Positions 1 through 64,000 of a stretch of DNA of 64,000 bases are shown here, in pieces (positions within the stretch are counted from its first letter, which is position 1; every line of letters begins with the position of its first letter). The DNA comes from Thermostichus lividus PCC 6715 (lineage in GTDB: Bacteria; Cyanobacteriota; Cyanobacteriia; Thermosynechococcales; Thermosynechococcaceae), in assembly GCF_002754935.1 (NCBI RefSeq), contig NZ_CP018092.1:2524501-2588500 (forward strand), given 5' to 3'. Both the position numbers and the translations under genes were made by a program. The notes under the pieces are model-generated. The model had not been told where the DNA came from and searched no databases. It saw only the letters and a list, made by a program, of their open reading frames with translations.

Positions 1-122
1 CGATCGCCTCCCAGCAGAAAGGTGCGCGACTCGTGGGCACTAGTGAAGTTCGTCATATAGCTACAGGCCTTGGCAAAGGTCACCGAGCCGCAACGACCGG
101 TACACAGCACAAAAACATTCAT
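1..122 (-). CDS. Sulfotransferase-like protein, N-terminus only (runs off window)
   Basis: Only the first 40 codons are inside the window, read from an ATG at 122 toward position 1. The N-terminus begins MNVFVLCTGRCGSVTF. Its hydrophobic strand followed by TGRCGS resembles the PAPS 5'-phosphosulfate-binding loop of P-loop sulfotransferases (known family feature). Such enzymes move sulfate from PAPS to an acceptor, but neither acceptor nor catalytic base can be seen here. The end of a tnpB element lies about 80 bp upstream of the start, so its promoter region may have been altered. The family assignment rests on one motif and is moderate. Confidence 0.55.
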   Translation of the reverse strand, partial: MNVFVLCTGRCGSVTFAKACSYMTNFTSAHESRTFLLGGD

Positions 123-146
123 CAGAACCTCCGAGACACCCATTTT

Positions 147-167
147 GGCAGGGGGTTAACCCCTGCC
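147..167. repeat. Inverted repeat upstream of the sulfotransferase-like gene
   Basis: The bases GGCAGGGG and CCCCTGCC face each other across a short TTAA-containing centre. This near-perfect palindrome lies about 25 bp upstream of the ATG at 122. It could be an operator or a 5'-leader hairpin. It has no T-tract, so it does not look like an intrinsic terminator. No function is proved. Confidence 0.4.
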
Positions 168-222
168 TACTGCTTCTTTCACTGAACCACACCGTGGGGC
201 TAGTGTTGACATACTCTCCGCT

Positions 223-1507
223 CTAAAGAGCAGGGATTCTTGTTCTTGGTTCTACGAGCGCACTTACCATGTTAGGTTGCCCTTCCATAGCAGCGGTACA
301 TCTCTCCCCAAGCGTTCCCTCTTGCGAGGCGGTTCCCTTATGCCCTAAGGTACCGTTTTGCCATTCCATCCCCAAGATGCTTAGCCCCTTTTTCAAGATA
401 TTCAGAGCCGCGTTCTGGTCTCTGTCTAACTCAAACCCGCACTTAGGACAACTATGGGTTCTAGTGGATAGAGTTTTTGGCACCCTATGACCGCAATGAG
501 TACAGTCCTGTGTGGTGTATTGTGGCGGTACTGACACTACTGCCTTATCCCACACCTTCCCGTAGTAGTCCAGCCATTGGGTGAACTGAGACCAACTAGC
601 ATCATGGATGGATTTGGCAAGATGATGATTCTTGACTAGGTTCTTCACCTGCAAGTCCTCATACACCACGACAAAGCGCTCCGCGCCGCCAAAGGCGAAC
701 GTTAGATGCCACTACGCACCGAGCAAGCTTGATTGCCCAGTCTTTACGTTGGCGTTGAACTTTCAGATGTACTTTGCCTAGTTTTTTCCTTTGCTTGTGA
801 TAATTCTTGGACTGAGGCTTGGCTCCTTTATTGAACGTCCTACTTAACCTGCGTTGGTGTTGCTTTAACCTCCGTTCACTACGTCTTAAAAACTTAGGAC
901 AATCGACCGTGTTTCCGTTCTGGTCGGTGTAGAAGTGTTTTAACCCCAAGTCAATACCGATGACATTGCCTGTGTATTGTCCTTGCTCTTTGCGCTCTAC
1001 ATCCAAGCAGAATTGAGCATAGTACCCATCTGCCCTGCGTATCACCCGCACTCGGTTGATTTTAGAGTTGAGGATATACTGTCTTGCCTCTCCATTGCAG
1101 TACAAGGCAAATGTACCTGCATTGAAGCCATCAGTGAAGGTGATGGACATCCCATCCCCTGACAGCTTCCAACCCGATAGCTTGTACTCTACAGAGCGGC
1201 AATGCTTCTTGAATTTGGGGTATCCCTTCTTTGCCTCCTTGTTTTTGCAGTTGGTATAGAAGCGAGAAATGGAAGCCCAAGCTCGCTCTGCACTTGCCTG
1301 CCTTGCCGCTGAGTTTAACTTTTTAGCAAAATCAAACTCTTGAGCCAAGGTTTTGCAGTGGGAATAGAGGTCATTCCTGCCCACACCCTTGTTGTCCATC
1401 CAGTGCCGTACACACTTGTTGCGCACAAATTGTGCGGTACGGATGGCTTCGTCCAGAGACTGATATTGCTCTTGTGTGCCCTTTAGCTTGGCTTCTATGA
1501 CTCTCAT
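223..1507 (-). pseudogene. tnpB: TnpB-family RNA-guided nuclease, frameshifted
   Basis: Two overlapping frames together make one TnpB. Residues 1-275 carry the N-terminal region and the first RuvC aspartate (GIDLGLK, D186). The second frame, from about 669, carries the RuvC glutamate (VVYEDLQVKNL), the zinc finger CTHC...CPKC and the last aspartate in DRDQNAALNIL. The break coincides with a 25-bp GC-rich insertion at 676-700. Deleting it joins ...CVVASN directly to FVVVYEDLQ in frame. TnpB proteins are guide-RNA-directed DNA nucleases carried by IS200/IS605 elements. This copy should be inactive unless the frame is restored. It is unrelated in detail to the two 389-residue TnpB genes further on. 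Confidence 0.8.
676..700. repeat. 25-bp double mini-hairpin insert in tnpB
   Basis: On the minus strand the insert reads as two tandem small hairpins, CGCC-TTT-GGCG and GCGC-GGA-GCGC. Removing exactly 25 bp restores the TnpB reading frame. The architecture resembles the small dispersed repeats scattered in cyanobacterial genomes. A similar double hairpin occurs at 33059-33081. Confidence 0.5.
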
Positions 1508-1592
1508 GGCTCCATTTTATCACAGACTCAGCTTGATAAAACAATATGCGCCTTATATCCCCATAGCTAAAGCTAGGGGCTTTACGGCGTTT

Positions 1593-2096
1593 TTTCGGTA
1601 AAGCTACCCTATGGGCATGGTGCTAGGAAACAGCTTGTTTGGTGCAAATTAATTGCCAGCAAATAGGTCACACCGCTACAGAAACTTAAATCAGAAAATA
1701 GACGTTGATAAATTTTATATAATCTAAAGTGAGGTGCATTCCTAACGATGCGATCGCCTCACTTAAACAATGCCTAAATCAGCAGTGGCAAGGAATCAGA
1801 CTATTCCGGGCAAATATTAAGCAAATCAGCAATTCTCAGCAATCTCTGGCCTTTATAAAGTCTTGATTAAGGAATGAATTCTCTCTGGATCGTTCTTTTA
1901 TAATGGATTTAGGGACATATTTGAAATTGCTGTTATTAGCTATTATTAGTTGCTTGTCCCTCTCCAATTTACCGTCATTGAGACTGTATCAAGAGTCCCA
2001 AACAGCGTAAACCGGCTTATGAATTCATTCACCACAAGAGGTTTCAGCATTGTTGTCCAGTGGTAACACACCAATTCAATTTCCCTTGAGGTACCT
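1593..2096. other. Intergenic region upstream of pflA
   Basis: About 500 bp of AT-richer sequence lie between the tnpB element and pflA. TATAAT hexamers occur at 1718 and 1899 and could be -10 boxes, but neither has a convincing -35 at normal spacing. A weak 45-codon frame (1729-1866, GTG start) ends in TGA; I do not recognise it and would not call it a gene. No pflB is present here, although pflB is the substrate of PflA. Confidence 0.4.
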
Positions 2097-2843
2097 ATGG
2101 TGTCAACTCTGCCCGAGCAGCAGACAATCGGTTACATTCACTCCGTTGAGACCTGTGGCACGGTTGATGGCCCAGGGATCCGCTACGTGATTTTTACTCA
2201 GGGATGCCCGCTGCGCTGTCTGTACTGCCATAATCCTGATTGTCGTGAACCCCATCAAGGCAAACCGGTCACCGTCACAGAACTGCTCAACGACATTGAG
2301 CACTACCGCTCTTACCTGCGGCAGGGGGGGGTTACCGTCAGTGGTGGCGAACCCTTAATGCAGCCAGAGTTTGTCCGCGAAATTTTTGAGGGCTGCCATA
2401 ACCTAGGGTTACACACGGCCTTGGATACCTCTGGCTATGTGGTGTTAGATGTGGCCAAGCCAGTGGTAGCGGCTGCTGACTTGGTGTTGCTGGATATTAA
2501 ATCCTTCTTGCCAGATACCTATCGGCGGGTCACTAGTGTCGCCATTACACCCACCCTTGAGTTGGCTCGCTACCTCGATCAGATTCACAAACCCACTTGG
2601 ATTCGGTTTGTGCTAGTGCCCGGCCTCACGGACGATCCGGACAACATCCGTGGCCTCGCCCAATTTGTTGCTGGTCTGCGCAATATCGAAAAGGTTGAAG
2701 TCCTGCCCTTTCACAAAATGGGGGAATACAAATGGCAGCAGTTAGGGTTGCCCTATCAATTGTATGACACCCCTGCCGCCAGTCCGGACGATGTTGCCCG
2801 GGCGATCGCCATCTTTCGTGACTACAATCTCACAGTTCAATAA
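2097..2843 (+). CDS. pflA: Pyruvate formate-lyase-activating enzyme (radical SAM)
   Basis: This 248-residue protein has the radical-SAM cluster motif CxxxCxxC (C37, C41, C44 in GCPLRCLYCHNPD) and the glycine-rich SVSGGEPLMQ-type segment (VTVSGGEPLMQPEF). In the family, the 4Fe-4S cluster and SAM generate the glycyl radical on pyruvate formate-lyase, which splits pyruvate into acetyl-CoA and formate without oxygen. The ATG at 2097 follows TTGAGG at normal spacing. adhE starts 29 bp after its stop, so the pair is likely co-transcribed. The partner pflB is not in the window. Length is typical of PflA. Confidence 0.92.
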   Translation: MVSTLPEQQTIGYIHSVETCGTVDGPGIRYVIFTQGCPLRCLYCHNPDCREPHQGKPVTVTELLNDIEHYRSYLRQGGVTVSGGEPLMQPEFVREIFEGCHNLGLHTALDTSGYVVLDVAKPVVAAADLVLLDIKSFLPDTYRRVTSVAITPTLELARYLDQIHKPTWIRFVLVPGLTDDPDNIRGLAQFVAGLRNIEKVEVLPFHKMGEYKWQQLGLPYQLYDTPAASPDDVARAIAIFRDYNLTVQ

Positions 2844-2872
2844 TCCCTTGATGAAGGTTTAAGGAGTAGCCA

Positions 2873-5524
2873 ATGACTGCCACCACCAGCTATGCACCGG
2901 TCAAGGATTTGACGGGGTTAGAAGCACTCATCCAGCGCGTCAAAGACGCCCAAGCACGCTACGCCCAGTTTACCCAAGCCCAAGTCGATCATATTTTTCA
3001 TCAGGCTGCAATGGCCGCTAACCAAGCCCGCATCCCCCTTGCCAAGGCTGCGGTTGCCGAAACTGGCATGGGGCTTGTCGAAGATAAAGTGATTAAAAAC
3101 CACTTTGCCTCAGAGTTTATTTACAACAAGTACAAAGAGGAAAAAACCTGTGGGGTGATTGAAGATGATCCCCTCTTTGGCATCCAAAAAATTGCTGAAC
3201 CCGTAGGCATTGTGGCGGGGGTGGTGCCGGTCACCAATCCCACCTCGACCACGATTTTCAAAGCCCTGATTTGCCTGAAAACTCGTAATGGCATTATCTT
3301 TTCTCCCCATCCTCGTGCCAAAGCCTGTACGGCTGAGGCCGCCAAGATTGTCCTAGAGGCAGCAGTGGCGGCGGGTGCCCCTGCTGACATCATTGGCTGG
3401 ATTGATGAACCCACCATTGAATTGTCGCAGGCACTCATGCAACACCCTGAGATCAAGCTGATTTTGGCAACGGGTGGGCCGGGGATGGTTAAGGCCGCCT
3501 ACTCCTCCGGCCATCCCGCCATTGGGGTGGGGGCTGGCAATACCCCTGCCCTCATTGATGCCACTGCCGATATTGCCACCGCTGTTAGCTCGATTTTGCT
3601 CAGTAAGTCCTTTGACAACGGCATGATTTGTGCATCGGAGCAGTCAGTCATTGTGGTTGATGACGTGTATGAGGCAGTGAAAGCCGAATTTCAACGGCGG
3701 GGCGGCTATATCCTCAAACCAGAGGAGCAAGAGCGGGTTGGGCAACTCATTTTGAAAGATGGCCGCCTGAACGCCGCTATTGTCGGTCAGTCAGCGTCTC
3801 GTATTGCTGCTATGGCTGGCATTGAGGTACCCCCACAGACGCGGGTGCTGTTGGCAGAGGTTACCGAGATTGGTGTCCAAGAGCCGTTTGCCTACGAAAA
3901 ACTGTGTCCGATCTTGGCACTCTACCGCGCTCCCCAGTTCCATAAAGGGGTTGAGATGGCAGCGCAGCTAGTCAACTTTGGAGGGATGGGGCACACGTCC
4001 GTTCTCTATACCGATCCCCGTAATCAAGATGATATTGCCTACTTTAAGTATCGGATGCAAACTGCACGGGTACTCATTAACACGCCGTCTTCCCAAGGGG
4101 CGATCGGGGATCTGTATAACTTTAAGCTGGATCCCTCCTTAACACTGGGCTGCGGCACGTGGGGCGGCAACATCATTTCCGAAAACGTCGGCCCCCATCA
4201 TTTGCTGAATATCAAAACCGTGAGCGATCGCCGCGAAAATATGCTTTGGTTCCGGGTGCCACCTAAAATTTACTTCAAACCTGGGTGCTTACCTGTGGCA
4301 CTGCGGGATTTAGACGGCAAACAACGCGCCTTTTTAATTACCGATAAACCCCTTTTTGACCTAGGTATTACCGATCCCATTACCCATGTCCTTGAGGAAA
4401 TGGGGATCAAACACGATATTTTCCACGAGGTAGAGCCAGATCCCACCCTGAGCACGGTTAACCGTGGCCTTGCCTTGCTTCGACAGTATCAGCCAGATGT
4501 CATCATTGCCGTTGGTGGTGGCTCCCCCATGGATGCAGCCAAAGTCATGTGGCTTTTGTACGAGCATCCTGAGGTCGAGTTTGACGGCTTGGCCATGCGC
4601 TTCATGGATATCCGCAAGCGGGTCTATCAATTGCCTCCCTTAGGACAAAAAGCCATCATGGTCGCCATTCCTACCACCTCGGGTACCGGCTCAGAAGTCA
4701 CCCCCTTTGCTGTTGTCACCGATGACCGCGTGGGGATTAAGTATCCCTTAGCTGATTACGCCTTAACCCCCACGATGGCCATTGTGGATCCTGAGTTGGT
4801 GCTGCACATGCCGAAAAAACTCACGGCCTACGGTGGCATTGATGCCCTCACCCACGCGTTGGAGTCTTACGTGTCGGTACTGTCCACGGAATTTACCGAA
4901 GGATTAGCCCTAGAAGCCATTAAGCTGCTGTTTGCCTACCTGCCACGCGCCTACCGCCATGGGGCTGCCGATCCAGAAGCGCGCGAAAAAGTGCACTATG
5001 CCGCTACCATCGCGGGGATGGCCTTTGCCAATGCCTTTTTGGGGGTGTGTCACTCCATGGCGCACAAGCTCGGATCTACCTTCCATGTCCCCCATGGTCT
5101 AGCCAATGCCCTGTTAATTTCCCATGTCATTCGCTATAACGCGACGGATGCTCCCCTGAAACAGGCAATCTTCCCGCAGTATAAGTATCCGCAGGCCAAA
5201 GAACGCTATGCCCAGATTGCCGATGCGTTGCACCTAGGGGGTGAAACGGCAGAGGAAAAAGTCGAACGGCTGATTGGGGCGATCGAAGACCTGAAAGCTC
5301 AGCTAGAGATTCCAGCTACCATTAAGGAAACACTGCATAGTGAAGATCAAATTTTTTACGATCAAGTAGCAGAAATGGCAGAGCTAGCCTTTGACGATCA
5401 GTGTACGGGAGCCAATCCCCGCTACCCGCTCATTCAGGATCTGAAGGAGCTTTACACCCTTGCCTATATGGGGTGCCGCTTAGAGGCCGCAGCCTATCAT
5501 CCCGAACATTCATCAACCGCTTAG
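2873..5524 (+). CDS. adhE: Bifunctional acetaldehyde-CoA/alcohol dehydrogenase
   Basis: This is a full-length 883-residue AdhE. The N-terminal half is an acetylating aldehyde dehydrogenase with the catalytic cysteine C253 in FDNGMICASEQ and the nucleotide-binding segment GVGAGNTPA. A linker leads to an iron-dependent alcohol dehydrogenase with GGGSPMDAAK, TSGTGSEVTP and the metal-site histidines of GVCHSMAHKLGS and HVPHGLANA. It reduces acetyl-CoA to acetaldehyde and then ethanol, reoxidising NADH during fermentation. GGAG lies just upstream of the ATG. Its 3' end, from about codon 852 on, exists as a second diverged copy at 38166-38337 in opposite orientation. An IS-type right end begins 57 bp after the stop. 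Confidence 0.96.
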   Translation: MTATTSYAPVKDLTGLEALIQRVKDAQARYAQFTQAQVDHIFHQAAMAANQARIPLAKAAVAETGMGLVEDKVIKNHFASEFIYNKYKEEKTCGVIEDDPLFGIQKIAEPVGIVAGVVPVTNPTSTTIFKALICLKTRNGIIFSPHPRAKACTAEAAKIVLEAAVAAGAPADIIGWIDEPTIELSQALMQHPEIKLILATGGPGMVKAAYSSGHPAIGVGAGNTPALIDATADIATAVSSILLSKSFDNGMICASEQSVIVVDDVYEAVKAEFQRRGGYILKPEEQERVGQLILKDGRLNAAIVGQSASRIAAMAGIEVPPQTRVLLAEVTEIGVQEPFAYEKLCPILALYRAPQFHKGVEMAAQLVNFGGMGHTSVLYTDPRNQDDIAYFKYRMQTARVLINTPSSQGAIGDLYNFKLDPSLTLGCGTWGGNIISENVGPHHLLNIKTVSDRRENMLWFRVPPKIYFKPGCLPVALRDLDGKQRAFLITDKPLFDLGITDPITHVLEEMGIKHDIFHEVEPDPTLSTVNRGLALLRQYQPDVIIAVGGGSPMDAAKVMWLLYEHPEVEFDGLAMRFMDIRKRVYQLPPLGQKAIMVAIPTTSGTGSEVTPFAVVTDDRVGIKYPLADYALTPTMAIVDPELVLHMPKKLTAYGGIDALTHALESYVSVLSTEFTEGLALEAIKLLFAYLPRAYRHGAADPEAREKVHYAATIAGMAFANAFLGVCHSMAHKLGSTFHVPHGLANALLISHVIRYNATDAPLKQAIFPQYKYPQAKERYAQIADALHLGGETAEEKVERLIGAIEDLKAQLEIPATIKETLHSEDQIFYDQVAEMAELAFDDQCTGANPRYPLIQDLKELYTLAYMGCRLEAAAYHPEHSSTA

Positions 5525-5581
5525 GCGATTTGCCCCTAGCTACACTTCCGGCAAAAAGAGCAAATCAGGATTTGCCAATAT

Positions 5582-5622
5582 TTGACACTCCCACCACCTA
5601 AAGGTGGGGGATTCTTACGCAG
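5582..5622 (-). repeat. Solo right end of an IS200/IS605-type element
   Basis: The minus strand shows a CCCCCACC-TTTA-GGTGGTGGG hairpin ending in GGAGTGTCAA, the same terminus as the element at 206. No gene or left end remains. The sequence to its left matches the stray adhE fragment at 38166 exactly up to this boundary, which fixes the insertion point at 5581/5582. Confidence 0.55.
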
Positions 5623-6027
5623 TCCATAAACGGACTCATAAAGGCGCTGTCAAGACGCCCCTACACAGTTCCGTGTTCCAGCTAGCATTACAGTGCAGCG
5701 GATTGACGGGCGATCGGGGCTGCGTTGAAGATCTCTGCAACTGCTGATCTTGGCCGTTAGGTAGCTTGAGCGATTGTTTGGGTGTTGAGCCAACTGCCAT
5801 TCATCCTTATCAAGAAGCAACTTGGTATGAGATGGCTGCGATCGCCAAGCCCAATCTCTAATATTCGATCAGTTGAGATTAACTGCGATGCCGCATCTGC
5901 TTTTGGAAAGATCTGCAAAGGAACCTTTAGCAGATGCCGCTGTGATGCTGTTGTATTGCCCCACTCAGATACATTGGCGGTGGAGCGATATAATTTGCCT
6001 CGTGAAGATGCCCCGTGGAGGAACCGC
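5623..6027. other. Intergenic region between adhE and the ABC permease
   Basis: The reading frame of the permease stays open back to 5782, but this part lacks membrane character and the well-placed start is at 6028. A short frame (about 5745-5861) translates to the protein-like tail IHPYQEATWYEMAAIAKPNL followed by TAA. It could be the last piece of a lost gene; I do not recognise the family. Nothing else can be supported. Confidence 0.35.
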
Positions 6028-7752
6028 ATGGCACGCCCCCTCACCCCCGATAATCAAACTCTGAACCGTTCATGGACGTGGCAAGATGGCTTGATTATTC
6101 TTGCCCTGATTACGCTTATTTTCTGGATTGTGAACACGGCGGCAAAATTCACCGCTAGCTATGACCCTACCATCACCATTCAGCTCAGTCCCAGCGTCTT
6201 ACCCAGTTATACGGCGCAGACGCTCCTACGGATGCTAATTGCCTACATCATTTCCTTAGTGTTTAGTGTGTTGTATTCTTACTTGGCGTTTTACAACCGC
6301 ACCGCCGAAAAGATTTTGCTACCGCTACTGGATATTTTGCAGTCAATTCCAGTGCTGTCGTTTTTGCCCGGCGTTGTCCTAGCGCTGATTGCGATTTTTC
6401 CGGGAAGTCGCCTAGGGGTGGAGTTAGCGGCGATTATTCTCATCTATACTGGCATGGCCTGGAACATGACGTTTAGCTTTTACCAATCCCTCATCAGTGT
6501 GCCGCGAGAATTGCGGGAGGTGGCCAAAATCTACCGCTTGGGCTGGTGGCAGCAGGTGTGGACGCTGGACTTACCCGCAGGAGCCATTGGTTTGATCTGG
6601 AATAGTGTGATGTCGGTCGCGGGGGGCTGGTTTTTCTTGATGGCGATCGAGTCGTTTACCATTGGTGAGCAAACCTTTACGCTTCCGGGGTTAGGCTCGT
6701 ACCTTGCAGAGGCAGCGAACCAGCAGGACTATGCCGCCTTGGTTTACGGGTTGGCGGTGCTCATTAGTGTCATTATTGCGGTTGATATTGTGGTCTGGCG
6801 GCCACTGATTGCTTGGGGGGAAAAGTTCAAAATAGAGATGGTCGAGGCCGAAAGTACGCCTAAGTCTTTTGTGTTAGATTTTCTGCGGCGATCGCCCACC
6901 CTGCGTGCCTTTCATCAAACGGTCTTTACGCCGGTGTGGGAACGGCTAGACAATTACCTGCGCCCTAAAGGGGCACAGCGGACGACCGCTGCTCCCCCTC
7001 GCAGTCATAGTGTGCCTATTTTGCCGATCGTGTTCTTTTTGTTTGTTGCTGTGGTCGGTTGGGGCACCATTGCCTCAGCCGTGCAAATGACGACCGTCAG
7101 CATCCGCGATTGGCAACTCATCGGCATTGGTGCGGTGTTAACCACGGTGCGGGTCAGTGTTGCTCTAGTTTTATCCCTATTGTGGACCGTGCCAGTGGGG
7201 GTAGCCATTGGCCGCAATCCACGGGCGGCGCAGGTGCTCCAGCCCTTGGTGCAAATTGCTGCGTCAGTGCCAGCAACGGCGCTGTTTCCGGTGCTCCTGC
7301 TAGCGTTGGCCAACTTAGGGGGGGGGTTAGAAATTGGCGCTGTGGCATTAATGATGCTGGGGACAATGTGGTACATTCTCTTTAACGTCATTGCTGGGGC
7401 ACAGGCCATTCCCACGGAGTTATTTGAGGCGGCAACGATCTATCAACTCTCGTGGTGGCAACGCTGGCGCACTGTTATTCTGCCGGGCATTTTCCCCTAC
7501 CTGATTACGGGGATTATTACCGCTGTGGGGGGGGCATGGAATTCCAGCATTGTCAGTGAGTACGTTGAGTTTCAGAACCAAACGGAGCAGACGTTGGGCT
7601 TAGGTGCAATTATCTCTGAAGCCAGTGTGAAGGCTGATTTTCCGCTGTTGCTAGCGTCCACCGTTGTGATGTCTCTCCTAGTGGTGCTGACGAATCGCTT
7701 CGTTTGGCGACCCCTGTACCGCTTGGCGGAAACTAAATATCAGCTCTTATAG
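6028..7752 (+). CDS. Duplicated (fused) ABC transporter permease, anion/NitT-TauT type
   Basis: The 574-residue protein contains two homologous binding-protein-dependent permease halves. Each has several membrane helices and a cytoplasmic loop that contacts the ATPase (ELREVAKIYRLGWWQ in the first, ELFEAATIYQLSWWQ in the second). This matches the duplicated anion permease family (COG4986) related to nitrate/sulfonate systems. The ATG at 6028 is preceded by GTGGAGGAAC, a strong ribosome site; the longer frame from 5782 is rejected. No ATPase or binding protein is adjacent, so partner and substrate are unknown. anmK starts 9 bp after the stop. Confidence 0.8.
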   Translation: MARPLTPDNQTLNRSWTWQDGLIILALITLIFWIVNTAAKFTASYDPTITIQLSPSVLPSYTAQTLLRMLIAYIISLVFSVLYSYLAFYNRTAEKILLPLLDILQSIPVLSFLPGVVLALIAIFPGSRLGVELAAIILIYTGMAWNMTFSFYQSLISVPRELREVAKIYRLGWWQQVWTLDLPAGAIGLIWNSVMSVAGGWFFLMAIESFTIGEQTFTLPGLGSYLAEAANQQDYAALVYGLAVLISVIIAVDIVVWRPLIAWGEKFKIEMVEAESTPKSFVLDFLRRSPTLRAFHQTVFTPVWERLDNYLRPKGAQRTTAAPPRSHSVPILPIVFFLFVAVVGWGTIASAVQMTTVSIRDWQLIGIGAVLTTVRVSVALVLSLLWTVPVGVAIGRNPRAAQVLQPLVQIAASVPATALFPVLLLALANLGGGLEIGAVALMMLGTMWYILFNVIAGAQAIPTELFEAATIYQLSWWQRWRTVILPGIFPYLITGIITAVGGAWNSSIVSEYVEFQNQTEQTLGLGAIISEASVKADFPLLLASTVVMSLLVVLTNRFVWRPLYRLAETKYQLL

Positions 7753-7761
7753 GAGGGTGCC

Positions 7762-8907
7762 ATGCGGGTCATTGGCCTGATCAGCGGCACATCGGTGGAT
7801 GGCATTGATGCGGTGTTGGTGGAGTTGCAGGGGCGGGAACTGGACTTGCGGGTGCAGGTGCTAAATTTTTGCACAGTTCCCTACCCGCCGGAGTTACGGC
7901 AGCAGATTTTAGCAGTCTGTGCCGCAGAGCCGCTTACTATGGCGGCGTGGTCGGAACTAGACGATGCCATTGCTACTGCCTTTGCTACCGCCGCGTTAAC
8001 CGTCCAGACGGGCTACCCGCCAGCGCAACTGATTGGCTCCCATGGTCAAACGGTGTTCCATCGTCCCCCCACGGGCGATCGCCTCGGTCACAGTGTGCAG
8101 TTGGGGCGCGGTGAACTGATTGCCCATCGCACTGGCATTCCCACCGTTTCGAACTTTCGTGCCCAGGATATTGCCCTAGGGGGGCAGGGGGCACCCCTCG
8201 TGCCGCGGGTGGATTGGTGTCTGCTGGGGCACCCCCAAGAGTATCGCTGTATTCAAAATATTGGCGGCATTGGCAATGTGGCCTACCTCCTCCCCCAGCA
8301 ACAGGATCAAAGCGGCAATCACGTGCTGGGGTGGGATACTGGCCCTGGCAACGTCCTCCTTGATCTGGCGGTGAGTTATTTTTCTGCTGGACAACAGCGC
8401 TACGATGCGGATGGGCACTGGGCACGGCAAGGGCACGTGTGTGAGGCGTTAGTGGTGCAATGGCTGAGCCATCCCTTTTTTAGTGCACCGCCCCCTAAAT
8501 CCACTGGCCGGGAACTCTTTGGCTGGCTATTTTGGCAGCAGTGTTTAGAGCAAGCCACTGCCCTAGGCCTTAAACCAGCTGATGTGTTAGCCACCCTCAC
8601 GGAGTTTACCGCCCGCAGTATTGCCCAGAGCTATGAGCGCTTTTTACCCCGGCGACCGGATCGGGTCTTATTGTGTGGTGGCGGTGCCCATAATGGCTTT
8701 TTGCAGGAACGCCTACGGCTACATCTGGGGGAAATTCCAGTAGAAACCACGGCAGTGGTGGGGGTACCTGTGGATGCCAAAGAGGCGATCGCCTTTGCGG
8801 TGTTGGCCTACTGGCAACAGTTGGGGATTCCGGGGAATGTGCCGCAGGTCACCGGTGCCCATCATGCCGTACCCCTTGGTCAGTATTGGCAGTCGGTGCG
8901 CGTCTAA
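7762..8907 (+). CDS. anmK: Anhydro-N-acetylmuramic acid kinase
   Basis: The 381-residue protein opens with the ATP-binding signature [16 protein letters not shown] of AnmK. It also carries [24 protein letters not shown] and the C-terminal GGGAHNGFL typical of the family. AnmK hydrolyses and phosphorylates 1,6-anhydroMurNAc to MurNAc-6-phosphate in cell-wall recycling. A GGAGGGTGCC ribosome site precedes the ATG. The stop codon overlaps the start of the next gene (TAATG), which suggests translational coupling with nnrD. Confidence 0.93.
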
Positions 8908-10424
8908 TGGTTAGTCAACCCTTTCCTAGCATCGTCACTACCTCAGAAATGCAGGCGATCGAGGCAGCGATGTTTGCGGCTGGCTTACCGATCGCGGCTC
9001 TCATGGAAAAGGTGGGGCAGCGCCTCAGCGATCGTCTATGCTGCCTCTATCCGGTCACCACCCATCCCAAGGTGGGGGTGCTGGCCGGTCCTGGGCACAA
9101 TGGGGGTGATGCGTTGGTTGTGGCGCGGGAGTTGTGGCACCGGGGCTACACTGTAACGGTGTGGCAACCCTTTAGCCGCCTGAAACCCCTAACGGCGGAT
9201 CACGCCAAGTATGCCCGTTTTCTTGGCATTCCCTTCACTAGCGAGGTAGCTGAGCTAGCAACGGCCAACCTAATTGTGGATGGGGTGTTTGGCTTTGGGC
9301 TAGAGCGGTCTGTCAGTCATGAGCTAGGGGCTGCCTTTGCTCAGGTGAATCAGTGGTGTGTGCCGCGGCTGAGCATCGATGTGCCCTCTGGCCTGTGTAG
9401 CGATCGCGGGGCAGTGTTGGGGACAGCCATTCAAGCCACTCGCACCCTCTGTCTAGGCCTGTGGAAGCGGGGACTTCTGATGGATGAGGCGCTGCCGTGG
9501 GTGGGGGAGGCCGAACTCCTTGCCTTTGACATTCCTGCAACCGTCATTGATAACGTCCTAGGAACGATGCCGCGGCGCTATTGCCTCGATTCTCAGTGCT
9601 GGCAGCTGTTACCCCTCGCCAGATCCCCCATAACCCATAAGTATCGGCAGGGGCAACTGTTACTCATTGGCGGCTCGGCGCGCTTTGGTGGCAGTATTCT
9701 CCTCAGTGCCTTAGCAGCGCGCTGTACGGGGGTGGGGATGCTGGTGGTGGCAGTGCCCAACTCCTTAAAACCCTTGGTGCTTGCGCGGGTACCCGATGCC
9801 ATTGTGGTGGGCTGCCCAGAAACCAACACAGGCGCGATCGCCCACTTGCCAGCAGATTTAGATTTACAACGCGTTCAGGCGATCGCCTGTGGGCCGGGCT
9901 TAACCACTGCCGCCACAACCGTTATCGAACAGGTGTTAGCGGCGGGGATACCCACAGTACTGGATGCCGATGGTTTGAACATTTTAGCCGCCCTCTCCCC
10001 GTGGCCCTTGGCCGCACCGCTGGTGTTGACCCCTCACCTAGGGGAATTTCGGCGGCTCTTTCCCGACCTAAGTGCCGAGGGCGATCGCCTTGAGCAAGTA
10101 CAAGCGGCAGCCGCTCACAGCAATTGTCTTGTAGTCCTCAAAGGTGCACGCACCGCGATCGCCACCCCTGCTGGCAACCTGTGGATCAATCCCGCCAGTA
10201 CCCCTGCCCTTGCCCGTGGCGGCAGTGGCGATGTCCTCACTGGCCTCATTGGTGGTCTCTTGGCACAACAGGAGCTGCTGCACTCAACCCTTGGGGGCGT
10301 ATGGTGGCATGCCCAAGCAGGACTTGCAGCAGCCAAGCAGTGGACCACCTTAGGGGTGTATCCTGAGCGCCTTGTGGATGCGCTGCTACCGACCCTCAGC
10401 GCTAAAAAACCTGACTTTTTGTAG
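8907..10424 (+). CDS. nnrD: Bifunctional NAD(P)H-hydrate epimerase / dehydratase
   Basis: This protein of about 505 residues fuses two repair enzymes. The N-terminal epimerase domain (YjeF_N) has GPGHNGGDALVVAR near residue 60. The C-terminal ADP-dependent dehydratase domain has the ribokinase-like GSGDVLTGLIGG. Together they convert damaged R/S-NAD(P)HX back to NAD(P)H. The ATG at 8907 overlaps the anmK stop; an in-frame start at 8886 inside anmK is possible but less natural. Its 3' end overlaps the convergent Tic20 gene by 23 bp. Confidence 0.93.
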   Translation: MVSQPFPSIVTTSEMQAIEAAMFAAGLPIAALMEKVGQRLSDRLCCLYPVTTHPKVGVLAGPGHNGGDALVVARELWHRGYTVTVWQPFSRLKPLTADHAKYARFLGIPFTSEVAELATANLIVDGVFGFGLERSVSHELGAAFAQVNQWCVPRLSIDVPSGLCSDRGAVLGTAIQATRTLCLGLWKRGLLMDEALPWVGEAELLAFDIPATVIDNVLGTMPRRYCLDSQCWQLLPLARSPITHKYRQGQLLLIGGSARFGGSILLSALAARCTGVGMLVVAVPNSLKPLVLARVPDAIVVGCPETNTGAIAHLPADLDLQRVQAIACGPGLTTAATTVIEQVLAAGIPTVLDADGLNILAALSPWPLAAPLVLTPHLGEFRRLFPDLSAEGDRLEQVQAAAAHSNCLVVLKGARTAIATPAGNLWINPASTPALARGGSGDVLTGLIGGLLAQQELLHSTLGGVWWHAQAGLAAAKQWTTLGVYPERLVDALLPTLSAKKPDFL

Positions 10425-10875
10425 CATCAGAGAGGGTCGGAATTTCCGCATAAATGCCGCGAATAGACTGGACAACGGCAAAGATAACCCCTGCCACTGT
10501 TGCAATGAAAATAAAGTTAAACAATACCTTCATCAGCAGTTCAAAGCTGGCAACGCGGGTCAAAAGCTGTAGCACCAATTGCGCGATAAACAGGGCAATC
10601 CCCATCAGCATTGCCTGCATCGTGTTGTAGCGAATAAATAGACTAATGCGGGAATTGCGAACCACCAGCAGGTACAGCAGCATAAATACAATTAACCCCG
10701 CAAACGGAATGGAGTACAGTAGGGCAACAGGCAACACCACGATAAATAAAGCTTGCAGCGGCGGAAACATCTCAAAGAGGAACCCCCCCAACGGCATAAC
10801 GTAAAACAGGGGCAAGAGGTAGGCCAAGCAAGCAAAGATGCGATCGGGGATCGTTGTTGTGGCACGCCAAGTCAC
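10402..10875 (-). CDS. Tic20 family membrane protein
   Basis: The 157-residue protein starts MTWRATTTIPDRIFACLAYL and has four predicted hydrophobic helices. The DRIFACLAYLLPL opening and the SRISLFIRYNTMQAML segment after the second helix are typical of cyanobacterial Tic20/Ycf60 relatives. In plastids Tic20 belongs to the inner-envelope protein import machinery; the cyanobacterial role is unknown. It is convergent with nnrD, with a small 3' overlap. Confidence 0.8.
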   Translation of the reverse strand: MTWRATTTIPDRIFACLAYLLPLFYVMPLGGFLFEMFPPLQALFIVVLPVALLYSIPFAGLIVFMLLYLLVVRNSRISLFIRYNTMQAMLMGIALFIAQLVLQLLTRVASFELLMKVLFNFIFIATVAGVIFAVVQSIRGIYAEIPTLSDATKSQVF

Positions 10876-10894
10876 AATGTAGCCCTCACAATGA

Positions 10895-11122
10895 TTAGGT
10901 GTCTTGTTCTAGGGTAGCGGGCAAATCCGACACTTGAACTAGATGAAACCCCATCTGACAGCGAAACTGCTGACACCCCCGCTCTGAGGAACCATACACA
11001 GGGGCACCGCACCGCAATTGACCTTCTTTCCAGCGAGGTTGACCATGGCGATCGGCAAGGAGACAGGACTGGCAAACAGACTGTGACGGTAGAATATGAT
11101 TCTGGGTCAGGATCACTAGCAT
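10895..11122 (-). CDS. Small cysteine-rich conserved-type protein
   Basis: This 75-residue frame has cysteines at 17, 20, 38, 50 and 55 (CQSC near the N-terminus, then RCG and RGCQQFRC), which suggests a small zinc-binding or redox fold. It has no signal peptide or membrane helix. It lies just upstream of the Tic20 gene on the same strand, 19 bp apart, and may be co-transcribed. I do not recognise a named family; the cysteine pattern and the clean position between genes are the reasons for calling it. Confidence 0.55.
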   Translation of the reverse strand: MLVILTQNHILPSQSVCQSCLLADRHGQPRWKEGQLRCGAPVYGSSERGCQQFRCQMGFHLVQVSDLPATLEQDT

Positions 11123-11239
11123 GACAGACCTCCCGACAGAGCTTACGCTGCTGCTAGCTACTTATAAATCAGCTAAATCAGCGTAATTCTCATGTATGTA
11201 TTTTACCGCCTCTGAAGGGGCGACTCACTGCCACTGTGA

Positions 11240-11533
11240 TCAAGACGATCGGGACAAGCAGACGACAAACCCAAGCACTGGGTGCAGCGCTTGAACTAGG
11301 ACAAGAACCGCCAGCAGAAACGTAACAATTTTCGCCCAGAGGGGGCGTAAAGGGCAGTATAGAAAGCCACAAACTGCTAGTGCGCCTACAAGGACACTGC
11401 CAAAAACCTCAAGTAAGCCATAGGGCATCCCACAGATGCGGGTAGGTTGATAGTACACAGGCACCGCAAATAAAGCCACAACAAACGTAGCAACAGTCCA
11501 GCCAACCGCTATGAGGCTTTTGCGATGTGCCAT
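11240..11533 (-). CDS. Small membrane protein, unknown function
   Basis: The 97-residue frame starts MAHRKSLIAVGWTVATFVVALFAVP. It has three hydrophobic segments (about residues 8-25, 38-58 and 65-85), so it is probably an inner-membrane protein with a short basic N-terminus. An AGGAGCAAAAAG-type ribosome site lies upstream. It sits 22 bp downstream of the end of livG on the same strand and could be the last gene of that transcript. No family is recognised. Confidence 0.5.
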   Translation of the reverse strand: MAHRKSLIAVGWTVATFVVALFAVPVYYQPTRICGMPYGLLEVFGSVLVGALAVCGFLYCPLRPLWAKIVTFLLAVLVLVQALHPVLGFVVCLSRSS

Positions 11534-11554
11534 CTTTTTGCTCCTGATGCCAAA

Positions 11555-12370
11555 TCACTGTCCTAGGTACGCTCTCAAGACATCAGGATTCGTTTGAATC
11601 TCACTGGGAGAGCCATTCGCAAGGTTTTTACCTTCTGCCAATACCCAGATGTGATGACACAAAGACATTATGACATCCATATTGTGCTCAATAATCAGGA
11701 AGGTGACACCATCCTGTTGATTCCACTGAAGAATATACTCACAGATTTGATTAATGAGGGTAGGGTTAACACCAGCCGCTGGCTCGTCCAACAGAACAAG
11801 CCGCGGGCGATGCATCATCACCCGTGCCATTTCCAAGAGTTTGCGCTGACCACCGGAAAGGGCACCGGCATAGTCATTGGCTTTAGCTGCTAGTCCAACA
11901 GACTCTAAAAGATGCCAAGCACGCTGCCGTAACTCTTGTTCTTCTTGGCGAATGCGCAGGGGCTTGAGCCAACTATTCCAGAATTGTTCACCGGTTTGCC
12001 GGGGAGCCGCCAAGAGCATATTTTCTAGAACCGACAGCCGGGACAGTACCCGCGGTACCTGAAAGGTGCGCAGTAGCCCCTGCAGCGCCACTTGGTGGGG
12101 GGGTAAATGGCTAATGGGTTCACCGTCAAAGATCACCCGGCCTTGATCGGGGGGAATAAAATTGCAAAGCAGGTTAAAGAGCGTTGTTTTGCCTGCGCCG
12201 TTGGGACCAATCAGACCCGTGATACTATTGCGAGCCACTGAAATTTCGGCATGATCGACGGCATGAATGCCTCCAAAGCACTTGCACAATCCCGTTGCCA
12301 CCAGCAGGTTGGGGTCAGGTGACTGAGTGACTCCACTGGAAACAGGTGCAATGGATGGTTCATCGACCAA
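11555..12370 (-). CDS. livG: Branched-chain/neutral amino-acid ABC transporter ATPase, LivG type
   Basis: The 271-residue ATPase has Walker A GPNGAGKTT, signature LSGGQRKLLEMAR and Walker B LVLLDEPAAGV. The LivG-specific segment LLRTFQVPRVLSRLSVLENMLLA follows the Q-loop, and the C-terminus ends in ...VLRAYLGQ. It energises import of neutral or branched amino acids with LivM, LivH, LivF and a binding protein (Nat-type system in cyanobacteria). Its start overlaps the livM end by 11 bp. LivF is 7.5 kb away; LivH and the binding protein are not in the window. Confidence 0.9.
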   Translation of the reverse strand: MVDEPSIAPVSSGVTQSPDPNLLVATGLCKCFGGIHAVDHAEISVARNSITGLIGPNGAGKTTLFNLLCNFIPPDQGRVIFDGEPISHLPPHQVALQGLLRTFQVPRVLSRLSVLENMLLAAPRQTGEQFWNSWLKPLRIRQEEQELRQRAWHLLESVGLAAKANDYAGALSGGQRKLLEMARVMMHRPRLVLLDEPAAGVNPTLINQICEYILQWNQQDGVTFLIIEHNMDVIMSLCHHIWVLAEGKNLANGSPSEIQTNPDVLRAYLGQ

Positions 12371-13645
12371 GGCTGAGTTCCTCCTTTTTGCCCAAAATAC
12401 CCTGTGGTCGCCACATCATCAAGAGGATCAAGAGCACACCAATGAGCATCATCCGCAAGGCTTCGAGGCGACCCCCATCTAGGGGAATAAAGCGTGTTAA
12501 GGCAGTATAGGCCCAAAACAGAGTGGCACCTAAGAGGGTACCCATATTATTGCCAGCACCGCCGAGCACCACAATAGTCCATGCCTGAAAAGTAATGAGG
12601 GAAACAAAGCCATCGGGGTTCACAAAGGTCAGTTGCCACGCATAAAATGACCCCGCTACTGCCGCGATCGCCCCTCCCAGCATCAAGGACTGCATTTTAT
12701 ACGCAAACACGTTTTTACCCAGCGCCTTGGCCACCTCTTCATCTTCACGAATGGCTTTGAGCACTCGTCCCCACGGAGAATGGATCCAGCGCTCCAATTG
12801 CCACACCACAATCGCTAGCACCAACACTAACAACCACAGCAGGCCAGCCCGATAGCTAAAATCCCACAGGCCAACGGTTAAGGCTTGCACCACCAGTCCC
12901 ACCAGCGCTGCCGCTAAGGTATTTAAGCCTATGGGCACGATTGGAACCCCACGCCATTGACTACCCAACAGCGCGATCGCCCCGCCAAGGGTGATCAGGG
13001 TGACCACCAACGGTGCTATAGCAAGGCCACGCCCTAAACTCAGTGGTTCAAGGGTCAGCCACAACCCCACAGACCCCGCAACCAGTAGAGCAGCGTAGGC
13101 AGGTAGTCCCCAAGGGGGGAGCGATCGCCCCCGACTGTACTGGCGCTCTAACCACTGCCACCACTGCACTGCTGCGGCCACCACTACCCCCAGAAAATGG
13201 CAATCATCCCCAGCTTAGTCGGCAGATTCGGCTCAAACTGTGCCAAAGGTAACGGAAAGCCATAGACCCCCCGCCCACCCCGGGTCAGCCAATCTTCATT
13301 CAGGGCAACCAGACGGACAATTTCCGCCATCCCAATTGTGACAATGGCCAAATAATCCTCCCGTAGGCGCAGGGTAGCAATCCCCATCACAAACCCCAGC
13401 CCCATTGCCAGAATCACACCTGCTAGAACCGCAAAGAGCATCGGCACCCCAGCAATCCCCAGCAAAATCGTGGTGTAGGAGCCTAAGGCCAAAAACCCCA
13501 CATGGCCAAAGTTAATCAGCCCTGTGTAGCCCCACTGTAAATTTAAGCCCAAACTAAAGAGGGCAAAGGTTGCGGTAAAGATACCCAAGGAAATTAGATA
13601 GCCAACCATGTGTTGCGATAGATGACTCAGTGAAGATGAGCTCAA
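12360..13645 (-). pseudogene. livM: Amino-acid ABC transporter permease, LivM type, frameshifted
   Basis: Two consecutive frames make one LivM permease. Codons 1-153 (from 13645) carry the first helices with WGYTGLINFGHVGFLALGSY, a hallmark of the family. The second frame (13184-12360) carries the rest, including EEVAKALGKNVFAYK and NNMGTLLGATLFWAY. The break falls on a run of five Gs (13187-13191). One more G would read ...FWGVVVAAAVQWW and join both halves into about 427 residues. So this is a 1-nt deletion, a sequencing error or slippage. It is followed by livG with an 11-bp overlap, as in an operon. Confidence 0.82.
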
Positions 13646-13789
13646 ATTACCACAGTTAAGAGAGGCTGCGGCTGTTGAAAATCTGGTCGCGGATGTTTAG
13701 CAAAAATTTAAGGCAAGGTGCAGTCTAGGTTACCCTGCGGGCTAAAGGTCTCCCCCTATAGTGAGTAGTAAGTTTTGCAGGTTGCTTCC

Positions 13790-15226
13790 ATGACCTTCTC
13801 CTTTCGTCGGACAAAAATTGTCGCCACCATCGGACCTGCCAGCCGCTCCCGCGACATCATCGCGCAACTGCTCGCGGCGGGGATGAGTGTAGCGCGGCTG
13901 AACTTCTCCCATGGCGATTATCGCGATCATGCCGAAACTATTACCCTACTGCGGCAGGTGGCGAATGAGCAGGCAACCCCCCTAACGCTGCTCCAAGATC
14001 TGCAAGGCCCCAAAATTCGGGTCGGACAGCTACCATCCGGCTCTGTTGAACTGGTGGAAGGGGCGCAGGTTAATTTATTGCCCTTAGCAGAAGCAACGGA
14101 GAGCACCAGCGGCATTGGGATTGACTACCCCTACCTTGCTGAAGAAGCTCAGCCCGGAATGCAGGTGCTGCTCGATGATGGGTTAATGGAATTAGTGGTG
14201 GAAGCCGTTGCCGAAAAGGTAGTAACCTGTCGGGTGGTGCAGGGCGGTACCCTCAAAAGTCGCAAAGGGGTCAATTTACCCGACTTAAACCTGCGGTTGC
14301 CATCCCTAACGGAAAAAGATCGGCAGGATATTCTCTTTGGTATTGCCCAAGGGGTAGATATTATTTCCCTTAGTTTTGTGCGCCGTGCAGAAGATTTGTG
14401 GGAATTGCGGGAATTCTTGGCGGCTCATGGTGCCAGTGATATGCCCATCTTGGCTAAAATTGAAAAGCCTCAAGCCGTAGAAAACCTAACGGCGATTTTG
14501 GGGGTTGCCGATGCCATTATGGTGGCTCGCGGTGATCTGGGGGTGGAAATGCGGGTGGAAAAAGTACCGCTGCTGCAAAAACAAATTATCCGTGAGTGTA
14601 ACTACCGCTCTATTCCCGTCATTACTGCCACGCAAATGCTGGAGAGTATGATCCACAACCCCCGTCCGACCCGTGCCGAAGTCAGTGATGTTGCCAATGC
14701 CATTTTGGATGGTACCGATGCAGTGATGCTCTCAGGGGAGTCGGCCGTGGGAGCGTTTCCGGTGCGCGCCGTCCAGATGCTAGCGCGCATTGCTGCGGAT
14801 GTGGAACCTCAGTTAAATTTTGAAAATATGCCCGCCTACCGCAATGATGAAACCCATGCCCTAGGTGAGGCGCTATCTACGATTGATAATATTTTGGAGT
14901 TGAAGGCGATCGCCTGCTTTACGGAAACCGGATACACCGCCACAATTGCTTCTGGTGAGCGCGTTAAGTGCATTATTGTAGCCTTTACCGATCGCCCACG
15001 GGTCTATCACTGGATGAACTTACTCTGGGGGGTCAAACCGATTTTGCTTGACACCTTGCCCCTGACCTTTGAAGGCATGATTGCCACTGCCGAAGCCCAG
15101 CTCCAAGAACGTGGCATAGCCGCCACAGGGGAGAAAATTTTGATCATGGCGGGTCTCCCTGCCCAAACTCCCCAAGGAACAAATTTCCTTAAAATTCATA
15201 CCATGGGAGGCGCAAGTCAGTCCTGA
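13790..15226 (+). CDS. pyk: Pyruvate kinase
   Basis: The protein of 478 residues starts MTFSFRRTKIVATIGPASRS and contains ARLNFSHGD, LAKIEKPQAVENL, the active-site segment VARGDLGVEM and TATQMLESM. A C-terminal allosteric domain follows. It converts PEP and ADP to pyruvate and ATP, the last step of glycolysis. I prefer the ATG at 13790; a TTG at 13775 is in frame but would add an atypical leader. It is divergent from livM with 144 bp between them. An element remnant lies 60 bp downstream. Confidence 0.95.
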   Translation: MTFSFRRTKIVATIGPASRSRDIIAQLLAAGMSVARLNFSHGDYRDHAETITLLRQVANEQATPLTLLQDLQGPKIRVGQLPSGSVELVEGAQVNLLPLAEATESTSGIGIDYPYLAEEAQPGMQVLLDDGLMELVVEAVAEKVVTCRVVQGGTLKSRKGVNLPDLNLRLPSLTEKDRQDILFGIAQGVDIISLSFVRRAEDLWELREFLAAHGASDMPILAKIEKPQAVENLTAILGVADAIMVARGDLGVEMRVEKVPLLQKQIIRECNYRSIPVITATQMLESMIHNPRPTRAEVSDVANAILDGTDAVMLSGESAVGAFPVRAVQMLARIAADVEPQLNFENMPAYRNDETHALGEALSTIDNILELKAIACFTETGYTATIASGERVKCIIVAFTDRPRVYHWMNLLWGVKPILLDTLPLTFEGMIATAEAQLQERGIAATGEKILIMAGLPAQTPQGTNFLKIHTMGGASQS

Positions 15227-15286
15227 GTTAACAAGGATCATTCTTAGAGTAGCCCCATAAGCCATGGCCTTCAGGAGAAATAAGCA

Positions 15287-15333
15287 GTAAACTACTCCCA
15301 GCTAAAGCAGGGAGCTTTTAGTAGCCCTGCAGT
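15287..15333 (-). repeat. Solo right end of the TTCAC-targeting tnpB/miniature element family
   Basis: The minus strand reads GGGCTACTAAAAGCTCCC, then a hairpin around CTGCTTTAGCTGGGAG, and ends AGTTTAC. It is nearly identical to the right ends of the 222-bp elements at 20794 and 36683. No left end is present. Its inner edge abuts the truncated cas3 fragment, so a larger insertion or deletion took place here. Confidence 0.7.
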
Positions 15334-15643
15334 GACGACCTTACTTGATGAATTGGGCGATGGATTAATCAAGCGGTTTGGGCTATCTCAGGATTTTGCA
15401 ACCCTGCGGGCTACGGCGCGGCTGGCGGCGTTTCTTCATGACTTGGGTAAGGCCAATGACCATTTTCAAGCGGTGGTTCGCGGGTTCAAGAAACCAATGG
15501 ACAATCCACAACTGATGCGACATGAGGCGCTATCGGTCTTGTTGGCCTGGGAATTGAGAGATTGGTTATCGACAGGGGAGGGGGATCTGATGGTGGCGAT
15601 CGCCGCTGCGGGTGCCTCTACCTTTGATGCCGTAAGGCGTTGA
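15332..15643 (+). pseudogene. Cas3'' HD-nuclease domain remnant A (truncated both ends)
   Basis: The 103-codon frame holds ARLAAFLHDLGKANDHFQ, the HD metal-binding motif of CRISPR Cas3'' nucleases, then MRHEALSVLLAW. The conserved start that normally precedes the HD is lost where the IS right end begins. The frame stops after ASTFDAVRR, long before a helicase domain. No other cas gene or CRISPR array is in the window. It is a fossil of a CRISPR-Cas locus, distinct in sequence from remnant B at 32519. The GTG at 15332 is only the first available start. Confidence 0.65.
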
Positions 15644-15919
15644 GCACGTTGTTTATTTATTGTTGTTCCTAACACTACTACTGCCCCAGTACCAATTTTA
15701 TACCCTCCCGCCGTTTATCCTCCTGTATTTCCTCCTACCATGCAAACAGGAAATCCAGTAGCATATCAGGTGATGGCACAAAATGGTTTGATGCCTGTTG
15801 CCTGTATGCCCGGAACAGTGATGATCCAAAGTATGAGTTATCCCGGCTATCCTCCATCGCCTCCTATGTGTGCTTACCCAACGCCTTACATTCCTGCGGG
15901 CAACTACTATATCCATTAG
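15644..15919 (+). pseudogene. Proline/tyrosine-rich C-terminal fragment, unknown protein
   Basis: Directly after the TGA of the cas3 remnant, the same frame stays open for 91 codons to a TAG. It reads as a low-complexity tail with VPILYPPAVYPPVFPPTM, then MSYPGYPPSPPM and a final GNYYIH. The composition is unlike the neighbouring genes, which suggests the tail of another protein whose 5' part was deleted when the cas3 fragment was joined to it. An internal ATG at 15739 could start a 59-residue product. No family is recognised. Confidence 0.4.
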
Positions 15920-15962
15920 AGGTTGGGCTGGGGGGTATCGGATAGGAGCCGGTTGTTGAGCT

Positions 15963-16301
15963 ATGGCGAGTATCTATCAGTACTGTGTTGTCATTGTAAC
16001 CACTGCTACAGAGGCGGACGCAACACTGTTAGCTCAGCAACTGGTGCAAGCTCGGCTCGCTGCCTGTGTACAAATTTATCCTATTCAGTCGATGTATCGC
16101 TGGCAGGGAGAGGTTCATCAGGACAGGGAGTGGCAATTGCTCATTAAAACCCGCTATGCTCTGTTTCCGCAGGTGCGCGATCGCCTTCAGGAGTGGCACT
16201 CCTACGAGGTTCCAGAAATCATTGCCCTGCCTATCATTGCAGGTTCATCTGCCTATCTGGGTTGGCTGGAGGCGGAAACACAGGTGCCCCCCACAGAGTA
16301 A
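15963..16301 (+). CDS. cutA: CutA1 divalent-cation tolerance family protein
   Basis: The 112-residue protein matches CutA1 along its length, with YCVVIVTTATEADA, ARLAACVQIYPIQSMYRWQGEV and YEVPEIIALPI. CutA1 forms very stable trimers and has been linked to copper tolerance, although its molecular role is unsettled. The ATG at 15963 is preceded by GGAG-like sequence. The next gene starts 18 bp after the stop. Confidence 0.92.
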   Translation: MASIYQYCVVIVTTATEADATLLAQQLVQARLAACVQIYPIQSMYRWQGEVHQDREWQLLIKTRYALFPQVRDRLQEWHSYEVPEIIALPIIAGSSAYLGWLEAETQVPPTE

Positions 16302-16319
16302 ACAGAGTATAATAGCGCA

Positions 16320-17501
16320 ATGGTTTCTCTTGCCCGTAAAAACCTGTTAGAGGACTTTAGCCGCTTTTTGGTGGCTCAACTGGGGATTACCTTTGCGGTC
16401 AGCCTAGTCACGATTCAAGCAGGCTTACTGGAGGGCTTTGGCCGTTCGGCAACCCTGCTCATTAACCAAAGCGAGGCAGATGTTTGGATTGCCTCCAGTG
16501 AGCTACGCTACTTTGGCTTAACATTGCCCATTGAGTATCAAACGGTCATTGATGCCAAATCGGTGGAGGGTGTAGCCTCAGCGGAGCCTCTGCTGATGCA
16601 GTCTGCCATTTGGCGGCGATCTGAAACAGCTAATATTGATCCGGTACAGATCATCGGTCTTGAACCTACAGGCTCATTACTGCCGTTGCGGACGGTAGCT
16701 GGCGCTTCGGTAACAGAATTAGAAAAGCCCTACACCGTGCTGGTGGATCAAATTGACCTCGATGCCCTATCAATTACTGCCCTAGACCAAACAGCTAAGA
16801 TTAATAACTATCCAGCGGTGGTGCTGGGCTGGACGCGGGGGGTTAAGTCCATTGTGTCGAGTCCTTATGTTTTTACATCGTTAGAAACAGCAAACCTGTA
16901 CCTGAACTTTCCCCGTTTTGATGAGAAGGAGCCGCCTCCTACCTTTTTGCCCTTGATTGAACCCAGCAGCCGCATTACCTACGTGATGGTCAAAGCGTCT
17001 CCAGAGACTAGCTTGGCTGACCTGAAGCAGCGCCTCAAGGCAGCTTTACCTAACCATACAGTGCTCAGTTCGGCGGAGCTGAAACTGCTGACTCGGCGCT
17101 ATTGGTTGGCCAGCACCAGTGTTGGCTTTATTTTGGGGCTTGGGGCAGGTGTTGGGATGATTGTGGGTGTGGTGATTGTGAGTCAGATTCTGTACTCCTC
17201 TGTGAGCGATCGCCTACAGGAGTATGGCACCCTTAAGGCGATGGGTGCTTCTGACTGGTACCTATACCGGATTATCATTGAGCAGGCATTGTGGATGGCG
17301 GTGCTTGGCTATTTGCCCGGCTTGGGGCTATGTTTGGGTCTAGGGATGTGGACCATGCAGGCACGGGCTATTCAAATTATTATTACGCCGCAGCTTGCGA
17401 TCGCGGTTTTTAGTACTACGGTGGTGATGTGTGTCAGTGCATCACTGTTAGCTGTGCAAAAGGTGATGCGTCTCGACCCCGCCCAAGTGTTTCGAGCGTA
17501 A
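16320..17501 (+). CDS. FtsX-like ABC exporter permease, DevC type
   Basis: The 393-residue protein has an N-terminal membrane helix (about 15-40), a large extracytoplasmic domain (about 45-260) and three C-terminal helices with the FtsX-like signature RLQEYGTLKAMGASDWYLY. This layout and the N-terminus MVSLARKNLLEDFSRFLVAQ match the DevC/MacB permeases used with a DevA-like ATPase and a DevB-like membrane-fusion protein. No such partners lie next to it. GH57 starts 3 bp after the stop, so the two are likely one transcript. Confidence 0.82.
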   Translation: MVSLARKNLLEDFSRFLVAQLGITFAVSLVTIQAGLLEGFGRSATLLINQSEADVWIASSELRYFGLTLPIEYQTVIDAKSVEGVASAEPLLMQSAIWRRSETANIDPVQIIGLEPTGSLLPLRTVAGASVTELEKPYTVLVDQIDLDALSITALDQTAKINNYPAVVLGWTRGVKSIVSSPYVFTSLETANLYLNFPRFDEKEPPPTFLPLIEPSSRITYVMVKASPETSLADLKQRLKAALPNHTVLSSAELKLLTRRYWLASTSVGFILGLGAGVGMIVGVVIVSQILYSSVSDRLQEYGTLKAMGASDWYLYRIIIEQALWMAVLGYLPGLGLCLGLGMWTMQARAIQIIITPQLAIAVFSTTVVMCVSASLLAVQKVMRLDPAQVFRA

Positions 17502-17504
17502 GTC

Positions 17505-18971
17505 ATGCCCTATCTTTCTTTACCATGGCCTGCGGTTACCCCAGTGGGGCAACCCATTCTGAGTGGCTGGGAGGCGCAACTGGCTGCCCTCCGACCCAGC
17601 GAACCCCTTGTGCCATCGGACTACAGTATCATTCGGGCGGGCTTCGCCTGTGCCCTACACATGCATCAACCAACCATTCCCGCCGGACATGATAGCCGTT
17701 TAATCAGCCACTTGCAGTATATGCTGGAGCACCCCCACGAAGGGGATAACCATAACGCCCAAACCTTCCTCTGGTGTTATCAACGTATGGGGGACTGGAT
17801 TCCAGAGCTTGTGGCTGAGGGCTGTCAGCCCCGCATTATGCTGGACTACTCCGGGAATTTACTGTGGGGACTTCAGCAAATGGGTCAGGAGGGGGTGCTG
17901 GATGCTCTGCGCCGCATTACGGTAGAGGCGACTTATGCGCCTTACGTGGAGTGGCTTGGCACCTGCTGGGGGCACGCGGTTATTCCCTCTACTCCGATCC
18001 CTGACATTGAGTTACACCTGCGTGCTTGGCAGCATCAGTTTGTGGCTTTATTTGGGGTTGAGGCGCTGCAGCGGGTACAGGGATTTTCGCTGCCGGAAAT
18101 GCACTTGCCCAATCACCCTGATACCCTGTTTACACTCGTGGAATGCCTCAAACGCTGTGGCTATCGTTGGTTGTTGGTGCAGGAGCACAGTGTTGAGCAG
18201 TTGGATGGCTCACCCCTGAGTGCCACGGCAAAATACGTACCCAATCGTCTAGTGGCGCGGAATTCTCAGGGCGAGGTTAGCGAGATCACCGTGTTGATTA
18301 AAACCCAAGGGTCAGATACGAAGCTGGTGGCGCAGATGCAGCCCTACCATGAGGCGAAGCATCTGGCGACCTATTGGTCTGGGGCGATCGCCCCGCCCTG
18401 TGTGACCCAAATTGCAGATGGTGAAAATGGCGGTGTGATGATGAATGAGTATCCCCGCGACTTTATGCCGGTGTGGCACGAGCTAAAAGCACAGGCAGCA
18501 GCAGGGGTTGTGGGACTCAACGGCAGTGAATACCTTGCCCTATTAGCCGCCAAGGGGATCACTGCTGCGCAGTTTCCGCGCGTGCAAGCGGTACAGCAGC
18601 ACAAACTCTGGCAATACGTCGATAGCACCTCCTGTACACCAGAGGCAGTGGCGGTAGCGATCGCCCAGCTGAGTGCCACTGACCCCCACTTTTCGATGGC
18701 AGGCACATCGTGGACAAACCACATTAGTTGGGTCAAGGGTTACGAAACCGTGCTGCAACCCATGGAGCAGCTTAGTCGTGAGTTCCATCGTCGCTACGAT
18801 CCGTTAGTTGCAGCAGATCCCCAGATCACCCAAACAGCGGAGTACCAAGAAGCGCTGCTTTATCTGTTGACCTCCCAAACCAGTTGTTTTCGCTACTGGG
18901 GCAGTGGTCGCTGGACAGAGTATGCCAAAACAATCTGTGAACGGGGTCTGGCACTGTGTGCAGCAAACTGA
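17505..18971 (+). CDS. Glycoside hydrolase family 57 protein
   Basis: The 488-residue protein has the GH57 opening segment ACALHMHQPTIPAG, followed by MLDYSGNLLWGL, GFSLPEMHLPNH and a late GTSWTNHISW region. GH57 enzymes act on alpha-glucans (amylases, branching enzymes, 4-alpha-glucanotransferases); the exact reaction is not evident. The E in LPEMHLP could be the nucleophile by position, but this is inference. It is full-length for the shorter GH57 group and follows the DevC-like gene by 3 bp. Confidence 0.85.
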   Translation: MPYLSLPWPAVTPVGQPILSGWEAQLAALRPSEPLVPSDYSIIRAGFACALHMHQPTIPAGHDSRLISHLQYMLEHPHEGDNHNAQTFLWCYQRMGDWIPELVAEGCQPRIMLDYSGNLLWGLQQMGQEGVLDALRRITVEATYAPYVEWLGTCWGHAVIPSTPIPDIELHLRAWQHQFVALFGVEALQRVQGFSLPEMHLPNHPDTLFTLVECLKRCGYRWLLVQEHSVEQLDGSPLSATAKYVPNRLVARNSQGEVSEITVLIKTQGSDTKLVAQMQPYHEAKHLATYWSGAIAPPCVTQIADGENGGVMMNEYPRDFMPVWHELKAQAAAGVVGLNGSEYLALLAAKGITAAQFPRVQAVQQHKLWQYVDSTSCTPEAVAVAIAQLSATDPHFSMAGTSWTNHISWVKGYETVLQPMEQLSREFHRRYDPLVAADPQITQTAEYQEALLYLLTSQTSCFRYWGSGRWTEYAKTICERGLALCAAN

Positions 18972-19055
18972 GAGGATGTCTGGAACAGTAGCTCAGTATC
19001 AGCTAATTCACCGGATTCGCCGTGATCTGTGCTGCTTTCGTGTTGATGGCTCTTT

Positions 19056-19352
19056 TTAGGCACGGTCAAACCAGAGCACCTTAATCACGCTACCACCCAC
19101 TAGAGTGACCAGCCCCACAATGAACGCCCATAACCTTGCATCCGTCGTCTTCTGTTGGCTACGTAGCTCGGTAACATTGTCTCGCAGCTCAGAGCGGAAC
19201 GCCTCAACCTTGTCATCTAGCGCCTTAATTTCAGCCTTCACCGTCTTGAATTGCTCATCCGTTCTAGCGATGTGGACATCTAGCTTCTTATCCATGGATT
19301 GTAGTAAATCCATGATTTGCTTGGCTTCACTGGCTGTGATCTGCTCACTCAT
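19056..19352 (-). CDS. Coiled-coil protein with C-terminal membrane anchor (paralogue 1)
   Basis: The 98-residue protein starts MSEQITASEAKQIMD, continues as a charged heptad-rich helix (about 15-75) and ends in one hydrophobic segment (about 75-93), so it looks tail-anchored. It shares the first 15 residues and overall plan with the gene at 19520. Its ATG overlaps the stop of the 55-residue frame before it (ATGA), and GGAGG lies upstream. Phage XhlA-like haemolysin/holin helpers have a similar plan, but this is only a resemblance in architecture. Confidence 0.65.
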   Translation of the reverse strand: MSEQITASEAKQIMDLLQSMDKKLDVHIARTDEQFKTVKAEIKALDDKVEAFRSELRDNVTELRSQQKTTDARLWAFIVGLVTLVGGSVIKVLWFDRA

Positions 19353-19516
19353 GACTTGCCTCCACTGACAAACGTAGCGGCATAGATAGCCGCCGCCTTA
19401 GCCTTCCATTGGCTACTTAAGTTAATCCCTTTAGCCGCCATCATTCTTCCTTGCTCTTGCTTCAGGATATTCCTCTTTTCACATCGCTCAACATTGTGGC
19501 TATCACCGAAGCCCAT
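19349..19516 (-). CDS. Small protein of 55 residues between the two coiled-coil paralogues
   Basis: The frame runs from an ATG at 19516 (MGFGDSHNVERCEKRN) to a TGA overlapping the next ATG. It is basic (KAKAAAIYAATF near the C-terminus) and has no membrane helix. It lies 3 bp after the stop of the upstream paralogue and overlaps the downstream one by 4 bp. That compact spacing is the main evidence that it is translated. No family is recognised. Confidence 0.45.
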   Translation of the reverse strand: MGFGDSHNVERCEKRNILKQEQGRMMAAKGINLSSQWKAKAAAIYAATFVSGGKS

Positions 19517-19519
19517 AGG

Positions 19520-19804
19520 TCATATCTTGTCGAACAGTGTGAGCTTCACCAACCCAGCGGCCAGCAACAAAATTAACGCCACAATGAAACTCCACAGACG
19601 GTTATCGATCGCCCGCTGCCTATCCCGTAACTCCTCAACCTTCTCATTGAGCGCCTTAAATTGCTCGTCGTTCTTCGTCTGGTTAACTTTGACTTCCATG
19701 GTCAATGCCTGGAGTTCAGACTTGACCGCTTTCATATCGCCGTGCAATTCCTTGAGAATATCCATGATTTGCTTGGCTTCACTAGCGGTGATCTGTTCAC
19801 TCAT
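19520..19804 (-). CDS. Coiled-coil protein with C-terminal membrane anchor (paralogue 2)
   Basis: This 94-residue protein has the same start MSEQITASEAKQIMD as its neighbour, a coiled-coil middle (EKVEELRDRQRAIDNRLW) and a hydrophobic C-terminal helix (about 70-88). It is the first gene of a three-gene run directly downstream of tRNA-Arg on the same strand, only 15 bp from the tRNA 3' end. The ribosome site GGAGACAAGCC precedes the ATG. Tandem duplication is clear; the function is unknown. Confidence 0.65.
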   Translation of the reverse strand: MSEQITASEAKQIMDILKELHGDMKAVKSELQALTMEVKVNQTKNDEQFKALNEKVEELRDRQRAIDNRLWSFIVALILLLAAGLVKLTLFDKI

Positions 19805-19819
19805 GGCTTGTCTCCATTA

Positions 19820-19892
19820 CGGACGTGGAGGGATTCGAACCCCCGACCCTCAGAACCGGAATCTGATGCTCTATCCACTGAGCCACACGTCC
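19820..19892 (-). tRNA. tRNA-Arg, anticodon CCG
   Basis: The minus strand gives a 73-nt cloverleaf. The acceptor arms GGACGTG and CACGTCC pair, with discriminator G. The anticodon stem CAGA/TCTG encloses the loop TTCCGGT, giving anticodon CCG for CGG codons. The T-arm has GGTTCGAATCC. CCA is not encoded. Downstream of its 3' end stands the coiled-coil mini-operon, a typical place for inserted cargo. Confidence 0.95.
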
Positions 19893-19910
19893 AGCTTATC
19901 AATCATATCA

Positions 19911-20630
19911 CTATCCGAGATAGGCTTGCTTCACTCGTTCATCCTGCAACAGTTCTGCGCTCGTGCCACTCAAGGTAATTTTTCCAGCTTCAAGCACATA
20001 GGCGCGATCGCCCAGTTGCAGGGCAAGATGAGCATTTTGCTCTACCAAAAGTATTGTGATACCTTGCTGCCGCAGCTCTGCCAAAATCGTAAAAATGTCC
20101 TGCACCAGATTGGGAGCTAGGCCTAAACTAGGTTCATCGAGCAAGAGTAGGCGCGGCCGGCTCATCAGGGCGCGGGCAATGGCTAACATTTGCTGCTCAC
20201 CACCGCTGAGAGTGCCCGCCAATTGGTGCTGACGATCCCGCAAGCGTGGAAAGCGTGTGAGTTGTTGCTCGAGATCTTGTTTCACTTGGATGGGGTCATG
20301 ACGGGTATAGGCACCCAGCAAAAGGTTATCGCGAACTCGCTGTTGTGCTAATATCTGCCGTCCTTCAGGACAGTGGGCAATGCCTAGGCGGACGAGTTCA
20401 TGGGGCGATCGCCGCTGTAGTGACTGTCCTTGAAAACGAATCACCCCTTGACTGAGGGGGACTAACTTAGAAATAGCCCGCAGCAGTGTGGTCTTACCGG
20501 CACCGTTTGCGCCCACTAGGGTAATGCATTCCCCCTCGGCAATACTGAGGCTGACCTCTGTCAGGGCACAGATTCCCCCATAGTGAACCGTGAGGGATTC
20601 AATCTCAAGAATCGCTGCTGTCTTAGACAC
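19911..20630 (-). CDS. livF: Branched-chain/neutral amino-acid ABC transporter ATPase, LivF type
   Basis: The ATPase has Walker A GANGAGKTT, signature LSGGEQQMLAIARAL and Walker B LLLLDEPSLGL, plus GIAHCPEGRQILAQ and VEQNA, all typical of LivF. I choose the GTG at 20630 because it overlaps the stop of the upstream small gene (GTGTCTAA) and gives a normal length of 239 residues. The longer frame to 20729 reads through that other gene. It would work with LivG/LivM at 11.5-13.6 kb; the separation means the transporter genes are split over two loci. Confidence 0.9.
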   Translation of the reverse strand: MSKTAAILEIESLTVHYGGICALTEVSLSIAEGECITLVGANGAGKTTLLRAISKLVPLSQGVIRFQGQSLQRRSPHELVRLGIAHCPEGRQILAQQRVRDNLLLGAYTRHDPIQVKQDLEQQLTRFPRLRDRQHQLAGTLSGGEQQMLAIARALMSRPRLLLLDEPSLGLAPNLVQDIFTILAELRQQGITILLVEQNAHLALQLGDRAYVLEAGKITLSGTSAELLQDERVKQAYLG

Positions 20631-21096
20631 TAGTGTTATGGGAGGTCTCAGATTCAATGGTACTGCTTGGGCAAACGGTGGCTTCTTCCCATTCGCAGAT
20701 GGCAGCGTGTTCCGTTTGAGCCGCGGCACTGGTGACCAAGGTTGTGATTTCGCGGGGAGAAAACCCTTCCTCTAGGAGCTCCATATAGATAGGGTAAACT
20801 ACTCCCAGCTAAAGCAGGGAGCTTTTAGTAGCCCTGCAGTTAGCAAGCCAACCACGAGCCTCTGGGGTGGTTTACAACACCCCCAATCGACCGTTACCAG
20901 TGCCTTAAACAACCGTTTCTGGTGTCCGCAGTACAATTATAACCTAAGGCAACTAAAGTTGCTAAAGGAGCTTTCCTCCCCGTACTTCAGTGCGGGGCTT
21001 CCAGCCATACCCGATGTGAAGATTGCGCTGTAATTCTTTGAAGATGGCACGGGCACGATCGGTGTAGCGAAAATTTTGATCAAACAGGCTAGCCAT
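20623..21096 (-). pseudogene. Small gene upstream of livF, interrupted by a 222-bp element
   Basis: The frame starts at ATG 21096 (MASLFDQNFRYTDRAR), enters the element after ...LQRNLH, and resumes at 20793 as PIYMELLEEGFSPREIT, ending in TAA at 20623. Removing exactly 222 bp gives an uninterrupted 83-residue protein whose stop overlaps the livF GTG start. The restored protein is mostly helical and soluble, with an acidic C-terminus. No family is recognised. The exact repair and the coupling to livF argue that this was a real gene. Confidence 0.65.
20794..21015 (-). mobile_element. 222-bp miniature element (TnpB-related), copy A
   Basis: On the minus strand it starts ATCGGGTATGGCTGG directly after TTCAC (21020-21016) and ends AGTTTAC at 20794. 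Left end: hairpin CCCCGCACTGAAGTACGGGG. Right end: hairpin CTCCCTGCTTTAGCTGGGAG. The same 222-bp length and sequence occur at 36683-36904. The left end is nearly the same as in the 1290-bp tnpB elements, and the 3' 100 bp align with the end of tnpB. No target duplication is seen, as expected for IS200/IS605 transposition. It encodes no protein of its own. Confidence 0.85.
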
Positions 21097-21279
21097 AGAG
21101 CGGTTCCGGTTGCGATGATGGAAGAACGGCCACGGGTCGGGAGAACACAATTTTTATGATAAACGGCGCAGCCACGGATCATTGTTAGCTGAGTGTTGCG
21201 GAATTCCCCATCGATGCGGTGGGGTAGTTTATGATGACATCCTCCTCTGTTGTTCACGCGGGGGGTGTTGGAGGTTCTG

Positions 21280-21963
21280 ATGACCGATGTTCGGGCATTG
21301 TTTGAGCGGATTGCCCCGCTGTACGATCGCCTCAACGATCGCCTAAGTTTTGGCTTGCACCACGTCTGGAAACAGATGGCGGTGGATTGGTTACACTTAG
21401 AAGCGGGAGCTAGGGCGCTAGACCTGTGCTGTGGCACTGGAGATTTGACCCGCTTACTGGCACGGCGGGTCGGTCGCCAAGGGCAGGTGATTGGCTTGGA
21501 CTTTGCGGCGGCACCCTTGGCCATTGCCCAGCAACGCAGTCTAGGGTACCCACAAATTCAATGGGTTCAAGGCGATGCCCTTGCCGTTCCCTATGGCGAT
21601 CGCACCTTTGCAGCCATTACCATGGGCTACGGTTTACGCAATGTGGCTAGTATTCCGCAGGCATTGCGGGAAATGTACCGGCTCCTGCAACCCCAAGGAC
21701 AGATAGCCATTCTTGAGTTCAGCCACCCCGAGTCCCCTGCGCTTGAGCAGTTCCAAGCATGGTATCTCCAGCAGTGGGTGGTGCCAACGGCCCAAGCCCA
21801 CGATTTTGGCACTGAGTACGACTATTTATGGCCAAGTATCCAAGCCTTCCCCAAACCGGCAGACCTCTGTGCCATGATTCAGGCGACCGGGTTTCACGCC
21901 ATTCGACACTATCCCCTGCTCGGCGGCTTGATGGCCGTTACCCTGGCTGAGCGCGATGGGTGA
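21280..21963 (+). CDS. menG: Demethylphylloquinone (MenG/UbiE-type) methyltransferase
   Basis: The 227-residue methyltransferase starts MTDVRALFERIAPLYDRLND, the usual UbiE/MenG opening, and has the SAM motif ALDLCCGTGDLTRLL and the late MGYGLRNVASIPQALREMYR segment. In cyanobacteria it methylates 2-phytyl-1,4-naphthoquinone to phylloquinone, the photosystem I cofactor. A GGAGG lies 8 bp before the ATG at 21280. An in-frame upstream start at 21250 is less likely. It is convergent with the HcyBio gene. Confidence 0.92.
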   Translation: MTDVRALFERIAPLYDRLNDRLSFGLHHVWKQMAVDWLHLEAGARALDLCCGTGDLTRLLARRVGRQGQVIGLDFAAAPLAIAQQRSLGYPQIQWVQGDALAVPYGDRTFAAITMGYGLRNVASIPQALREMYRLLQPQGQIAILEFSHPESPALEQFQAWYLQQWVVPTAQAHDFGTEYDYLWPSIQAFPKPADLCAMIQATGFHAIRHYPLLGGLMAVTLAERDG

Positions 21964-21967
21964 TGGA

Positions 21968-23164
21968 TTATTCCCGAGTGCTAGGCGTGGTCCATGACTG
22001 TTGGGGCAAAAAGGCGCGATCGCCCGGCAAGGGAGCCACCGCTTCTGCAAGGGTAAACTCACCCTTAAGAATCCATTCCTTGAGGCGCTCCGCAATCTGC
22101 TGGCCAAAGTAAAGACTGGTGAGCGGGGCAGTGCGCACAGTTTTCCCGTCGATTTTGATAGTGCCGGACTTTAATTGCGCATAGTTCACTACGCCAAAGG
22201 TGGGACGAACCCGGCGCGGAATTGAAAAATCAATAATTGGCGCCACCACGTCCTCATCGCGAATGGCGCAGCGAGCAATCACCTCTTCATCCAGCACTGG
22301 CAGGGGAATCCCCACCCCTAACATCAGGGACGCACCATAGTTTTTGAAGTAACAGCCGCGCACCCAAAAGGGGTCCATCTGCTTGGCATCGCCAATGAGG
22401 GCAAGGGTTGCCGCTGGGCCAATGGGCGTGTCGTTTGCGAGGCGTTTTTGTAAAGGGAAGTGTTGGGTTCCCTCCCAGGCAATGTAGCCAATGCCACCCC
22501 CAAGAAAAATCCGGGTGCCAATGCCCACTAAGCGCAGGTACGGATCATTTAACAGTGGTGAGAGGGCACCACTACTGGCATAAACCGCATTGCCTAACTG
22601 GGGCTGGAGCGGGCCTAAATAGGTATAGAGGGGGCGATCGCCACCATTGACCCCAACAATAAAGTTCTGGTACAGATTGCGTGGATTGTAGAGGTAAAAC
22701 TGGTTAATCGTGTCCTTGCTAATCATGGTTTCCAGACTGGCGCGCGGATAGCAGTCAGTGACGTGCCCCAGCGCCCGTAATGGGATAGCCTTGCCCGCAA
22801 TCAAATCCGCAATGACATGACCGCCGCCGCGCTCCCGCAGGGTATCCGCTTCCCCTCCCTCTGGATTCAGATCCACAGACTGCGCCGCTCCCAAATAGAG
22901 ATCAACGGCGCCAATGCCACTGTAGGCAGGAATGCCATCTAACCAGCACTGCCGCAGTTTGAGGGGGGGATCCGTCGGGCCAAGGTTAATGATGGCACCG
23001 GAGGACTCCATTGGCTCAAAGGTACCCGTTGTAATGACGTCCACCTGCTGGGTGGCTTCGGCCACAGTAAGGCTCTCGAGGCGTTCTTTGAGTTCTGCCA
23101 ACGTCCAGACGATAGCATGGCCACTGCGAATCTTGGCATTAATTTCGGCAATAGTGCGCTCCAC
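21968..23164 (-). CDS. Homocysteine biosynthesis family protein (HcyBio, DUF39)
   Basis: The 398-residue protein has ERTIAEINAKIRSGHAIVWT at the start, then TTGTFEPMESSGAIINLG, GGGHVIADLIAGK and FLGGGIGYIAWEGTQH, which match the HcyBio/DUF39 family. In methanogens a member takes part in making homocysteine from aspartate semialdehyde and sulfide. Whether the cyanobacterial one does so is inference. asd, which makes aspartate semialdehyde, lies on the same strand 2.1 kb upstream. The gene is 5 bp downstream of the next one. Confidence 0.82.
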   Translation of the reverse strand: MERTIAEINAKIRSGHAIVWTLAELKERLESLTVAEATQQVDVITTGTFEPMESSGAIINLGPTDPPLKLRQCWLDGIPAYSGIGAVDLYLGAAQSVDLNPEGGEADTLRERGGGHVIADLIAGKAIPLRALGHVTDCYPRASLETMISKDTINQFYLYNPRNLYQNFIVGVNGGDRPLYTYLGPLQPQLGNAVYASSGALSPLLNDPYLRLVGIGTRIFLGGGIGYIAWEGTQHFPLQKRLANDTPIGPAATLALIGDAKQMDPFWVRGCYFKNYGASLMLGVGIPLPVLDEEVIARCAIRDEDVVAPIIDFSIPRRVRPTFGVVNYAQLKSGTIKIDGKTVRTAPLTSLYFGQQIAERLKEWILKGEFTLAEAVAPLPGDRAFLPQQSWTTPSTRE

Positions 23165-23169
23165 GATCG

Positions 23170-23967
23170 TTACCGCAAATCTTCAGGGTGGCGAATTTGC
23201 CAACTGCCATCGGGAAGGCGAGAGACCTCCCCCCCCAAGCGTTCAATATTTTCAATGGCGGTTTCGCGGGAGCGATCGCTCACAGCATTCACCAACGCCC
23301 AAATCCAAGCGTTAATTTGCGCCATGCGACTATCAGGGTCATTGCGGAGGGTCTGCGCCAGCGATCGATAGTAGGGCGCCGCCTCCCGAATGTGCGGGTC
23401 TGTTTGTAGTTCTGCCCACTCCGCCGCGCGATTGTAGGATTGAGCCGCCGCCAGCCCCTGACCTAAAAAGAGCAACTCATCCATGGCCCGAAACACCCAC
23501 ACTAGGTACGCACTCGGTTGATAGTGGGGGTCGAGATGGGTTAAGCCCTGCGCCATGAGTTCTACCGATGTTTTGGGCTGACTGGCATAGACCGTGATTG
23601 CCGTTGAAAGGTAAGGGTAGCTTTGGACAAAGCGCGGATCCTTCGCTACAATCACACGAAAAAAGGCAGGCACCTGATCATAGCCAGTGACACGGCGGGC
23701 ATCAGAGTCACCAAAAAATTGCAAAAACTGTAGGAACGCCCAATCACTCACAAGATTATCAAACCCCAAGGCCGGTAGCTTCGCCAAGGCCTCCATCTGG
23801 GCAATGGTCTGGGCAGTTTGCCGCTGGTATTCGGCCTCCGTAAGCACTTGCCCCGATGGGTCTTGCAGGGTCTCTAGGGATCGCCGTTGCATAATGGCCA
23901 CACTGCTGAGTGCCACCAGTGTCACTGCTAAGCCAATGACATCAGACCATCGCCAGCCGCGTTTCAT
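23170..23967 (-). CDS. Membrane-anchored conserved-type protein, TPR-like, unknown function
   Basis: The 265-residue protein has one N-terminal membrane helix (about 9-27: DVIGLAVTLVALSSVAIMQ) and then a soluble helical domain. Segments such as PAFFRVIVAKDPRFVQSYPYLS and AAQSYNRAAEWAE look like TPR-like helix pairs. It probably faces the periplasm or lumen, anchored by its signal-like helix. Five bp separate it from the HcyBio gene, so they may be one transcript. No named family is recognised. Confidence 0.7.
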   Translation of the reverse strand: MKRGWRWSDVIGLAVTLVALSSVAIMQRRSLETLQDPSGQVLTEAEYQRQTAQTIAQMEALAKLPALGFDNLVSDWAFLQFLQFFGDSDARRVTGYDQVPAFFRVIVAKDPRFVQSYPYLSTAITVYASQPKTSVELMAQGLTHLDPHYQPSAYLVWVFRAMDELLFLGQGLAAAQSYNRAAEWAELQTDPHIREAAPYYRSLAQTLRNDPDSRMAQINAWIWALVNAVSDRSRETAIENIERLGGEVSRLPDGSWQIRHPEDLR

Positions 23968-24008
23968 GATGTACCCGCCTCTGGATGAGGGAATCGCACT
24001 AGGACGAA

Positions 24009-24752
24009 CTACTGGGCTTTATTCAGCATTTCACCGGGTTCGATAATGCGCTGAAATAGATACCCCGTCCCCCGCGCCGTGAGAATTAACTCCGGATTAC
24101 TGGGATCTTCCTCTAGCTTAGCCCGTAGTCGGGAGATATGAACATCTACGACCCGGGTATCCACGTGCCGCTCCGGCGTATAGCCCCATACCTGCTCAAG
24201 AATTTCCCCCCGAGAAAATGGCTCCCCGGAACGCCCCACCAGCAGTTCCAAAAGCATAAACTCCATTCCCGTTAGGCGAATGCGCTCATCCCCTTTATAC
24301 ACCTGCCGCTTATTGGTATCGATGCGAATATTGCCAATCTGAATGACACCGGAACTGGGAATACCTGAGGTGGTGGTCTTTTCAATGCGCCGTAGAACCG
24401 AGCGAATCCGCGCTTCTAGTTCCTTGGGCGAAAAGGGCTTGACCACATAGTCATCTGCCCCAAGTTCCAGACCCGTGATGCGATCGGCCACATCCCCCAA
24501 CGCCGTGAGCATAATGATCGGCACGTCGGACTCTTTACGCAGTTCCTGACACACGCCATAGCCATCTAACTTGGGCATCATCACGTCCAGCACAACTAAA
24601 TCAGGCTGTTCGTGCCGAAATGTGGTTAGAGCTTCCTCGCCATCAGCCGCCGTAACCACGGTGTAACCAATCATGGATAGGCGGGTTTCGAGGATGCGGC
24701 GAATACTCGCTTCATCGTCAACGACGAGAATTTTCTCTTTATGGCTCTCCAA
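24009..24752 (-). CDS. rpaB: Response regulator RpaB (OmpR family, Ycf27)
   Basis: The 247-residue regulator begins with a receiver domain (KILVVDDEASIRRILETRL, phospho-acceptor D56 in VVLDVMMPKLDGYG) and ends with a winged-helix DNA-binding domain (VWGYTPERHVDTRVVDVHIS). The N-terminus and C-terminus match cyanobacterial RpaB, the essential regulator of high-light and photosystem genes that acts with kinase NblS (known). The kinase is not in the window. An alternative paralogue, RpaA, is less similar in the N-terminus. Confidence 0.92.
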   Translation of the reverse strand: MESHKEKILVVDDEASIRRILETRLSMIGYTVVTAADGEEALTTFRHEQPDLVVLDVMMPKLDGYGVCQELRKESDVPIIMLTALGDVADRITGLELGADDYVVKPFSPKELEARIRSVLRRIEKTTTSGIPSSGVIQIGNIRIDTNKRQVYKGDERIRLTGMEFMLLELLVGRSGEPFSRGEILEQVWGYTPERHVDTRVVDVHISRLRAKLEEDPSNPELILTARGTGYLFQRIIEPGEMLNKAQ

Positions 24753-24941
24753 AGTGATGAATACTCCCTTCTCAAGAGGACAGGATTTACAGCAGTTTAA
24801 ATGGGAATTTTTTGTACTCTATCATTTTTGTGCCAGCTCCAGAAAGCCCTCTAGCTCTTCCTGAGCGCCGATTGTAAGATTTTTCTACCAACTTTAGCCT
24901 TTAAGATTTTTTAACAACCCAATAGTCCTTAAGCTGAGGGT

Positions 24942-25232
24942 CTAGGTCCAATCCTCCCGCTTGTTACTGCCAACTTTATAGATTCCCCCTTTGGCATGGA
25001 TGGCGCGGGTGCGCTCAAAAAGCTCAGTCTCTGTCAACCCCCACCGTTCCAGAATGTTGGCTAGCTGTGTCTTAATGCCCTCGGCTCCAGGAAACCCCTC
25101 GTAGCGAATGAGCAGGCGGCCTAACTCCGCCAAATTGTAGTCGCTCATGTCTTCTTGAAGCAGCCGCTCAATCACCAGCCGATCAAGGGCTTCGCGAGGG
25201 TGCTGTTGACGTTTGAGATTCACATCAGCCAT
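24942..25232 (-). CDS. DUF3288-family protein
   Basis: The 96-residue protein starts MADVNLKRQQHPREALDRLV and contains YNLAELGRLLIRYEGFPGAEGI and a final RAIHAKGGIYKVGS. This pattern fits the cyanobacterial DUF3288 family as I remember it. It is acidic, soluble and helical, with no known function. It lies 5 bp after asd on the same strand, so co-transcription with asd is likely. Confidence 0.75.
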   Translation of the reverse strand: MADVNLKRQQHPREALDRLVIERLLQEDMSDYNLAELGRLLIRYEGFPGAEGIKTQLANILERWGLTETELFERTRAIHAKGGIYKVGSNKREDWT

Positions 25233-25237
25233 TGATC

Positions 25238-26254
25238 TTAAATTAAACCCTGTGCAATTAAGGACTCAGCAATTTGCACCGCATTCAGGGCTGCTCCTTT
25301 ACGAATTTGATCGCCACACAACCACAACTCTAGGGCATTGGGTTCTGAGAGGTCTTGCCGGAGTCGTCCCACAAAGACGGGGTCTTTACCTGTGGCCTCA
25401 AGGGGCATCGGGAAGTAGTTGCGCTCCCAATCCTCAACAAACGCTACCCCCGCCGCCTGCTGCAGGAGATTCCGAGCCTCGGCTAGAGGAAACGGCTCAA
25501 AAAATTCGACATTGAGTGCTTCAGAATGGGCGCGCAGAACAGGCACCCGCACACAGGTGGCACTCAAGCGCAGGTCAGGGGTATGGAAAATTTTGCGGGT
25601 TTCATTGATCATTTTCATTTCTTCTTGACAATAGCCTTGGTCATTAAGAGGCGAGTTATGGGGAAAGAGATTGAATGCCAAGGGATAGGGAAACGCTGCT
25701 GTGCGGGGAGGGTTTCCTTTGAGTATGTCAAGGGCTTGGTCTTTGAGTTCTTGCATGGCTTTGGCACCGGCACCACTGGCAGATTGGTACGTTGCGGCAA
25801 TAATTCGCCGAATGGGTCGGACTTGGTGCAGCGGCCATAGCGCCACTGTCATCAGAATGGTGGTGCAGTTGGGGTTGGCAATAATCCCCTGATGATCTTT
25901 TAAGTCTTGGGGATTCACTTCTGGAACCACTAGGGGCACATTGGCCTCCATGCGGTAGGCACTAGAGTTATCGATGGCGATCGCCCCGGCCTGAACAGCA
26001 ATGGGTAACCACTGCCGCGAGACGCTAGCTCCGGCAGAGGCTAAAATCAAATCTAGCCCTTGCAGCGTTTCAGCACTCACGGCTTGCACTGGGAGGGGGG
26101 TACCAGCAAAGGTCAGGGTTTGCCCCGCCGAGCGCGGTGAAGCCAGCAGGCGTAAGTCTGCGATGGGGAGCGATCGCTGCGCTAAAATGCCAAGGATTTC
26201 GGTGCCAACGGCACCCGTTGCCCCTAAAACCCCTACTCGCAATCCTTGAGCCAA
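25238..26254 (-). CDS. asd: [21 protein letters not shown] dehydrogenase
   Basis: The 338-residue enzyme starts MAQGLRVGVLGATGAVGTEI (NADP-binding GATGAVG) and has the catalytic cysteine C130 in IANPNCTTI, then YQSASGAGAKAM. The histidine in VRVPVLRAHSEALNVEF is the expected acid/base residue. It reduces aspartyl phosphate to aspartate semialdehyde for lysine, threonine and methionine synthesis. A DUF3288 gene follows 5 bp later. The upstream 70 bp to the next gene give room for a promoter. Confidence 0.95.
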   Translation of the reverse strand: MAQGLRVGVLGATGAVGTEILGILAQRSLPIADLRLLASPRSAGQTLTFAGTPLPVQAVSAETLQGLDLILASAGASVSRQWLPIAVQAGAIAIDNSSAYRMEANVPLVVPEVNPQDLKDHQGIIANPNCTTILMTVALWPLHQVRPIRRIIAATYQSASGAGAKAMQELKDQALDILKGNPPRTAAFPYPLAFNLFPHNSPLNDQGYCQEEMKMINETRKIFHTPDLRLSATCVRVPVLRAHSEALNVEFFEPFPLAEARNLLQQAAGVAFVEDWERNYFPMPLEATGKDPVFVGRLRQDLSEPNALELWLCGDQIRKGAALNAVQIAESLIAQGLI

Positions 26255-26325
26255 GATCCTAAACTCCGAGAAAACAAAACTATTCTAACTTTTGCGGGGG
26301 GGACGCTCTCAACCGATGTCAATCC

Positions 26326-26589
26326 TTAAGTGGAAGATACCGTTTGCCATCCGCCGTAGCGATCGCCATAGTGCTGTAGGATGTGCTCTAGCTGACGCAC
26401 TAAGGTAGGGGGTAGGCTCTCAGGAACCCCTAGGGCAACCCCAGCAACTTGGCTGAGGGAGTAGTCAAACTGGGGACTTGTTTGGGGCAGTAAGCGCACC
26501 TCCACGCCCTCTAGCAGCCCTAGGTGTGCTGCCATTTCCCGATAGACCGCCAAGGGCATTTGGCTGTTGTAGTACACCTGCTCCTTCAT
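26326..26589 (-). CDS. Small conserved-type protein downstream of pedR
   Basis: The 87-residue frame begins MKEQVYYNSQMPLAVYREMA and continues LLEGVEVRLLPQTSPQFDYS. Its start overlaps the pedR stop (26586-26589, ATGA), which is good evidence of co-translation. It is soluble, with no recognisable motif. Its position suggests a link to the redox regulator, but this is inference. Confidence 0.6.
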   Translation of the reverse strand: MKEQVYYNSQMPLAVYREMAAHLGLLEGVEVRLLPQTSPQFDYSLSQVAGVALGVPESLPPTLVRQLEHILQHYGDRYGGWQTVSST

Positions 26590-26873
26590 AGCGCTGGTGG
26601 TGTGGTTTCGGTGGAGGTCGGCAAGGCACAGCAGTTCACATTATCCAAGCAAACCTTGCCCCACGCCAGTGCCCAGCGGACTAAGGCCACACGATTTTCT
26701 GACTTTGTTTTGGTCAGGATATTACTGATGTGGTTATCGACTGTCCGCTTACTGATGTCTAACTTTTGAGCAATATCATGATTGGTCAAGCCAGCAGCCA
26801 CTAGCTCTAGTACTTGTAGTTCTCGCTCTGAGAGCAGTGAATACTCAAACCCATCACTCTGCGGTATAGACAT
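26586..26873 (-). CDS. pedR: LuxR-type small regulator, PedR-like
   Basis: The 95-residue protein is almost only a LuxR helix-turn-helix: LSERELQVLELVAAGLTNHD then IAQKLDISKRTVDNHISNIL. It has cysteines 75, 81 and 82 after the HTH. Synechocystis PedR is a similarly short LuxR regulator whose activity depends on photosynthetic electron transport through a C-terminal-side cysteine (known). The match in size, domain and cysteine position supports the name. It is divergent from purU with about 150 bp between. Confidence 0.78.
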   Translation of the reverse strand: MSIPQSDGFEYSLLSERELQVLELVAAGLTNHDIAQKLDISKRTVDNHISNILTKTKSENRVALVRWALAWGKVCLDNVNCCALPTSTETTPPAL

Positions 26874-27029
26874 CCCTAAATCCGTATAATTACTTAGACC
26901 CTTGTTCTGATTGTAGGGGAAAATTTTTGCTTGTGGCCAAGCAGCGCACAGACAATCTCAACTGCCGCAGTAGAATACAAATCGCCCCTAGACCCTCTGA
27001 GACCGTTACCCGTCTTGACCGAGGTGCCC

Positions 27030-27905
27030 ATGCCATCGCCCACCATGACCCTCTCGATCTCCTGTCCCGATCAACGAGGACTAGTGGCTAAGCTGGCGCA
27101 GTTTGTCTATCGCTACAACGGCAACATCATCCATGCCGATCACCATACCGACGCAGTGGCCGGTATCTTTTTGTCGCGCTTGGAGTGGGAACTGGATGGG
27201 TTTGGCATTCCCCGCGAGCAAATTGGCGCCACGTTTATTAACTATGCCCAGCGAGAGAAACTCTTTGCCAGTTGGCAGGGGGTACGCTGGCAACTCCGAG
27301 CCTCAGATGTGCCCTACCGCTTGGCGATCTGGGTGAGCCGACAGGAGCATTGTCTTTGGGACTTGATCCTGCGACAGCGGGCGGGAGATTTACCCGCAGA
27401 GATTCCGCTGATTCTCAGTAACCATGAACAGATGCGTCCCATCGCCGAGCAGTTTGGCATTGACTTTCACTACATTCCGGTCACACCAGACACTAAGCCT
27501 ATGGCAGAGGCCAAGCAACTACAGCTTCTGAACGATTACAAGATTGACTTAGTCATTCTGGCAAAGTATATGCAAGTCCTCAGCCCCCAGTTTTTAGAGC
27601 AGTTTTCACAGGTGATTAACATTCACCACTCATTTTTACCTGCCTTTGCGGGTGCAAACCCCTACCATCGTGCCCATGAGCGGGGAGTGAAAATTATTGG
27701 GGCAACAGCCCACTATGCCACGGCTGACCTAGATGAAGGCCCAATCATCGAGCAAGCTGTGGTTCCTGTGAGCCACCGCGATACGGTGGCCGACCTGATT
27801 CGCAAGGGTAAAGATCTAGAGCGCATTGTGCTGGCGCGAGCCGTGCGCCTTCACCTACAAAACCGCGTTCTGGTCTATGGAAACCGCACTGCCGTGTTTA
27901 CCTAG
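27030..27905 (+). CDS. purU: Formyltetrahydrofolate deformylase
   Basis: The 291-residue protein has an N-terminal ACT domain (SISCPDQRGLVAKLAQFVYR) and a C-terminal formyl-transferase-like domain with ILSNHEQ, NIHHSFLPAFAGANPYHRA and the late HRDTVADLIRKGKDLE. It hydrolyses 10-formyl-THF to formate and THF, balancing one-carbon pools. I prefer the ATG at 27030 after GAGGTGCCC; the open frame back to 26931 uses a TTG. It heads a same-strand run of purU, sua5, cobA and scpB with short gaps. Confidence 0.93.
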   Translation: MPSPTMTLSISCPDQRGLVAKLAQFVYRYNGNIIHADHHTDAVAGIFLSRLEWELDGFGIPREQIGATFINYAQREKLFASWQGVRWQLRASDVPYRLAIWVSRQEHCLWDLILRQRAGDLPAEIPLILSNHEQMRPIAEQFGIDFHYIPVTPDTKPMAEAKQLQLLNDYKIDLVILAKYMQVLSPQFLEQFSQVINIHHSFLPAFAGANPYHRAHERGVKIIGATAHYATADLDEGPIIEQAVVPVSHRDTVADLIRKGKDLERIVLARAVRLHLQNRVLVYGNRTAVFT

Positions 27906-27924
27906 GTGTACCATAGATACCAAC

Positions 27925-28566
27925 ATGGCAGAGATTTTTACCCTCCACCCCGTTAATCCACAACAGCGCACCATTGAGCAAATTGTGGCAGCGCTGCGGC
28001 AGGGGGCAATTATGCTGTACCCCACAGATACGGTCTATGCCATTGGCTGCGACATGAATAATAAAGGAGCCGTACAGCGGGTACGCCAACTCAAGCAACT
28101 CTCGAACGATAAGCCAGTGACGTTTTTATGCTCGTCGCTGTCTAATATTGCCCATTACGCCTACGTGAGTGATGCGGCATATCGGCTGATGCGCCGCTTG
28201 GTTCCGGGGCCTTATACGTTTTTACTGCCAGCCACTAAGCTGGTACCCCGTTTAGTCCAAAATCCTAAGCGGAAAACCACAGGAATTCGTGTGCCGAATC
28301 ATGCGGTCAGCCAAGCGCTGCTCACGGGACTTGGCAACCCGATTATTTCAACCTCAGCACGGTTGCCTGATGACCAAACCTACTATATCAATACCGCTGA
28401 GCTATTTGATACGCTTGATAAGCGTGTGGATCTCATCCTCGATACGGGCGAGCCACCCGGACAACAAATGTCTAGCATTCTTGACTTCACGGTGGAGCCA
28501 CCGGCCTTAGTCCGTAAAGGGCAGGGGTGGGAGAACTTACCCCCAGAATTGTTGGCGATAGACTAA
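27925..28566 (+). CDS. Sua5/YciO/YrdC family protein (threonylcarbamoyl-AMP synthase-like)
   Basis: The 213-residue protein has IVAALRQGAIMLYPTDTVYA, KQLSNDKPVTFLC, VPGPYTFLLPAT and GIRVPNHAVSQALL, the usual YrdC-fold motifs. YrdC/TsaC makes threonylcarbamoyl-AMP for the t6A37 modification of tRNA. YciO paralogues have the same fold and may differ in activity, so I leave the symbol empty. The ATG at 27925 is 19 bp after purU; the longer frame inside purU is rejected. Confidence 0.85.
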   Translation: MAEIFTLHPVNPQQRTIEQIVAALRQGAIMLYPTDTVYAIGCDMNNKGAVQRVRQLKQLSNDKPVTFLCSSLSNIAHYAYVSDAAYRLMRRLVPGPYTFLLPATKLVPRLVQNPKRKTTGIRVPNHAVSQALLTGLGNPIISTSARLPDDQTYYINTAELFDTLDKRVDLILDTGEPPGQQMSSILDFTVEPPALVRKGQGWENLPPELLAID

Positions 28567-28570
28567 AGGC

Positions 28571-29353
28571 ATGAGTAAACCAGCAGGCATGAGTAAACCA
28601 GCAATTGTCGGCAAGGTGTATTTGGTGGGGGCAGGCCCAGGGGATGTTGGCCTTTTAACCGTGCGGGCAAAAAGCCTCTTAGAGTGCGCCGATGTGGTTC
28701 TCTACGATGCCCTCATCAGTCCAGAAATTCTTGGAATTATCAACCCTCGTGCGTTGAAGGTTCATGTGGGGAAGCGGCGCGGTAACCATACTCTGTCTCA
28801 AGAGCAAATTAGCGAGCGCCTGATTGCGTTGGCGCAGCAGCACGCGGTGATCGTACGCCTTAAGGGGGGAGATCCCTTTATTTTTGGCCGTGGTGGGGAG
28901 GAGTGTCTGGCTTTGGTGCAAGCAGGGATTCCGGTGGAGGTAGTGCCCGGAGTGACCAGTGGCATTGCGGCAACGGCCTATGCGCAGATTCCGCTGACGC
29001 ATCGTGACTTTAGTTCGTCTGTAGTCTTTGTAACAGGCCATGAGGCAGCAGGTCGCTATCAGCCGCGAGTGAATTGGGCCGCGTTGGCAACCGCGGTGGA
29101 TACGATTGTGATCTATATGGGGTTGCACCATTTAGGGGACATTGTGCCTGCACTGTTAGCGGGGGGGCGATCGCCCCAAACCCCCTTGGCCTTTATTGAA
29201 GCAGGTACAACACCGCAGCAGCGCGTCGTTGTTACTACTCTCGCGGACGCGATCGCCACCTGTGAGCAGGAGCACATCCAAACCCCCGCCCTCATTGTTC
29301 TTGGCACCGTCATCAACCTGCGACAATACTGGCACTGTCCTCCCTCGTTCTAA
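28571..29353 (+). CDS. cobA: Uroporphyrinogen-III C-methyltransferase
   Basis: The 260-residue enzyme has VYLVGAGPGDVGLLTVRA, RLKGGDPFIFGRGGEE, EVVPGVTSGIAA and PLTHRDF, all SUMT hallmarks. It adds two methyl groups to uroporphyrinogen III to make precorrin-2 for siroheme and cobalamin. The first codons are a perfect 18-bp tandem duplication (GGCATGAGTAAACCAGCA twice), so two ATGs are possible starts, 28571 and 28589. It starts 4 bp after the Sua5-like gene and precedes scpB by 15 bp. Confidence 0.93.
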   Translation: MSKPAGMSKPAIVGKVYLVGAGPGDVGLLTVRAKSLLECADVVLYDALISPEILGIINPRALKVHVGKRRGNHTLSQEQISERLIALAQQHAVIVRLKGGDPFIFGRGGEECLALVQAGIPVEVVPGVTSGIAATAYAQIPLTHRDFSSSVVFVTGHEAAGRYQPRVNWAALATAVDTIVIYMGLHHLGDIVPALLAGGRSPQTPLAFIEAGTTPQQRVVVTTLADAIATCEQEHIQTPALIVLGTVINLRQYWHCPPSF

Positions 29354-29368
29354 GGTCTTTGCGTGCCA

Positions 29369-29914
29369 ATGGCTCCTGAACCGGATCACCCCCCTGCCCA
29401 TGACTCAGCTATCGCTGACCTAGCAGAGCTAACAATGCGGGTGGAAGCCATCCTGTATCTGAAAGCTCAGCCTCTCACGCTTCACCAATTGGCAGATCTA
29501 GCAGGTCACGAGGCAACGGCTGTGGAGCTGGCTCTGATTGAGCTATTCAATGACTATGCTCACCGCCAAACAGCCTTAGAAATTGTCGAAGTAGAGGGGA
29601 AGTATAGCCTGCAATTGAAGCCTCGCTATCAAGACCTCGTACAGTCTTTAGTGCCTGTTGAGTTGGGGATTGCGGTGCAGCGTACCTTGGCGATGGTTGC
29701 CTTGCGCGGCCCCATTCGCCAAACAGAACTGATTGAACTGCGTGGCTCCAGTGCCTATCAACACATTCATGAGCTAGTGGAGCTCGGTTTTGTGCAACGG
29801 CGGCGGGAAAGCCATGGCCGCTCCTATACGCTACAGGTGACAGAACGCTTTTATCAGTATTTTGAGGTGGATCAATTACCTGCAGTTATTGGGGCAGAGA
29901 CGGCGGCTGATTGA
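29369..29914 (+). CDS. scpB: Segregation and condensation protein B
   Basis: The 181-residue protein has two winged-helix domains, with MRVEAILYLKAQPLTLHQLA near the start, IVEVEGKYSLQLKPRYQDLV and RGPIRQTELIELRGSSAYQH, typical of ScpB. With ScpA and SMC it forms condensin that organises the chromosome. The ATG at 29369 is preferred to a GTG 6 bp before it. Its 3' end overlaps the convergent FHA gene by 29 bp. ScpA is 25 kb away and frameshifted. Confidence 0.9.
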   Translation: MAPEPDHPPAHDSAIADLAELTMRVEAILYLKAQPLTLHQLADLAGHEATAVELALIELFNDYAHRQTALEIVEVEGKYSLQLKPRYQDLVQSLVPVELGIAVQRTLAMVALRGPIRQTELIELRGSSAYQHIHELVELGFVQRRRESHGRSYTLQVTERFYQYFEVDQLPAVIGAETAAD

Positions 29915-30791
29915 TATACTCGCTGAGCAGTTGCGAGGGTAAATCATCATTGGTGGCTAGTTGCAGGTTGAGCAGTGAAACAGCCAGTTTTTCTTGTTCT
30001 AGATTACTGCGACCCAAGGCTTTGAGAACACGCTTTAACTGGGCGGCAACTTCAGCACCGTACATGGTTAAGTTGTCATCCGGCAGTGCGGGCAACCAAT
30101 CAATGGCACCGTACTGGGTTGCCCATTGCCGCTGCATGGGGGAGATGTGATTATCGTAGCGGTCAATAATAAAACTGCGCAGCTTGGGATAGGTGGCCTT
30201 GACCCATTCTAAGAGCTTGCTAATATCCGGCGTTTCTAGCTGGGAATCTAACATCAATATGTCAGGATTCCGGTGCATGACACTAATAAAATCACTAATA
30301 ATGCGGCGACTGTTAATTTTTCCGGATTCAACGACGACTTGCAACCCTTGACTGCGTAATAGTTCTTGCCAAATCTGGACTTGGATGCCCGGGGGTTGAA
30401 TGATCAGGACAAGGGGTTGGAGCGCAGTAGGGGTCTCTGGCGGCATGGTTGAGACGGCTTCGTCAGTGCGAAACTCAAGGGTTGTTTTGCCAATGATGAA
30501 GCGATCGCCGGTTTTTAGGAGGGTCGGCACTTGAATGGTTTGGCCATTGAGGACGCAGCCATTGCGACTACCTAGGTCAATGAGGTAATAATCTTCGGTG
30601 TCTAAACGCTGCACCATGGCATGACGTCGAGACGACCAGCGATCCGCTAGGACGATAGTGCAGTCTTTGCCCCGACCAATGACCCACGAGTTTCCTTGGG
30701 TGAGGGGAACAATGTAGGTGCTGGCTTCTGTGGAGATGACTAGTTGCGGATACTGTGCAGGCAATGTTATCCCCTTTCCAAACGTAGGCAA
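29886..30791 (-). CDS. FHA-domain protein with degenerate receiver-like domain
   Basis: The 301-residue protein has an N-terminal forkhead-associated domain (about 25-110) with the phosphothreonine-binding GRGKDCTIVL, SSRRHAM and DLGSRNGCVLNG motifs. Residues 125-260 resemble a receiver domain (DILMLDSQ could hold the aspartate) but lack clear surrounding motifs. It probably reads Thr phosphorylation in a signalling complex. A 1290-bp tnpB element is inserted 31 bp upstream of the ATG. It separates this gene from the small membrane-protein gene at 32103, with which it was likely co-transcribed. Confidence 0.8.
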   Translation of the reverse strand: MPTFGKGITLPAQYPQLVISTEASTYIVPLTQGNSWVIGRGKDCTIVLADRWSSRRHAMVQRLDTEDYYLIDLGSRNGCVLNGQTIQVPTLLKTGDRFIIGKTTLEFRTDEAVSTMPPETPTALQPLVLIIQPPGIQVQIWQELLRSQGLQVVVESGKINSRRIISDFISVMHRNPDILMLDSQLETPDISKLLEWVKATYPKLRSFIIDRYDNHISPMQRQWATQYGAIDWLPALPDDNLTMYGAEVAAQLKRVLKALGRSNLEQEKLAVSLLNLQLATNDDLPSQLLSEYINQPPSLPQ

Positions 30792-30821
30792 TGGTGAAAT
30801 GTTAATGTTAGAGAGTAATTA

Positions 30822-32111
30822 GTAAACTTCCCCTGACTGAAGTCAGGGGCTTTCAGTAGCCCTGAGCCTGTTATGTTCTGCAAGAGAACAAGACAGACCC
30901 GAGCCTCTAGGCTGGTTTACGACAGCCCCCAAAAGCGCAATTACACTAGCACCATTGAAATCTGCGTCTCCTGTCCAGCCACAATGCCCACACTTAAACT
31001 GCTTCCCAGTGCGATAGGACTGCTTTGGGTCGGGGTAAATATGCAGGCATCTGTGGCAAGTTTGACTACTGTAGCGAGGATTAACTAGCACTATTCCCAC
31101 ACCTGCTTTGAGTGCCTTGTAGCTAATGAAGCTACGCAGTTGGTAAAACGCCCAACTGTTGGCACGCCTACGCTCTGTTTTAGAACGAGGTACTTGATTA
31201 GTGCGCTCCCGTATCCCTGTCAGGTCTTCCAAAGCAATAACACTGCCCGTTGCTTTTGCCCTTGCCACAATGGTCTTAGAAATGCAGTGGTTCACCCATG
31301 CCTGAAAGCGTCTCTCCCTGCCAGATAGCCGTTTCACCAGTTCCCGACATCTACGCCTAGAACTGCGTGTGCCTTTACTGGCTTTCTGCTGGAGTACCGC
31401 CCTCAGTTTGGAGTAGTGGTCTCGTACCTTAGTTAACTGCTGTCCATGCCAGTTGTCTCCTTCCGATGTATGTGCAATGTCTGTCCTACCAAAGTCAACG
31501 CCCAAAACCCCATGTCCAGTCTGAGGTTCTGGCAATTCTTCCTTTACTTGGATGTGGATATAAAACTTACCATCTTTGCGTTTGCAGAGAGTGGCAGAAG
31601 TAGGCTTCTTGCCCTTGAGTTTTTCTATCTGGTAGTTACCCACCACTAAGGGAATGCGTTCCCGTCCGTCTAGGGTGGAGAGGCTAACGCATTGTTCTTT
31701 CGCTCTGTAGTCAAACAGGCGAGCATCATAATCCACAGAAGTAGCCCTGAATTCCTTAACCTTTCCCACCTTGCGGTTAGCGGCAACTCTGGCACAAGCC
31801 CTGACAGCCAAGTTAGCGGTTAAGCCGAATTGCTGTCGTACTGCTCTGTAAACTTCTTTCTGAATACGGTTCTTGTTAGTAATGCTGGGGCAAATGGTAC
31901 TGTTGATGTATCTGCAAGCCTCAGCGAAGCCCTGCAGAACTTGGTCTAGCTTGACAATTTGCTCTGCAGTGGGATTTAGTTGACAGACAATGGTCAGTAT
32001 TTGTTGTGGCATGAGTTCATTTTATGCGCCTAAATGGTAATATGGCAACTGAAGTTGCTAAAGGAGCTTTCCTCCTCGTACTGAAGTACGGGGCTTCCAG
32101 CCCTACCCGTT
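30822..32111 (-). mobile_element. 1290-bp tnpB element (IS200/IS605 group, no tnpA), copy 1
   Basis: On the minus strand the element starts AACGGGTAGGGCTGG directly after TTCAC (32116-32112). It contains a left-end hairpin near CGTACTTCAGTACG, tnpB, and a right-end hairpin CCCCTGACTTCAGTCAGGGG, and ends AAGTTTAC at 30822. Copy 2 at 53624 has the same 1290-bp length and about a dozen base differences. Removing the element places TTCAC next to TAATTACTCTC and makes the upstream gene end ...YDIH-stop. TnpA must come from elsewhere. Confidence 0.9.
30843..32012 (-). CDS. tnpB: TnpB RNA-guided DNA nuclease, copy 1
   Basis: The intact 389-residue protein has the RuvC residues D173 (GVDFGR), E262 (ALEDLTGIRER) and D351 (DADFNGA), and a zinc finger with C319/C322 and C341/C344. 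TnpB is the ancestor of Cas12 nucleases. It uses a guide RNA from the element's right end and cuts next to a target motif equal to the insertion flank, here predicted TTCAC (inference). The 3' end of the gene overlaps the presumed guide-RNA scaffold, which ends at 30822. It differs from copy 2 by two residues I can see (D/N at 115, L/V at 160). Confidence 0.93.
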   Translation of the reverse strand: MPQQILTIVCQLNPTAEQIVKLDQVLQGFAEACRYINSTICPSITNKNRIQKEVYRAVRQQFGLTANLAVRACARVAANRKVGKVKEFRATSVDYDARLFDYRAKEQCVSLSTLDGRERIPLVVGNYQIEKLKGKKPTSATLCKRKDGKFYIHIQVKEELPEPQTGHGVLGVDFGRTDIAHTSEGDNWHGQQLTKVRDHYSKLRAVLQQKASKGTRSSRRRCRELVKRLSGRERRFQAWVNHCISKTIVARAKATGSVIALEDLTGIRERTNQVPRSKTERRRANSWAFYQLRSFISYKALKAGVGIVLVNPRYSSQTCHRCLHIYPDPKQSYRTGKQFKCGHCGWTGDADFNGASVIALLGAVVNQPRGSGLSCSLAEHNRLRATESP

Positions 32112-32378
32112 GTGAATGTCATAGTCTGGGCAGTGAATTGCCGCTTCTGTTGCTGCCCAGTCAGGATGGAGAGAACACTTGAGGCGATAGTCTCCAGAAA
32201 AAAACCGACACTGTGAACAGGGAATTTTGTGCATTCGCTGGGCGATCGCCAAACCCTCCTGAAAAAACCGCCAAAGATTCCATGCGAGGAGTGCTAGCAG
32301 TAGCCATGCCCCACAAAAGCAAAGGGGAACCAAAATTGGCTGTAATGCCCAGAGTAATGATGATAGCCAAAGTGCCAT
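32103..32378 (-). CDS. Small membrane protein with cysteine cluster, unknown function
   Basis: The 91-residue protein begins MALWLSSLLWALQPILVPLC and has two membrane helices (about 5-22 and 24-40), then a cytoplasmic tail with C54QFC-like IPCSQCRFF, LKCSLHPDW and a final IHCPDYDIH, which may bind metal. The last two codons (NG) and the stop come from the tnpB element. Without it the protein would end at IH with TAA. It was originally just upstream of the FHA gene. No named family is recognised. Confidence 0.6.
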   Translation of the reverse strand: MALWLSSLLWALQPILVPLCFCGAWLLLALLAWNLWRFFQEGLAIAQRMHKIPCSQCRFFSGDYRLKCSLHPDWAATEAAIHCPDYDIHNG

Positions 32379-32518
32379 GGAATTTACTGAGTGATGCGTG
32401 TAACTCCTAAACTCTATAATTTTTTTCTAATTCGATTTTATCATCTATCATAAAGTTCGCTGAAAACCGTTGCAAAAGTGTAACAGCCACCGGTTCTAAC
32501 CCCTACCGCTGACTAATC

Positions 32519-33120
32519 ATGACTCAACCGTCGGCCTATGCCCACACCCTAATGCATCTGGAGACTGGCATGGTCTTGCACATCACTTACAAAAAGTGGC
32601 GGCGCGATCGCGCACCTTGGCAGAGAAGTTAGCCACCCCCCAAATGGGGTATTATGCGGGTCTCTGGCACGACCTCGGTAAATACAACCCAGACTTTCAA
32701 GCCTATCTGCAAGGGTGCGCCAAACATCAACGGGCAAACAAGTCAGTGCCCCATGCTAAGTATGGTGCACTACTGGCATACACAAAAAACTCCTCCCCCC
32801 TTGCAGTTATCATTTATGGCCACCACAGCGGTTTGCCATGCGTTAATGAGCTGAAAAATCGGTTGGCGAAAGTGGATCGGTCAACCTATGCCCAAATTGA
32901 GGCAGCGGCTAAGGCTGATGAAATTGACTTGGCGCTACCAGAGACGGTGCAGCAAGAACTAGCTGCCATTGCTAAGCATTCATTGGACTGTAAACTGTGG
33001 TTGCGCTTGCTCTTCTCCTGCCTTGTTGATGCAGATTATCTGGTTGCGATCGTCCTATGCCTACGGCAGGCTTCGCCAACGGGGCGATCGAGGATTGAAA
33101 CTGTACGCCTTAATAGATGA
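32519..33120 (+). pseudogene. Cas3'' HD-nuclease domain remnant B (frameshifted, truncated)
   Basis: The ATG at 32519 reads MTQPSAYAHT, then a missing C in a CCC run (32549-32551) shifts the frame. With one more C it continues PNASGDWHGLAHHLQKVAAR and then GYYAGLWHDLGKYNPDFQAY (HD motif), YGHHSGLP and LRLLFSCLVDADYL. This is the HD-nuclease start of a CRISPR Cas3. It ends at a double mini-hairpin insert (33059-33081) between two GCGATCG copies, and no helicase follows. It is a different family member from remnant A. Confidence 0.7.
33053..33090. repeat. Double mini-hairpin insert at the end of cas3 remnant B
   Basis: The core GCCTACGGCAGGCTTCGCC has two small stems, GCC-TAC-GGC and GGC-TTC-GCC. 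It lies between two direct GCGATCG copies (33046-33052 and 33084-33090). The plan is like the 25-bp insert in tnpB at 676-700, suggesting a common small dispersed repeat type. Confidence 0.45.
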
Positions 33121-33250
33121 AAAGACTGTCTTATCTTATATTTTGTGTGCTTCTGGGCAGTGGATTCCCTTGGTGGCGATCGCCAACTGGGCAACAAATT
33201 GTTAAGATCAAAAATGCACAACGTTGCCAACCGCAGCGAAGGAGCTTGCT

Positions 33251-33982
33251 GTGCTAAGTGTCCTAAAGGCCGATTTTCAGATCATCTTTGAGCGCGACCC
33301 AGCAGCGCGCAACTGGCTAGAAGTTCTGTTCTGCTATCCGGGCTTACAGGCAATTGTCTTGCACCGCTTTAGTCATTGGTTATGGCGGCTTGGGCTTCCC
33401 TTTGTACCCCGTGCTCTGTCGCACTTAGCACGATTTCTAACGGGCATTGAAATTCATCCGGGCGCAACCCTTGGCAAAGGGGTCTTTATTGACCATGGCA
33501 TGGGGGTTGTGATTGGCGAGACCGCAATTGTGGGCAATTACTGCCTGATCTATCAGGGAGTGACCCTCGGTGGTACAGGCAAGGAAACGGGCAAGCGGCA
33601 CCCCACCCTTGGTGAAAATGTCGTGGTGGGCGCAGGCGCAAAGATCTTAGGCAATCTCACGATTGGCGATAATGTCCGCATTGGCGCAGGGTCAGTGGTG
33701 TTGCGGGATGTCCCCTCCGACTGTACGGTGGTGGGTATTCCTGGGCGGGTAGTGTATCGCGCCGGAGCCAAAATCGCCCCTCTAGAGCATGGCCAGCTAC
33801 CAGACTCAGAGGCAGAGGCAATTCGCTACTTGCTAGACCGCATTGAACTACTAGAAAAACAGGTGCAGGCTCTACAAAATCAACAGCAAGAGCAGGAAAA
33901 GGTGCCAGTATTGGCGCAAGGTCGCAACTGTCGCCTCAGCGATCGCGCCATTGAGGAATTCTTGAACGGTTCCGGTATCTAA
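33251..33982 (+). CDS. cysE: Serine O-acetyltransferase
   Basis: The 243-residue enzyme has an N-terminal helical part (FERDPAARNWLEVLFCYPGL) and a C-terminal left-handed beta helix of hexapeptide repeats with IDHGMGVVIGETA, GVTLGGTGKE and PGRVV. It makes O-acetylserine for cysteine synthesis. The GTG at 33251 is preceded by AAGGAG at normal spacing, so I choose it over the in-frame start at 33224. The C-terminal tail (about 190-243) is glutamine-rich and atypical. Confidence 0.93.
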   Translation: MLSVLKADFQIIFERDPAARNWLEVLFCYPGLQAIVLHRFSHWLWRLGLPFVPRALSHLARFLTGIEIHPGATLGKGVFIDHGMGVVIGETAIVGNYCLIYQGVTLGGTGKETGKRHPTLGENVVVGAGAKILGNLTIGDNVRIGAGSVVLRDVPSDCTVVGIPGRVVYRAGAKIAPLEHGQLPDSEAEAIRYLLDRIELLEKQVQALQNQQQEQEKVPVLAQGRNCRLSDRAIEEFLNGSGI

Positions 33983-34070
33983 GCTGCTGACGTAGTGCCT
34001 CGTGACATCCTCCCGAGGCTGATCCTACGGCGATAGCGCGGGACGTATTACTCCCCGAACCCCTCATGAG

Positions 34071-35669
34071 TTAAAGCTTGACGGAGAGGGGTGTACGGTT
34101 CAGGCGGCTTTCGTAGGGGGCGCTCACAATGAGCGATCGCCCCGTCATTTCCACTGGCTGGGGCAAGCCCAAAATTTCAAGAATTGTTGGTGCAATATCC
34201 GCTAAACAACCATCCTCCCGTAGAACGACCTGTGCGCCATGCCCAGGAATTTTACGTTTTTCGCCTTCTACAAGAATAAACGGCACTGGATTGGTGGTAT
34301 GAGCAGTCCACGGATTGCCATCGGCATCAATCATATACTCAGCATTGCCATGATCCGCAGTGATGAGCAGGGTTCCCCCCACTTTTGTGGTCGCTTCAAC
34401 AATGACCCCAACGCAGCGATCCACGGTTTCAATCGCTTCAATGGTTGCTGCCATTTGGCCAGTATGCCCCACCATATCTGGATTGGCAAAATTTACCACC
34501 ACAAGGGCATATTCTTGGGTTTCAATCGCCCCTTTCACAGCCTCGGTAACCGCTGCCGCCGACATGGCTGGGGCTTGATCATAGGTGGCCACCATCGGAC
34601 TTGGGATTAAAATCCGGTCTTCCCCTGGAAATGGCTCTTCCAACCCCCCATTAAAGAAATAGGTGACGTGAGCATACTTTTCTGTTTCTGCGGCTCGCAG
34701 TTGTTTCAAGCCATGCTCAGCGATCACTTCCCCGAGAATATGGTCGAGGTTTTGCGGCGGAAAGGCCACACCACAATTGAAGCTTGCATCATACTGAGTC
34801 AGGGTGACAAAGGCTAGTGGCGTAATCAATTCCCGTTCAAAGCCACTAAAGTTGGGGTCAATGAAGGCTTGGGTTAGCTGCCGGGCGCGATCGGGGCGGA
34901 AGTTAAAGAAAATAAGTCCATCTCCCGGTTCTACCGCTCCGGGGGCAATGCGGATGGGTTGGATAAATTCATCCCCCAAGTTGTGGGCATAGGACTTCGT
35001 GGCTACTTCACTGGCACTGAGGGGCTGAATGTTGTCATTCTGGGTCATGACCCGGTAGGCGGCTTCGGTACGATCCCAGCGGCGATCGCGATCCATGGCA
35101 TAGTACCGACCGCTCACCGTGACAACTTGGCCACACCCCATTTGTGCCAATCGTTGCTCCATCTCTGCCAACACGCCAGCGGCATCCCGCGGTGGGGTAT
35201 CACGGCCATCGGTAATCGCATGGATGCATACCTCGGCAATACCATAGCGTTTGGCTAACTCCACCAAGCCGTACAGATGCTCAATGTGGGAGTGAACCCC
35301 TCCTGCTGAACATAGCCCCACTAAATGTAACTTGCCATTGCGCTCTTTTAGGGTTTGACAAAGATTTGCCAGCACCGGAATGTCAAAAAGGCTGCCATCT
35401 TCCACAGCATCGGAAATACGCACCAACTCTTGAGGCACAATACGACCTGCACCCAAATTTAAGTGCCCAACTTCAGAATTGCCCATCTGTCCTTTCGGCA
35501 ACCCCACTGCTTTTCCAGAGGTACAAATTAAGGTGTGGGGATACGCGTGCCACAGACTATCCATCACCGGTGTTTTGGCGTTGGCAATTGCGTTACCATG
35601 GGAATCTTCGCGGTAGCCCCAGCCATCCAAAATCACTAAAACAACGGGCGCAACGGGTGACGATGCCAT
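34071..35669 (-). CDS. gpmI: 2,3-bisphosphoglycerate-independent phosphoglycerate mutase
   Basis: The 532-residue enzyme has VVLVILDGWGYRED, the catalytic serine in GQMGNSEVGHLNLG, HITDGRDTPP-type AITDGRDTPPRDA, and the metal-binding LITADHGNAEYM near the C-terminus. It interconverts 3- and 2-phosphoglycerate in glycolysis and gluconeogenesis, using two metal ions (usually Mn). It is convergent with cysE. About 170 bp separate its start from a degraded transposase to the right. Confidence 0.95.
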   Translation of the reverse strand: MASSPVAPVVLVILDGWGYREDSHGNAIANAKTPVMDSLWHAYPHTLICTSGKAVGLPKGQMGNSEVGHLNLGAGRIVPQELVRISDAVEDGSLFDIPVLANLCQTLKERNGKLHLVGLCSAGGVHSHIEHLYGLVELAKRYGIAEVCIHAITDGRDTPPRDAAGVLAEMEQRLAQMGCGQVVTVSGRYYAMDRDRRWDRTEAAYRVMTQNDNIQPLSASEVATKSYAHNLGDEFIQPIRIAPGAVEPGDGLIFFNFRPDRARQLTQAFIDPNFSGFERELITPLAFVTLTQYDASFNCGVAFPPQNLDHILGEVIAEHGLKQLRAAETEKYAHVTYFFNGGLEEPFPGEDRILIPSPMVATYDQAPAMSAAAVTEAVKGAIETQEYALVVVNFANPDMVGHTGQMAATIEAIETVDRCVGVIVEATTKVGGTLLITADHGNAEYMIDADGNPWTAHTTNPVPFILVEGEKRKIPGHGAQVVLREDGCLADIAPTILEILGLPQPVEMTGRSLIVSAPYESRLNRTPLSVKL

Positions 35670-35837
35670 GGCAATGCCCTACCTTACTGCAAGTCTCTGG
35701 GAAACAGGATGAAATTTGTAACCTCGCAAATCATACCATTTCCAACTGTGGGAGACAAATCCCCGCCACACCCTAACTTATATCAATTTTCGAAAAATTT
35801 GCTACACATAAAGGAAGATGGTATTGCCTAACCTCCC

Positions 35838-36090
35838 ATGTCTGGAGTCCTCAAAAATCGATATTGCTGAATCCTCTACAGAGCTAAAAGCGGTCTTGAC
35901 CCAGCAGTAACGGGTCGCTCAACGCAGTTGGGTGCAAGTGCTGTGGTGGCTAACAACAGACCAAGCAACGAGTGTTGACCAATTAGACCAAATGAGTGGC
36001 TGCCATCGTACGACCGTGTCTCACTGGCTGAGTCAGCATCGAGCGAGTGGCCTGGCGGCGCTGGGGCAGGTGACACCTCGCAGGGGGTGA
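35838..36090 (+). pseudogene. IS630-type transposase N-terminal remnant
   Basis: The start MSGVLK is followed by an extra A in an A-run (35853-35857), then IAESSTELKAVLTQQ, an in-frame TAA, and RVAQRSWVQVLWWLTTDQAT. An HTH-like SGCHRTTVSHWLSQHRASG follows before the frame stops at TGA 36088. This is the DNA-binding start of an IS630-family transposase. The catalytic part is missing. Confidence 0.55.
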
Positions 36091-36174
36091 CCACGAGCGA
36101 TTACGGGTGAGGTGCAGCCTAGCATAGTAGCAGCAGTGAGTAAAATAATTCTTGCAGTGGTGAGATAGGTTCAG

Positions 36175-36351
36175 TCAAATGCCAAGCTCGACTAACTGTT
36201 GAATCGGGTCCGAGTCCTTGGGTTTAAATCGGTGGATAAAGGCTTTTAATTCCCACCCAAAATGCTCTATGGGTTGAATACGCTCTTTGTCTTGCGCATC
36301 AAATGCTAAGCCCGCGTAGCCTTCACCGCAAACCCCAATGCAGCCTTTTTA
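36175..36351 (-). pseudogene. Unidentified gene fragment
   Basis: A minus-strand frame of about 58 codons ends in TGA at 36175. It reads GCIGVCGEGYAGLAFDAQDK, then IEHFGWELKAFIHRFKPKDS and a final QQLVELGI. Its composition is protein-like and it lacks a start, so it looks like the tail of a longer gene in the transposase-rich gap. I do not recognise the family. Flanking sequence up to 36499 shows nothing else that I can support. Confidence 0.35.
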
Positions 36352-36499
36352 GGATTTAGGGTGAGGGTCTTCTGAGTTTTGTGAGTTAACCAAAATCCCT
36401 AACCGCACCTTACGTTTTGTAAAATCTGTTTCGTTTTTCTATGGATTAAGTCATCATTGATCTATGTTAGTGTATATTAGTGTGCTCTCTTAAAGCACT

Positions 36500-38212
36500 A
36501 TGCTGCACCACCGTTCCCTGTGGGCAGGCCTGCTGTGCGCGGTAGGCACCTTCTTACCCGCCTCAGCCCTCGGCCAAATTATCCCAGACCCCAACGGTAC
36601 GGGCACCCACGTCACCCAAACCGGCCAACAGTTCGACATCAGCGGCGGCACCTTTTCAGGTAATGGTCAGAACCTCTTTCACATCGGGTAGGGCTGGAAG
36701 CCCCGTACTTCAGTGCGGGGAGGAAAGCTCCTTTAGCAACTTCAGTTGTTTTAGGTTATAATTGTACTGCGGACACCAGAAACGGTTGTTCAAGGCACTG
36801 GTAACGGTCGATTGGGGGTGTTGTAAACCACCCCAGAGGCTCGCGGTTGGCTTGCTAACTGCAGGGCTACTGAAAGCTCCCTGCTTTAGCTGGGAGTAGT
36901 TTACCTCTTCCGTGACTTTGGCCTCAGTCAAGGACAAATTGCTAACTTCCTCTCGAACCCCCACGTCCGCAATATCCTCGCTGGCGTGAATGGCGGCAAT
37001 GCGAGCTACATTAATGGCCTCATTCAAGTCAGTGGCGGCACTAGTAATCTCTATCTAATGAACCCCGCTGGCATTGTCTTTGGTTCCAATGCGCGCTTAA
37101 ATGTCCCCGCTGCCTTTCATGCCAGTACCGCCTCTCGGGTTCATTTTGAAGGCGGGGTCTTTGACCTCTTTAGTCCTAGTAATACCTACGCGACTCTCCT
37201 CGGCAACCCCACCGGCTTTGAATTCAACAGCAAAGGAATTCTGATTAATGAAGGACACCTGAGGGTGAAGGAGGGGCAACAACTGACCCTGATGGCGCAT
37301 CAAGTGATTAATACCGGGACAGTAGCGGCACCGGGGGGCAGGGTCACAGTACAAGCGGTGCCGGAGACAGGGATGGTGCGGGTCTCGCAGGATGGGATGA
37401 TTCTCAGTTTAGAGATTCCGCAGGAGCGCATTACCGGCGAGATTACTGCGGTTGATTTGCCCACGTTATTGACGGGAAGCACCCCTGAGCAGCGGGTAAA
37501 TAGCGTGATTCAAAATCCCGATGGCTCGATTGCTCTCGTCCATGACCCAAACAAAGTAAGCATTCCAATGCAGGGAGCCACAGCGGTCGTGGGTGGGACG
37601 ATTGATGTGTCGCATCCAACTGGGATTGGCGGCAGTGTGACTGTCTTGGCCAATCAGAATATTGCGGTGGTTGGAGCGAACATTAATGCATCTGGGAGGA
37701 CGGGTGGTGGCACGGTTTTAGTTGGAGGTGATTATCTCGGGGGAACAGCGGGTACAGGTCGCCTAGATAGTAGTTTGAATGCCCAGAACCTCTTTGTGGA
37801 CAGCAACACCGTGATGAATGCGGATGCACTCACGAATGGCAATGGCGGCACGGTGATTAATTGGGCAGATAACAGCACTCAATTCCATGGCACGATTACA
37901 GCGCGGGGTGGAGCTTTAGGGGGTGATGGCGGGTTTGTCGAAACCTCTGGGCGAGAGCTACTGAGTGTGACAGGTAGTGTCGATGCTAGTGCGCCCCTTG
38001 GTAAGCCAGGGTTATGGTTGCTTGACCCTCACAATGTCACAATCACTAATACCAGTACGTCCAATGGCAGCTTTAGTGGTGGTAGGTTTGGTCAGGAGTC
38101 AACAGACTCAATACTTGCTGAAGCACTGTGCGAGTTTGCAGGGGACGAGCAGATTATCAATCTTGAGATATTGGCAAATCCTGATCTGCTCTTTTTGCCG
38201 GAGTGTAGATAG
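36500..38212 (+). pseudogene. Filamentous-haemagglutinin-like secreted protein, interrupted and truncated
   Basis: The ATG at 36500 opens a signal peptide (LWAGLLCAVGTFLPASALGQ). The gene is broken after ...GQNLFH by a 222-bp element (36683-36904) and resumes as LFRDFGLSQGQIANFLSNPH. Excision restores the frame exactly. The haemagglutination-activity domain follows (GGTSNLYLMNPAGIVFGSNA), then beta-helix repeats. The true sequence ends near 38165, where a copy of the adhE 3' end begins; the last codons belong to that. Family members are normally much longer, so the C-terminus is lost. Role in secretion or adhesion is known for the family only. Confidence 0.8.
36683..36904 (+). mobile_element. 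222-bp miniature element (TnpB-related), copy B
   Basis: It starts ATCGGGTAGGGCTGG after TTCAC (36678-36682) and ends AGTTTAC at 36904. It has the same length as copy A at 20794 and only a few differences. It interrupts the haemagglutinin gene. The inner 3' part (GTAAACCACCCCAGAGGCTCGCGG region) aligns with the end of tnpB in the 1290-bp elements (GTAAACCAGCCTAGAGGCTCGGG), so it keeps the probable guide-RNA scaffold while the nuclease gene is gone. Confidence 0.87.
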
Positions 38213-38337
38213 CGGCAAGTCGCCTAAGGGGTTGATGAATGTTCGGGATGATAGGCTGCGGCCTCTAAGCGACACCCCATATAGGCACCCATATAGGCAA
38301 GGGTGTAAAGCTTCTGTAGATCCCGAATGAAGCGTTG
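38166..38337 (-). pseudogene. Stray copy of the adhE 3' end
   Basis: The minus strand reads RDLQKLYTLAYMGAYMGCRL, then EAAAYHPEHSSTP and TAG at 38224, which matches the last codons of AdhE (RDLQ/QDLK...STA). It includes a 12-bp in-frame duplication (YMGA). Beyond the stop, similarity goes on for about 57 bp to 38166, where the match ends exactly where an IS right end begins in the intact adhE copy (5581/5582). The upstream part of the gene is absent. It is a translocated fragment, not an independent gene. Confidence 0.8.
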
Positions 38338-38349
38338 GCATCACTCCCT

Positions 38350-38817
38350 TCATCGGTGGCGATCGCGTCCAAACAACGGTTGCACCGGTGCCAGTCCGGC
38401 AAAAATACGCAACACTAAAACCGCATGGGCAAAAAATGTTAACCCCACCCAAAACAATGGAAACCAGTGCCAGCGATCGCCACTGAGGGGCGGAAACATC
38501 TGCTGCCCTAACCAGACTAACCCTGGCGGCAGGGTAATCAGTAACACACCAAGGACAATGGCCGTATAGGTCAGGGTGACAGGCGGCGTGTTGAGCGATC
38601 GCCACGTGGTGCCAGTCCACTGCCAGCGAAACACCATTGCCGTGTCTTCTAGGCGTGCCGTTTGATGGGTGAGGTCAATGCTGAGGATATGGCGGCAAAA
38701 ATTACAGGCATAGGTGTCCATGAGCACCATAGGGGCAATCTGACCATGGCGACACACCGGACACAGATATACCCCCTCAGGCTCTAACAGCTTCGGTGAG
38801 GGAACCAACTCCGCCAT
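38350..38817 (-). CDS. Zinc-ribbon membrane protein, unknown function
   Basis: The 155-residue protein has an N-terminal zinc-ribbon-like pair of CxxC motifs (YLCPVCRHG and YACNFCRH), then two membrane helices (about 83-105 and 118-142). The loop after the first ribbon reads HILSIDLTHQTARLED. The fold suggests a membrane-linked zinc protein, but no named family is recognised. It is 28 bp from leuA's stop, on the same strand and upstream of it, in the direction away from leuA. The stray adhE fragment begins 13 bp after its stop. Confidence 0.6.
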   Translation of the reverse strand: MAELVPSPKLLEPEGVYLCPVCRHGQIAPMVLMDTYACNFCRHILSIDLTHQTARLEDTAMVFRWQWTGTTWRSLNTPPVTLTYTAIVLGVLLITLPPGLVWLGQQMFPPLSGDRWHWFPLFWVGLTFFAHAVLVLRIFAGLAPVQPLFGRDRHR

Positions 38818-38844
38818 AACATCCTTTAAGCTCTAGAACCTTCC

Positions 38845-40452
38845 TTACACTTGAGGATGCAACACCCGCTGCTCTAAACCACGGTAAAGCCGATTGAGGG
38901 CATTCATATAGGCTTGTGCCGAAGCCACAATCACATCGGTGTTGGCCGCATGACCGGAATAGATGCGATCTTCGTGCTGCAGGCGAATAGTTACTTCACC
39001 GATGGCATCAATGCCCGCCGTTACTGATTGCACTGAGTATTCAATAAGCCGGTTAGGAATTTGCACCACCCGGTTAATGGCACGATACACCGCATCTACA
39101 GGACCGGTGCCAATGGCTGCATCTGTGAGTTCTTCGCCGCTGGGGGTGCGTACCGTCACTGTTGCCGTAGGTCGGGCATGATCACCGCAGGAGACTTGCA
39201 CAAACTCCAATTGGTAGCCCTGTAGATCGATGCCTTGGGTTTCGTCCTTGGCGATCGCCTCTAAATCCCAGTCGGTGATTTCCTTTTTCTTATCCGCCAG
39301 ATCTTTAAAGCGTAAGAAGGCTTTGTTGAGTTCAGTTTCCGTTAATTCAAAGCCCAACTCCCGTAAACGGGTAGCGAAAGCATTGCGACCCGACAGTTTA
39401 CCTAAAACGATTTGGTTGTCTGCCAAGCCAATTAGGTGAGCATCCATAATTTCGTAGGTGCGCTTGTTCTTGAGCACCCCATCTTGGTGAATCCCCGACT
39501 CATGGGCAAAGGCATTAGCACCAACAATGGCCTTGTTGGGTTGGATAAGCATCCCCGTTAAGTTGGAGACTAACCGCGAGGTTTTATAGATTTCGCGGGT
39601 ATTGATATTCGTGAGGGGAGCCTCCGACTCGGCGGGGCGACCCAAGAAGGGGTTAAAGTACTGCCGCCGCACGTACAGTGCCATCACCAGTTCTTCGAGG
39701 GCAGCATTACCCGCACGCTCGCCAATACCGTTGATGGTACATTCCAGTTGACGGGCACCGTTTTTAACTGCCTCAAGAAAGTTGGCCACCGCCAAGCCAA
39801 GATCATTGTGACCGTGGACTGAAATGACCGCTTGCTGAATGTTCGGCACATTTTCCTTGATACCCTTGATCAAGGCTCCAAACTCTGCCGGTGTGGTGTA
39901 GCCCACTGTATCGGGAATATTGATTGTGGTGGCGCCTGCCGCAATCACCCGCTCAAGCACTTGGTACAGAAACTCGGGGTCAGAGCGGCCAGCATCCTCC
40001 GGTGAGAATTCCACATCCTCCACAAAGGATTTGGCATAGGCGACCATCTCTGGGGCAATCTCTAGTACCTCTGCGCGGGTTTTCTTGAGCTTGTACTCAA
40101 GGTGAATGTCAGAGGTGGCAATGAACGTATGAATGCGTGGATAGTAGGCCGGTTTTAAGGCGTTGGCTGCCGCTTCAATATCCGAGCGGGTGGCTCGTGC
40201 TAGGCCACAAATCACTGGCCCTGTTTCGGTGCCCACCACTTCGGCAATCCGCTGCACGGCTTCAAAATCTCCAGGGCTGGCAAAAGGGAAACCAGCCTCA
40301 ATAATATCCACCCCTAGCCGAGCCAGTTGACGGGCGATCGTGAGTTTTTCATCTACATTCAGTGCGGCTCCCGGAGACTGCTCTCCGTCCCGCAGCGTCG
40401 TGTCAAAAATCAAAACGCGATCAACCGTCTGGGGAGGATACTTTATCGCCAT
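38845..40452 (-). CDS. leuA: 2-isopropylmalate synthase
   Basis: The protein of 535 residues starts [20 protein letters not shown] with [11 protein letters not shown] after it, and has HVHGHNDLG-type [31 protein letters not shown] and [13 protein letters not shown]-terminal regulatory domain (from about 390) is present. It joins acetyl-CoA and 2-oxoisovalerate to start leucine synthesis and is feedback-inhibited by leucine in the family. I prefer the ATG at 40452 over 40488 because the upstream residues are atypical. Confidence 0.94.
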
Positions 40453-40527
40453 AAACAAGCCCCGTCCAAGCTTGAAAAAAGGGATCATTACCCCCTAGTC
40501 TAGCATTTTCCTTAGGTGGCCATCCCC

Positions 40528-41553
40528 CTAGGGAACCTGCCAAATCCGTTGATGGTAGCTGGGTAGATGATCTAAATTCACACTGGGGTGATGATGCCCG
40601 TGGGAATGAGACTCATGGTTATGGTTGTGATCGTGGTGGTGATGGTGGGAATGATCGGCACCATGGGCGATCGCCGCCAAGCGAAATTTACAGGCTTCGC
40701 AATTCATGGCCACTTGGCCGGTGAGGGTTTCTATTTCCCGTTGCCGCGTTAAATAAAATAACTGCGGATGTAACCCAATTTCCGGCAAGTTAACGTATTC
40801 TACCGCCGGGTACTGTTGCTGGGCAGTAGCGGTCAGGGTATAGATTTTTTTCACCAGTGCGCCAGTGAACATAAAGTGGGGCAGGACAATCACCCGCTGC
40901 GGCTGATAGAGATTGGCGCGGGCAAACCCTACCTCTAGGCGGGGATGGGTAATACCAATAAAGCACACCTCAACGGTCTTGTAGCCACTACCTTCCCAGA
41001 GCATCCGCGCTAGCTTGAAGACATCGCCGTTGGCATCGGGGTCACTCGAGCCACGTCCCACCACCAGTAACACCGTGTCGTCGCGGCCAATGCCTCGGGG
41101 GTTAAATTCCGGTGAGTCGAGCATTTCAAGGCGCGATCGCCAGAGGGTGAGAATTTCAGGGGCAATGCCATAGTGGCGACCGTAGTGATAGCGCAACTGC
41201 GGGAACGCTTGGCGAGCACGATCCAGTTCATTGGTCACATCAAACTTGTTATGGCGCGCCGCAAATAATAAAATCGGCAGTACCGACAGATCGGTGTAGC
41301 CCTCTACTGCACACTGGCTTAAAACCTCAAAAATCGAGGGTTGAGTCAACTCCAAGAAGCAAGGAAAGACCGGGCGGCAAGGATCTAATTGATGATACGC
41401 ATGGGCAAAGTCTAAAAATGCTTGGCGGCCTTGCGGATCGCGAGTGCCATGCCCCACCATCAGTAGCGGTCGGGGCTGGGGTAAGGGTGGTAAATCAAGG
41501 CTAAAACTCAGGGGATTAAGAATTGAATCGTTGGGCTGAATAGTAACGACCAC
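40528..41553 (-). CDS. cbiX: Sirohydrochlorin cobaltochelatase, CbiX type, with His-rich tail
   Basis: The 341-residue protein has two CbiX/SirB-like halves ([13 protein letters not shown] near the start; [16 protein letters not shown] in the second). The C-terminus carries MNCEAC, the MxCxxC motif that binds a 4Fe-4S cluster in CbiX of Bacillus megaterium, and a dense His-rich stretch likely to hold metal ions. It inserts cobalt into sirohydrochlorin for cobalamin. A cobalamin riboswitch lies in front of it (41598-41705). Ferrochelatase activity for siroheme cannot be excluded. Confidence 0.9.
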
Positions 41554-41597
41554 GCTATAACTCCATGCCTGTGCAACGCAGACAAATAGAGTGAACC

Positions 41598-41705
41598 GCA
41601 GTAGGTAGGCATTCTGGCTTAGGGATCGCTCCCCTCACAGCTGCGGCACAGCCCCAGATTTACACTGGTGTTTCCCTACAAACTGCTCTTCACGGTTAGC
41701 CTTCC
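41598..41705 (-). promoter_or_regulatory. Cobalamin (B12) riboswitch
   Basis: On the minus strand the leader of cbiX shows GGGAAACACCAGTGTAAATC, then GGGGCTGTGCCGCAGCTGTG and AAGCCAGAATGCCTACC. These match the conserved core of cobalamin riboswitches (GGGAA-GGTG-AATC, GCTG-CCGC-CTGT and the B12 box). Binding adenosylcobalamin would be expected to lower cbiX expression. It ends about 45 nt before the start codon. Confidence 0.88.
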
Positions 41706-41782
41706 AATTCTAACGAGCGTATTGTGGCTCTGTCTATGCGGGGGGTGGGGACTCGCTACCCCCTAGACCGCCTCCTGTGTGT

Positions 41783-42772
41783 TCACCGGCAACACAAACA
41801 TAGAGCAAACCAGTGGTTTGGATCGGTAAAGGCTCGAACCCACGTCAAGCCAGCCGCCACGAGGTCTGACCTTAGGGAATCCAGCCAAAACTTCCGCGAG
41901 ATTTCTGTGAGGATGCTTTCCCCGGCGGCAATGTCACAGGTCAATTCTAGGGCAGTTAGGGTTACCGTCTGTGTGTTTTGGCTGTCAAGATACATTTCGA
42001 TTTGCTGTGCCACTGGGTTATAAATGGCTCGATGATCGAAGGCCAATGGCTCGAAGTTGCCCTGAAATCGCCAGTTAAGGTGGCTAAGGATATTGCGGTT
42101 AAAGGCAGCCGTAATTCCCTGAGCATCATTGTAGGCGGCAAGCAAAATCTTGGTATCTTTCACTAGGTCAACCCCTAGGAGCAGGTAGTCACCAACATTG
42201 AGCACCCGGTACAGTTGGCTGAAGAAACGTTGGCACTCAACCGGTGAGAGGTTGCCCAAGGTACTGCCTAAGAAACAGAGTAAGCGTCGCGGTGCAAGGG
42301 GTGGGGGCAAGTGCTCTAGGCCAATATCGTAGGTGCCCACAAGGCCATTGATCCACAGTTGGGGATAATCCTTCAGCAGCGCTATGGCACTAGTTTTGAG
42401 CATCGAGCCACTGACATCAATGGGACGATAGACAAGCTGAGGTTGTAGCTGGGCATAGGCGGAGAGTAAGTAACGGATTTTGCGATCGCTGCCGCTGCCG
42501 AGCTCAATTAATTCACAGATGCCGGTCAGGGTGGCAATTTCTTTGGCGTGTTGACTCAGCAGCGCTAGTTCGGTGCGGGTGAGGTAGTACTCTGGCAGGT
42601 CAGTAATCTGCTCGAATAACCGCGACCCAACGGCATCATAAAAGTAGTAGGAGGGTAAATATTTTTGCGGTGAACAACTCAAGCCAGCAATGACATCTTG
42701 GCCAGCAGGATCGGTTTTAGAACCACTCAGGTAGGTCAGGTGTAGGCGATCGCCCACAGAAGGCAACATCAA
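41783..42772 (-). CDS. egtD: L-histidine N-alpha-methyltransferase (EgtD-like)
   Basis: The 329-residue protein has PKYLPSYYFYDAVGSRLFEQ-type LPSYYFYDAVGSRLFEQIT, PEYYLTRTE and the SAM-binding LIELGSGSDRKIRYLLSAY, then LCFLGSTLGNLSP, all EgtD signatures. EgtD trimethylates histidine to hercynine in ergothioneine synthesis. No EgtB sulfoxide synthase is near, so hercynine use is not explained locally. It ends about 80 bp before the riboswitch region, reading the same way. Confidence 0.87.
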   Translation of the reverse strand: MMLPSVGDRLHLTYLSGSKTDPAGQDVIAGLSCSPQKYLPSYYFYDAVGSRLFEQITDLPEYYLTRTELALLSQHAKEIATLTGICELIELGSGSDRKIRYLLSAYAQLQPQLVYRPIDVSGSMLKTSAIALLKDYPQLWINGLVGTYDIGLEHLPPPLAPRRLLCFLGSTLGNLSPVECQRFFSQLYRVLNVGDYLLLGVDLVKDTKILLAAYNDAQGITAAFNRNILSHLNWRFQGNFEPLAFDHRAIYNPVAQQIEMYLDSQNTQTVTLTALELTCDIAAGESILTEISRKFWLDSLRSDLVAAGLTWVRAFTDPNHWFALCLCCR

Positions 42773-42804
42773 CTGGCTCCAGCAACTGGTAACAGAGGCA
42801 ACCC

Positions 42805-43473
42805 CTAGGACATTCTAGCCTTTAGACGGTGTTCGATGTGCCGCCCCCACGCAGCGATCGGCAAACTCATCAACAAATACAGCACCAGCGCTAGGGCATA
42901 AAGGGGGAAGGGATGACTACTATGACGGATGATCCAGACCCGCAACACCGATGTCAGATCGACCCCTGCAATCACACTGACAATGGCCGAATCCTTGAGC
43001 ATATAAATGAAATCATTGATCAGGGGTGGAATAACAATTTGCGCCGCCTGCGGCAAAATCACCCGCACAAACCCCTGCTGCTGGGTCATCCCCAAGGACA
43101 GCGCCGCCTCCCGTTGACCCGAATCCACGCCGCCCAGGCCAGCCCGAAAGACCTCTGCTTCGTAAGCGGCATAGTTAAGGGCTAGAGCCGTGACCCCTGC
43201 TGTCCACGCATTCACCCACGTTGCTAAATTGATCTGCGCTAAAACTGCCCCGACACCGTAGTACAGCAACAACAGTTGGGTGATCATGGGGGTACCGCGC
43301 ATCACCTCAATAAATCCGGCAGCAGGCCAGCGCAAAAACAGGTAAGGGGAGGTGGTCATTGCTGCTAAGAGAATGCCAAGCACAATGGCGATCGGGAAGG
43401 AAATCGCACAGTAAATAAGGGTATTCAGCGCCCCCCGCAGAAAGGCCGGTAACGCCGCTTGGATTAACTCCAT
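42805..43473 (-). CDS. Polar amino-acid ABC transporter permease
   Basis: The 222-residue protein has five or so membrane helices and the EAA-type loop EAEVFRAGLGGVDSGQREAALSLGMTQQQ shortened to key residues EVFRAG...GQREAA...LGM, typical of His/Glu/Gln-family permeases. It would work with the binding protein encoded just upstream (9 bp before its start). No ATPase gene is adjacent; a shared ATPase elsewhere is likely. Substrate is not determined. Confidence 0.88.
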   Translation of the reverse strand: MELIQAALPAFLRGALNTLIYCAISFPIAIVLGILLAAMTTSPYLFLRWPAAGFIEVMRGTPMITQLLLLYYGVGAVLAQINLATWVNAWTAGVTALALNYAAYEAEVFRAGLGGVDSGQREAALSLGMTQQQGFVRVILPQAAQIVIPPLINDFIYMLKDSAIVSVIAGVDLTSVLRVWIIRHSSHPFPLYALALVLYLLMSLPIAAWGRHIEHRLKARMS

Positions 43474-43482
43474 CCCCTACTC

Positions 43483-44406
43483 CTAAACAATGCCAATTTG
43501 CGCTTGCTGATCATTCCACAGTTTCCAGTGCTCATAAATTCGCCGCAGGGTACCATCGGTCTTGAGAATTTCAAGGGCTTGATTGACCTCTGTTTCTAGG
43601 GTTTTTGCTTTAGGGCTGCTGGCATTGAAGGCAATGACGTAATTGTTCAGGAAAATTGGCACTCCAATGGGTTTTAGGGCTGGGTTGACCGTGCCGCCGG
43701 GGCCTGATCCCAAAACATAGTAGGCCACAATCGGAAAGTCCACCATCACTGCATCAATCCGTCCCTGCACTAGATCATCGAAGGGCAAGTTGCCATCATA
43801 AGCGCGGGTTTTCAGGTTAGGGTCTTGCTCTAGAATTTCTTGAGCTTTGTAGCCAATGCCGGTGCCCACCGTCATCCCTGCCAAGTTGGCAAGGGTAACA
43901 TCACTTGCAGCATCGTACTGGGCAAACCGCTCGTCATTGGTACGAACCACAATTTGCTGGCCGTAGCGATAATAGGGCTGGGAAAAACGCTGAGTGCGCT
44001 CGCGATCGGAGGTAATTTCCCAACCGTTGAGGATGAAATCAAAGCGGTTGGCAGCTAAGGCGGCGGGTAGCTGATCGTAGGCAGTTGCAACAAATACGGC
44101 CTTTACACCCATCAGTTTGGCGATCGCGTCGGCAATTTCCACCTCAAAGCCAATGAGTTGACTAGGATTGACCGGATCATAAAACACGTAGGGGGCACCA
44201 CTGATGGCTTCGGCACCCCACGCCAGCGTGCCTGGGTTCAACAGCCCCTTACTAGAAACAACCCCTGCAGCAGACCTGCCCTCTTCCGTAGCGGTATCGA
44301 GATTACCGGCACAGCCCGTCAATAGGGATTTTGTGCCTGCTGCCAAAACAAAAGCCCCTGCCCCTTGAGCTACACGGCGCAAAAATGCCCGTCGTTGCAG
44401 TCCCAT
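43483..44406 (-). CDS. Periplasmic amino-acid-binding lipoprotein
   Basis: The 307-residue protein begins MGLQRRAFLRRVAQGAGAFV with a twin-arginine-like start and a lipobox LLTGC, so it is likely a membrane-anchored lipoprotein. The rest is a type 3 solute-binding protein with GFEVEIADAIAKLMGVKAVF and a C-terminal LRRIYEHWKLWN. It belongs to the same operon as the permease that follows 9 bp later. Substrate is probably a polar amino acid, by family. Confidence 0.88.
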   Translation of the reverse strand: MGLQRRAFLRRVAQGAGAFVLAAGTKSLLTGCAGNLDTATEEGRSAAGVVSSKGLLNPGTLAWGAEAISGAPYVFYDPVNPSQLIGFEVEIADAIAKLMGVKAVFVATAYDQLPAALAANRFDFILNGWEITSDRERTQRFSQPYYRYGQQIVVRTNDERFAQYDAASDVTLANLAGMTVGTGIGYKAQEILEQDPNLKTRAYDGNLPFDDLVQGRIDAVMVDFPIVAYYVLGSGPGGTVNPALKPIGVPIFLNNYVIAFNASSPKAKTLETEVNQALEILKTDGTLRRIYEHWKLWNDQQAQIGIV

Positions 44407-44465
44407 GCCAGTGTCCTCACGAACCTGAACAGTAGATCACAATCAATGATCAACTCTGCTTCAGT

Positions 44466-47291
44466 TTAGGTTTTCTCGCTACCGCTGCCAAGACTACGAC
44501 GTTTTGTCACGGTTTGATAGGCGGCAATAATGTCCCCCTCTTGCCACAGTTGGAAGTCGTCAAGGCGAACACCGCACTCGTACCCCGCAGCCACCTCACG
44601 GACATCGTCCTTCATGCGCTTCAACGAGCTAAGGATGCCAGTGTGCACAACGGCCTGCTGTCGCAGCACCCGCACCTTGCAATTGCGCACTAGCTTGCCA
44701 TTGAGGACATAACAGCCAGCAACCGCCCCCTTGCTGAGGGGGAAGACAGCCCGCACTTCCGCTTGCCCGAGGTCTTCTTCGACGAGTTCCGGCTCTAACA
44801 ACCCTTCCATTGCCCCTTGAATGTCATCGAGGAGCTTGTAAATAATGTTGTATTCGCGGATATCAACATTGTTTTGATCCGCTGCTTGACGCGCACCACT
44901 GGCAAGGGTGGTATTAAAGCCAATAATTACGGCATTACTGGCAGTGGCAAGATCAATATCGGTTTCTGTAATCTCCCCCGGAGCCGCTAGTAAAATGCGC
45001 AGCTGCACCTGATCCTGCGGAATCTGGTTCAAGGCCGCTAAGATCGCCTCTACGGAGCCTTGGACATCTGCTTTGAGGATGAGGTTCAGCTCTTTTAGCT
45101 CTCCTTCGCGGGCTTGATCTGACAACGAAGTCAGGGACACCCGCCGCGCCGTAGCCGCTTGAGCCAGACGAGATTGCCGCTGAGCCGCAGCACGCTCTTC
45201 GGCGATCGCCCGTGCAGATTTTTCATCACTAAAGACTTCAAACTCATCCCCAGCAGCAGGCACCTCTGCCAACCCTAGGACTTCCACAGCAAAGGAGGGG
45301 CTAGCGGTTTCCACCCGCTGGCCGCGATCGTCAATCATGGCGCGAACTTTGCCAAAACACGCCCCTGCCACCAAAATATCGCCAACTCGCAGCGTCCCGT
45401 TTTGCACAAGCAACGTTGCCACCGGGCCACGGGCACGATCTAAGTGGGCTTCAATAACGGTTCCCTTGGCTGGACGATCCGGATTGGCGTAGAGATCTTC
45501 AACCTCCGCCACCAAGAGGATCATCTCTAGCAGCGTATCAAGATTTTGTTGTTGCAAGGCGCTGACGGGCACCATAATCGTTTCGCCACCCCATTCTTCG
45601 GGGACAAGGCCAAACTCGGTTAACTCTTGCTTGACGCGATCGGGTTGCGCCGATTCTTTATCAATTTTGTTAATAGCGACAATGATTGGCACCTTTGCCG
45701 CTTTGGCATGGCTAATCGCTTCAATGGTTTGCGGCTGCACCCCATCGTCTGCGGCTACCACGAGAACGGCAATGTCTGTCACCCGTGCCCCCCGCGCCCG
45801 CATCGCAGTAAAGGCTTCGTGACCGGGGGTATCTAAAAAGACGATCTGGTGCTTCTCGCCATTTTGCTCCACATCCACATGGTAGGCACCAATGTGCTGG
45901 GTAATGCCACCGGCCTCGCCTTGGGCAACCTTGGCATTGCGAATGGCATCCAAAAGGCTGGTTTTACCATGGTCAACGTGCCCCATGATCGTCACAACCG
46001 GTGGTCGCCGTTGCAGATGGTCTAGGTCACTGGACTCGAGCATTTCAGTGACCTTCGCGGCCTCGGCACTGTGGCTGGCGGTTTCTACGGTAATGCCTAG
46101 CTCATTGGCAACCAGTTCAATGGTTTCTACTTCTAGGGTTTGGTTAATGGTGGCCGCAATCCCCTTAAAGAATAAAATTTTAATGATTTCAGCTTCTGAG
46201 TGGCGCAGCAAACTGGCCAATTCTTGCACTGACATTGCCCCTTCAATGGTGATGCGCTCCGGTGGGGGTTCTGGGGCGGTTTCTTGGCGGCGATCGCGAC
46301 TTCGGGGCGGTTTCTTCTCAGGGTGTTTTTCTGGTTTAGTGACTGGGGTGGCAGGGCGGCTAGTGCGTGCGGGCTTTGCTTTGGGGGGACGCTGTAGTGA
46401 TTGACTTACATCCACGGTCACTTGGGGCAGACCCACCAAACGGCTACTTAGCTCTAGCTCATCATCGTCATCAATAGTTTCTTCCCGTGGCTTCAGGCTC
46501 CGCGGCAGCTTCCGCTTGTTATCTTCCTCTTCAAGATCTTTATTGCGATGCCGATCTTTAATGACTTTGTTGATGGTTCGGGTATCCAAGACCTCAATCC
46601 CTGACTCCTCGGGGGGCAGTTTCGGTGGAGTGGGGGAGCGCAGCACTGGTGCCACGGGTTTTGGCGGCGGTTGCAGTTCGGGCAGGGCTGGCTTGGGTGC
46701 CATTTCTGGCTTGATGGGTGGCGCCGGACGACGGACAATTTCAATGCGATCTTGACTATGAACCTTGGGTACGTCTGCGACTTTCTCTTTTTTGGCAGAC
46801 TCTTTGCGCGGTGGTGCCGGTTTCTCGGCTTTTTGGGGACGTGCTGGGGGTGCTACGAGGGCAGGGGCTGGCTTGGGAGGAGCAGGCTCTGGCTTGACGG
46901 GGGTAGGAACGGGTTTAGGAGCCTCAGCCCGTGCTTGCTGAGGGGGGTGGGGGCGCACCGGAGCTTTGGGACGGCTGGGAGGTTGCTGCAACTGTGGGGA
47001 AGCAGTCGCTGTGTCTGGGCGGGGTTGGGTGTGAACTGCAACAATTTGCTGGTTTTTAGGAGCGGTATTTGTTTTGACTGGCCCTGGGGGGGAGGCCACT
47101 TTTTTCGGTGGGGTTGGCTCAGGGGTATAGGTTTTAGCAGTTTCGCGAATGCGATCGGCATCGACATCAGAAATGGTACTGCTGTGACTTTTGTAGGGAA
47201 TGCCCAAGCGATCGCAGATCGTGAGTAACTCGCGATTGTCTAGGTTTAATTCTTTAGATAGGTCATAAATACGTACTTTACCAATGCTCAT
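44466..47291 (-). CDS. infB: Translation initiation factor IF-2
   Basis: The 941-residue factor has an N-terminal IF2-N domain ([20 protein letters not shown]), a long proline/lysine/alanine-rich linker (about 60-330), a second IF2-N ([20 protein letters not shown]) and a G domain with [26 protein letters not shown] and NKID. Domains II-IV follow. It brings initiator tRNA to the 30S subunit. I prefer the ATG at 47291; the frame to 47303 needs TTG. The linker is longer than in E. coli, usual for cyanobacteria. Confidence 0.97.
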
Positions 47292-47502
47292 GCTGACTCT
47301 CAAAATATCTGACGGCGATAATATGTTGTATGGCGGTAGGGCAATCGCTAGGGATTGCGCAGGTCAGGGCTACCGCAATGTAGGGGGAGTTAAAACTTTT
47401 TAAGGGGTTGGTTGGGGCAACTCACTCAGCAGATTCTCAATACTAGGGGCAAAATAAATAAAACCAAGTAAGTCTATTATTAACGATTTCGGGGGAGAAT
47501 GA

Positions 47503-48039
47503 TCAGGGGAGCAAGCCCAAAGGCGGATCAATTTCAATCCGTTGGCGGTCTAGGTCAATCTGAGTAACAATGGCGGGCACAAAAGGAATATACGCATTAG
47601 CCGCCTCTGGCAGCGCTACCTCCAGCAAGTCATTGCCAGCACTGACTAACCCTACCACCTGACCCACATACCGATCGCCTTGGTAAACCCTGAGGCCAAT
47701 TAAATCCATCAGATGGTACTCGTTGGCCGCCAGCGGGGGGCGATCGCTGGCAGGTACTAGCACGTCTGCTCCCTTGAGGTGCTCGGCAGCGGTGCGGTTG
47801 TCAATTTCCGCAAAGGCGACAACAAACTGTTCGGATCGGGGTAAAAAGCGCCCTCGCACCAGCGTCACGGGGGCGGGTTCCTCGCGGTAGGTGTGGCGCA
47901 GCCAGCGTTGCCCGGGGATGGTAAAGCGCTCCGGAAAATCGGAAAATGCTCTGATGCGCACCTCACCCCGCAAGCCATGGGCAGCCACCACTTGGCCAAT
48001 ACACAGCCATTCAGAGGGGTCAGGGGTTGGGTTCACCAT
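47503..48039 (-). CDS. rimM: Ribosome maturation factor RimM
   Basis: The 178-residue protein starts with the RimM N-domain (CIGQVVAAHGLRGEVRIRAF) and ends with a PRC-barrel domain containing YHLMDLIGLRVYQG, LLEVALPEAANAYIPFVPAI and DPPLGLL. It helps process the 16S rRNA 3' domain with the 30S subunit. Its start overlaps the end of cbiC by 20 bp on the same strand. Confidence 0.93.
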   Translation of the reverse strand: MVNPTPDPSEWLCIGQVVAAHGLRGEVRIRAFSDFPERFTIPGQRWLRHTYREEPAPVTLVRGRFLPRSEQFVVAFAEIDNRTAAEHLKGADVLVPASDRPPLAANEYHLMDLIGLRVYQGDRYVGQVVGLVSAGNDLLEVALPEAANAYIPFVPAIVTQIDLDRQRIEIDPPLGLLP

Positions 48040-48634
48040 AGGCTGTCCATGCCAACTGAATCAGGCCATTCACGATTGCTGTAGCCACAGCCACCCCTCC
48101 CTTACTGCCTTTGATCGTAATATGGGGCACCCACGACTTTTGTAAGCGATCCCCAATGGGGGGTAAAAAATTGGGGGCAGCATCGATAATGAGGGCGGGT
48201 CGAATCTCTTGGGCTTCCACCAACAGCAGCAGCGGCTCAAGGGCAGAATAATCACTACTAATGACAAAGATGGCCGTTGGATGCCGACGGGCTAAGGTTT
48301 CCATGCCAAAGGCAATGCGTGACTTTTCCTGCTGCGGTCGCGTAAAGGTTTCGGCACCGCAATAGATGGGGTTCGCAAAGCTGTCTTGAGTTTGAGGGAG
48401 CAGTCCCACCTGCACCATGGTGACATCCACAACAATGGGGACGTGGGCTGCCAGTGCCGCCACTCCCGACTGCAACGCCTGCTCTGAGTACCGAATGAGA
48501 TGGAGGTATTCCAGATCCCCAGTGGCATAGACCACCCGCCGGACAACGTCGTACTCTGCTGGACTGAGGTTATGCCCAGCCAAAAGCTGATCGATCAGTC
48601 GAAGTTGAGCCACGTCGGCCTGATGCCATTCCAT
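48020..48634 (-). CDS. cbiC: Precorrin-8X methylmutase
   Basis: The 204-residue protein has VVRRVVYATGDLEY, VDVTMVQVGL, FVISSDYSALEPLLLLVE and PHITIKGSKGGVAVATAIVN, all CobH/CbiC hallmarks. It moves a methyl group from C-11 to C-12 to yield hydrogenobyrinate or cobyrinate precursors in cobalamin synthesis. It overlaps rimM by 20 bp and is divergent from the Ycf36 gene. cobA and cbiX in the window act in the same pathway. Confidence 0.92.
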   Translation of the reverse strand: MEWHQADVAQLRLIDQLLAGHNLSPAEYDVVRRVVYATGDLEYLHLIRYSEQALQSGVAALAAHVPIVVDVTMVQVGLLPQTQDSFANPIYCGAETFTRPQQEKSRIAFGMETLARRHPTAIFVISSDYSALEPLLLLVEAQEIRPALIIDAAPNFLPPIGDRLQKSWVPHITIKGSKGGVAVATAIVNGLIQLAWTAYGEPNP

Positions 48635-48788
48635 GCAGACTTACCGCAAAGGGGAAAGGACTAATCACTATAGCAACAAACGTCTCGCCTCACTAGCGCA
48701 GGCGTGTTGGGTGCCATCCCCTAGTTTACGGGCTGAGGGCAGCGTTTCATCCACTCGTGAATCGATCCACGATCCCAAAGAGACTGGT

Positions 48789-49313
48789 ATGCTGGAGGCA
48801 GTGTCTTCACATTTTGCCACTGTGTCTCAAACGCTCTGTCCTGTTCCGGCGGATCAGCGACCGATTAACGAGTACCGCGATTTACAAGGGTCGTGGTTTT
48901 TTGGCTGGTCTATGTGGCCGTTGCCCCGCTTTCAACGCCGTTTAGCACTGCTTTGGGGGATGGCGGGGGTGGTGAGTGGGCCACTGGCGATCGCCAGCAT
49001 GACGAGCCAAGCAGCACCCGCTAAGGTGGCAGTGGCGGGGGTACTTGGAGCAAACCTCTTCGTGTTACTGGTCGTTGTGCGGTTAATCTTAGGCTGGCTC
49101 TACGTGGGCGATCGCCTGCAACGCCCCACCGTCATCTACGAAGAAACAGGGTGGTACGACGGTCAAGAGTGGCCAAAGCCAGAAGCAGAACTCGCTCAAG
49201 ATCGGCTGATTTACACCTACGAGCTACGGCCCATTTTGCAACGGTTACGGGTTACCTTGATCATACTCCTTCTCTTTTCCGTTAGCCTGATTGGGCTTTG
49301 GGGCTGGTTGTAG
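48789..49313 (+). CDS. ycf36: CGLD27/Ycf36 family membrane protein
   Basis: The 174-residue protein has PINEYRDLQGSWFFGWSMWP, two membrane helices (about 62-80 and 88-108), VIYEETGWYDGQEWPKPEAE and a final C-terminal helix. These match the Ycf36/CGLD27 (DUF1230) family, found in cyanobacteria and plastids. Its function is not firmly known; plant relatives are tied to iron/light responses. I choose the ATG at 48789; the frame back to 48633 lacks support. Confidence 0.85.
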   Translation: MLEAVSSHFATVSQTLCPVPADQRPINEYRDLQGSWFFGWSMWPLPRFQRRLALLWGMAGVVSGPLAIASMTSQAAPAKVAVAGVLGANLFVLLVVVRLILGWLYVGDRLQRPTVIYEETGWYDGQEWPKPEAELAQDRLIYTYELRPILQRLRVTLIILLLFSVSLIGLWGWL

Positions 49314-49351
49314 TCCCTGCAATGTTTTATGGTGTCCTAAATTAATAACCT

Positions 49352-50300
49352 ATGGCGAAACGAACCCAGTCCCCTCCTCTTGAGGTCTGTTTATTACGGG
49401 AAGGAATTATTGAATCCAAGCATCATGCCCATGGGGTTGTGTGTGATGCCCGCGGGCGTATCCTTGCCTTGGCGGGCAATGCCGAAACTGCCGCCTTTAT
49501 TCGCTCAGCTCTAAAACCCTTACAAGCCTTGGCGGTGACCACCACTGGCACCATGGAGCGGTTTGACCTCAGCGATCGCGACCTTGCAATTATTTGTAGC
49601 TCTCACCAAGGGCGCATTGAGCAAGTGCGACAGGTCTTTAATATTCTGTGGCGCGGCGATGTTTGATCCCACTGCCTTGCAATGTCCGGTTCCCCAAGGG
49701 CGGCAAGGGGCATTAGCCCATAACTGTTCTGGCAAGCACGCAGGGATGCTCGTCGTCTGTCAGCAACGCAACTGGCCTTTGGGCAGCTATTTGCACAAAA
49801 ATCATCCGGTTCAACAGCTAATTTTGACTAAAGTTGCAGAACTGTTGAAAATGCCCGCAGCAGAATTCATCTATGCCCACGATGACTGCGGTGCCCCCAC
49901 CTACCTGATGCAGTTAGTGCAAATGGCCACCCTCTACGGTCAGTTAGCCTCCGGCAATGACTGGGCGATGGAGCGCGTTGTACGAGCCATGACCCACCAT
50001 CCGGATTTTGTGGCGGGGTCGGGGGAGTTTGACAGCGAACTCATGCGCCTCACGGAAGGGGAAGTGCTGAGCAAATCCGGTGCCGAAGGGATTCAATGCC
50101 TTGGCCGGGTTGGGGAAGGGATGGGGCTGGCCATCAAAGTCACTGATGGTGCTAAGCGTGCGAAGTATGCTGTCGCCATTCAACTGCTGAAACAATTGGG
50201 CTGGATTACCCCTAGTGTGGCAGAAGCCCTTGGAGAGCAGTTCCTAACGCTGAATCAGTTTACCCGCCTTGAGGTGAATGGCGAGCTAACCTTCGCTTAG
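49352..50300 (+). pseudogene. Type II L-asparaginase-like (COG4448), frameshifted
   Basis: The first frame (49352-49666) has VCLLREGIIESKHHAHGVVC and SALKPLQALAVTTTG. The second (to 50300) has NCSGKHAGMLVVCQQ, HDDCGAPTYLMQL and GRVGEGMGLAIKVTDGA. Deleting one T from TTT at 49662-49664 joins them as ...LWRGDV-DPTALQCPVP. So a single inserted base, real or a sequencing error, breaks a normal 315-residue protein of the plant-type-like L-asparaginase II family. It precedes the OtnK-like gene by 13 bp. Confidence 0.8.
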
Positions 50301-50313
50301 GGGAATAATAATC

Positions 50314-51648
50314 ATGGCTCAACCTAAAATCATTGTGCTAGACGATGACCCCACCGGCTCCCAAACCGTTCATAGTTGCCTGCTGTTGACCCGCTGGGAT
50401 GTGGACACCCTCTGCACGGGGTTAACCGATAGCGTCCCCATCTTTTTTATCCTCACCAATACCCGCGCCTTACCGGCGGTTGAGGCGGCTGAGGTCACGC
50501 GCACCGTCTGCCGTCATCTGAAGCAAGCGTTGGCGCTAACAGGAGTCAGCGACTATATCGTGGTTAGCCGCTCTGACTCAACCCTGCGGGGGCACTATCC
50601 CCTTGAAACCGATGTCATTGCTGCGGAGCTAGGACCGTTTGATGCCCATTTTCTGGTGCCAGCCTTTCTGGAGGGGGGACGCATTACCCGCAACAGCCAG
50701 CATGTTCTGATGGTTGAGGGGCAGCCTGTGCCAGTGCATGAAACGGAGTTTGCCCGGGATTCAGTGTTTGGCTATCGCCATAGTTATCTGCCGGAGTATG
50801 TGGCGGAAAAAACGGCAGGACGCATTCCTGCAGCGGCAGTGGAGCGCATTTTACTGCCAGATCTGCGCAGTGCTGGGTTGGCTCAGCGGTTAGCACGCTT
50901 GACGGGGAATGTCTGTGGGGTTGTGGATGCCGAAACCCAAGCGGATCTGGATCAGTTTGCTGCTGCCGTTCTTGAGGTTGCCAGTGGCGGCAAGCGGTTT
51001 TTATTTCGCAGTGCGGCGAGCTTACTCACGGCATTGGCTCAGTTACCGCCGCAGCCGATCCCACCGGAGGCGATGGCGACCTATTGTCGCCCCGGGCGGC
51101 GCGGCGTGGTGCTGGTGGGTTCCCACGTCCGTAAAACCACCGAGCAGCTAGAGGTGTTACTCTCAGAACCCGATATTGCCCCCATTGAAGTGCCGGTTGC
51201 TCCCCTCAAAGACAGTGCCACCGCAGAAGCGCAGATTATTGCCACGGTGCTAGAGGCGGTGAACGGTGCCGTTGCGGCGGATCAAACACCGGTGATTTTC
51301 ACCAGTCGGCAGGAGCTGACCTTTGCGGATGCGGCTACACGTCTTGCCTTTGGCCAGCGGGTGTCTGAGGTGTTGATGGCTATTGTGCAGCAGTTACCTA
51401 CAGACCTACGCTTTTTGATCAGTAAGGGGGGGATTACCTCTAACGATGTGTTAAGTAAGGGCTTGGCACTGCCGACGGTACGGCTGTTGGGGCAAATTTT
51501 GCCGGGCTGTTCGGTGGTGCGCACTGGTGCTGATCACCCTCGGTTCCCCAATTTACCCGTGGTGCTCTTTCCGGGAATGTGGGCGATCGCCAAGGGTTGG
51601 CCACGGTTTATCATCGCTTGCATTGTGCAAAGGGCTAATTATGGATAA
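50314..51648 (+). CDS. Four-carbon acid sugar kinase family protein (DUF1537/OtnK-like), probable C-terminal frameshift
   Basis: The 444-residue frame has IIVLDDDPTGSQTVHS, SRSDSTLRGHYPLETDV, FLVPAFLEGGRITRN and ISKGGITSNDVL, fitting the OtnK/DUF1537 kinases that phosphorylate four-carbon sugar acids. Near the end the family motif FPGNVGD is broken. One more G in the GGG run (51573-51575) would read PGNVGDRQGLATVYHRL and stop at 51638. So the last 25 residues shown here are probably out of frame. It follows the asparaginase gene in the same direction. Confidence 0.82.
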   Translation: MAQPKIIVLDDDPTGSQTVHSCLLLTRWDVDTLCTGLTDSVPIFFILTNTRALPAVEAAEVTRTVCRHLKQALALTGVSDYIVVSRSDSTLRGHYPLETDVIAAELGPFDAHFLVPAFLEGGRITRNSQHVLMVEGQPVPVHETEFARDSVFGYRHSYLPEYVAEKTAGRIPAAAVERILLPDLRSAGLAQRLARLTGNVCGVVDAETQADLDQFAAAVLEVASGGKRFLFRSAASLLTALAQLPPQPIPPEAMATYCRPGRRGVVLVGSHVRKTTEQLEVLLSEPDIAPIEVPVAPLKDSATAEAQIIATVLEAVNGAVAADQTPVIFTSRQELTFADAATRLAFGQRVSEVLMAIVQQLPTDLRFLISKGGITSNDVLSKGLALPTVRLLGQILPGCSVVRTGADHPRFPNLPVVLFPGMWAIAKGWPRFIIACIVQRANYG

Positions 51649-51692
51649 TTACTGATAATGGTAGCGTAGGGCATTGTTGATGGATTGTTTCC

Positions 51693-53627
51693 ATGGCCAA
51701 CAAGATCATTGTTAGGTCGGTTCTTGAGGATTTGTTGGCACAGATCCCCCGTTTGCGATCGCAGTTGTACTTTAAGACCTCCCTCACTGCCTTATCCCAT
51801 GCAATGGAAGATCAGGTTTTGGCCAGTGCTGATACCCCAATTATTATTGCCTGTTTTCAGCGGGAGCGGTTTTATCGGCAAGAAGCGCATCGCTATCAGC
51901 GCATTGCCAGCAAATCAGATCAGGTTTATGTTTTAGCCGCACCGGAAACCGAGTTTACAAATTGCTCCGGAGACTACGAAACCATTGCCTTTGATCCGCA
52001 GGATGCCCTCAGTCAGGAGTGGCACTTGGTGGTGCTTAGCCCTAACTACAGCACCTGTTTAATCTGTCGTGAGGTGCGGCGATCGCCCACGGCAACCCGA
52101 CCAGATGTGCTGCCCCCCCTCGATCAGGCGCGGCGCTTTGAAGGGATTTGGACGTTTGACCGCGAGGTTACGGCCACAGCGGCAACAATGCTGCTGCAAC
52201 GAATTCAGGAATACCGCCCAGAGCTATGCCAAAAAGTAAGTACAGCGTTGAGCATGGTGGCGCAGTTTCGCTCCCGCGAGGGATGTAGCGGCGACCCGGC
52301 TCCCTTCGCCGATCGCCTAGTCACCTATCTGCAAGCGGGGCAATACAAGCAAATTAAAGCCTATCGCCAAATTGCGATCCAAGAGCGCAAGGAACGCCTC
52401 ACCAATGCGATGACCACTACAATTCGTAACTCCCTGAACCCAGCGGAAATTTTGACCCAAGCAGTAGCGGAACTTGGCACAGTGCTAGAGAGCGATCGCT
52501 GTTTGATCTACCGCTGCCGCAGTACCGATAGTCGGGTGCGCATTGAGTACGAGTACACCACAGCAGGAACCCCCTCCCTGCGTCATCAGTACTGGCCTGT
52601 GGCCGAGCATCCCTACACGCAGCAAGCCCTAGCCCATCAACAGGCGGTGCAGGTCGATGATCTGAGGGCGGATCCGCGCTGGCAACATCCTGAGGAGGCG
52701 AAGTATTTTAAGCCCTTAGAAACTGCCGCTGTTCAAGCCCTCTTGCTTGCCCCTGTGCTTTACCAAGGGCGCTTACTGGGAATGGTAGAACTGCACCGCA
52801 CCACCCCAGTACCTTGGCACGATATGGATGCGGAACTGGTGGCGGCGATCGCCATCCAAGTGGGGGTTGCCCTCATTCAAGCGGAAGCCTATGCCGATCT
52901 CGAAGAACTAAACGCCCAGCTAGAAGCCCTCGATCGCACCCGCAGCAACTTGATTGCCATTACCGGCCACGAACTGCGCACCCCCCTTTCGACCATCCAA
53001 ATCTGCCTCGAAAGCCTCGCCAGTGAACCGGACATGGATCCGGAACTGCGGCAAGTGATGCTGAGTACGGCTCTTGCCGATGCCGAGCGGATGCGCAAAC
53101 TCATTCAGGACTTTCTTACCCTGTCCCAACTAGAGAGTGGCCGTGTCCAGTGGCGACCTGAACCCTTGCCCATTCAGGAACTGGTGGATTTAGCCCTCAG
53201 CAGCCTGCGCACGCCGAAAGAACAACTGCCCAGCATTCATGCCACCCTCCCCCAAGAGTTGCCCCTTGTTCGAGCCGATGGGGAATGGCTGGTGGAGGTA
53301 CTCTCTAAGCTGCTGGACAACGCCTGTAAGTTTACAGAGCAGTCTGGCCAAGTCTCGATTGTGGCCACACCGCGCCAAGATGGGTTACTGGAGGTAACCA
53401 TTGCCGATACAGGCCGCGGCATTGAGCCGGATCGGCTGGAAACTATTTTTGACCGTTTTTACCAAGAAGAGGGCGCACTGCGACGATCCGCGGGGGGCAC
53501 TGGTCTGGGGTTGGCGATCTGCCGCCAAATCATTACAAACCTCGGCGGGCAAATTTGGGCAGAGTCCGCTGGGCGCGATCGCGGCAGTGAATTTCACTTT
53601 ACAATTCCCCTCGCTGACCCCTTGTAA
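51693..53627 (+). CDS. DICT-GAF sensor histidine kinase
   Basis: The 644-residue kinase has an N-terminal DICT-like sensory domain (about 20-160), a GAF domain (about 245-400) with VLESDRCLIYRCRS, a HisKA with H426 in ITGHELRTPLSTIQ, and an HATPase with LLDNACKFT, IADTGRGIEPDRLETIFDRF and GGTGLGLAICRQI. No membrane helix is seen, so it is cytoplasmic. The stop TAA comes from the tnpB element inserted at 53624. The uninserted site would have ended in TGA after the same last residue. No response regulator is adjacent. The sensed signal is unknown. Confidence 0.88.
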   Translation: MANKIIVRSVLEDLLAQIPRLRSQLYFKTSLTALSHAMEDQVLASADTPIIIACFQRERFYRQEAHRYQRIASKSDQVYVLAAPETEFTNCSGDYETIAFDPQDALSQEWHLVVLSPNYSTCLICREVRRSPTATRPDVLPPLDQARRFEGIWTFDREVTATAATMLLQRIQEYRPELCQKVSTALSMVAQFRSREGCSGDPAPFADRLVTYLQAGQYKQIKAYRQIAIQERKERLTNAMTTTIRNSLNPAEILTQAVAELGTVLESDRCLIYRCRSTDSRVRIEYEYTTAGTPSLRHQYWPVAEHPYTQQALAHQQAVQVDDLRADPRWQHPEEAKYFKPLETAAVQALLLAPVLYQGRLLGMVELHRTTPVPWHDMDAELVAAIAIQVGVALIQAEAYADLEELNAQLEALDRTRSNLIAITGHELRTPLSTIQICLESLASEPDMDPELRQVMLSTALADAERMRKLIQDFLTLSQLESGRVQWRPEPLPIQELVDLALSSLRTPKEQLPSIHATLPQELPLVRADGEWLVEVLSKLLDNACKFTEQSGQVSIVATPRQDGLLEVTIADTGRGIEPDRLETIFDRFYQEEGALRRSAGGTGLGLAICRQIITNLGGQIWAESAGRDRGSEFHFTIPLADPL

Positions 53628-54913
53628 ACTTCCCCTGACTGAAGTCAGGGGCTTTCAGTAGCCCTGAGCCTGTTATGTTCTGCAAGAGAACAAGACAGAC
53701 CCGAGCCTCTAGGCTGGTTTACGACAGCCCCCAAAAGCGCAATTACACTAGCACCATTGAAATCTGCGTCTCCTGTCCAGCCACAATGCCCGCACTTAAA
53801 CTGCTTCCCAGTGCGATAGGACTGCTTTGGGTCGGGGTAAATATGCAGGCATCTGTGGCAAGTTTGACTACTGTAGCGAGGATTAACTAGCACTATTCCC
53901 ACACCTGCTTTGAGTGCCTTGTAGCTAATGAAGCTACGCAGTTGGTAAAACGCCCAACTGTTGGCACGCCTACGCTCTGTTTTAGAACGAGGTACTTGAT
54001 TAGTGCGCTCCCGTATCCCTGTCAGGTCTTCCAAAGCAATAACACTGCCCGTTGCTTTTGCCCTTGCCACAATGGTCTTAGAAATGCAGTGGTTCACCCA
54101 TGCCTGAAAGCGTCTCTCCCTGCCAGATAGCCGTTTCACCAGTTCCCGACATCTACGCCTAGAACTGCGTGTGCCTTTACTGGCTTTCTGCTGGAGTACC
54201 GCCCTCAGTTTGGAGTAGTGGTCTCGTACCTTAGTTAACTGCTGTCCATGCCAGTTGTCTCCTTCCGATGTATGTGCAATGTCTGTCCTACCGAAGTCAA
54301 CGCCCAAAACCCCATGTCCAGTCTGAGGTTCTGGCACTTCTTCCTTTACTTGGATGTGGATATAAAACTTACCATCTTTGCGTTTGCAGAGAGTGGCAGA
54401 AGTAGGCTTCTTGCCCTTGAGTTTTTCTATCTGGTAGTTACCCACCACTAAGGGAATACGTTCCCGTCCGTTTAGGGTGGAGAGGCTAACGCATTGTTCT
54501 TTCGCTCTGTAGTCAAACAGGCGAGCATCATAATCCACAGAAGTAGCCCTGAATTCCTTAACCTTTCCCACCTTGCGGTTAGCGGCAACTCTGGCACAAG
54601 CCCTGACAGCCAAGTTAGCGGTTAAGCCGAATTGCTGTCGTACTGCTCTGTAAACTTCTTTCTGAATACGGTTCTTGTTAGTAATGCTGGGGCAAATGGT
54701 ACTGTTGATGTATCTGCAAGCCTCAGCGAAGCCCTGCAGAACTTGGTCTAGCTTGACAATTTGCTCTGCAGTGGGATTTAGTTGACAGACAATGGTCAGT
54801 ATTTGCTGTGGCATGAGTTCATTTTATGCGCCTAAATGGTACTATGGCAACTGAAGTTGCTAAAGGAGCTTTCCTCCCCGCACTGAAGTACGGGGCTTCC
54901 AGCCCTACCCGAT
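53624..54913 (-). mobile_element. 1290-bp tnpB element (IS200/IS605 group, no tnpA), copy 2
   Basis: On the minus strand it starts ATCGGGTAGGGCTGG after TTCAC (54918-54914) and ends AAGTTTAC at 53624. It has the same length as copy 1 and about a dozen differences in 1290 bp. It lies between the histidine kinase and scpA and supplies the kinase stop codon. Low divergence between copies indicates recent movement. Confidence 0.9.
53645..54814 (-). CDS. tnpB: TnpB RNA-guided DNA nuclease, copy 2
   Basis: This intact 389-residue protein is nearly identical to the one at 30843, with the RuvC residues D173, E262 and D351 and both zinc-finger cysteine pairs. The two visible changes are N115 and V160. 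Keeping both copies intact suggests that selection or recent transposition preserves them. The guide-RNA scaffold is expected over its 3' end to 53624, with the kinase 3' end as the following guide on the minus strand (AAGGGGTCAGCGAGGGGAAT). Confidence 0.93.
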   Translation of the reverse strand: MPQQILTIVCQLNPTAEQIVKLDQVLQGFAEACRYINSTICPSITNKNRIQKEVYRAVRQQFGLTANLAVRACARVAANRKVGKVKEFRATSVDYDARLFDYRAKEQCVSLSTLNGRERIPLVVGNYQIEKLKGKKPTSATLCKRKDGKFYIHIQVKEEVPEPQTGHGVLGVDFGRTDIAHTSEGDNWHGQQLTKVRDHYSKLRAVLQQKASKGTRSSRRRCRELVKRLSGRERRFQAWVNHCISKTIVARAKATGSVIALEDLTGIRERTNQVPRSKTERRRANSWAFYQLRSFISYKALKAGVGIVLVNPRYSSQTCHRCLHIYPDPKQSYRTGKQFKCGHCGWTGDADFNGASVIALLGAVVNQPRGSGLSCSLAEHNRLRATESP

Positions 54914-54939
54914 GTGAAAAAAAACAATGGGCACAAGCC

Positions 54940-55664
54940 ATGGCGCGATCGTTTGCAGATACAGCCATTGATATTTTGATTGAGCTGGCAGAGCGAGGGG
55001 AGATTGATCCGTGGGACATCCAAGTCATTGATGTGTTCGATCGCTGCCTAGCAGAACTGGCCAGTCGCGGTCAACCCAACCTGAGTGAATCCGGCCAAGC
55101 CTTCCTGTATGCGGCTATGCTGGTGCTCCTCAAAAGCGATCGCCTCGTGGCTGTTGACGAGGCACCTCTGGAGGAGGATCTTGAGCCGGACAGGACAGAT
55201 ATGGCACCCAACCCATCCTTGGTGGTCTGGCCCGGTCAACTGGAGCAGCACCTCCACCGCCGTCTGGTGGCTCCTCCTCAGCAGCGCCGCCGGGTAACCC
55301 TCGATGAACTGATTGTCCACCTCAAAACAATGGCAGTGCAGACCGAGCGGGCCAAGGTCTTGCGCCCCCACACCCCCGCAGCCGTCGCCGCCCCACCACC
55401 CTCAAAGCCATTACCCAACTGGCGCACCAAGAAAACCTCACGGAACTAGCCGCAGAGGTTGAAACCCTCTTAGCCAGAGTCGCACCGGCAGGGACATGGC
55501 TGGAACTCAGGGATCTCCTCAGCCTGAAGAATGATCCCGTGGGCATATTTTGGGCATTGCTGTTTTTAGCCGCCCAGTCCAAAGTTGATCTCAGCCAAGA
55601 CACTTTCTATCAGGGGTTGCAGGTACGCTCCTGCTGTGTTGAGGCTGTTCCCCTCGAAGCCTAG
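54940..55664 (+). pseudogene. scpA: Segregation and condensation protein A, frameshifted
   Basis: The ATG at 54940 starts MARSFADTAIDILIELAERG, then EIDPWDIQVIDVFDRCL, the ScpA opening. The frame stops at 55449. After a C-run (55365-55369 or 55373-55377), one extra C would continue SRRRPTTLKAITQLAHQENL, then LLSLKNDPVGIFWALLFLAA to TAG at 55662. The result is a normal ScpA of about 240 residues. Because ScpA is important in the SMC condensin, a sequencing error is as likely as decay. Earlier in-frame codons (54826 on) derive from the tnpB element. It is convergent with mrpB, overlapping 4 bp. Confidence 0.82.
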
Positions 55665-56329
55665 AGTAAGCCGCGATAGCGAATAAAGGTGAGAACCGCA
55701 GCCCACAACCCCAAAGCCACTTTGAGGGCAATCAGAATATTCAGCCAGGGAATCATCCCACCGCTGAGGAGCGTGCCAAACTCCCCTGTGGGTAGCTCAA
55801 CCCCCATGAGCAAACTAGCACCACAAAGGATAAAAACGATAACGGAAATTTTCTCCCATGTGGCGGCATGGAAACGCTGGTAAATACTCTCTAGCCATTC
55901 TGGGGCAGAGGTAATCGCCACCAGACCAATCGCCGTGCCGCCAGCCACCCCAGCCGCAAAGCCACCGCCAGGACTAAGGTGCCCCCGCAACGCCAGTTCA
56001 ATGCAGACCAGCGAACAAATGGTGGCACCAAACCGCGCCAAGACAATCGAGGGTTGATCGTTAAAACGGCTGACATGCCCTAGGGGAGCTTCGTTGGCGA
56101 GGAGGTATTGTGACCCCAAAATGGCAATGGTAAACACAACAACTTCAAAAATGGTGTCGTAGAGACGATTGCGTAGCAGAATCCCTGTCACTGCATTCGG
56201 TATCCCCGCTTCTGTCACAAGGGTGCTGACAATGGCTGCCGTGGGTTCTGAAAATAGGGTGGGTAAAGCCAGCATCTTAATCAAGAGCAGTAGAGCCGCC
56301 AGTCCATAAATCACCATCATGATGCTCAT
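55661..56329 (-). CDS. mrpB: Na+/H+ antiporter subunit MrpB-like (MnhB domain)
   Basis: The 222-residue protein has several membrane helices and a typical MnhB core: NRLYDTIFEVVVFTIAILG, then the glycine-rich ELALRGHLSPGGGFAAGVAG. Its start at 56329 overlaps the stop of the previous gene (ATGA). It is the last gene of the seven-gene mrp run and convergent with scpA. Mrp complexes exchange Na+ for H+ across the membrane and relate to NADH dehydrogenase subunits. Confidence 0.87.
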   Translation of the reverse strand: MSIMMVIYGLAALLLLIKMLALPTLFSEPTAAIVSTLVTEAGIPNAVTGILLRNRLYDTIFEVVVFTIAILGSQYLLANEAPLGHVSRFNDQPSIVLARFGATICSLVCIELALRGHLSPGGGFAAGVAGGTAIGLVAITSAPEWLESIYQRFHAATWEKISVIVFILCGASLLMGVELPTGEFGTLLSGGMIPWLNILIALKVALGLWAAVLTFIRYRGLL

Positions 56330-56856
56330 CGGGGGGCTTCCTCGTCCGTTGTCAGGGGGTAGTACACTAAGTCTGTCCATTCGGCCAAAGCAGGTTTGAG
56401 GAGGGTGTAAAGGCGAGCTATACGAGTCATGGTCAACAATTGTCGATCGTCTTCAGCACACAGAACATGAATGTCGCGTTGGTGGAGAGCGCTTTTTAAC
56501 TGCCCAACGGTAGGATAGACAATCAGCTCGACCCGTAAATGGTAGGGAGCCACTGCGACCCGTAGAGTCTCTAACAGATGGTCTAAGGTATCGGTGGACA
56601 GGGCAGAGGCGAGCACCCCTAGGCGCAATACCAGTGAGGAGCGCACGGCGACAGCGTAGAGCATAATCGAGAGCATGGTACCCACCAATGCCTCGGTTAG
56701 CGCCACATCCGCTGCCCCTAGCACCGCATAAATTAAGGCAGCAACGGCACCGACAATGCCACGGATGACCAGAGCATGGTAAGGGTTGCTCTGAAAGACT
56801 AACATCAAGGTGGTGAGGGGCAACAGGGTTGTGACAGCAATCAACCAGTTATCCAT
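56326..56856 (-). CDS. MrpA C-terminal-like subunit (DUF4040)
   Basis: The 176-residue protein has membrane helices and the DUF4040 segment GAVAALIYAVLGAADVALTE followed by ALVGTMLSIMLY, which is the last part of MrpA in other bacteria. Here it is a separate gene, and the large proton-channel N-terminal part of MrpA is absent. The C-terminal half is soluble. Its ATG overlaps the stop of the upstream gene by 8 bp. The short form is known in cyanobacterial mrp clusters. Confidence 0.8.
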   Translation of the reverse strand: MDNWLIAVTTLLPLTTLMLVFQSNPYHALVIRGIVGAVAALIYAVLGAADVALTEALVGTMLSIMLYAVAVRSSLVLRLGVLASALSTDTLDHLLETLRVAVAPYHLRVELIVYPTVGQLKSALHQRDIHVLCAEDDRQLLTMTRIARLYTLLKPALAEWTDLVYYPLTTDEEAPR

Positions 56857-57130
56857 CGCTGTCCTCCCCTTGGGAGCAATAGGCCAACACGTACCCCAGA
56901 ATCGTATTCCAGAGGGCAAGGAAAATAACGGCCAACAACAGGAGTGGCCACTCCCGCGGAATGCGCAGCAGTACCCCCAACATGATGGCCATCGACCCTA
57001 GGGTATCGGCAATCGATAAATAGTGCAGCTTAAAGAGGGGCGATCGCCGCCCCACTAGCGGCCACGTTCCCCACAGCCACAAAAAGAGGCCAAAACTAAT
57101 GCAGGCATAACTCAGCCATTGTAAAACCAT
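56849..57130 (-). CDS. mrpG: MrpG-like antiporter subunit
   Basis: The 93-residue protein has three membrane helices with FLWLWGTWPLVGRRSPLFKL, then HYLSIADTLGSMAIMLGVLL, matching MnhG/MrpG. It overlaps the next gene by 8 bp and follows MrpF by 12 bp. Confidence 0.85.
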   Translation of the reverse strand: MVLQWLSYACISFGLFLWLWGTWPLVGRRSPLFKLHYLSIADTLGSMAIMLGVLLRIPREWPLLLLAVIFLALWNTILGYVLAYCSQGEDSDG

Positions 57131-57142
57131 GTCCCCAGCTCC

Positions 57143-57403
57143 CTAAAGATTGGCCACATCCCGCAGCCGGCGGAGAATTTGTGCTAGCAGCATCAATGCA
57201 CCGTTGCCAACGCTGAGAATAATAACCCCGACAATACCAATCATCCAATCATCGCGATCCACCGATACCATCAAAATCATGATGGCCGTCTTGGTGGCAA
57301 TGCTGGCAAAGGCCAACATTTTCGACCAAATATGCTCCCCTTTCCAAGCAGCGTACAGGGGAATGCACAGGATAAACAGCATCAGCACCAAAAAAGCCGT
57401 CAT
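57143..57403 (-). CDS. mrpF: MrpF-like antiporter subunit
   Basis: The 86-residue protein has three membrane helices with KMLAFASIATKTAIMILMVS, then a hydrophobic GNGALMLLAQILR, fitting MnhF/MrpF. Its start overlaps the mrpE stop (ATGA). Confidence 0.82.
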   Translation of the reverse strand: MTAFLVLMLFILCIPLYAAWKGEHIWSKMLAFASIATKTAIMILMVSVDRDDWMIGIVGVIILSVGNGALMLLAQILRRLRDVANL

Positions 57404-57831
57404 TGTCCACTATCCTCTTTGGGGTTTTTGGTTGTCCCTAACTGTGGCCGTTGCTGAACTAGTTCATGCACCTCGAACCACCCCTGTTCGTCGTAGTGCA
57501 GCACAATGGTTTTGGGGGTAAAGGTAATGGCAAAAATATCGAGGAAAATTAACCCTGGCGATCGCGTCGGGCTGACGGGTTGACGCACCACTGCTTCATG
57601 CCGATGCGGGCGCAGCAGGATTTCAATCGCTTCGGCGTAGGCACGGGGGACGGCCATGGCCACTTTGCCTAGGGTACTGAGCCACTGCCTGAGGCTGGCT
57701 GCCCGTACCCGGCTTTGGGGCAGCAGTAAAGCCACCACCACGCCAATGAGGACATTCACCAGTCCAAAGTCTGCGGTGAGCAGCAGCCAAATGGCTAACC
57801 GCAATGCAAAATTCAGATAATTGATCGTCAT
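57400..57831 (-). CDS. mrpE: MrpE-like antiporter subunit
   Basis: The 143-residue protein starts MTINYLNFALRLAIWLLLTA and has VLIGVVVALLLP, VPRAYAEAIEILLRPH and the conserved SPGLIFLDIFAITFTPKTIV, typical of MnhE. The ATG at 57831 overlaps the mrpD stop (ATGA); the longer frame inside mrpD is rejected. Confidence 0.85.
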   Translation of the reverse strand: MTINYLNFALRLAIWLLLTADFGLVNVLIGVVVALLLPQSRVRAASLRQWLSTLGKVAMAVPRAYAEAIEILLRPHRHEAVVRQPVSPTRSPGLIFLDIFAITFTPKTIVLHYDEQGWFEVHELVQQRPQLGTTKNPKEDSGQ

Positions 57832-59255
57832 AGCGCCAACCACACCAAGCCAATTAACAGCAACAGCATTACCCCCAGTAAATGCTCGAGCTGCTCCCAG
57901 GCGCCCCGCCATGAGGACTCCCAACGAGACACCCCCAGCCCCACAAGGAGCAGCCCCACCGCTGGCGGCACCAGAGACCGCAGCAGGTTCGCTGGGGTGT
58001 AGGCTTGCAGGTAACCAGCATCAGCAAATACCAGACCGCCAAGCAGCACCAACGTGGCCGCACTATAACCAAGGGGCAGTGGGGTTGAGGTCGGCTGCTG
58101 CGGAATAAACACCAGTTTGCTATAGATGGTGGCGGTCAAAAAGCCAGCCCCATACAATAGTCCTTGTTGCCATGGCGCTAGGTAACTGATTGTCAGCGCC
58201 TTGGCACTGAAACCTGCTAACAGGGGCACGCCAACAATGCCATAGCCAGCAATGATCATGGCGATCGCGATCGGACGCGCCATGCCGTGCTGTCGTAGCT
58301 CACTCAGGCGATAGTGGCGCAATTCACCTACACTGAGGAATAGGGCAGCTTTTGCCAGTCCATGCATCAGAGCATACAAGCCCGCCGCCGCCGGCGAAAT
58401 AATCACCCACCCCAGTTGGCCAAGGGTACTAAAGCTGAGCAATCGTCGCACATCATCAGCCACCAACGCTAGGAGTGGGCCAAAGAAAATCGAACCGAGA
58501 GCAAACAGTTGCACGATCTTGCTAATTTCCCCATAGAGCAGGCTCAACCGCACCAAAGGAAAAACCCCAGCATTTTCAACAATTCCAGCTAACAGTGCCG
58601 CTACCACCGGCGCAGCCACGACATTGGTTTGGGGCAGCCAAAGACCGCTGACAAAGATCGCCCCCTTGGCTAACAGTGCCATCAAAATCAGTGCCACCGC
58701 CTCTGGGGGAGCGTGCAGCAAGACATCAAAGGAAAAGCTGTGACTGGCCTGATAGACTAAGCCCACCCCCATCAAATAAAAGAGCATGGCCACATTGCCC
58801 ACCATCAGGTAGCGCAGGCCAATCCACAGGGGGCGATCGCCCCGGGGATAGGCAATTAAAAGAAAGACCACTATCCCCAACACCTCTAGGTTGACGTAGA
58901 GGCTAAGAAAATCCGCCGAGATAAAAACCGTATTGGCACTGCCGTGAAGCAGGCACAGCAGCACGTAAAAAAAAGCCTTGTAGTCACAGCGCCAGGTATA
59001 GAGCACTGCCGCCAAGAGGACAAGGGCATTCGTGACAATGAAATAGCCACTGAGACTATCAATGCGTAGGGCAATGCCAAAACTATCCATCAACACAAAG
59101 GAGAAGTTGATGTCTTGGATGGTGATGGCTAGCCCCACGCAGAGCGACAGCACGGCGATCGCCAAGGTCAACCCCCGCGCCAACACCGGCAGTAAATAGA
59201 GCGTGAGTCCGGCCACAAAGGGGACTAAAATCCAGGCGATCGCTAAATCAGTCAT
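57828..59255 (-). CDS. mrpD: MrpD-like proton-translocating antiporter subunit
   Basis: The 475-residue protein has about 14 membrane helices and the proton-antiporter core: VNLEVLGIVVFLLIAYPRG with a membrane glutamate, KGAIFVSGLWLPQTNVVAAP, DVRRLLSFSTLGQLGWVI and HGLAKAALFLSVGEL. It is homologous to NdhD/NuoM. It begins 1 bp before the end of mrpC and is the main ion-moving subunit of this cluster. Confidence 0.9.
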   Translation of the reverse strand: MTDLAIAWILVPFVAGLTLYLLPVLARGLTLAIAVLSLCVGLAITIQDINFSFVLMDSFGIALRIDSLSGYFIVTNALVLLAAVLYTWRCDYKAFFYVLLCLLHGSANTVFISADFLSLYVNLEVLGIVVFLLIAYPRGDRPLWIGLRYLMVGNVAMLFYLMGVGLVYQASHSFSFDVLLHAPPEAVALILMALLAKGAIFVSGLWLPQTNVVAAPVVAALLAGIVENAGVFPLVRLSLLYGEISKIVQLFALGSIFFGPLLALVADDVRRLLSFSTLGQLGWVIISPAAAGLYALMHGLAKAALFLSVGELRHYRLSELRQHGMARPIAIAMIIAGYGIVGVPLLAGFSAKALTISYLAPWQQGLLYGAGFLTATIYSKLVFIPQQPTSTPLPLGYSAATLVLLGGLVFADAGYLQAYTPANLLRSLVPPAVGLLLVGLGVSRWESSWRGAWEQLEHLLGVMLLLLIGLVWLAL

Positions 59256-59600
59256 CTACAAATACTTCTGATCAATTTCACTTGTTTCTAGGGTCGGGTT
59301 ATCCCGCGCCAGCTTCATGGCGGCCACCAGCATCAGCGTTTGGATTGACAAACCAATCACAATCGCCGTCAGAATCACCCCTTGGGGCACTGGATCAGCG
59401 TAGGCAATTGCCGGTGCTGCCCCCGGACGTAAAATCGGTGTCACCAACCCACTATGGGTGGCAATGACCACAAAGAGGGCAACAACCCCAGTACTCATCA
59501 CATCCATCGTCACGATTTTCATGAGGAGATTTTTTTTAATGATGGTGGCTAAAAACCCCACCAAAATGGTGATAAAGATACTGGCTTCGAGATAGATCAT
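59256..59600 (-). CDS. mrpC: MrpC-like antiporter subunit (NdhE-related)
   Basis: The 114-residue protein has three membrane helices and the MnhC/NuoK-type ending DPVPQGVILTAIVIGLSIQT, LMLVAAMKLAR. It is the first intact gene of the mrp operon in reading direction and directly abuts mrpD. A fossil of an antiporter lies just upstream on the same strand. Confidence 0.87.
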   Translation of the reverse strand: MIYLEASIFITILVGFLATIIKKNLLMKIVTMDVMSTGVVALFVVIATHSGLVTPILRPGAAPAIAYADPVPQGVILTAIVIGLSIQTLMLVAAMKLARDNPTLETSEIDQKYL

Positions 59601-59642
59601 GGGGACGGCTCCTCCACGGTGGCCATAGGTGGATCAGGACTA

Positions 59643-59870
59643 TCAAATGCCAATCGTAACAGGGAGGGTTGCAAAAGTTGTCAGTTTTACCATAGCAATG
59701 ATTATCACAGGGAACCCCGCCAGCACTAATCCAGAGCAATTTTCGGCCACAAAAAGATTGAGCAGGGTCACATTCGATGTTGCCCCTGCTACGACAAAGA
59801 AGATAGGCACCACCAAATTGTTGGAAGAGCCGAGCCTTGGCAGGCAACAATTGATTATCTTACCTTTGTC
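59643..59870 (-). pseudogene. Cation:proton antiporter remnant (CPA-type), C-terminal fragment
   Basis: A minus-strand frame ends in TGA at 59643. It reads NNLVVPIFFVVAGATSNVTL, LNLFVAENCSG and LVLAGFPVIIIAMVKLTTF, two hydrophobic helices that resemble the middle helices of CPA-family exchangers (the PIFFVVAGA part especially). There is no start and the rest is lost. It is in the right place and orientation to have been the first gene of the mrp operon. The larger overlapping frame at 59536-59850 is a different, nonsense reading. Confidence 0.45.
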
Positions 59871-60036
59871 ACGTTCAATATAGACAGCCTATTGAATAGA
59901 TTTCAATAAATGAAATAACCGCAAAGTTTATAATTTAGAAAAATGCTTAACAATTTGCAACATTAGGACGAATAGGTATATATTCTTATTTAGATGCTCT
60001 AACTGTTTACTGGATTCGTCCCTTGGGGGTTTGTCA

Positions 60037-61638
60037 ATGAATGCCCAATTTCCTTGGCTGACTGTACTGACGGTGTTGCCGTTAGTGGCTGCACTTTTGA
60101 TTCCCTTGTTGCCCGATCGCGATGGCAAGACAGTCCGCTGGTATGCACTGGCGATCGCGCTCGTTGAATTTGCCCTTTCAGCTACCGTATTTTGGCAGCA
60201 CTACGATGGTCAGTCTGCTCAGATTCAGATGGTGGAGACCGTGGCGTGGCTGCCGCAAATTGGCCTGAATTGGTCATTGGCGGTGGATGGTCTTGCCGTT
60301 CCCCTAATTTTGCTGACGGGTCTAGTCAACACAGTGGCAATTTTTGCAGCTTGGCAGGTCAAGCAAAAGCCACGCTTGTTTTACTTCCTGATGCTGGCGC
60401 TCTATAGTGCTCAAGTTGGAGTGTTTGCCGCTCAAGACTTAATTCTCTTTTTCCTGATTTGGGAACTGGAGTTAGTGCCGGTCTATTTATTGATTTCAAT
60501 CTGGGGAGGCCCCAAACGGCAGTACGCGGCCACTAAGTTTATTCTCTACACCGCTGTTGGCTCGGTCTTTATCCTCCTCGCAGGGTTAGCGATGGCCTTT
60601 TACGGCGGTGACGTCACATTGAATATGGCAGCCTTGGGGTTAAAAGACTATCCCTTGGCGCTCGAGCTGTTTGCCTATGCTGGGTTCCTGTTGGCCTTTG
60701 GGGTGAAGCTGCCCATTTTCCCGCTGCACACGTGGCTACCGGATGCCCATGGCGAAGCCTCCGCACCTGTCTCGATGGTCTTGGCAGGGGTGCTGCTGAA
60801 GATGGGGGGGTATGGCCTCATTCGCTTTAACCTACAAATGCTGCCGGATGCGCACATTTACTTCGCCCCTGTCTTGATTGCCCTAGGGGTCGTGAATATT
60901 GTCTATGGCGCCCTAACGGCTTTTGCCCAAGAAAACCTGAAGCGGCGGCTGGCCTACTCCTCCATTTCTCACATGGGGTTTGTGCTCTTGGGGATTGGTG
61001 CCCTCAATAGCGTTGGTCTGAATGGGGCGATGTTGCAAATGCTCTCCCACGGACTCATTGCAGCGGTGTTATTCTTCTTGGCGGGCGTCACCTACGATCG
61101 CACCCACACCCTAGCGATGGAAAAAATGAGTGGCATTGCCCAATCGATGCCGAAAACCTTTGCCCTCTTTACTGCGGGGTCGATGGCCTCCTTGGCCTTG
61201 CCGGGGATGAGTGGCTTTGTCAGCGAACTCACAGTCTTTTTAGGGCTGACCAGCAGTGATGCCTACTCCACAACCTTCAAGGTAGGCGTGATTTTCCTTG
61301 CGGCAGTGGGGCTGATTATTACACCAGTGTATTTGCTCTCGATGGTGCGGCGGGTGTTCACCGGCCAGCAGGGTGGGGATATGTTTGACAAGCTGTTGCT
61401 GGACATTAACCCCCGCGAAACCTTTATTGCCCTTTCGTTGCTGCTCCCCATTTTGGCAGTGGGCATGTATCCTAAGCTGGCGACCCAAACCTACGATGTC
61501 ACGACCACGGCGATCGCCACTCAGGTTCATGCGGCCTTACCTGCCATTGCTCAGCATCACCTACCCCTTTACGCGCAACTGACCCAGTCTGCACCGATGT
61601 TACCCACAGAGGCCACGGTGGCGGTGAACCGCCTCTAG
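60037..61638 (+). CDS. ndhD: NAD(P)H dehydrogenase subunit 4 (NdhD)
   Basis: The 533-residue protein has about 14 membrane helices, with the quinone/proton-path segments [40 protein letters not shown], and [20 protein letters not shown], plus [20 protein letters not shown]. It is a subunit of the NDH-1 complex for respiration and cyclic electron flow. Which NdhD paralogue (D1-D4) it is cannot be decided by eye. The ATG at 60037 is preferred to a TTG six bases before. It is divergent from mrpC. Confidence 0.95.
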
Positions 61639-61778
61639 GGGTGCTAACTGGCCAAGCCGACAGTTCTCTCCATGACTGTCAATGGCAGCAAGGAGCATTC
61701 GTTGCTAAAGTGGAGTAACGGCATTCCTGCCCTTGGGCAGATTGCATAAACTGAATAAGGTGATTCAATACACGCTCT

Positions 61779-62006
61779 ATGAGTAATCTTGAGAAACAAA
61801 TTGAGCAAGCTCGTGAGGAAGCGCATCAGGTGTGTGATACCGAAGGTGTGACCTCTGGACAATGTGCCGCTGCATGGGATGCCCTAGAAGAACTCCAAGC
61901 AGAAGCCGCCCATCAGCGGACTGAACAGCAAGAGCATAAAACCTCGTTTCAGCAATACTGCGACGATAATCCTGACGCTGCGGAGTGTCGCATTTACGAC
62001 GACTAG
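61779..62006 (+). CDS. cp12: CP12 Calvin-cycle regulatory protein
   Basis: The 75-residue protein has two cysteine pairs (C19/C29 and C61/C70) and the AWDALEELQAEAAH core motif, and ends in CRIYDD, the tail that enters the GAPDH active site. CP12 links GAPDH and phosphoribulokinase in the dark in a redox-controlled complex. The ATG at 61779 gives the usual cyanobacterial length. Confidence 0.95.
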   Translation: MSNLEKQIEQAREEAHQVCDTEGVTSGQCAAAWDALEELQAEAAHQRTEQQEHKTSFQQYCDDNPDAAECRIYDD

Positions 62007-62036
62007 GCTACCCATACCTTGTCGGGGTATTCTTCC

Positions 62037-62897
62037 ATGAGTCGCTGGCCACAACTGTGGGATCGCCTTGAGGCGGCAACCGGTCAGCGACTTCATGACG
62101 GTAAAGCCTTGGCGGTGGGTGGCGGCAGCATTAACGATGCTTACGTTTGGCAGCATCCCCAGCAGACCCTATTTGTAAAGTTTAATCGTCCAGAGCGGGA
62201 GGCGATGTTTGCTGCCGAGGCGCTGGCTCTTGAGGCGATCGCCAGTGTCCAAGCCATTCGTGTGCCTAAGCCCATGCTTTGGGGCACCGTTGCGGGGGCT
62301 AGCTTTTTAGTACTGGAGTATTTGCCCCTGACCAGCCATGGGGACTGGCGACAGATGGGGGTGCACCTAGCGCAGCTGCACCGACAGGGAACCGGCGATC
62401 GCTACGGCTGGGTGCAAGATAACACCATTGGTGCCACCCCTCAGATCAACCCTTGGTCTGACCACTGGCCAGACTTTTTTGCAGAGGCACGCCTAGGCTA
62501 CCAGTTTAAGTTAGCCCGACGGCGGGGCGGAGTGTTTCCCCAGGCGGATGCACTCTTAGCACGGGTGAGTGACCTGCTCAATCATCACCCCACCCCAACT
62601 CTTGTGCACGGTGATCTGTGGTCAGGGAACGCTGCGTTTATCCGCGGTGGTGAGCCAGTGATTTTTGACCCTGCCAGCTACTACGGCGATCGCGAGGTGG
62701 ACGTAGCAATGACTGAACTATTTGGCGGCTTTCCTAGGGCATTTTATCAGGGCTACGCAGACACCTACCCCCTCGCCTCTGGCTACGAGCAGCGCAAGAC
62801 ACTCTATAACCTGTATCACATCCTCAACCACTTCAACCTCTTTGGCGGTAGCTACGAAGCCCAAGCACAGCGGATGATTCAACAACTGTTGCGCTGA
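62037..62897 (+). CDS. Fructosamine kinase family protein
   Basis: The 286-residue protein has VGGGSINDAYVWQHPQQTLF, FVKFNRPE with the ATP lysine, LEYLPLTSHGDW and the catalytic TLVHGDLWSGNAAF, followed by IFDPASYYGDREVDVAMTEL. It belongs to fructosamine-3-kinase-related proteins, which phosphorylate sugar adducts on proteins and so help remove glycation. I choose the ATG at 62037; the in-frame TTG at 62019 is less likely. It starts 30 bp after cp12. Confidence 0.92.
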   Translation: MSRWPQLWDRLEAATGQRLHDGKALAVGGGSINDAYVWQHPQQTLFVKFNRPEREAMFAAEALALEAIASVQAIRVPKPMLWGTVAGASFLVLEYLPLTSHGDWRQMGVHLAQLHRQGTGDRYGWVQDNTIGATPQINPWSDHWPDFFAEARLGYQFKLARRRGGVFPQADALLARVSDLLNHHPTPTLVHGDLWSGNAAFIRGGEPVIFDPASYYGDREVDVAMTELFGGFPRAFYQGYADTYPLASGYEQRKTLYNLYHILNHFNLFGGSYEAQAQRMIQQLLR

Positions 62898-62933
62898 TAT
62901 AATACCTCTGTTCTATACCATTGCCATGGAGCA

Positions 62934-64000
62934 TGGGGTTACAAGCACCACGGGGTACCCGCGACATTTTGCCTGCCGAGCGTATCTATTGGCAGCAGCT
63001 AGAGGCGACGGCACGGCAGATTCTAGATCGCGCGGCCTATCGGGAAATTTGTACGCCTATTTTTGAGCAAACCAGTCTGTTTGAGCGGGGCATTGGCGAG
63101 GCCACCGATATTGTCGGCAAGGAGATGTACACTTTTCAGGACAGGGGCGATCGCTCCTTGACCCTGCGCCCCGAAGGCACCGCTGGGGTGGTGCGTGCCT
63201 ACATTGAGCATGGCCTCTACAGCCAAGGTGGGGTGCAACGCCTCTGGTACCTAGGGCCCATGTTTCGCTACGAGCGTCCCCAATCCGGGCGGTATCGCCA
63301 ATTTCACCAGTTGGGCGTAGAAGTGCTCGGCAGTGCCGATCCCCGCGCCGATGCGGAAGTCATTGCCTTGGCGCTGGATATTCTCAAAGCCCTTGGCCTT
63401 GAAGACGTGACCCTAATGCTCAACTCTGTGGGCGATCGCGACGATCGCGCGCACTACCGCCAAGCCTTAGTGGACTATCTCACCCCCTACGCCGCCGATC
63501 TGGACCCCGATTCCCAAGATCGCCTTCACCGCAACCCCTTGCGGATCCTCGATAGCAAGGATCCACGCACTCAAGCCATTGTCAATGAGGCACCCCGCCT
63601 ATTGGATTACCTAAGTGCGTCATCGCAGCAGCACTTTGAGCAGGTGCAGTCCCTCTTGGAGGAGCTAGGTATTCCCTATCAAATTAACCCTACCCTTGTG
63701 CGGGGACTCGACTACTATACCCACACTGCCTTTGAATTTCAGCAGGGCAGCCTAGGCACTGAAGGCACTGTCTGTGGCGGCGGACGCTACGATCACCTCG
63801 TTGAGGAATTAGGCGGGCCAGCGACCCCAGCCATTGGTTGGGCAATGGGGCTAGAGCGGCTGATTCTGCTGATGGGCGATCGCCCCAAGGAACCTAGCCC
63901 TGTTCCCCATCTTTACGTAGTCACCCGGGGCAGTAGTGCCGAACGGCAGGGGCTAGTCTTGGCGCAACAACTGCGCCATCAAGGGTACATTGTTGAAGTA
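62934..64000 (+). CDS. hisS: Histidyl-tRNA synthetase, N-terminal part (runs off window)
   Basis: The frame from ATG 62934 starts MGLQAPRGTRDILPAERIYW and has YREICTPIFEQTSLFERGIG, motif 2 FRYERPQSGRYRQF and the histidine-site segment LVRGLDYYTHTAFEF, GGGRYDHLVEELGG and motif 3 AIGWAMGLERLILL. About 355 codons are present; the anticodon-binding end lies beyond the window. It charges tRNA-His. It follows the fructosamine-kinase-like gene by 36 bp. Confidence 0.96.

What the first reader, a model, noticed from the sequence alone, without database searches (positions are those of the whole stretch)
20794..21015. 222-bp miniature element family that keeps a TnpB guide-RNA-like end but no nuclease gene
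Two copies, both exactly 222 bp (20794-21015 and 36683-36904), share the left end of the 1290-bp tnpB elements. Their 3' part (GTAAACCACCCCAGAGGCTC) aligns with the tnpB 3' end/scaffold region (GTAAACCAGCCTAGAGGCTC). Seen directly: length, ends, flanks, alignment. Known: TnpB guide RNA derives from the right end and reads into the flank. Inference: these are non-autonomous elements moved by TnpA in trans, and they could make guide RNAs for the intact TnpB proteins elsewhere in the genome. A guide-only mobile unit would be of interest.
Basis: partly seen in the sequence, partly recalled or inferred. Interest (0 to 1): 0.75.

Follow-up and report, generated by a model that had tools for sequence, protein, structure and literature searches.

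The report
Guide-RNA-only miniature transposon in hot-spring cyanobacterium
A 222-letter jumping DNA with no genes occurs in 27 full copies in one hot-spring cyanobacterium and carries a complete guide-RNA scaffold of the TnpB gene-cutter family plus a likely promoter, so it may borrow the cutter made by other jumping genes to keep itself in the genome; that the RNA is made and used is still untested.

Summary
The two 222-bp copies belong to a family of 27 full-length copies plus one truncated copy in a single 2.66-Mb chromosome (genus Thermosynechococcus). The family was not found in ten congeners or in public genome, viral and plasmid collections. Copies sit after TCAC without target duplication; matching empty sites exist elsewhere. 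The first 66 bp equal the left end of the resident 1290-bp tnpB elements. The last 94 nt are a complete TnpB omega-RNA scaffold. A covariance model trained only on tnpB-linked scaffolds finds all 28 copies end to end (64-76 bits). The stem and pseudoknot (GTAAAC/GTTTAC) covary across tnpB lineages. Full copies carry a promoter-like TTAGCA-18-TATAAT upstream, a -10 that the tnpB element lacks there. Among copies the scaffold varies less than the middle (3/57 versus 14/63 columns, p = 0.009). Best read as an IS200/IS605 'PATE' kept as a guide-RNA unit: moved by TnpA in trans and restored by TnpB in trans. Anatomy, mobility and scaffold integrity are shown; transcription, TnpB loading and the cognate TnpA are inferred. 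A second miniature family and one solitary element in a congener suggest this recurs. New variant of a known kind.

The parts
36683..36904 (+). Miniature element, copy 2 (full 222 bp), inserted in a two-partner-secretion-domain gene
   Evidence: matching empty site TTTCAC|CTCTTCCGTGACTT in congener genes
20794..21015 (-). Miniature element, copy 1 (full 222 bp)
36679..36682 (+). TCAC target, putative TAM, left of copy 2
   Evidence: TCAC in most copies of the miniature element and in the tnpB-A elements read
21016..21019 (-). TCAC target, putative TAM, left of copy 1
36683..36748 (+). Left end with subterminal hairpin; identical to tnpB-A left end
   Evidence: 66/66 identity; 8-bp hairpin
20950..21015 (-). 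Left end of copy 1
36733..36762 (+). Promoter-like TTAGCA-18-TATAAT upstream of the scaffold
   Evidence: 10/12 match, 0.1 expected in shuffles; both hexamers invariant in the full copies
20936..20965 (-). Same promoter-like pair in copy 1
36811..36904 (+). Complete omega-RNA scaffold of copy 2
   Evidence: covariance model R1, 76.2 bits, 1-113/113
20794..20887 (-). Complete omega-RNA scaffold of copy 1
   Evidence: covariance model R1, 73.5 bits, 1-113/113
36815..36834 (+). Stem 1 (GGGGTG/CACCCC); its loop holds the pseudoknot strand GTAAAC (36823-36828)
36899..36904 (+). GTTTAC: pseudoknot 3' strand and right terminus of the element
36839..36867 (+). Stems 2 and 3 (one bulged A); the loop of the tnpB-A version is shortened to CTTG
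36905..36924 (+). Predicted guide of copy 2 (right flank)
   Evidence: by analogy with the ISDra2 reRNA, whose last ~16 nt come from the flank (PMC8612924); inference
20774..20793 (-). Predicted guide of copy 1 (right flank)
   Evidence: same inference
53624..54913 (-). tnpB-A element, 1290 bp, no tnpA inside; TnpB CDS 53645-54814 (389 aa), omega-RNA 53624-53734
   Evidence: NF040570 guided_TnpB 192.9 bits, cut-off 100
30822..32111 (-). Second tnpB-A element in the window; CDS 30843-32012, omega-RNA 30822-30932
15287..15331 (-). 45-bp right-end-only micro-element directly after TCAC

Best explanation
The 222-bp unit is a non-autonomous IS200/IS605 element (a palindrome-associated transposable element) that has kept, besides the two subterminal hairpins needed for movement, a complete TnpB guide-RNA (omega-RNA) scaffold, and carries its own promoter-like site. 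SHOWN: 27 full copies; TCAC target without duplication; empty sites; left end identical to resident tnpB elements; scaffold with the stem-1/pseudoknot and stem-2/3 architecture of tnpB right ends, maintained by compensatory change between lineages; low variation of the scaffold among copies; invariant TTAGCA-18-TATAAT upstream; resident TnpB genes intact. INFERRED: a Y1 transposase encoded elsewhere in the genome excises and inserts the element in trans. RNA starting about position 87 runs through the scaffold, past GTTTAC, into the right flank, giving roughly 136 nt of scaffold-containing RNA plus a guide, about the size of the ISDra2 reRNA. A resident TnpB (family A or B) loads it and cuts the element-free donor site (TCAC + flank), so that the element is copied back from the sister chromosome. 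The element would thus exploit both proteins of its relatives: TnpA to move and TnpB not to be lost.
For: Copy number and boundaries. Empty sites joining TCAC to the right flank in congener genes, nothing gained or lost at the junction for copy 2. R1, built only from tnpB-linked scaffolds, finds all 28 copies at 64-76 bits, model 1-113. On alignment A5 94.3% of cells pair versus 77.0% in shuffles; 40 double-change cells versus 11.8; slid controls 30-55%. Over 14 lineages 96% paired versus 77% when 3' strands are dealt anew, 0 of 10,000. Same predicted fold for the miniature element, tnpB-A and tnpB-B. Scaffold outside the transposition hairpin: 3/57 columns vary versus 14/63 in the middle, Fisher p = 0.009; none of the three breaks a pair. 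Promoter-like pair 10/12; the tnpB-A element has no TATAAT at that place. TnpB-A and B exceed the guided_TnpB cut-off. ISDra2 parallel: pseudoknot between the stem-1 loop and the nucleotides before the guide, and stem 3b removable (PMC10097598).
Against: No RNA or protein data. The promoter is a consensus match only. Which TnpB would load this scaffold is not established: it is 77/88 alike to tnpB-A's but 80/90 alike to a tnpB lineage of another cyanobacterium. The copies are related, so the variability test rests on few independent changes. The three right-end-only 45-bp elements show that movement of right-end DNA does not need the scaffold, and the whole right end could have been inherited passively in a young family. 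The second miniature family has no good promoter match.
Confidence: 0.58

Rival explanations
1. Ordinary PATE: an internally deleted IS605 relative whose right end happens to include the old omega-RNA. It is moved by TnpA in trans; the scaffold has no present function and looks conserved because the family is young.
For: PATEs made by core deletion of IS605 elements are common in Haloquadratum (PMC3119063), and a PATE-like unit in Halanaerobium keeps 28 nt of left end, 58 nt of tnpB and a 160-nt right end (PMC7290912). Most copies are at least 95% alike. No transcript data.
Against: The scaffold varies less than the adjacent middle, with no pair broken in 130-186. Its stem 1 differs from resident tnpB-A and tnpB-B by compensatory, not disruptive, changes. 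An invariant promoter-like pair lies at the right distance and the middle is not recognisably decayed tnpB.
Confidence: 0.33
2. Decoy: the element makes omega-RNA that occupies TnpB and lowers cutting by the nuclease-encoding elements, a competitor or brake instead of a retention device.
For: 28 scaffold copies outnumber the 12 full-length tnpB-A and tnpB-B genes.
Against: Copies end exactly at the guide boundary after a TCAC target, the layout needed for productive guiding. Nothing points specifically to inhibition.
Confidence: 0.05
3. The right-end structure serves only transposition (hairpin DNA for TnpA) and its RNA resemblance is a by-product.
For: The terminal hairpin and GTTTAC are shared with the transposition ends of the tnpB-A and tnpB-B elements.
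Against: Stem 1, the GTAAAC loop and stems 2-3 lie upstream of the terminal hairpin, covary across lineages, and are absent from the 45-bp micro-elements that nevertheless inserted at TCAC.
Confidence: 0.04

Closest known systems
Palindrome-associated transposable elements (PATEs) of IS200/IS605, Haloquadratum walsbyi and Halanaerobium hydrogeniformans (PMC3119063, PMC7290912)
   Same: Short, gene-free, subterminal palindromes, no inverted terminal repeats or target duplication, mobilised in trans; the Halanaerobium unit keeps left end + tnpB end + right end
   Different: Here the retained right end is shown to be a complete, covarying omega-RNA scaffold with its own promoter-like site, in 27 uniform copies; the passages read of those papers do not discuss guide RNA
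ISDra2 TnpB omega-RNA / reRNA (PMC8612924, PMC10097598)
   Same: Stem 1 whose loop pairs with the nucleotides before the guide, stems 2-3, terminal hairpin with a UUUA loop, guide taken from the right flank, TAM equal to the transposition target
   Different: No tnpB in the element; the stem-3 loop is cut to a tetraloop (removable stem 3b in ISDra2); TAM would be TCAC instead of TTGAT; RNA not observed
Stand-alone, trans-acting omega-RNAs of IscB (recalled from Altae-Tran et al. 2021; not read here)
   Same: A guide RNA separated from its nuclease gene
   Different: Different nuclease family; here the guide unit is itself a multi-copy mobile element
TnpB-assisted transposon retention in IS605 elements (Meers et al. 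2023; cited within PMC11870625, not held)
   Same: Proposed role: cut the element-free donor site and copy the element back
   Different: There the nuclease gene is in the element; here it would act in trans

Membership tests
IS200/IS605 non-autonomous element (PATE) | Subterminal hairpins, no inverted terminal repeats | tested here: met
   Left 8-bp and right hairpins predicted; sequence
IS200/IS605 non-autonomous element (PATE) | Insertion 3' of a fixed short target, no duplication | tested here: met
   TCAC in most copies; empty sites
IS200/IS605 non-autonomous element (PATE) | Too short to code for a transposase | tested here: met
   222 bp; stops in the three forward frames read
IS200/IS605 non-autonomous element (PATE) | Y1 transposase available in trans | tested here: inconclusive
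   Intact IS200-type tnpA genes present; family C has a related left end but a different right terminus
TnpB omega-RNA (OMEGA guide RNA) | Homology to the tnpB 3' end / right end up to the element terminus | tested here: met
   R1 hits 1-113/113 ending at the terminus
TnpB omega-RNA (OMEGA guide RNA) | Stem 1 with pseudoknot to the nucleotides before the guide; stems 2-3 | tested here: met
   reference architecture PMC10097598
TnpB omega-RNA (OMEGA guide RNA) | Transcribed into the flank, about 16-nt guide | not testable with these tools
   needs RNA data
TnpB omega-RNA (OMEGA guide RNA) | Bound by TnpB and directing cleavage next to the TAM | not testable with these tools
   needs biochemistry
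Classical MITE (DDE transposon derivative) | Terminal inverted repeats and target-site duplication | tested here: not met
   Ends ATCGGG / GTTTAC are not inverted repeats; no duplication
Autonomous IS605 | Carries tnpA and/or tnpB | tested here: not met
   No gene within 222 bp

The most novel reading that the evidence does not exclude
A guide-only selfish element: a transposon reduced to two ends, a promoter and an RNA scaffold, exploiting the transposase of one relative to move and the RNA-guided nuclease of another to avoid loss. The layout may have arisen more than once: the family studied here, a second miniature family of about 257 bp in the same genome, and a solitary unit in a congener.
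Probability: 0.45. Interest if true: 0.74.

Novelty: new variant of a known kind. Interest (0 to 1): 0.56.

Why it matters
If true, TnpB activity is a shared resource in the cell, and elements can be selected for keeping only the guide. That would give a direct test of the idea that TnpB serves transposon retention, because here retention could be separated from the nuclease gene. It would also supply naturally short, promoter-driven omega-RNAs from a thermophile and a sequence signature (orphan omega-RNA with transposon ends and no tnpB) for finding such elements elsewhere.

Tried and rejected
(1) Origin of the middle 63 nt from decayed tnpB: not significant against the whole element (p = 0.76) and weak against the collinear stretch (p = 0.04); left open. 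(2) A simple internal deletion of resident tnpB-A: rejected, because the left end is identical but the right end is closer to a tnpB of Synechococcus sp. M44_DOE_062; a mosaic is more likely. (3) Rfam: no family at gathering threshold over the element. (4) An exact scaffold pattern in GTDB 220 genomes and viral contigs, and a distant search in plasmids: none found; those collections may leave out this genome. (5) Promoter in the second miniature family: none on the element strand. (6) Guide self-targets: for ten joined sites the only other junction-spanning match in the own genome was a paralogue with mismatches at guide positions 1, 5 and 8; weak evidence. (7) Alignments A3 and A4 held typing slips in hand-entered rows (an extra G in the miniature-element rows, wrong first letters in two others); replaced by A5/A6 and not used. 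In A5/A6 an N was put into the stem-1 loop of rows with an 8-nt loop to bring the stems into register. (9) Meers et al. 2023 is not held.

Full report
OBSERVATION. The two stretches named are the same 222-bp sequence in opposite orientation. A search of the whole 2,659,739-bp chromosome finds 27 full-length copies (26 of 222 bp, one of 221) and one copy with its left end replaced. Ten congeners and 18 further members of the family have no copy: only short partial matches of 32-67 bases. The genus is Thermosynechococcus: contig lengths of three congeners equal those published for BP-1, CL-1 and PKUAC-SCTE542 (lengths, table in PMC9403480).

BOUNDARIES AND MOBILITY. Oriented copies start ATCGGGTAGGGCTGG (first three letters variable) and end GTTTAC. 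The four bases to the left are TCAC in most copies. The site of window copy 2, CCTCTTTCAC|CTCTTCCGTGACTT, is uninterrupted in related genes of congeners; the site of copy L002 lies uninterrupted, with substitutions, in nine congeners. There is no target duplication. This is IS200/IS605 behaviour, not that of a classical MITE. Of the 27 junctions 11 lie in an open frame of at least 120 codons, against longer frames at control points in the flanks. Copy 2 interrupts a gene with a TPS secretion domain.

ANATOMY. Positions 1-66 are identical to the left end of the 1290-bp tnpB elements, of which the genome holds eight, all with an intact 389-aa frame and no tnpA inside. Four tnpB-B elements are about 60% identical in protein and share the GTTTAC terminus. 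Positions 67-129 are unique to the family. They hold TATAAT at 75-80, which with TTAGCA at 51-56 forms an 18-nt-spaced promoter-like pair (10/12). Neither hexamer varies among the full copies. In tnpB-A the same left end runs into a stretch without TATAAT; another promoter-like pair lies further on, in front of tnpB. Positions 130-222 are the right end.

THE RIGHT END IS A COMPLETE OMEGA-RNA SCAFFOLD. The miniature element, tnpB-A and tnpB-B are predicted to fold alike: a stem-1 hairpin, a long stem with one bulged A, and the terminal hairpin. The stem-1 loop carries GTAAAC, the exact complement of the terminal GTTTAC. In 14 lineages from this family of cyanobacteria these strands change together (GTAAAC/GTTTAC, GTAAGC/GCTTAC, GTCAAC/GTTGAC), as does stem 1 (GGGTG/CACCC here, GGCTG/CAGCC in tnpB-A, GGCAG/CTGCC in tnpB-B): 96% paired against a shuffled mean of 77%, none of 10,000 shuffles as high. 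On the 12-row alignment A5, 94.3% of cells pair against 77.0% shuffled and 30-55% when slid; 11 pairs have a change on both sides. This is the arrangement solved for ISDra2, where the stem-1 loop pairs with the nucleotides before the guide, a UUUA loop closes the last hairpin, and the outer part of stem 3 can be removed (PMC10097598). Here that part is naturally absent: the loop is CTTG.

INDEPENDENT TEST. A covariance model was built only from scaffolds that lie next to a tnpB gene (A6). Over eleven genomes it finds all 28 copies, full length, at 64-76 bits (E 1e-17 to 1e-21), below the tnpB-A scaffolds (104-107 bits) and far above noise. In this genome 28 of 59 matches are miniature elements. 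In the congener G026 eleven of twelve matches coincide with tnpB genes. In G019 one strong match (86 bits, L200) has no detectable tnpB; a left-end-like hairpin lies upstream, so it looks like a solitary element of the same plan.

SELECTION. Among full copies 3 of 57 columns vary in the scaffold outside the terminal hairpin, 14 of 63 in the middle (Fisher p = 0.009), 8 of 56 in most of the left end. None of the three scaffold changes breaks a pair; about 41% of random single changes there would keep all pairs. The sample is small and the copies are related, so this is supportive, not conclusive.

ORIGIN. The scaffold is closest to the right end of a tnpB in Synechococcus sp. M44_DOE_062 (80 of 90 aligned positions), which has the same short stem 3. 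The left end is that of resident tnpB-A. The element is probably a mosaic.

MECHANISM. Shown: a mobile gene-free unit with transposition ends, a complete guide scaffold and a promoter-like site, beside intact TnpB genes (guided_TnpB NF040570, 193 and 198 bits against a cut-off of 100). Inferred: movement by a Y1 transposase in trans; transcription into the flank; loading by TnpB-A or TnpB-B; cutting of the empty donor joint and repair from the sister copy, as proposed for ISDra2 (PMC8612924). TnpB is known to make omega-RNA by 5' processing of its own mRNA (PMC10278001); an element without the gene would need its own promoter or read-through, and it has a candidate promoter.

KNOWN AND NEW. 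Gene-free PATEs derived from IS605 are known, as is at least one that keeps the right end (PMC3119063, PMC7290912). Trans-acting omega-RNAs are known for IscB (from memory). I found no held paper that describes a multi-copy mobile element reduced to ends, promoter and omega-RNA scaffold; the library is partial and the main paper on TnpB retention is not in it. I file this as a new variant of a known kind.

Noticed in passing
L099, L106, L109, L112, L114-L120, L122, L123, L125 (e.g. G000:C1:849774-850036): A second miniature family of about 257 bp after ACAC, ending GTGTCAA; its last ~125 nt match the right end of the two tnpA+tnpB IS605 elements (family C, 1789 bp). Two subtypes differ by compensatory changes in the terminal hairpin (CCGAC..GTCGG versus CCACC..GGTGG) and in the stem-1 region.
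   Followed up: partly
window 15287-15331 (-); G000:C1:734915-734964; G000:C1:1507707-1507753: Three 45-bp micro-elements consisting only of the right-end hairpin, each directly after TCAC. In the 222-bp element the same stretch is preceded by TAAC, as if TnpA had cut at an internal pseudo-target.
   Followed up: partly
window 5582-5672 (-); also G000:C1:616672-616767 and 889971-890066: Right-end-only pieces of about 91-96 nt of the second miniature family; the window copy lies directly after ACAC.
   Followed up: partly
L025, L032, L038 and family-2 copies compared with their relatives: Hairpin loops occur in both orientations (TTCA versus TGAA, TTTA versus TAAA), as if the palindromes had been inverted by template switching.
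   Followed up: no
   Followed up: partly
L061, L062, L072-L076, L078: Another tnpA+tnpB family: two full copies and six that share one internal deletion inside tnpA, so the deleted form has itself spread.
   Followed up: no
window 36510-38212: Gene with a TPS secretion domain interrupted by the 222-bp element; an uninterrupted paralogue lies at G000:C1:2253064.
   Followed up: partly
window 5461-5556 and 38192-38287: A 96-nt inverted repeat, 91% alike.
   Followed up: no
window 41587-41719 (-) and 19820-19892 (-): Cobalamin riboswitch and a tRNA gene by Rfam.
   Followed up: no
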